NCBI GenBank assembly: GCA_013813125.1
Contig: JACCSH010000268.1
Span: forward strand, 1 to 12,962
Direction of reading: 5' to 3'
Source of the DNA: Nocardioidaceae bacterium
Lineage (GTDB): Bacteria; Actinomycetota; Actinomycetes; Propionibacteriales; Nocardioidaceae
Length of the DNA: 12,962 nucleotides
Shown: in pieces, positions 1-12,962 of the stretch
Numbering within the stretch: position 1 is the first letter of the stretch
Layout of the letters: each line of letters opens with the position of its first letter
Made by a program: the position numbers and the translations under genes
The notes under the pieces: model-generated
What the model was told of the DNA's origin: nothing
Seen by the model: only the letters and a program-made list of their open reading frames with translations
The model's database searches: none

Positions 1-315
1 CGCTGGCGGGCTACGGCAGCCGCCATGCGCGCCTATAGTCGCCGAGGCGTCGATCCCGTCGCCGCTCTGGCGCCGAGCGAGGACCGAGCTGCCCTGGTGG
101 CCGCGCTGCGAACGATCAACGCCGATCAGCGACGGGCAATCGTGCTGCACCATCTGTGCGACTTGTCCGTCGATGAAGTGGCCCGCGAGACGGGCGCCCC
201 GACCGGCACCGTGAAGGCCCGGCTGGCCCGCGGTCGCGAGGCACTGGCTCGGGTGCTCGGACCGGACGCCGGCGCTGCCGACGATGACACACACGGGAAG
301 GCTCACCATGTCTGA
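1..315 (+). CDS. ECF sigma factor, SigE-like, 3' part only
   Basis: The reading frame is open from the first base of the window, so the gene starts upstream; the ATG at 25 is internal. The 104 visible residues begin with RWRATAAAMRAY, which resembles the end of sigma region 2 and the linker of SigE-family ECF factors. Region 4 follows: 'AALRTINADQRRAIVLHHL', then the helix-turn-helix 'LSVDEVARETGAPTGTVKARL' (about residues 54-75 of the visible part), which contacts the -35 element. The last 17 residues are an acidic/His tail. The stop at 313-315 lies inside the next gene, giving an 8-bp overlap and probable translational coupling with a membrane protein, as in sigma/anti-sigma pairs. Seen: region 4 and overlap. 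Inferred: the sigma factor is controlled by its neighbour. Its regulon cannot be read from here. Confidence 0.88.
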   Translation, partial: RWRATAAAMRAYSRRGVDPVAALAPSEDRAALVAALRTINADQRRAIVLHHLCDLSVDEVARETGAPTGTVKARLARGREALARVLGPDAGAADDDTHGKAHHV

Positions 316-1318
316 CTATGACGACTTCCAGCGGCAGCTTCGGGGAATCGCCACCGACGCCGCCAGCCAGGCCCGACTGCAGCCAGCCGCTGACATCCGC
401 CGCCGAGCGGCCCGACGCCGAGGTCTTCAGGTGACGGGCAGTGCGCTGGCGACTGCTGGCTTGGTAGTCGGAATCTGGGCGGTGGCGGCCCCCGGCACTG
501 ACAACGACGGCATCCTTCCCGCCGGTCCTCCGACGAGTACGACGTCAGGCCCCGCGCCAACCGAGTCCGGGGCGCCGACACGACCCACAGAGCCCGCCTC
601 GACCACCGAGGTCCCCCCTGACGACGGGCCGCCCAAAGACACGGCAGAGCCGCAACCGCCCCCGCCAGGGGGGTGGGTGACCACGCTTCCCGACCCGGTC
701 ACCCTCGTGCTTGTCCATGACGGGCAGAAGGCAGGCCACTCGGAGGAGTCGGACTGGAAGCCGGTCGAAGGGACGGACACCTGGTTGTTGGTGCCCTGCG
801 ACGGTTTTGAAGACGCCGGCTATCCGTCGGACAAGCTGCGCACGGAGCACCGGGCGATCGCGCAGAGCGGGATCGAGCGCGTCGTCGCGGAGCAGGTCGC
901 GGTCTATCCCAGCGATGTCGAGGCGATCCAGGCAATGCAGGAGATGCGGCAAGCGCTGATCGACTGCTCAGACGAACGCACGAGGCACCCGGCCGACGGC
1001 ACGTACACGGACTCCTTCTGGGACTTCGCCGATTCGGTCGCCAAGACCTCCGTCGGCAACCTGGAGCCGGACGAGTCGTTCCAGGCCTGGAACTGGAACC
1101 GCACGTACAACGAGGAAGGCCAACCCACCTATGGGCTGGGCGGTGGTTTCTTCACGGTCACCCGGGTCGGGAACGCGGTCCTACTCACCGTGTCCGACGG
1201 GGAGACCGACTGGGGCCGGCCGGGGGCGCCCGCGGAGGTCGCCGTGGAGCTGGCCAAGACAACGCGTGCCGTGCTCATCAACCTGTGCGAATGGTATTCG
1301 GCAGCCGACGGCTGCTGA
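308..1318 (+). CDS. Membrane-anchored protein with extracytoplasmic Cys-containing domain, putative sigma regulator
   Basis: 336 residues. I chose the ATG at 308 because GGGAAG (295-300) lies 7 bp upstream; an in-frame ATG at 284 would add eight residues but has no such site. Residues 1-40 are a short, basic cytoplasmic segment (DIRRRAARRR at 29-38). Residues about 41-62 form one hydrophobic helix (GSALATAGLVVGIWAVAA). Residues about 65-125 are a Pro/Thr/Ser/Glu-rich linker. The rest is an extracytoplasmic domain with four cysteines (LVPCDG, LIDCSD, NLCEWY, DGC at the end), which could form two disulfides. The layout resembles actinobacterial sensor domains of the PknH-C or lipoprotein type, but I do not recognise a named family. 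The 8-bp overlap with the sigma gene suggests an anti-sigma or sensor role. No zinc anti-sigma HxxxCxxC motif is present, so a classical ZAS anti-sigma is not supported. Confidence 0.85.
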   Translation: MSDYDDFQRQLRGIATDAASQARLQPAADIRRRAARRRGLQVTGSALATAGLVVGIWAVAAPGTDNDGILPAGPPTSTTSGPAPTESGAPTRPTEPASTTEVPPDDGPPKDTAEPQPPPPGGWVTTLPDPVTLVLVHDGQKAGHSEESDWKPVEGTDTWLLVPCDGFEDAGYPSDKLRTEHRAIAQSGIERVVAEQVAVYPSDVEAIQAMQEMRQALIDCSDERTRHPADGTYTDSFWDFADSVAKTSVGNLEPDESFQAWNWNRTYNEEGQPTYGLGGGFFTVTRVGNAVLLTVSDGETDWGRPGAPAEVAVELAKTTRAVLINLCEWYSAADGC

Positions 1319-1441
1319 CGTTCCTGCCAAAACACCTCCTCGACTAGCAACGCAACGAATGCGCTCGCCGGACGGCTATGCGGCTGAGGGTTGCAAACGA
1401 GCGCGTGAAGGCAGGCTGGTCGCCACGAACAGGAGACGTCG

Positions 1442-1528
1442 GCTTATGCCGGTGATCGCCGGATCTACACGGCGAAGGGCGGAGCGCTCTGCAACACCCC
1501 GTTTACTCTCACCTTCTCGTTCTCCTAA
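1442..1528 (+). pseudogene. Possible remnant of a secreted serine-protease-like gene
   Basis: One frame reads AGDRRIYTAKGGALCNTPFT followed by LTFSFS and a stop, with no start codon and an upstream stop near 1406. The 'GDRxIYT..GG.LC..(G/P)FTLTF' pattern loosely resembles the beginning of the mature part of streptogrisin-like S1 proteases (GGD..Y....GRCS.GF.V). The catalytic His region that should follow is not readable. This is a weak resemblance from memory, and the stretch may be chance. The surrounding 1319-1633 holds nothing else I can support. Confidence 0.18.
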
Positions 1529-1633
1529 CGGGTCGGACAGGCGGGTTACGGCCTCGACACCGTTGCCAGCTAGCGCAACAACTGGCTCAGTCCAGGTAGT
1601 CGCGCACTAAGGACGCTTCAGCGCTGTGCGACT

Positions 1634-1667
1634 AAGCGTTGTAAACGTGCAGGTCACAAGCGTTGTG
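1634..1667. promoter_or_regulatory. Operator-like site: repeated AAGCGTTGT with a 13-bp palindrome
   Basis: AAGCGTTGT occurs at 1634-1642 and again at 1658-1666, a 24-bp period. The second copy sits inside a perfect palindrome CACAA-GCG-TTGTG (1655-1667). An AT-richer stretch GAAATATCTT follows, then GAGAGG (1688-1693), then an ATG at 1701. The position is right for a repressor site over a promoter serving the short open frame at 1701. The regulator and the -10/-35 hexamers are not established. Confidence 0.3.
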
Positions 1668-1700
1668 CGGTGAAATATCTTCGACTGAGAGGCGACACCA

Positions 1701-1814
1701 ATGTCGACCACCACCGCAGATGAGCTCCCGCGTTCAGCACCGCCCCACGTTTCCACCGGGGTCCCGTCCCCCGGATACGGACACAAGCTGGGGTCGGGAG
1801 ACAAACGAGCTTGA
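1701..1814 (+). pseudogene. 37-codon fragment resembling the N-terminus of an amino-acid permease
   Basis: The open frame starts at an ATG 7 bp after GAGAGG and reads MSTTTADELPRSAPPHVSTG, then VPSPGYGHKLGSGDKRA and a stop. The ending 'GY.HKLGS' is where cytoplasmic N-termini of APC-family amino-acid permeases usually run into their first membrane helix ('GY.K.L..RQ..MIAIGG'). Here no membrane helix follows. It is 37 bp upstream of the insertion-sequence end at 1852, so the element or a linked deletion may have removed the rest. The family assignment is from memory of N-terminal style only. A genuine small peptide cannot be excluded. Confidence 0.3.
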
Positions 1815-1851
1815 GCCCGGCCCGAGGGCACATGGGGTAAACCGGGTGGCG

Positions 1852-2388
1852 TGACCCCTTGAGATTGGTTTACTCGTGATGAGACTCGATGGCCCACCAT
1901 GGTGGGTGAAGAAGGATCGTCATGACGACTCGTCGACGACATATACGGAGCAGGTTGTCCGCAAGCTGCGGAGAGGCCGACCGAGTACTGAACGACGGCG
2001 GCGGCGTCCTGGACAAGATCGCCGCCGACCGCGGCCGCCACCCGAGTTTCATCCGCAGCGACAACGGCCCCGAACTGACCGCTCACGCCCGCAAAGACTG
2101 GTGCCGGTTCAACTCCGCCGGCACCGCCTACATCGACCCCGGCGCACCCTGGCAGAACCCCTGGGTCGAGTCCTACGGCTCCCGGATGCGCGACGAACTA
2201 CTAGCCCTCGAAGTCTTCGACACACTGCTCCAGGCGCAAGTGCTTGTCTGCGACTGGCGAGACGAGTACAACCAATACCGACCCCACTCCGCCCTCGGCA
2301 TGCTCACCCCGCATCAGCACCACGACCGGTGGCAGACCAACCAACCCCAACTCTCATAACGGATGGACCACTCAACGGGGTCCGGTCA
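1852..2388 (+). mobile_element. Internally deleted IS3-family insertion sequence
   Basis: The left end reads TGACCCCTTGAG (1852-1863). The right end read inward on the minus strand from 2388 is TGACCGGACCCCGTTGAG, so both ends carry TGACC and a shared (G)ACCCC.TTGAG core in inverted orientation. The right boundary is either 2383 or 2388. No target duplication is obvious: the flanks are GGTGGCG and CGGGCG. Between the ends lies only about 0.54 kb, against 1.2-1.4 kb for an intact IS3 element. The start of OrfA is joined to the C-terminal half of OrfB. The element cannot transpose by itself, but its ends might still be mobilised by a full copy elsewhere. Confidence 0.75.
1922..2359 (+). pseudogene. 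IS3-family transposase remnant, OrfA start fused to OrfB integrase core
   Basis: The ATG at 1922 follows GAAGGA (1911-1916). The first codons, MTTRRR, belong to OrfA. The OrfA-like sequence TYTEQVVRKLR is in the neighbouring frame, and EADRVLNDGGGV is back in the first frame. This shows a one-base loss near 1938-1941 compensated by a one-base gain near 1970-1973. From about LDKIAADRGRHPSFIRSDNG the sequence is OrfB: the second catalytic Asp lies in RSDNGPEL, and the catalytic Glu probably in NPWVESYGSRMRDELL, followed by the usual C-terminal YNQYRPHSALG. The OrfA zinc/HTH end, the frameshift window and the first catalytic Asp are missing, so the DDE triad is incomplete. The family assignment is secure; activity is excluded. 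Confidence 0.82.
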
Positions 2389-2511
2389 CGGGCGTTAGGG
2401 AGCGTGTCCCCAGTCCGGAAGCATGCCCGCGAACAGCGTGTTGACCGTTCCGCCAGAAGCTCTATTCCAGTCAGTAACTCTGTGCCTTCGGCCGCAGGGT
2501 CGGCGACCGCG
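2389..2511. other. Short non-coding gap between IS remnant and ribokinase end
   Basis: This 123-bp stretch has no convincing gene and no clear terminator hairpin for the minus-strand operon. On the minus strand one frame reads NTLFAGMLPDWGHAP and a stop (ending near 2396), which could be the tail of a lost downstream gene, but I do not recognise it. A near-perfect 14-bp palindrome, CCTTCGGCCGCAGG, is present around 2484-2497. Confidence 0.4.
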
Positions 2512-3447
2512 TCACGGATGGCTGCGTCCATGGGGGTCTTGCGAACTCATTCGCAGCTGGACCTCCTCGGCCGTAGGGAAAGAGGCCTGGGTGCCAGGCC
2601 GTTGGGTGCTCAAGGAACCGCAGACCGTGGCCATCTTGACTGCTTGTTCCACTTCTTCCCCGGCCCCGATCGCATAGGAGAAGCCGCCCAAGAAGGCGTC
2701 CCCTGCGCCAGTCGTGTCAACGGCTTTGACCGCGACAGCGGGGACATGGCGAACGGCTTCCTTACTGGGGAAAGCGGCTCCCAATTCCCCTAAAGTCACG
2801 AGGAGACGGCCTTGCAGCCCGGAGTCTGCCCGCAGGATCTCGGCGTTCTCAGGTGGGGCCCCGAACAGCAGCTCGAACTCGTTCTCGTTCGGAACCAGCC
2901 AGTCCGCAAGCTCCAGCACGTCGGCTCGAAGAGCAGCGGCAGGGGCTGGGTTGAGGATATTGACAGCGCCCCAGCGCCGGCCGAGTTTGAAGGCCTCTGC
3001 GACCGCGTCTTGGGGAATCTCGAGTTGGCACACCACGCAGTCCGCACCGTCGATGTCGGCCAACTCAGAGCGCACCACATCTGGAGTAACAGCCTCGTTT
3101 GCGCCGGGGATGATGATGATGCGATTCGTCCCGGACGGTTCGACCCAGATCGGCGCGACCCCAGTTGAAATGGTGGGAATGGGGTCTCCCAACCGGAGCG
3201 ATACTCCTTGCTCCGCTAAGTGCTTTCGGGTCAACTCACCGAAGAAGTCGTCACCAACGCGATTGACGAAGACAACCTCTGCTCCTAAGCCGGCAGCCAT
3301 GACGGCCTGGTTGGCCCCCTTGCCACCAAAGCCCAGTTGAAACTCTGTCCCTCTCAGAGTCTGCCCTGGACCGGGTAGTACAGGCGCGTATGCGACGAGG
3401 TCCATCATTGTCGAACCGACGACAACGATCCGCGGAGTCCTGTTCAC
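2512..3447 (-). CDS. rbsK: Ribokinase, PfkB family carbohydrate kinase
   Basis: 311 residues, the usual ribokinase length. The frame stays open for 79 codons upstream. The GTG at 3447 is preferred because GGAGA (3455-3459) is 7 bp upstream and homology begins at once with RIVVVGSTMMDLV. Asp16 lies at the sugar-binding position. GFGGKGANQA (39-48) is PfkB signature 1, and DTTGAGDAFLGG (244-255) is signature 2 with the catalytic base Asp250. The enzyme would phosphorylate ribose or a related furanose at O5 with ATP in the cytoplasm. It is the last gene of the operon, 55 bp after the GATase-like gene, the widest gap in the unit. The product is clearly in the ribokinase branch, but deoxyribokinase or another furanose kinase is possible. 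Confidence 0.93.
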   Translation of the reverse strand: MNRTPRIVVVGSTMMDLVAYAPVLPGPGQTLRGTEFQLGFGGKGANQAVMAAGLGAEVVFVNRVGDDFFGELTRKHLAEQGVSLRLGDPIPTISTGVAPIWVEPSGTNRIIIIPGANEAVTPDVVRSELADIDGADCVVCQLEIPQDAVAEAFKLGRRWGAVNILNPAPAAALRADVLELADWLVPNENEFELLFGAPPENAEILRADSGLQGRLLVTLGELGAAFPSKEAVRHVPAVAVKAVDTTGAGDAFLGGFSYAIGAGEEVEQAVKMATVCGSLSTQRPGTQASFPTAEEVQLRMSSQDPHGRSHP

Positions 3448-3454
3448 GAAGAAG

Positions 3455-3459
3455 TCTCC
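3455..3459 (-). promoter_or_regulatory. Ribosome binding site deciding the ribokinase start
   Basis: GGAGA on the minus strand, 7 bp before the GTG at 3447. Upstream in-frame codons lie within the 3' end of the preceding gene and match no ribokinase sequence. Confidence 0.7.
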
Positions 3460-3502
3460 GGTGGCATCGTCTGGACCTGACAACGCAGCGATTGAGGGCC
3501 CA

Positions 3503-4267
3503 TCAGCTGTCCCGTCCGGAAAGCCATTCCAGTAGCTGACTCCAGAAAGAGCCGTACCCCTCCCACGCCATGAACTCTGGACTACCCCAGTGAGGGGAGC
3601 AGTCTGACGCGAAGGCCGCTGATCTGCCTTGCCCTCGCTCCCCGACGATGAGGAAAGGGTCTTGTTCGACAGCCAGCAAGACATCGCCTGTTGGCTTTGC
3701 CGTCAGCCGGTTGTAGCCAAGGAAGTACGGCCATGGCCGCGGCAAACCGCGCAGAATGGGATGTCCGCTGAGCTGGACCTCAGGGTGGACTCCCTCCGGC
3801 CGTTCGGCGCGGTCGTCGTAGCCTTTGATTCCAACAGGAAGACATTCCTCCACGGGTGTGGCGTGATAACGGCCCTTACCCTCAAATCCTGCGAAGGACA
3901 TGTAACCGCCGACCATGAGAAAGCCGCCTCCTGAGTTGACCCACTCGTCGATCACGGAGAGTCGGTTAGGTGTCCGCTCACCGCGTACGAAAGTGTCCGG
4001 GTGCAGGAGAAGCGTGTCAGCACCAATATCGCTGAGGATCACGACGTCATAGTCGTTGAGTGCTTCGACGCTAGCAGGAAAGGCCTCAGTGGCCGCGTGG
4101 TTCGCGATGTGGTCTACGTCCCAATCGTGTGCGGACAGCGCAGCGACGAACTCGGCGCTGCCGACCGCATACTCGCCAGTCGTGTAGGCGGAGAACCCCT
4201 TCTGATGGATCCCGTATGTAAGCCACGTTTCTCCGGCGAGCAGAACACGGCGGCGACTGTCGTTCAT
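3503..4267 (-). CDS. Glutamine-amidotransferase-fold protein (GATase1-like), function unknown
   Basis: 254 residues, cytoplasmic, with no signal or membrane segment. It resembles the uncharacterised GATase1-like family often labelled 'putative glutamine amidotransferase' (Pfam GATase1_like, distantly ThuA-like). Visible marks are GETWLTYGIHQKGFSAYTTG (12-31), DVVILSDIGADTLLLHP (74-90), GGGFLMVGGYMSFAGFEGKG (113-132) and SAAFASDCSPHWG (216-228). The expected nucleophile-elbow region reads GGYMSF with no cysteine; the cysteines are Cys142 and Cys223. A glutaminase reaction is therefore not supported, and another hydrolase, isomerase or binding role is possible. The start ATG follows GGAG that directly overlaps the preceding gene's TAG stop (TAGGAG), 8 bp after the permease. 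Co-transcription with transporter and ribokinase suggests a sugar or nucleoside-like substrate. Confidence 0.85.
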   Translation of the reverse strand: MNDSRRRVLLAGETWLTYGIHQKGFSAYTTGEYAVGSAEFVAALSAHDWDVDHIANHAATEAFPASVEALNDYDVVILSDIGADTLLLHPDTFVRGERTPNRLSVIDEWVNSGGGFLMVGGYMSFAGFEGKGRYHATPVEECLPVGIKGYDDRAERPEGVHPEVQLSGHPILRGLPRPWPYFLGYNRLTAKPTGDVLLAVEQDPFLIVGERGQGRSAAFASDCSPHWGSPEFMAWEGYGSFWSQLLEWLSGRDS

Positions 4268-4275
4268 GGCAACTC

Positions 4276-5271
4276 CTAGAGTCGAATGCGAGGATCGGCC
4301 GCGGCTTGCGCCAGGTCGACGAGGGTGTTCACGATGACGTACCCAGCACCCACGACAAGCGTCACCCCGGCAATAGCGCGCAGATCACTGAACGCGATGG
4401 ACTGGTTCAGGTAGAGACCGATGCCTGGCCACGCGAAGATGGCTTCCACTATCACGACTCCACCGAGCAACAATCCAAGCTGGAGCCCCGCCATGGTCAG
4501 CGGCGCCGACAAGGCGTTGCGCAACGCATGCCTGAACAGCACCGACCGTGGGGGCAGTCCTTTAGCGTGAAGCGTGCGAATGTAGTCGGACCGGTAGACC
4601 TCGATGAGCGACGATCGCAGCACTCGGCCGATCGCCACCGCCGGGACAAGCGCAAGCGCCAGCCCTGGAAGGATGAGGTGACGTAATGCATCCAAAAACA
4701 CATCAGGGCGTGCGTGCAGAAGCGAGTCGAGTAGCAGCAGACCAGTGGGGGCCTCTGGTGCGTCAGCCACGCTGGTGCGACCTGACAGCGGAAGCCACGA
4801 CAGCTTGAAGTAGAAGATGTAGATGAAGATCAGCGCCAGCAGGAAGGACGGAACCGAGGCACCACCGACAAACAGCAAGCGGGCGGGTGTTGCGAAGCGC
4901 GAGGACACGACGGCCAGGACGCCGATTAGTAGTCCGCCGACGACAGCCAGGAGCATGCTGAAGCCAGCGAGTTCCAGGGTCGCCGGCAAGAAGGCTCCAA
5001 TGTCGTCGCGGACGTCCCTCCCAGTGCGCAGCGACTCACCGAACCCACCTCGTACGACCTGGCCGAGATAGGTCGCGTACTGGACCGGGAGCGGCTCGTC
5101 GAGACCGAGTCGTTCCCGTTCGGCTTCTACGACCTCGTCCGACGCGTTCACGCCGACACTGGCCCGCACCGGGTCGCCGGGCACAGCGGTCTGCAGGAGG
5201 AACACCACGGTGACCAGCGCAAGGAGCACTCCCACTGCCCCGAACGCCCGCACCAGCAGGAACCGAGCCAT
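4276..5271 (-). CDS. Oligopeptide-type ABC transporter permease, DppB-like
   Basis: 331 residues, typical for DppB/OppB. There is a membrane helix at about 5-27 and then an extracytoplasmic segment beginning VPGDPVRASVG, as in this family. Further helices lie at about 95-122, 130-152, 195-220, 253-275 and 297-320. The EAA loop that docks on the ATPase reads RHALRNALSAPLTMAG, and the C-terminus ADPRIRL is the family's usual ending. The start ATG has AGGAGG 4 bp upstream, immediately after the TAG stop of the binding-protein gene. It pairs with the DppC-type permease at 6850-7704 to form the membrane channel. The substrate cannot be told from the permease. Confidence 0.93.
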   Translation of the reverse strand: MARFLLVRAFGAVGVLLALVTVVFLLQTAVPGDPVRASVGVNASDEVVEAERERLGLDEPLPVQYATYLGQVVRGGFGESLRTGRDVRDDIGAFLPATLELAGFSMLLAVVGGLLIGVLAVVSSRFATPARLLFVGGASVPSFLLALIFIYIFYFKLSWLPLSGRTSVADAPEAPTGLLLLDSLLHARPDVFLDALRHLILPGLALALVPAVAIGRVLRSSLIEVYRSDYIRTLHAKGLPPRSVLFRHALRNALSAPLTMAGLQLGLLLGGVVIVEAIFAWPGIGLYLNQSIAFSDLRAIAGVTLVVGAGYVIVNTLVDLAQAAADPRIRL

Positions 5272-5279
5272 CCGACCTC

Positions 5280-6827
5280 CTAGCGGCTGAGGGCGGCCAG
5301 ATCAACCGTCCAGGGGTAGGCCGGAACGTGCTCCACCCCGTTCAGGTCGGCTTGGGCGACGACGACGTCACTGACGTACGCGATCGGCACCACGGACCAG
5401 TCCGCAGTGGCCAGCTCACCCGCCTCGGCGTAGTCCTCGGCGGCAGCCTCAGGGTCGACTTCAACCAGTCCACGATCGAGTGCCGCATCGACCTCTGGGT
5501 TCGAGTAGTTGAAGAAGTTGAGCGGCCCCACGGTGTACCAGACGATTCGTCCCCAGGTGTCGGGATGCGCTCCGTCCGGAGCGGGGGTTGAGACGTAGAT
5601 GTCGGCGGCGTTCGCCACGTCGTCGCGGTAGCCGAAGACCTCAGCGAGCTGCGCTTGGCGCGGCGTTGCATCCACGCCGACAGCCGCCAGACGTTGGCGC
5701 ATGAGGTCGGCGAGACGGCGCTGGACTCCGCTCGAGTCGGGGGTATAGACGATGTCCAGAGTGATGCCTTGACCCGACAAGTCCGATGAGTCGCCTGGTG
5801 CGTAGTCAACAGGTGCAAGTGACGGGTCGAGCAGTCCGGCAGGATATGCATTGCTGGGGACCTCGGCCGTTTCCCCGTAGACCTCTTCCACCAAGCTGGT
5901 TATGTCCAGGGCGCGTATGAGAGCCTCCCGCGTGCCTGCGTCGGCCAGTGACTCCTTGTTGTGATTGAGGTACAGGGAGGTCGTCCCGAGAGACGGAAAC
6001 TGCTCGAGGGCGAGGTCGTCGTTGCTTTCAACATTCGGGAGGTTGGCCAAGGGAAAGCCATGTGGAATCAGTTCCAGGTCACCGCGCTCCAACGCCAAGA
6101 TTTGGCTGGAGACGTCGGGTGTGATGGCGACTTCCACGGTTGAGAAGTGCGGCTCCTCGCCCCAGTAGTTGTCGTTGCGCGTCAAGGTGTAACCGGTTCC
6201 GCGGGTAAATTCGTCGATTACGTAGGGTCCGCTACCCGCTGATTGGGTGTCCAGGTACTTCTGAGCCAGATCCGCTGAGTTCTCCTCGAGCACGGTCGGA
6301 TTGATCGCCTTGGGGCTCCAGGCCGACGCGAGATAATGCAGGAACGCGACGTCTGGGTCCTTGAGGTTGACGACGAAAGTCTGCGGGTCAGGCGTCTCGT
6401 AACTGTCTACGCCCGCGAGCATGTATGACGGGCCCTGCTCAACCGCGGTCCGGCGCTCGAAGCTCGCTTGGATGGCCTCGCTGTCGAGTGGCGTCCCGTC
6501 GGCGTAAGTCAGGTCGTCTTTCAGGGTGAATGTGAAAGTAAGCCCGTCTTCGGATACTTCCCACGACTCCGCCAGCTCCCCCTCGATCTCTGTTCCACCG
6601 GGGGCGTATCGCAGGAGGCCTTCGTAAACCGACTGCATCACTGCGAGTCCCTCGATGTCGTAGAAGATGTCAGGATCCGCGGTGGCCATGTCTGCGAAGA
6701 ACGCGATGTTGAGCGTGTCATCGCTTTCAACTGACTGGTTCTCTTGTTCCTCGCCGCCGCTGCACGCCGTAGCGAGAAGCGCAGCCGTGAGGGAGAGGGC
6801 GACGTATGTTCGTATTTTGTTGGGCAC
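5280..6827 (-). CDS. Extracellular solute-binding lipoprotein, family 5 (SBP_bac_5)
   Basis: 515 residues. The GTG at 6827 is chosen because AGGAGG ends 4 bp before it and the signal peptide begins there (VPNKIRTYVALSLTAALL). The lipobox is LATAC, with Cys22 as the lipid-modified residue; Ala rather than Leu at -3 is slightly unusual. A Ser/Glu/Asp linker follows. The mature domain shows SBP_bac_5 marks: IAFFADMATADPD, MQSVYEGLLRY, LAESWEVSEDGLTFTFTLKD, ADGTPLDSEAIQASFER and the C-terminal NYSNPEVDAALDRG. It captures substrate outside the membrane and hands it to the two permeases. The family binds peptides but also glycans, nickel and nucleoside-like antibiotics. It lies between the two permease genes, 22 bp after DppC and 8 bp before DppB. 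Confidence 0.94.
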   Translation of the reverse strand: MPNKIRTYVALSLTAALLATACSGGEEQENQSVESDDTLNIAFFADMATADPDIFYDIEGLAVMQSVYEGLLRYAPGGTEIEGELAESWEVSEDGLTFTFTLKDDLTYADGTPLDSEAIQASFERRTAVEQGPSYMLAGVDSYETPDPQTFVVNLKDPDVAFLHYLASAWSPKAINPTVLEENSADLAQKYLDTQSAGSGPYVIDEFTRGTGYTLTRNDNYWGEEPHFSTVEVAITPDVSSQILALERGDLELIPHGFPLANLPNVESNDDLALEQFPSLGTTSLYLNHNKESLADAGTREALIRALDITSLVEEVYGETAEVPSNAYPAGLLDPSLAPVDYAPGDSSDLSGQGITLDIVYTPDSSGVQRRLADLMRQRLAAVGVDATPRQAQLAEVFGYRDDVANAADIYVSTPAPDGAHPDTWGRIVWYTVGPLNFFNYSNPEVDAALDRGLVEVDPEAAAEDYAEAGELATADWSVVPIAYVSDVVVAQADLNGVEHVPAYPWTVDLAALSR

Positions 6828-6831
6828 AAGG

Positions 6832-6837
6832 CCTCCT
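6832..6837 (-). promoter_or_regulatory. Strong ribosome binding site of the binding-protein gene
   Basis: AGGAGG on the minus strand with 4 bp to the GTG at 6827. It sits inside TAGGAGG, the same string that bridges stop and start at the DppB junction, and rules out an in-frame start ten codons upstream. Confidence 0.75.
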
Positions 6838-6849
6838 AGGTGGGGAAGG

Positions 6850-7704
6850 TCAACCACGGTCGAATAGGTCCCTTATACCGTCGCCCGCAAGGTTCGCGGC
6901 AACGGCGAGGATGAACACGGCGCACCCGGGCGCCAGCGGAATCCATGGGCTAGTGAAGAGGGAGTCCGCACCTCGGGCGGCCATGGCGCCGAGCTCGGGC
7001 GAAGGTGCCGGCGCACCGAGTCCGATGAATGACAGACCGGCCAGGGTCAGCACGAGAATCTGGATGTCTAAACTGGCTGTAACGATCACCGGGGGTATGG
7101 CGCCCGGAAGCAGATGGCGGAACATCAACCGACCCCGGGACACGCCACTGAGCCGAGCCGCGTCGACATGTGGTCGAGCGGCCAGTGAGCGAATCTCCCC
7201 TCTGACGAGGCGCGCGTACCAGGGCCACCAGACCACCGCGATGCCGATCACGGTATTGCGAAGGCTCGCGCCCAATGCAGCCGCCACTGCGATGGCAAGA
7301 ACGGGACCGGGCAGGGCAAGGAACGTGTCAGTGAGGCGCATCAGGAGCGAGTCGACCCACCCGCCACGTGCGCCGGCGACCAACCCGATGAGACCACCGA
7401 CCACGATGGCCGATGCGATCACTGCTACTGCGCTGAGCCAACTAGTGCGCATGCCGTACATCACCCGCGCAAAGATGTCCTGGCCAACGTCGTCAGTGCC
7501 GAGCAGGTGTTGGAGCGACGGAGGTTGAAAAGCCGGTCCTACCGAGATCACGGGGTCAGTGACGAAGAGTGGAGCTGCCAAAGAGATCGCCAAGAGCAGG
7601 AGGAGTACGACGATGCCGACGCGCTCGAGTACTCCTACTCCGCGCATTCGGGCTCCATATCGTTGTGTCGCGTTCATCGAGGCGCCGGCTGAACCCGGGC
7701 TCAC
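6850..7704 (-). CDS. Oligopeptide-type ABC transporter permease, DppC-like
   Basis: 284 residues from the GTG at 7704. The first helix is IVVLLLLLAISLAAPLFV. The DppC mark HLLGTDDVGQDIFARVMYG comes next, then four more helices (SAVAVIASAIVVGGLIGLVAG; LPGPVLAIAVAAALGA; IGIAVVWWPWYARLV; PWIPLAPGCAVFILAVAANL). The EAA loop is RHLLPGAIPPVIV, the ending GDGIRDLFDRG. Starts at 7722 (ATG, overlapping the ATPase gene by 10 bp) and 7677 (ATG) are also possible. I prefer 7704 because GAGAGG overlaps the ATPase stop with 4 bp to the GTG, the same geometry as at DppB. It forms the channel with DppB; both dock on the fused ATPase just upstream. Confidence 0.92.
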   Translation of the reverse strand: MSPGSAGASMNATQRYGARMRGVGVLERVGIVVLLLLLAISLAAPLFVTDPVISVGPAFQPPSLQHLLGTDDVGQDIFARVMYGMRTSWLSAVAVIASAIVVGGLIGLVAGARGGWVDSLLMRLTDTFLALPGPVLAIAVAAALGASLRNTVIGIAVVWWPWYARLVRGEIRSLAARPHVDAARLSGVSRGRLMFRHLLPGAIPPVIVTASLDIQILVLTLAGLSFIGLGAPAPSPELGAMAARGADSLFTSPWIPLAPGCAVFILAVAANLAGDGIRDLFDRG

Positions 7705-7708
7705 GACA

Positions 7709-7714
7709 CCTCTC
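7709..7714 (-). promoter_or_regulatory. Ribosome binding site overlapping the ATPase stop codon
   Basis: GAGAGG on the minus strand begins within the TGA (7713-7715) of the ATPase gene and ends 4 bp before the GTG at 7704. A ribosome finishing the ATPase would be placed to reinitiate. Confidence 0.6.
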
Positions 7715-9527
7715 ACCGGCATGTGGACACCTGCGGTACAGAGGCCAGCAGTGCCTGCGTGTACGGGTTCGACGGGTGATCTACGACGTTGTCCGGCGGT
7801 CCCTCTTCGACGATACGGCCGCCCGTCATCACGATGATTCGGTCGGCGACCAGCCTGGCAGCCGCGAGGTCGTGGCTCACGAAGATCATGCCGAAGCCCA
7901 GCTCCCTGCGCAGGCGTCCGAGCAGGTTCAAGACGGTGGCGGCCAGCGAGGCGTCCAGGGCGGAGATTGGTTCGTCGCAAAGCAACAGGTCGGGTGGCTC
8001 GATGACCGCCCGGGCAAGGGCCGCCCGTTGACGCTGCCCACCGGATAGCTGCTGGACACGTGCGCGGGCCACCTCGGCCGGCAGACCGAGGCGGTTGAGC
8101 ACCTCTGAAACCCGCTCGCCTTGTGTCGCCATCGGCAGGTGAGCGACCCGCTCGTATAGATGTTGGCCAACGGTGAGCCAGGGAGTGAAGGAGGATCCAG
8201 CATCTTGAAACACCATCTGGGGCATGCGTCCGGCTCCGCCCAGCACGACGCTGCCTGATGTCGGCGCCTGCAGGCCGGCTATGACACGCAGCAGCGTTGT
8301 CTTCCCGCTCCCGCTTTCGCCCACCACGGCAATCGACTCACCACGGTTTACGTCCAGGTCTACTTCGCGCAGAGCATCGAAGGGCTCGCTGCGGCGCAAT
8401 CCACGCCGACCTGGGAATCGAACACTGAGCCGGCGCACCGTCACACCTCCGTCGCCGGCTGTGGGCACACTAGGACCCCATAGACCGGCAACACGTGACA
8501 ACCCGCGGGCTACGTCCTCACCGGCGTGATAATGGCACGCGGCCAACCCGCCCTGGGCTGGTACCACGGTGAGCAACGGCCGCTTCTCGACGCACAATGG
8601 CGTGGCGGCTGGGCACCTAGGCGCGAAATTGCAGCCGGCGGGATCTGTGGAAGGCTGCACAGGTTCGCCGGCGATGACCGGCAGCTGATGGCGGCGATCG
8701 GCCTGTAGGCGAATTCGCGAGGTCATCAGAGCAGCGGTGTATGGGTGCCCCGGGTGATCAAGAACGGGGCGCACCTGTCCGACTTCCGCTACCAGCCCGC
8801 CGTACAGGACGCAGATTCGGTCCGCAACGGTCGAAGCCACCGCAAGATCATGGGTGACCAAGAGGATCGCGCACCCGTGTTCGTCCCGCATCCGCCGAAA
8901 CAGCGTCAGGACCTGTGCCTGCACCGTCACGTCGAGAGCTGTGGTGGGCTCATCCGCGATCACCAGCTTCGGCTTCCCAGCGAGCGCGATTGCGAGCATC
9001 ACCCGTTGCCGCAGCCCACCCGACAACTCGTGCGGGAAGTCACGCAAACGCCGTTGTCCGCCCGGAATGCCCACGGCCGCTAACAACCGGAGCACTTCCG
9101 CGGTGCTGCCGGCCACCTCATGGACCTGGCGACCGATTCGCATAGTCGGATCGAGCGAGGTCATCGGGTCCTGAAACACGGCACCCAGGGCACTTCGACG
9201 GAGCTTGCGGCGCATCGGTTCGCTGGCTCGCGTAATGTCGACGCCATCGACGGTCACGACGCCTTCGACCCGCGCAGACTTGGGCAGCAGCCCCAGCATC
9301 GACAGACCCAAGACAGTCTTGCCCGATCCCGACTCCCCGACCAACCCTACGATCTCCCCGGCGGCTATCCGCAGATCCACTCCCCGCAGCGCGTGCAGGT
9401 CGCGACCGTCGCGGCTGAACGTCACGGCTAGTCCTTCGACATCCGCCACCGCCGATGACGGTGCGGAACTCACTGACGAGGCAGTGACGGAGGGTTGCTC
9501 CGCTGCGGGGCGCTGGATCTTGACCAC
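7713..9527 (-). CDS. Fused two-domain oligopeptide-type ABC ATPase (DppD-DppF fusion)
   Basis: 604 residues containing two complete nucleotide-binding domains. Domain 1 has Walker A GESGSGKT (64-71), Q-loop FQDPMTSLDP (118-127), signature LSGGLRQ (168-174), Walker B LVIADEP (188-194) and H-loop THD. After it comes the oligopeptide HPY segment with the Cys pattern GCNFAPRCPAATPLC...CHYH (299-334). Domain 2 has Walker A GESGSGKT (403-410), Q441, signature LSGGQRQ (494-500), Walker B LLLCDEP (514-520) and SHD (551-553); it ends HPSNPYTQALLASVP without an HPY tail. Peptide importers usually make these as two proteins. Both sites look catalytically complete. The start is a GTG 6 bp after the hydrolase stop with no strong Shine-Dalgarno, so it probably depends on coupling. 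A start further in (near SVSSAPSS) cannot be excluded. Confidence 0.94.
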   Translation of the reverse strand: MVKIQRPAAEQPSVTASSVSSAPSSAVADVEGLAVTFSRDGRDLHALRGVDLRIAAGEIVGLVGESGSGKTVLGLSMLGLLPKSARVEGVVTVDGVDITRASEPMRRKLRRSALGAVFQDPMTSLDPTMRIGRQVHEVAGSTAEVLRLLAAVGIPGGQRRLRDFPHELSGGLRQRVMLAIALAGKPKLVIADEPTTALDVTVQAQVLTLFRRMRDEHGCAILLVTHDLAVASTVADRICVLYGGLVAEVGQVRPVLDHPGHPYTAALMTSRIRLQADRRHQLPVIAGEPVQPSTDPAGCNFAPRCPAATPLCVEKRPLLTVVPAQGGLAACHYHAGEDVARGLSRVAGLWGPSVPTAGDGGVTVRRLSVRFPGRRGLRRSEPFDALREVDLDVNRGESIAVVGESGSGKTTLLRVIAGLQAPTSGSVVLGGAGRMPQMVFQDAGSSFTPWLTVGQHLYERVAHLPMATQGERVSEVLNRLGLPAEVARARVQQLSGGQRQRAALARAVIEPPDLLLCDEPISALDASLAATVLNLLGRLRRELGFGMIFVSHDLAAARLVADRIIVMTGGRIVEEGPPDNVVDHPSNPYTQALLASVPQVSTCR

Positions 9528-9533
9528 GGAAGC

Positions 9534-10172
9534 TCAGACCATGACCGACTGGACCGGCCCGCCCACCGGAGGACGGCGAGGACCCCGAAACTCGCGGAAC
9601 GCGGCGACAATCTCGTCGGTCTGGCGCAACGCCCCAGTTTGCAGATACTCCATCGCGTTGAGCGACGCGGTATGAGCCGCTTGCGACGAGCCCCCGACCG
9701 CGTCAGCGGCGACGCGCACATGGTAGTCGTGCTGGTGGGCATCGACGAAGGTGTAGTGGACACACACGTCGGTCAACGCGCCACACAAAACAAGGGTCTG
9801 CGCCTTGAGGCCCTTCAAGAGGATCTCCAGGTCAGTGCCGAAGAATGCTGAGTACCGCCGCTTGATCACGTGATACTCATCAGGGAGCGGTGACAGTGCC
9901 GGTACGAGGCTGGTGTCCGAGTCGTCTTCGACGCAGTGCACATCCTCTTGGCCATCGAGTTCGCGACCAAAGTCAGCCAGCGTCCGGCTGTGCCTTTCCT
10001 GGAGGAAGATCACCGGGATGCCGGCCTCGCGGGCGGCGGTCAACATGGCAACGCACTTGTCCACTCGGACCGCGAACCCGCCCATCTGCGGGACTGCATA
10101 GTTTTCGTTGTAACCAGCGAGCTGGTTGTCGATGGAGATGAAGACCGGCTGGCCGATGATCAGGTCGCTCAT
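9534..10172 (-). CDS. Isochorismatase-family cysteine hydrolase
   Basis: 212 residues. The ATG at 10172 overlaps the stop of the LacI gene as ATGA, so translation is coupled; an open frame continues 30 codons upstream but lies within that gene. The family's triad is complete: Asp15 (ISIDNQLAGYN), Lys104 (HVIKRRYSAFFGT) and Cys137 (LCGALTDVCVHYTF), with the GxxTxxC loop and DAHQHDYHVRVAADAVGG after it. Members hydrolyse C-N bonds by a thioester mechanism (nicotinamidase, N-carbamoylsarcosine amidase, ureidoacrylate amidohydrolase, biuret hydrolase) or isochorismate's vinyl ether. The metal-binding His pair of nicotinamidases is not evident, so nicotinamidase itself is not favoured. It is the first enzyme of the operon, next to the regulator, and presumably acts on the imported substrate in the cytoplasm. 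Confidence 0.93.
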   Translation of the reverse strand: MSDLIIGQPVFISIDNQLAGYNENYAVPQMGGFAVRVDKCVAMLTAAREAGIPVIFLQERHSRTLADFGRELDGQEDVHCVEDDSDTSLVPALSPLPDEYHVIKRRYSAFFGTDLEILLKGLKAQTLVLCGALTDVCVHYTFVDAHQHDYHVRVAADAVGGSSQAAHTASLNAMEYLQTGALRQTDEIVAAFREFRGPRRPPVGGPVQSVMV

Positions 10173-11239
10173 TCGTTGCTGTCCGTTCTCGGTGGGGAGG
10201 CTTCGGCGAAGCCCTTGTCCTTCTTGCGGTGTAGCCGGCGCGGGTGCTCGAGGTTGGCACAAGAGCCGCGGGCGGTTATGAAGGTGTCGAGGACGATGTG
10301 CTGCGCCTGGTCCGGGCCTTCGTCCTCCATGCGGTTGCGTAACAGCCGCATCGCCAAGACGCCCTGCTCAACCGCGGGACGCGAGATGACAGACAATGGG
10401 GGGCTGAGCAACTCAGCCAACTCCAGGTCGTCGAACCCGACCACCGACACTTCGTCAGGGACACGTACCGCCATGTGGCGCAGTGCTCTGAGGACGCCGA
10501 TTGTCATCAGGTTGTTGGCCGAGAAGATGGCGGTCACTGCCGTCGGCAACCCCAAGAGTCGAAGAGTTGCCTGATAACCGCTCTTTAATCGGAAGTCGCC
10601 TATCTGAACCAGAGCAGGTTCCAAGTCGACGCCGGCTGACTGCATCGCCTCCACGAAGCCGTCGTGACGCTCACGACCAGGAGTCGTGTCGAGAGGGCCA
10701 CTGATCAGCCCAATCCGCTCGTGTCCGAAGCTCATGAGGTGCTTCGCAGCCTGTTCCGCCCCGCCGCGAGAGTCGACAAGCACAGAGTCCAGGTCGTCTG
10801 CGCCGGTGAGAATGCGGTCGAGCAGCACGATGGGTACTCCGGCTCGCCGCAGCTCTCCAGTGTTGTTGGACCCCTCCCGCGCAGGCACCAAGATGACACC
10901 GTCGACGCGACCAATCAGCCCCTCCAGGACGTTTCGCTCCCGCTCGACGTTCTCGTCGGTATTGCTGAGGAAGACGTTCAACTCGAGCTGACGGGAGACG
11001 GATTCGACCCCCTTGGCGACGGTTGCGAAGAACGGGTTGGAGACGTCAGGGACCACTAGGCCAATCGTCCGGGTTACTCCGGACTTGAGGCTGCGTGCCG
11101 TGTGACTGGCCCGGAAGTCGAGTGCCTCGATCGACGCCTGTACGGCTGCCGCGCTGCGGATCTTCTGGCCGGCAAGATGACGCGACACCGTAGTCGTCGA
11201 GACTCCCGCGTGTTTGGCCACGTCACCGATAGTGCCCAC
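10169..11239 (-). CDS. LacI-family transcriptional regulator
   Basis: 356 residues from the GTG at 11239. The helix-turn-helix starts immediately (TIGDVAKHAGVSTTTVSRHL, residues 3-22), and the hinge helix HTARSLKSG (46-54) follows. The periplasmic-binding-like sensor domain begins RTIGLVVPDVSNPFFATV (57-74) and includes DGVILVPA, GAEQAAKHLMSFGHERIGLI and VPDEVSVVGFDD. A basic 30-residue tail after RGSCANLEH is longer than usual. The start codon has no clear Shine-Dalgarno; the open frame runs 98 codons further upstream, without LacI-like sequence. It heads the minus-strand operon and overlaps the hydrolase gene by 4 bp. By family rule it represses until a small ligand, often a sugar, binds. 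An imperfect palindrome 12-35 bp upstream suggests autoregulation. Confidence 0.93.
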   Translation of the reverse strand: MGTIGDVAKHAGVSTTTVSRHLAGQKIRSAAAVQASIEALDFRASHTARSLKSGVTRTIGLVVPDVSNPFFATVAKGVESVSRQLELNVFLSNTDENVERERNVLEGLIGRVDGVILVPAREGSNNTGELRRAGVPIVLLDRILTGADDLDSVLVDSRGGAEQAAKHLMSFGHERIGLISGPLDTTPGRERHDGFVEAMQSAGVDLEPALVQIGDFRLKSGYQATLRLLGLPTAVTAIFSANNLMTIGVLRALRHMAVRVPDEVSVVGFDDLELAELLSPPLSVISRPAVEQGVLAMRLLRNRMEDEGPDQAQHIVLDTFITARGSCANLEHPRRLHRKKDKGFAEASPPRTDSNE

Positions 11240-11250
11240 GAAAGGGAACT

Positions 11251-11274
11251 GTAGACGATAACTGAAATCGTTAC
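11251..11274. promoter_or_regulatory. Candidate LacI-family operator at the head of the operon
   Basis: On the plus strand GTAGACGAT (11251-11259) and ATCGTTAC (11267-11274) are inverted, with a perfect core ACGAT/ATCGT separated by 7 bp and outer GTA/TAC matching. It lies 12-35 bp before the LacI gene's start. A TATCGT (-10-like, TAnnnT) overlaps it on the minus strand, so a bound repressor would block RNA polymerase. The spacing is looser than the compact palindromes most LacI proteins use, so this is a moderate call. Confidence 0.42.
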
Positions 11275-11391
11275 CACCCCATGTGCCGCGACCTTCTGCC
11301 CTTGGCGCGGATGATTCCGGGCCCCCAATCGGTGAGCCCGTTGAGTTTTTGCTTCCGAGCGCCCCGAGGCTGGGTAACGTCTTTCGCCTAG

Positions 11392-11408
11392 CCTCAGGTC
11401 CGCTGAGG
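11392..11408. promoter_or_regulatory. Palindrome overlapping the ribosome binding site of the plus-strand pseudogene
   Basis: CCTCAG-GTCCG-CTGAGG is a perfect 6-bp inverted repeat with a 5-bp spacer. The right arm overlaps the AGGAGG (11406-11411) that precedes the ATG at 11417. As DNA it could be an operator; as RNA the hairpin would hide the ribosome binding site. Confidence 0.35.
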
Positions 11409-11416
11409 AGGCTCAC

Positions 11417-11716
11417 ATGGCGATCATTGTCGATATCCTTGTTCCGCACGCATCGAAGGATGACTCGGATCGTTTGGACGACAGCCATCAACGCGGCTAT
11501 GGGCGAAATGGGCGGCCCACCAACCGGACTCATGGTTCACCTCACGCGCCCTGAAGGTGACGGCTTTCTCCTCTCCGATGTGTGGAGAAGTGAAGCTGAC
11601 ATGCGGCCCTTCTATAAGACGTGATGCGGCCCAAGCTCGCCGACGCGGGTCTTCGGCCCGAAGAACCTGTTGTCTCGCCGGTGTGGGTGTTGGCCAGGCC
11701 ATGGCGCCGCCGTTGA
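11417..11716 (+). pseudogene. Small dimeric alpha/beta-barrel (monooxygenase-like) protein, two frameshifts
   Basis: AGGAGG (11406-11411) precedes an ATG, then MAIIVDILVPHASKDDSDRL in frame 2. Homology then continues in the next frame as INAAMGEMGGPPTGLMVHL, TRPEGDGFLLSDVWRSEADM and RPFYKT, and returns to frame 2 as VMRPKLADAGLRPEEPVVSP and VWVLARP, with a stop at 11714-11716. One extra base near 11478-11486 and one lost base near 11619-11621 explain this and cancel each other. The reconstructed protein of about 100 residues matches the style of small actinobacterial ABM-like proteins ('...PPGLLVHVAGP.EDGWRIVDVWES...F'), which usually dimerise and whose substrates are unknown. It is divergent from the LacI operon and shares its upstream gap. 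Either the gene is dead or the read contains two indel errors. Confidence 0.68.
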
Positions 11717-11779
11717 CCTGTGACCCGATCGAGTTCCGCTTCCAAACAACAGGAGCGGGCAAGAAATGAGTCCACCGGG

Positions 11780-11797
11780 CCGAGCATTTGCGCTCGG
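11780..11797. terminator. Possible hairpin terminator between convergent pseudogenes
   Basis: CCGAGC-ATTTGC-GCTCGG forms a 6-bp GC-rich stem with a 6-nt loop in the gap between the plus-strand pseudogene ending at 11716 and the minus-strand pseudogene ending at 11846. No U-run follows on either strand, so it is weak as an intrinsic terminator. Confidence 0.3.
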
Positions 11798-11845
11798 GTA
11801 AGCTGCGGTCTGCTTGCGCGGAGACAGCCGCTCCCAGCGCGTTCG

Positions 11846-12363
11846 CTATCCCGTGGTCGTCGGACGTCGTTTGCGCTCGATTCGTAGTGCCAAATCTGCT
11901 CGCGCGATGAGATTCTCAAGTGAGTCGTGTGCTTCAAGGGCGGCTATTCCAACGGTCACTGAAGCGTTCGCGGCTGCCAGATCAGCATTGATCTCGAAAA
12001 AGCGCCGCGCGGCCTGGTCCGCATTGAGGTTTTGGGCACACAGGAACTCATCGCCTCCAAACCGAACGATGAGGTCGTAATCGCGGAAATGTGCCCGCAT
12101 GGTGTCGACGACCCTGCGCAGTAATCGGTCGCCGGCTCCACCTCGCCGGCCTCGTTTGGCTCCGTAACGGTCCGACACTGCCCCCAGGTCGACCGTTGCA
12201 GCTTCCTGTTCACGAATTTCGGCTCTCCGGTCACGTTCCTCCGACCTCTCGTCTCGGCTCTCCGATGGCCGGTCGTGAAGCTCCGATATTGCGTCACGGG
12301 CCTCGGCTGTTCGATCCCTGTCATCGGCGCCTTGATTCCGTCGGGTCCTGGAAAGGCACTCAT
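11846..12363 (-). pseudogene. Diguanylate cyclase (GGDEF) gene with frameshift and internal deletion
   Basis: The C-terminal part is clear GGDEF: AGDRLLRRVVDTMRAHFRDY, IVRFGGDEFLCA (active site about 12048-12075), SVTVGIAALE and ENLIARADLAL. Upstream in the same frame lies the charged actinobacterial N-terminus: RRNQGADDRDRTAEARD, SESRDERSEERDRRAEIREQ and EAATVDLGAVSDRYGAKRGR. The first half of the GGDEF domain (D.D.LK..ND..GH) that should stand between RRGG and AGDRLL is missing, roughly 80-90 residues. The likely start is an ATG at 12363 (MSAFPGP), which is in another frame and joins by a frameshift near 12340. The Mg/GTP-binding half is lost, so c-di-GMP synthesis is excluded. A GTG at 12178 could give a 110-residue product, but it would be only a partial domain. 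Confidence 0.75.
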
Positions 12364-12378
12364 CTGTCTCGGAGACAT

Positions 12379-12740
12379 CGCCAGTGCGTCGGCTGTGTGG
12401 GCGTCGTCATCCATCGAACCATGGTCGTGTCACCGCAACAGAGATGCAAGGGGGGGCGCCTCTCCCACCTTCAAGCCGGCCCCCCGCCCAAGCACACCCC
12501 AAGGAGGACAGCGATCGGTAAACGCTACAGAGGTTCATTCCTCCAAAGGTCCTTTTCCGCGAGTGCAAAGCGTGCTGGCTGGCAGGGCGCTTGAAGATCG
12601 ACCTTTCCAAGGCTCTGGCTCGCCCCACCCGGGGCGTCGGCATCCGAGTAGCCGTCGAGTTCCGCTTCGGACCAACATCTACGGCCAAGCGGGCTACGGG
12701 GTGAAGAGGGTACGTCCTAACGCTATGTGGTGGTCCGCCA
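12379..12740. other. No supported gene
   Basis: About 360 bp in which I find no coding sequence with recognisable features. It contains a run of seven G (near 12451-12457) and, 26 bp later, a run of C. AGGAGG near 12501 is not followed by a standard start codon at proper distance. Open frames here on both strands have skewed, unfamily-like composition. Confidence 0.5.
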
Positions 12741-12775
12741 GGTGGCGGGATTGAATAAATCTCCCATCCGCCACC
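12741..12775. repeat. Inverted repeat ahead of the HTH gene
   Basis: GGTGGCGG (12741-12748) and CCGCCACC (12768-12775) are perfect 8-bp inverted arms around a 19-bp AT-richer centre (TTGAATAAATCTCC within it). It lies 22 bp before the GTG of the HTH gene and could be its operator or an element-end structure. Its role is unproven. Confidence 0.4.
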
Positions 12776-12796
12776 TCGAAGCGACCCACCGACGCG

Positions 12797-12936
12797 GTGA
12801 CGCTCCGCGAGGCTGCCGCCATCCTCGGGTGCTCCCGGTCCCCCGTGCGCCGACACATGCTCGCGGGCGGCTGCCATCGGCTGACCGCTACCAGCACCGC
12901 ACACTGTCCCGCGCCGCCGTCGAAACCCTTCGATGA
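12797..12936 (+). pseudogene. Excisionase-like helix-turn-helix protein with one frameshift
   Basis: From a GTG at 12797 the frame reads VTLREAAAILGCSRSPVRRH, a typical MerR/excisionase-type HTH (reading of '.LREAA..LG.S.STVRR.'). The expected continuation AGRLPSADRYQHRTLSRAAV, then ETLR and a stop at 12934-12936, is in the neighbouring frame. One G appears missing from a GGG run near 12863-12867. The repaired domain would have about 47 residues. There is no Shine-Dalgarno before the GTG and no in-frame ATG upstream. Such domains occur in phage or plasmid excisionases and in small DNA-binding regulators; the context does not decide. The stop overlaps the next gene's ATG. Confidence 0.55.
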
Positions 12937-12962
12937 CGGTGTATCGCTGGCGACTGCACCTC
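12933..12962 (+). CDS. Start of an unidentified gene, cut by the window end
   Basis: The ATG at 12933 overlaps the HTH gene's TGA as ATGA and opens MTVYRWRLHL, then the window ends. The YRWRLHL string resembles openings or linkers I associate with small actinobacterial HTH proteins. It may instead be the continuation of the HTH gene displaced by another frameshift. Ten codons do not allow an identification. Confidence 0.3.
   Translation, partial: MTVYRWRLHL

What the first reader, a model, noticed from the sequence alone, without database searches (positions are those of the whole stretch)
2512..11239. Eight-gene catabolic operon of unknown substrate: LacI, cysteine hydrolase, ABC importer, GATase-like, ribokinase
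All eight genes are intact, on one strand, with gaps of 55 bp or less and two overlapping or reinitiating junctions. The set combines a peptide-type importer with a C-N hydrolase and a ribokinase, which does not match a textbook pathway. One inferred use is uptake of a ribosylated amide or nucleoside-like compound, with amide cleavage and ribose phosphorylation. No nucleosidase or phosphorylase is present in the window, so either the GATase-like protein does this step, the gene lies elsewhere, or the hypothesis is wrong.
Basis: partly seen in the sequence, partly recalled or inferred. Interest (0 to 1): 0.72.

Follow-up and report, generated by a model that had tools for sequence, protein, structure and literature searches.

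The report
Operon scavenging ribose from unknown compound
Eight bacterial genes form one regulated unit that probably imports a ribose-bearing nitrogen compound, cuts off its nitrogen-rich part and feeds the ribose into metabolism; relatives show that its least understood protein recurs in many ribose-related gene clusters, but the compound itself is still unknown.

Summary
In detail: eight intact minus-strand genes (lacI, isochorismatase-family hydrolase, fused Opp/Dpp-type ATPase, two permeases, family-5 lipoprotein SBP, GATase1_like PF07090, ribokinase), gaps -4 to 55 bp. All eight occur together in four genomes (window MAG, two named Nocardioidaceae MAGs, one Gaiella MAG) and six of them in a Chloroflexi MAG, with a LacI-type operator/promoter block kept upstream of lacI. 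Neighbours of PF07090 elsewhere include ribokinases, M20/carbamoylase amidases, PnrA-type nucleoside importers with a RihB-like nucleosidase, RbsD and phosphotriesterases. The importer plus hydrolase also occur without PF07090/ribokinase, beside allantoinase, urease or ureohydrolase genes; in one contig the gene order matches up to a swapped tail. Best reading: import of a ribosylated ureide/amide, amide or N-carbamoyl cleavage by the isochorismatase homologue, release of ribose with help from PF07090 (no canonical glutamine-amidotransferase cysteine), and phosphorylation. Substrate and PF07090 chemistry are unproven. A 2026 paper found ribokinase activity in Salmonella STM3547, beside a PF07090 gene, and left that pathway open.

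The parts
11248..11277 (-). conserved operator/promoter block GTGGTAACGATTTCAGTTATCGTCTACAGT just upstream of lacI; the TGGTAACGATNNCAG core resembles a LacI-family operator (resemblance recalled), TACAGT a possible -10
   Evidence: Aligned in the window, L014/G001, L012 and, diverged, L016; one perfect core match in each of G000, G001, G002, 0 for the reversed control pattern, the G002 one on a short contig whose next genes are lacI and the hydrolase; 1 match in the window at up to 2 mismatches, 0.14 expected
10169..11239 (-). LacI-family regulator; nearest models RbsR, CcpA, PurR, CytR, all below cut-off
9534..10172 (-). isochorismatase-family cysteine hydrolase with Asp, Lys, Cys triad positions (ISIDN, VIKRRY, TDVCVH)
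7713..9527 (-). fused two-domain Opp/Dpp-type ABC ATPase
6850..7677 (-). ABC permease, NikC/DppC type
5280..6827 (-). family-5 extracellular solute-binding protein with a lipobox-like LATAC
4276..5271 (-). ABC permease, NikB/DppB type
3503..4267 (-). GATase1_like (PF07090) protein of unknown activity; elbow GGYMSF without Cys
2512..3447 (-). ribokinase (PfkB family) with GGKGAN, QLEIP, DTTGAGDAF

Best explanation
A LacI-autoregulated scavenging operon for a ribose-bearing ureide or amide. A family-5 lipoprotein and its Dpp/Opp-type ABC transporter bring the compound in. The isochorismatase-family enzyme hydrolyses a C-N bond of the amide/ureido part (N-carbamoyl type most likely). The PF07090 protein, which lacks the glutamine-amidotransferase cysteine, acts on the ribosyl side, for example freeing ribose from the ribosyl-amine or ribosyl-amide left behind. 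Ribokinase makes ribose 5-phosphate. Shown by computation: the operon, its conservation, the operator block, ribokinase identity by sequence, the hydrolase triad, and the recurrent partners. Inferred: autoregulation, substrate, the order of steps, and the PF07090 reaction.
For: All eight genes together in the window, G001/L014, L012 and L016; hydrolase genes of these operons plus Chloroflexi L015 form one starred clade, 100/98. Ribokinase call: 5, 55, 96. Of 99 PF07090 loci, 57 have a PfkB-type kinase hit within 8 kb, 50 an amidase-type hit (M20/M28/Zn/isochorismatase), 30 both. Among 48 non-redundant loci (from 86 of the 99), 20 have a kinase within 7 kb, density 6.9 per 100 kb at 0-2 kb against 1.3 at 7-10.5 kb; M20/M28/Zn amidases 12.7 against 1.8. 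The order nucleosidase-M20-PF07090 is in 13 of 99 loci; the one nucleosidase tested is over the ribosylpyrimidine nucleosidase cut-off. RbsD in 5 of 99 (the one tested is over cut-off). Carbamoylase-family amidase (TIGR01879, 386.7 and 373.7 bits against 204) in two PF07090 + ribokinase operons. Hydrolase + importer without PF07090/ribokinase beside allantoinase, urease or ureohydrolase. STM3547, next to a PF07090 gene, has ribokinase activity (PMC13432705: outline with abstract, and passages).
Against: No substrate evidence. The hydrolase is far below every characterised model that matched (biuret hydrolase 63 of 370 bits, RutB 52.4 of 378). 28 of 48 non-redundant PF07090 loci have no kinase hit within 7 kb, LacI hits show no steady fall with distance (5.8, 1.1, 4.6, 3.1 per 100 kb), and a sugar-permease family (MalF) meant as a control also fell with distance (1.6, 2.3, 0, 0.4; 8 hits in all), because such permeases also lie in PF07090 clusters; so the density test has no clean control. 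Some PF07090 contexts point to sugar-amino-acid conjugates: on pTiChry5 beside a hydantoinase/oxoprolinase-family pair and fructoselysine kinase, on an E. coli plasmid beside an alpha/beta hydrolase and an amino-acid permease. L015 lacks lacI and ribokinase hits. The importer's ATPase exceeds the nickel NikD cut-off. 6 of the 8 ureide-type sister operons are from one genus.
Confidence: 0.42

Rival explanations
1. Glycated amino acid or peptide (Amadori-type or ribosyl-amino-acid conjugate) catabolism: the importer takes up a sugar-amino-acid conjugate, the hydrolase cleaves an amide of the amino-acid part, and PF07090 with the kinase handles the sugar.
For: pTiChry5 and pTi2788: PF07090 beside hydantoinase/oxoprolinase-family genes, SIS-domain protein, fructoselysine 6-kinase and (pTiChry5) an ABC importer annotated only as such; peptidase-type partners M20, M28, alpha/beta hydrolase and amino-acid permease; peptide-type importer in the window.
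Against: The kinase is a ribokinase, not FrlD-like (fructoselysine 6-kinase model 47.3 of 247 bits). On pTiChry5 a divergent lysR separates the PF07090 gene from the others, so it may be a separate unit. No deglycase gene in the window operon.
Confidence: 0.2
2. Ordinary nucleoside or ribose-containing compound scavenging in which a nucleosidase or phosphorylase elsewhere in the genome frees ribose, and PF07090 is accessory.
For: Two PF01048 (nucleoside phosphorylase family) matches in G000, one in G001, two in G002; 13 of 99 PF07090 loci have nucleosidase, M20 and PF07090 in line.
Against: Only a partial, below cut-off nucleoside hydrolase match in 1 of 3 genomes of the genus, inside a ThuA/nucleosidase chimeric ORF; these genomes are 76-85% complete. 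PF01048 members may be housekeeping enzymes. The importer is not of the nucleoside type.
Confidence: 0.15
3. Nickel or metal-chelate importer with unrelated passengers.
For: ATPase over the NikD cut-off (335.7 of 318.7) and SBP best model NikA (163.8 of 393); urease genes beside the related importer in L111 and L112.
Against: SBP and both permeases are below the Nik cut-offs. No nickel enzyme among the window operon genes. Six of eight sister operons have no urease hit within 7.5 kb (L110, L113, L114, L129, L130, L132). Conserved ribokinase and hydrolase are not explained.
Confidence: 0.05
4. Pure ureide (allantoin-like) nitrogen scavenging, with the ribokinase of secondary importance.
For: Sister operons carry allantoinase, ureohydrolase, urease and metallo-beta-lactamase-fold genes.
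Against: No PF07090 or ribokinase hit in those operons; SBP identity to the window is only 34-43%; the window-type hydrolases form their own clade.
Confidence: 0.1

Closest known systems
Salmonella STM3547-STM3550 locus (RikA ribokinase, PF07090, DMT transporter, phosphotriesterase), PMC13432705
   Same: PF07090 gene beside a PfkB kinase with shown ribokinase activity; substrate of the cluster unknown, according to that paper
   Different: DMT transporter and phosphotriesterase instead of a Dpp-type ABC importer and an isochorismatase-family hydrolase
Nucleosidase-M20-PF07090 clusters (L041, L052, L053 and others)
   Same: Importer, amide hydrolase, PF07090 and often (7 of 13 within 8 kb) a PfkB-type kinase in one cluster
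   Different: PnrA-type nucleoside importer, M20 deacylase and a separate nucleoside hydrolase
Dpp importer + isochorismatase + ureide enzymes (L110-L114, L129, L130, L132)
   Same: Same importer and hydrolase families; L112 has the same gene order up to the tail
   Different: Metallo-beta-lactamase-fold gene with, in some, allantoinase, urease, ureohydrolase or 2OG oxygenase in place of PF07090 + ribokinase
URC pyrimidine pathway of Lachancea kluyveri (ribosylurea intermediate), PMC7530994
   Same: Makes and breaks a ribosylated ureide (paper passages)
   Different: DUF1688 (recalled as the URC4 family) is not found in G000, G001 or G002; different enzymes
E. coli rbs ribose operon (recalled)
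   Same: LacI-family regulator and ribokinase
   Different: Different importer type; no amidase or PF07090

Membership tests
Class I glutamine amidotransferase | nucleophile Cys in the GxCxG elbow (motif recalled) | tested here: not met
   The likely elbow is GGYMSF; no Cys at positions 118-126 in any of 52 sequences. Elbow position judged from sequence; no model could be made. A Cys at 223 is in 40 of 52 only
PF07090 GATase1_like | profile match over curated cut-off | tested here: met
   307.5 bits against 27; PDB relatives 2gk3, 3soz, 3rht
Ribokinase TIGR02152 | equivalog cut-off 299.65 bits | tested here: met
   305.9 for the window; orthologues 292.1 (L117), 308.3 (L016), 296.6 (L017), so two of three just below
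Ribokinase | phosphorylates D-ribose | not testable with these tools
   no assay
Isochorismatase-like hydrolase | Pfam cut-off and Asp-Lys-Cys triad (triad recalled) | tested here: met
   146.9 bits against 27; residues read from the sequence and alignments
Biuret hydrolase / RutB / nicotinamidase equivalogs | NCBIfam equivalog cut-offs | tested here: not met
   63 of 370, 52.4 of 377.95, 30.7 of 174
Nickel importer NikABCDE | SBP over the NikA cut-off | tested here: not met
   163.8 of 393; only the ATPase passes NikD, 335.7 of 318.7
RbsR | NCBIfam equivalog cut-off | tested here: not met
   220.9 of 531
Nucleoside-scavenging operon | nucleosidase or phosphorylase in the operon | tested here: not met
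   none among the operon genes; PF01048 genes elsewhere

The most novel reading that the evidence does not exclude
The operon is a bacterial pathway for ribosylurea-like compounds (N-carbamoyl-ribosylamine or relatives from pyrimidine or purine breakdown): the isochorismatase homologue removes the carbamoyl group, PF07090 is a new ribosylamine/ribosylamide hydrolase, and ribokinase completes it. PF07090 would then be the shared ribosyl-handling enzyme of a large, so far unexplained set of clusters that includes the Salmonella STM3548 and STM1381 proteins.
Probability: 0.12. Interest if true: 0.78.

Novelty: new variant of a known kind. Interest (0 to 1): 0.5.

Why it matters
PF07090 has crystal structures but no assigned activity that I found; a 2026 paper leaves its Salmonella cluster unexplained. 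The window gives a compact version (one importer, one amidase, PF07090, one kinase), and its sister operons suggest which half goes with the ureide part and which with ribose. That makes the PF07090 reaction directly testable with few candidates.

Tried and rejected
Plain rbs operon: rejected as the sole reading, because the importer is not RbsB-type and the amidase is conserved. Canonical glutamine amidotransferase: no elbow Cys. A LacI regulon holding the missing nucleosidase: no other perfect operator match in three incomplete genomes; the loci of two one-mismatch sites (L141, L142) gave no hit to any of my query proteins and were not looked at further. URC4-type ribosylurea breakdown: DUF1688 in 0 of 3 genomes of the genus (1 of all 7 searched, G095). 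Profile search for distant solved relatives of PF07090: only 2gk3, 3soz and 3rht up to E 10. Palindrome scan upstream of lacI was noisy by itself. Literature on AapF, on orf245/orf408/STM1380/STM1382 and on combined operon terms showed no pathway; apart from PMC13432705 I saw these as listings with abstract starts only.

Limits of the survey: the 99 loci are the best 80 of 181 genome hits, 16 plasmid regions chosen by hand from 193 records, two same-genus loci and the window. One search used 86 of the 99: 12 were dropped because my extended translation hit an early stop, and the window itself was left out; the result was cut to 48 at 70% identity. Many loci end before 8 kb. Gene calls in high-GC loci are naive; tblastn hits were preferred. 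In L016 permease C, SBP and permease B align only in part in the best stretch, possibly assembly frameshifts.
Full report
What is there. The window lies on contig C83 of a 1.8 Mb MAG in 332 contigs, 76% complete. The nearest named relatives by the PF07090 protein are Nocardioidaceae MAGs. The eight reported genes are intact, co-directional and close. Purifying selection is clear for all eight against G001/L117 and L012.

Conservation. G002/L013 has them split over contigs: permease B, PF07090 and ribokinase on one, operator, lacI and hydrolase on another; the rest was not traced. The Solirubrobacter MAG L017 holds part, from the contig end on. Chloroflexi L015 has six of eight: no lacI or ribokinase hit, an EamA transporter instead. 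The window's PF07090 protein has a match in 3 of 58 genomes, its own and two others of the genus, and in none of the 55 others of the family and order, so the unit is patchy and may move between lineages. In the hydrolase tree the five PF07090-operon copies form one clade, 100/98; support for the permease (63/66) and SBP (93/94) groups is weaker.

Regulation. A block GTGGTAACGATTTCAGTTATCGTCTACAGT at 11248-11277 lies just upstream of the lacI start and is kept in L014, L012 and, in part, L016. The core occurs perfectly once in each of G000, G001 and G002, and the reversed control pattern not at all. This points to an autoregulated operon with no detected second target; these genomes are incomplete.

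Single proteins. Kinase: TIGR02152 just over cut-off, with ribokinase motifs. Hydrolase: isochorismatase family, nearest solved chain 26st, an N-carbamoylsarcosine amidohydrolase, at 66 bits; no equivalog met. Importer: family-5 type, nearest models nickel/peptide, only the ATPase over a nickel cut-off; nearest solved SBP chain AapF 7kz8, for which I found no paper. PF07090 protein: 20 invariant residues in 52 sequences, no Cys at the expected elbow in any of the 52. A polar, strongly constrained core suggests an enzyme, but not an amidotransferase.

Neighbours of PF07090. In 99 loci the hits within 8 kb were, by locus: LacI 54, M20a 38, RbsK query 35, PfkB_E 14, PfkB_P 7, nucleosidase 16, BMP 15, PTE 16, BtpA 11, AdeC 6, Isoch 6, RbsD 5, TenA 4; any PfkB-type kinase 57, any amidase-type gene 50, both 30. 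In 13 of 99 nucleosidase, M20 and PF07090 stand in line, 12 adjacent and one (L031) with a kinase between, with a kinase hit within 8 kb in 7 of these 13. After reduction to 48 loci, kinase and amidase genes are concentrated next to PF07090 (6.9 against 1.3 and 12.7 against 1.8 per 100 kb), but 28 of 48 have no kinase hit within 7 kb, LacI shows no steady trend, and the intended control (MalF-type permease) also falls with distance; the test has no clean control. Family checks on single representatives: PnrA-like Bmp, nucleosidase, M20, PTE, AdeC-like C-terminal domain; RihB-like and RbsD above cut-off. In five plasmid records of Rhizobium, Agrobacterium, Pannonibacter and Roseivivax the order is LacI, importer, PTE, PF07090, then kinase, BtpA and TenA or a Zn-dependent hydrolase; the Zn-dependent hydrolases of L002 and L099 are carbamoylase-family amidases.

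Sister operons without PF07090. The hydrolase at E up to 1e-40 is in 8 of 396 genomes of the phylum and 13 of 394 of the class, own genome counted in both; the sets overlap. All 16 other genomes were examined: 8 have the same importer beside it. These carry a metallo-beta-lactamase-fold hit (8 of 8), allantoinase hits (3 of 8: L113, L114, L132; L113 above the AllB cut-off), 2OG-oxygenase hits (5 of 8), urease (L111; L112 gamma subunit near the contig end) and an arginase-family gene (L111). Six of the 8 are from one genus; L111 and L112 are from two other families. No PF07090 or kinase hit was found within 7.5 kb in any of the 16. The other 8 have other neighbours, among them pairs of PTE-family genes in three. 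In L112 the order Isoch, ATPase, permease C, SBP, permease B is that of the window, with MBL + urease gamma in place of PF07090 + ribokinase. My reading: importer and hydrolase serve the nitrogen-rich part; PF07090 and ribokinase serve the ribose.

Literature. PMC13432705 (outline with abstract, and passages) shows ribokinase activity of STM3547 beside PF07090 STM3548 and says that no studies of the function of STM3548-3550 were found. PMC7530994 (passages) describes ribosylurea as an intermediate of yeast uracil breakdown. A search for PF07090, GATase1_like, STM1381 and STM3548 gave two papers. No paper describing this operon showed up (listings).

Verdict. A genuine, conserved catabolic operon. 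Its parts are known families; the combination and the PF07090 step are not explained. A ribosylated ureide/amide is the best guess at moderate confidence; a sugar-amino-acid conjugate is the main rival.

Noticed in passing
window 1922-2359 (+): 145-aa ORF with an rve_3 integrase-core domain, probably an IS remnant, just downstream of the operon end.
   Followed up: no
window 11846-12178 (-): Short ORF with a partial GGDEF domain, possibly a fragment of a diguanylate cyclase upstream of the operon.
   Followed up: partly
L119 (G000:C86) 617-5106: Xylose-isomerase-like protein, FGGY kinase, then a 186-aa ORF that reads as a ThuA N-terminus running into a nucleoside-hydrolase C-terminus, then a second ribokinase; ThuA is, as recalled, of the same fold group as PF07090. 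Deletion or assembly artefact not decided.
   Followed up: partly
L112 (G246:C91) 696-7662: Operon collinear with the window operon, with a metallo-beta-lactamase-fold gene and urease gamma subunit in place of PF07090 and ribokinase.
   Followed up: partly
L133, L135, L136: Related isochorismatase-family genes next to two phosphotriesterase-family genes, without a PF07090 hit.
   Followed up: no
L093, L094 (Ti plasmids): PF07090 gene between trbI and a divergent lysR followed by hydantoinase/oxoprolinase-family genes (nearest models caprolactamase, below cut-off), SIS protein and fructoselysine 6-kinase.
   Followed up: partly
L004, L098 (Rhodococcus plasmids): PF07090-LacI-PfkB trio beside transketolase, F420-dependent G6PDH and pgi in one, and PRPP synthetase and nicotinate phosphoribosyltransferase in the other.
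   Followed up: no
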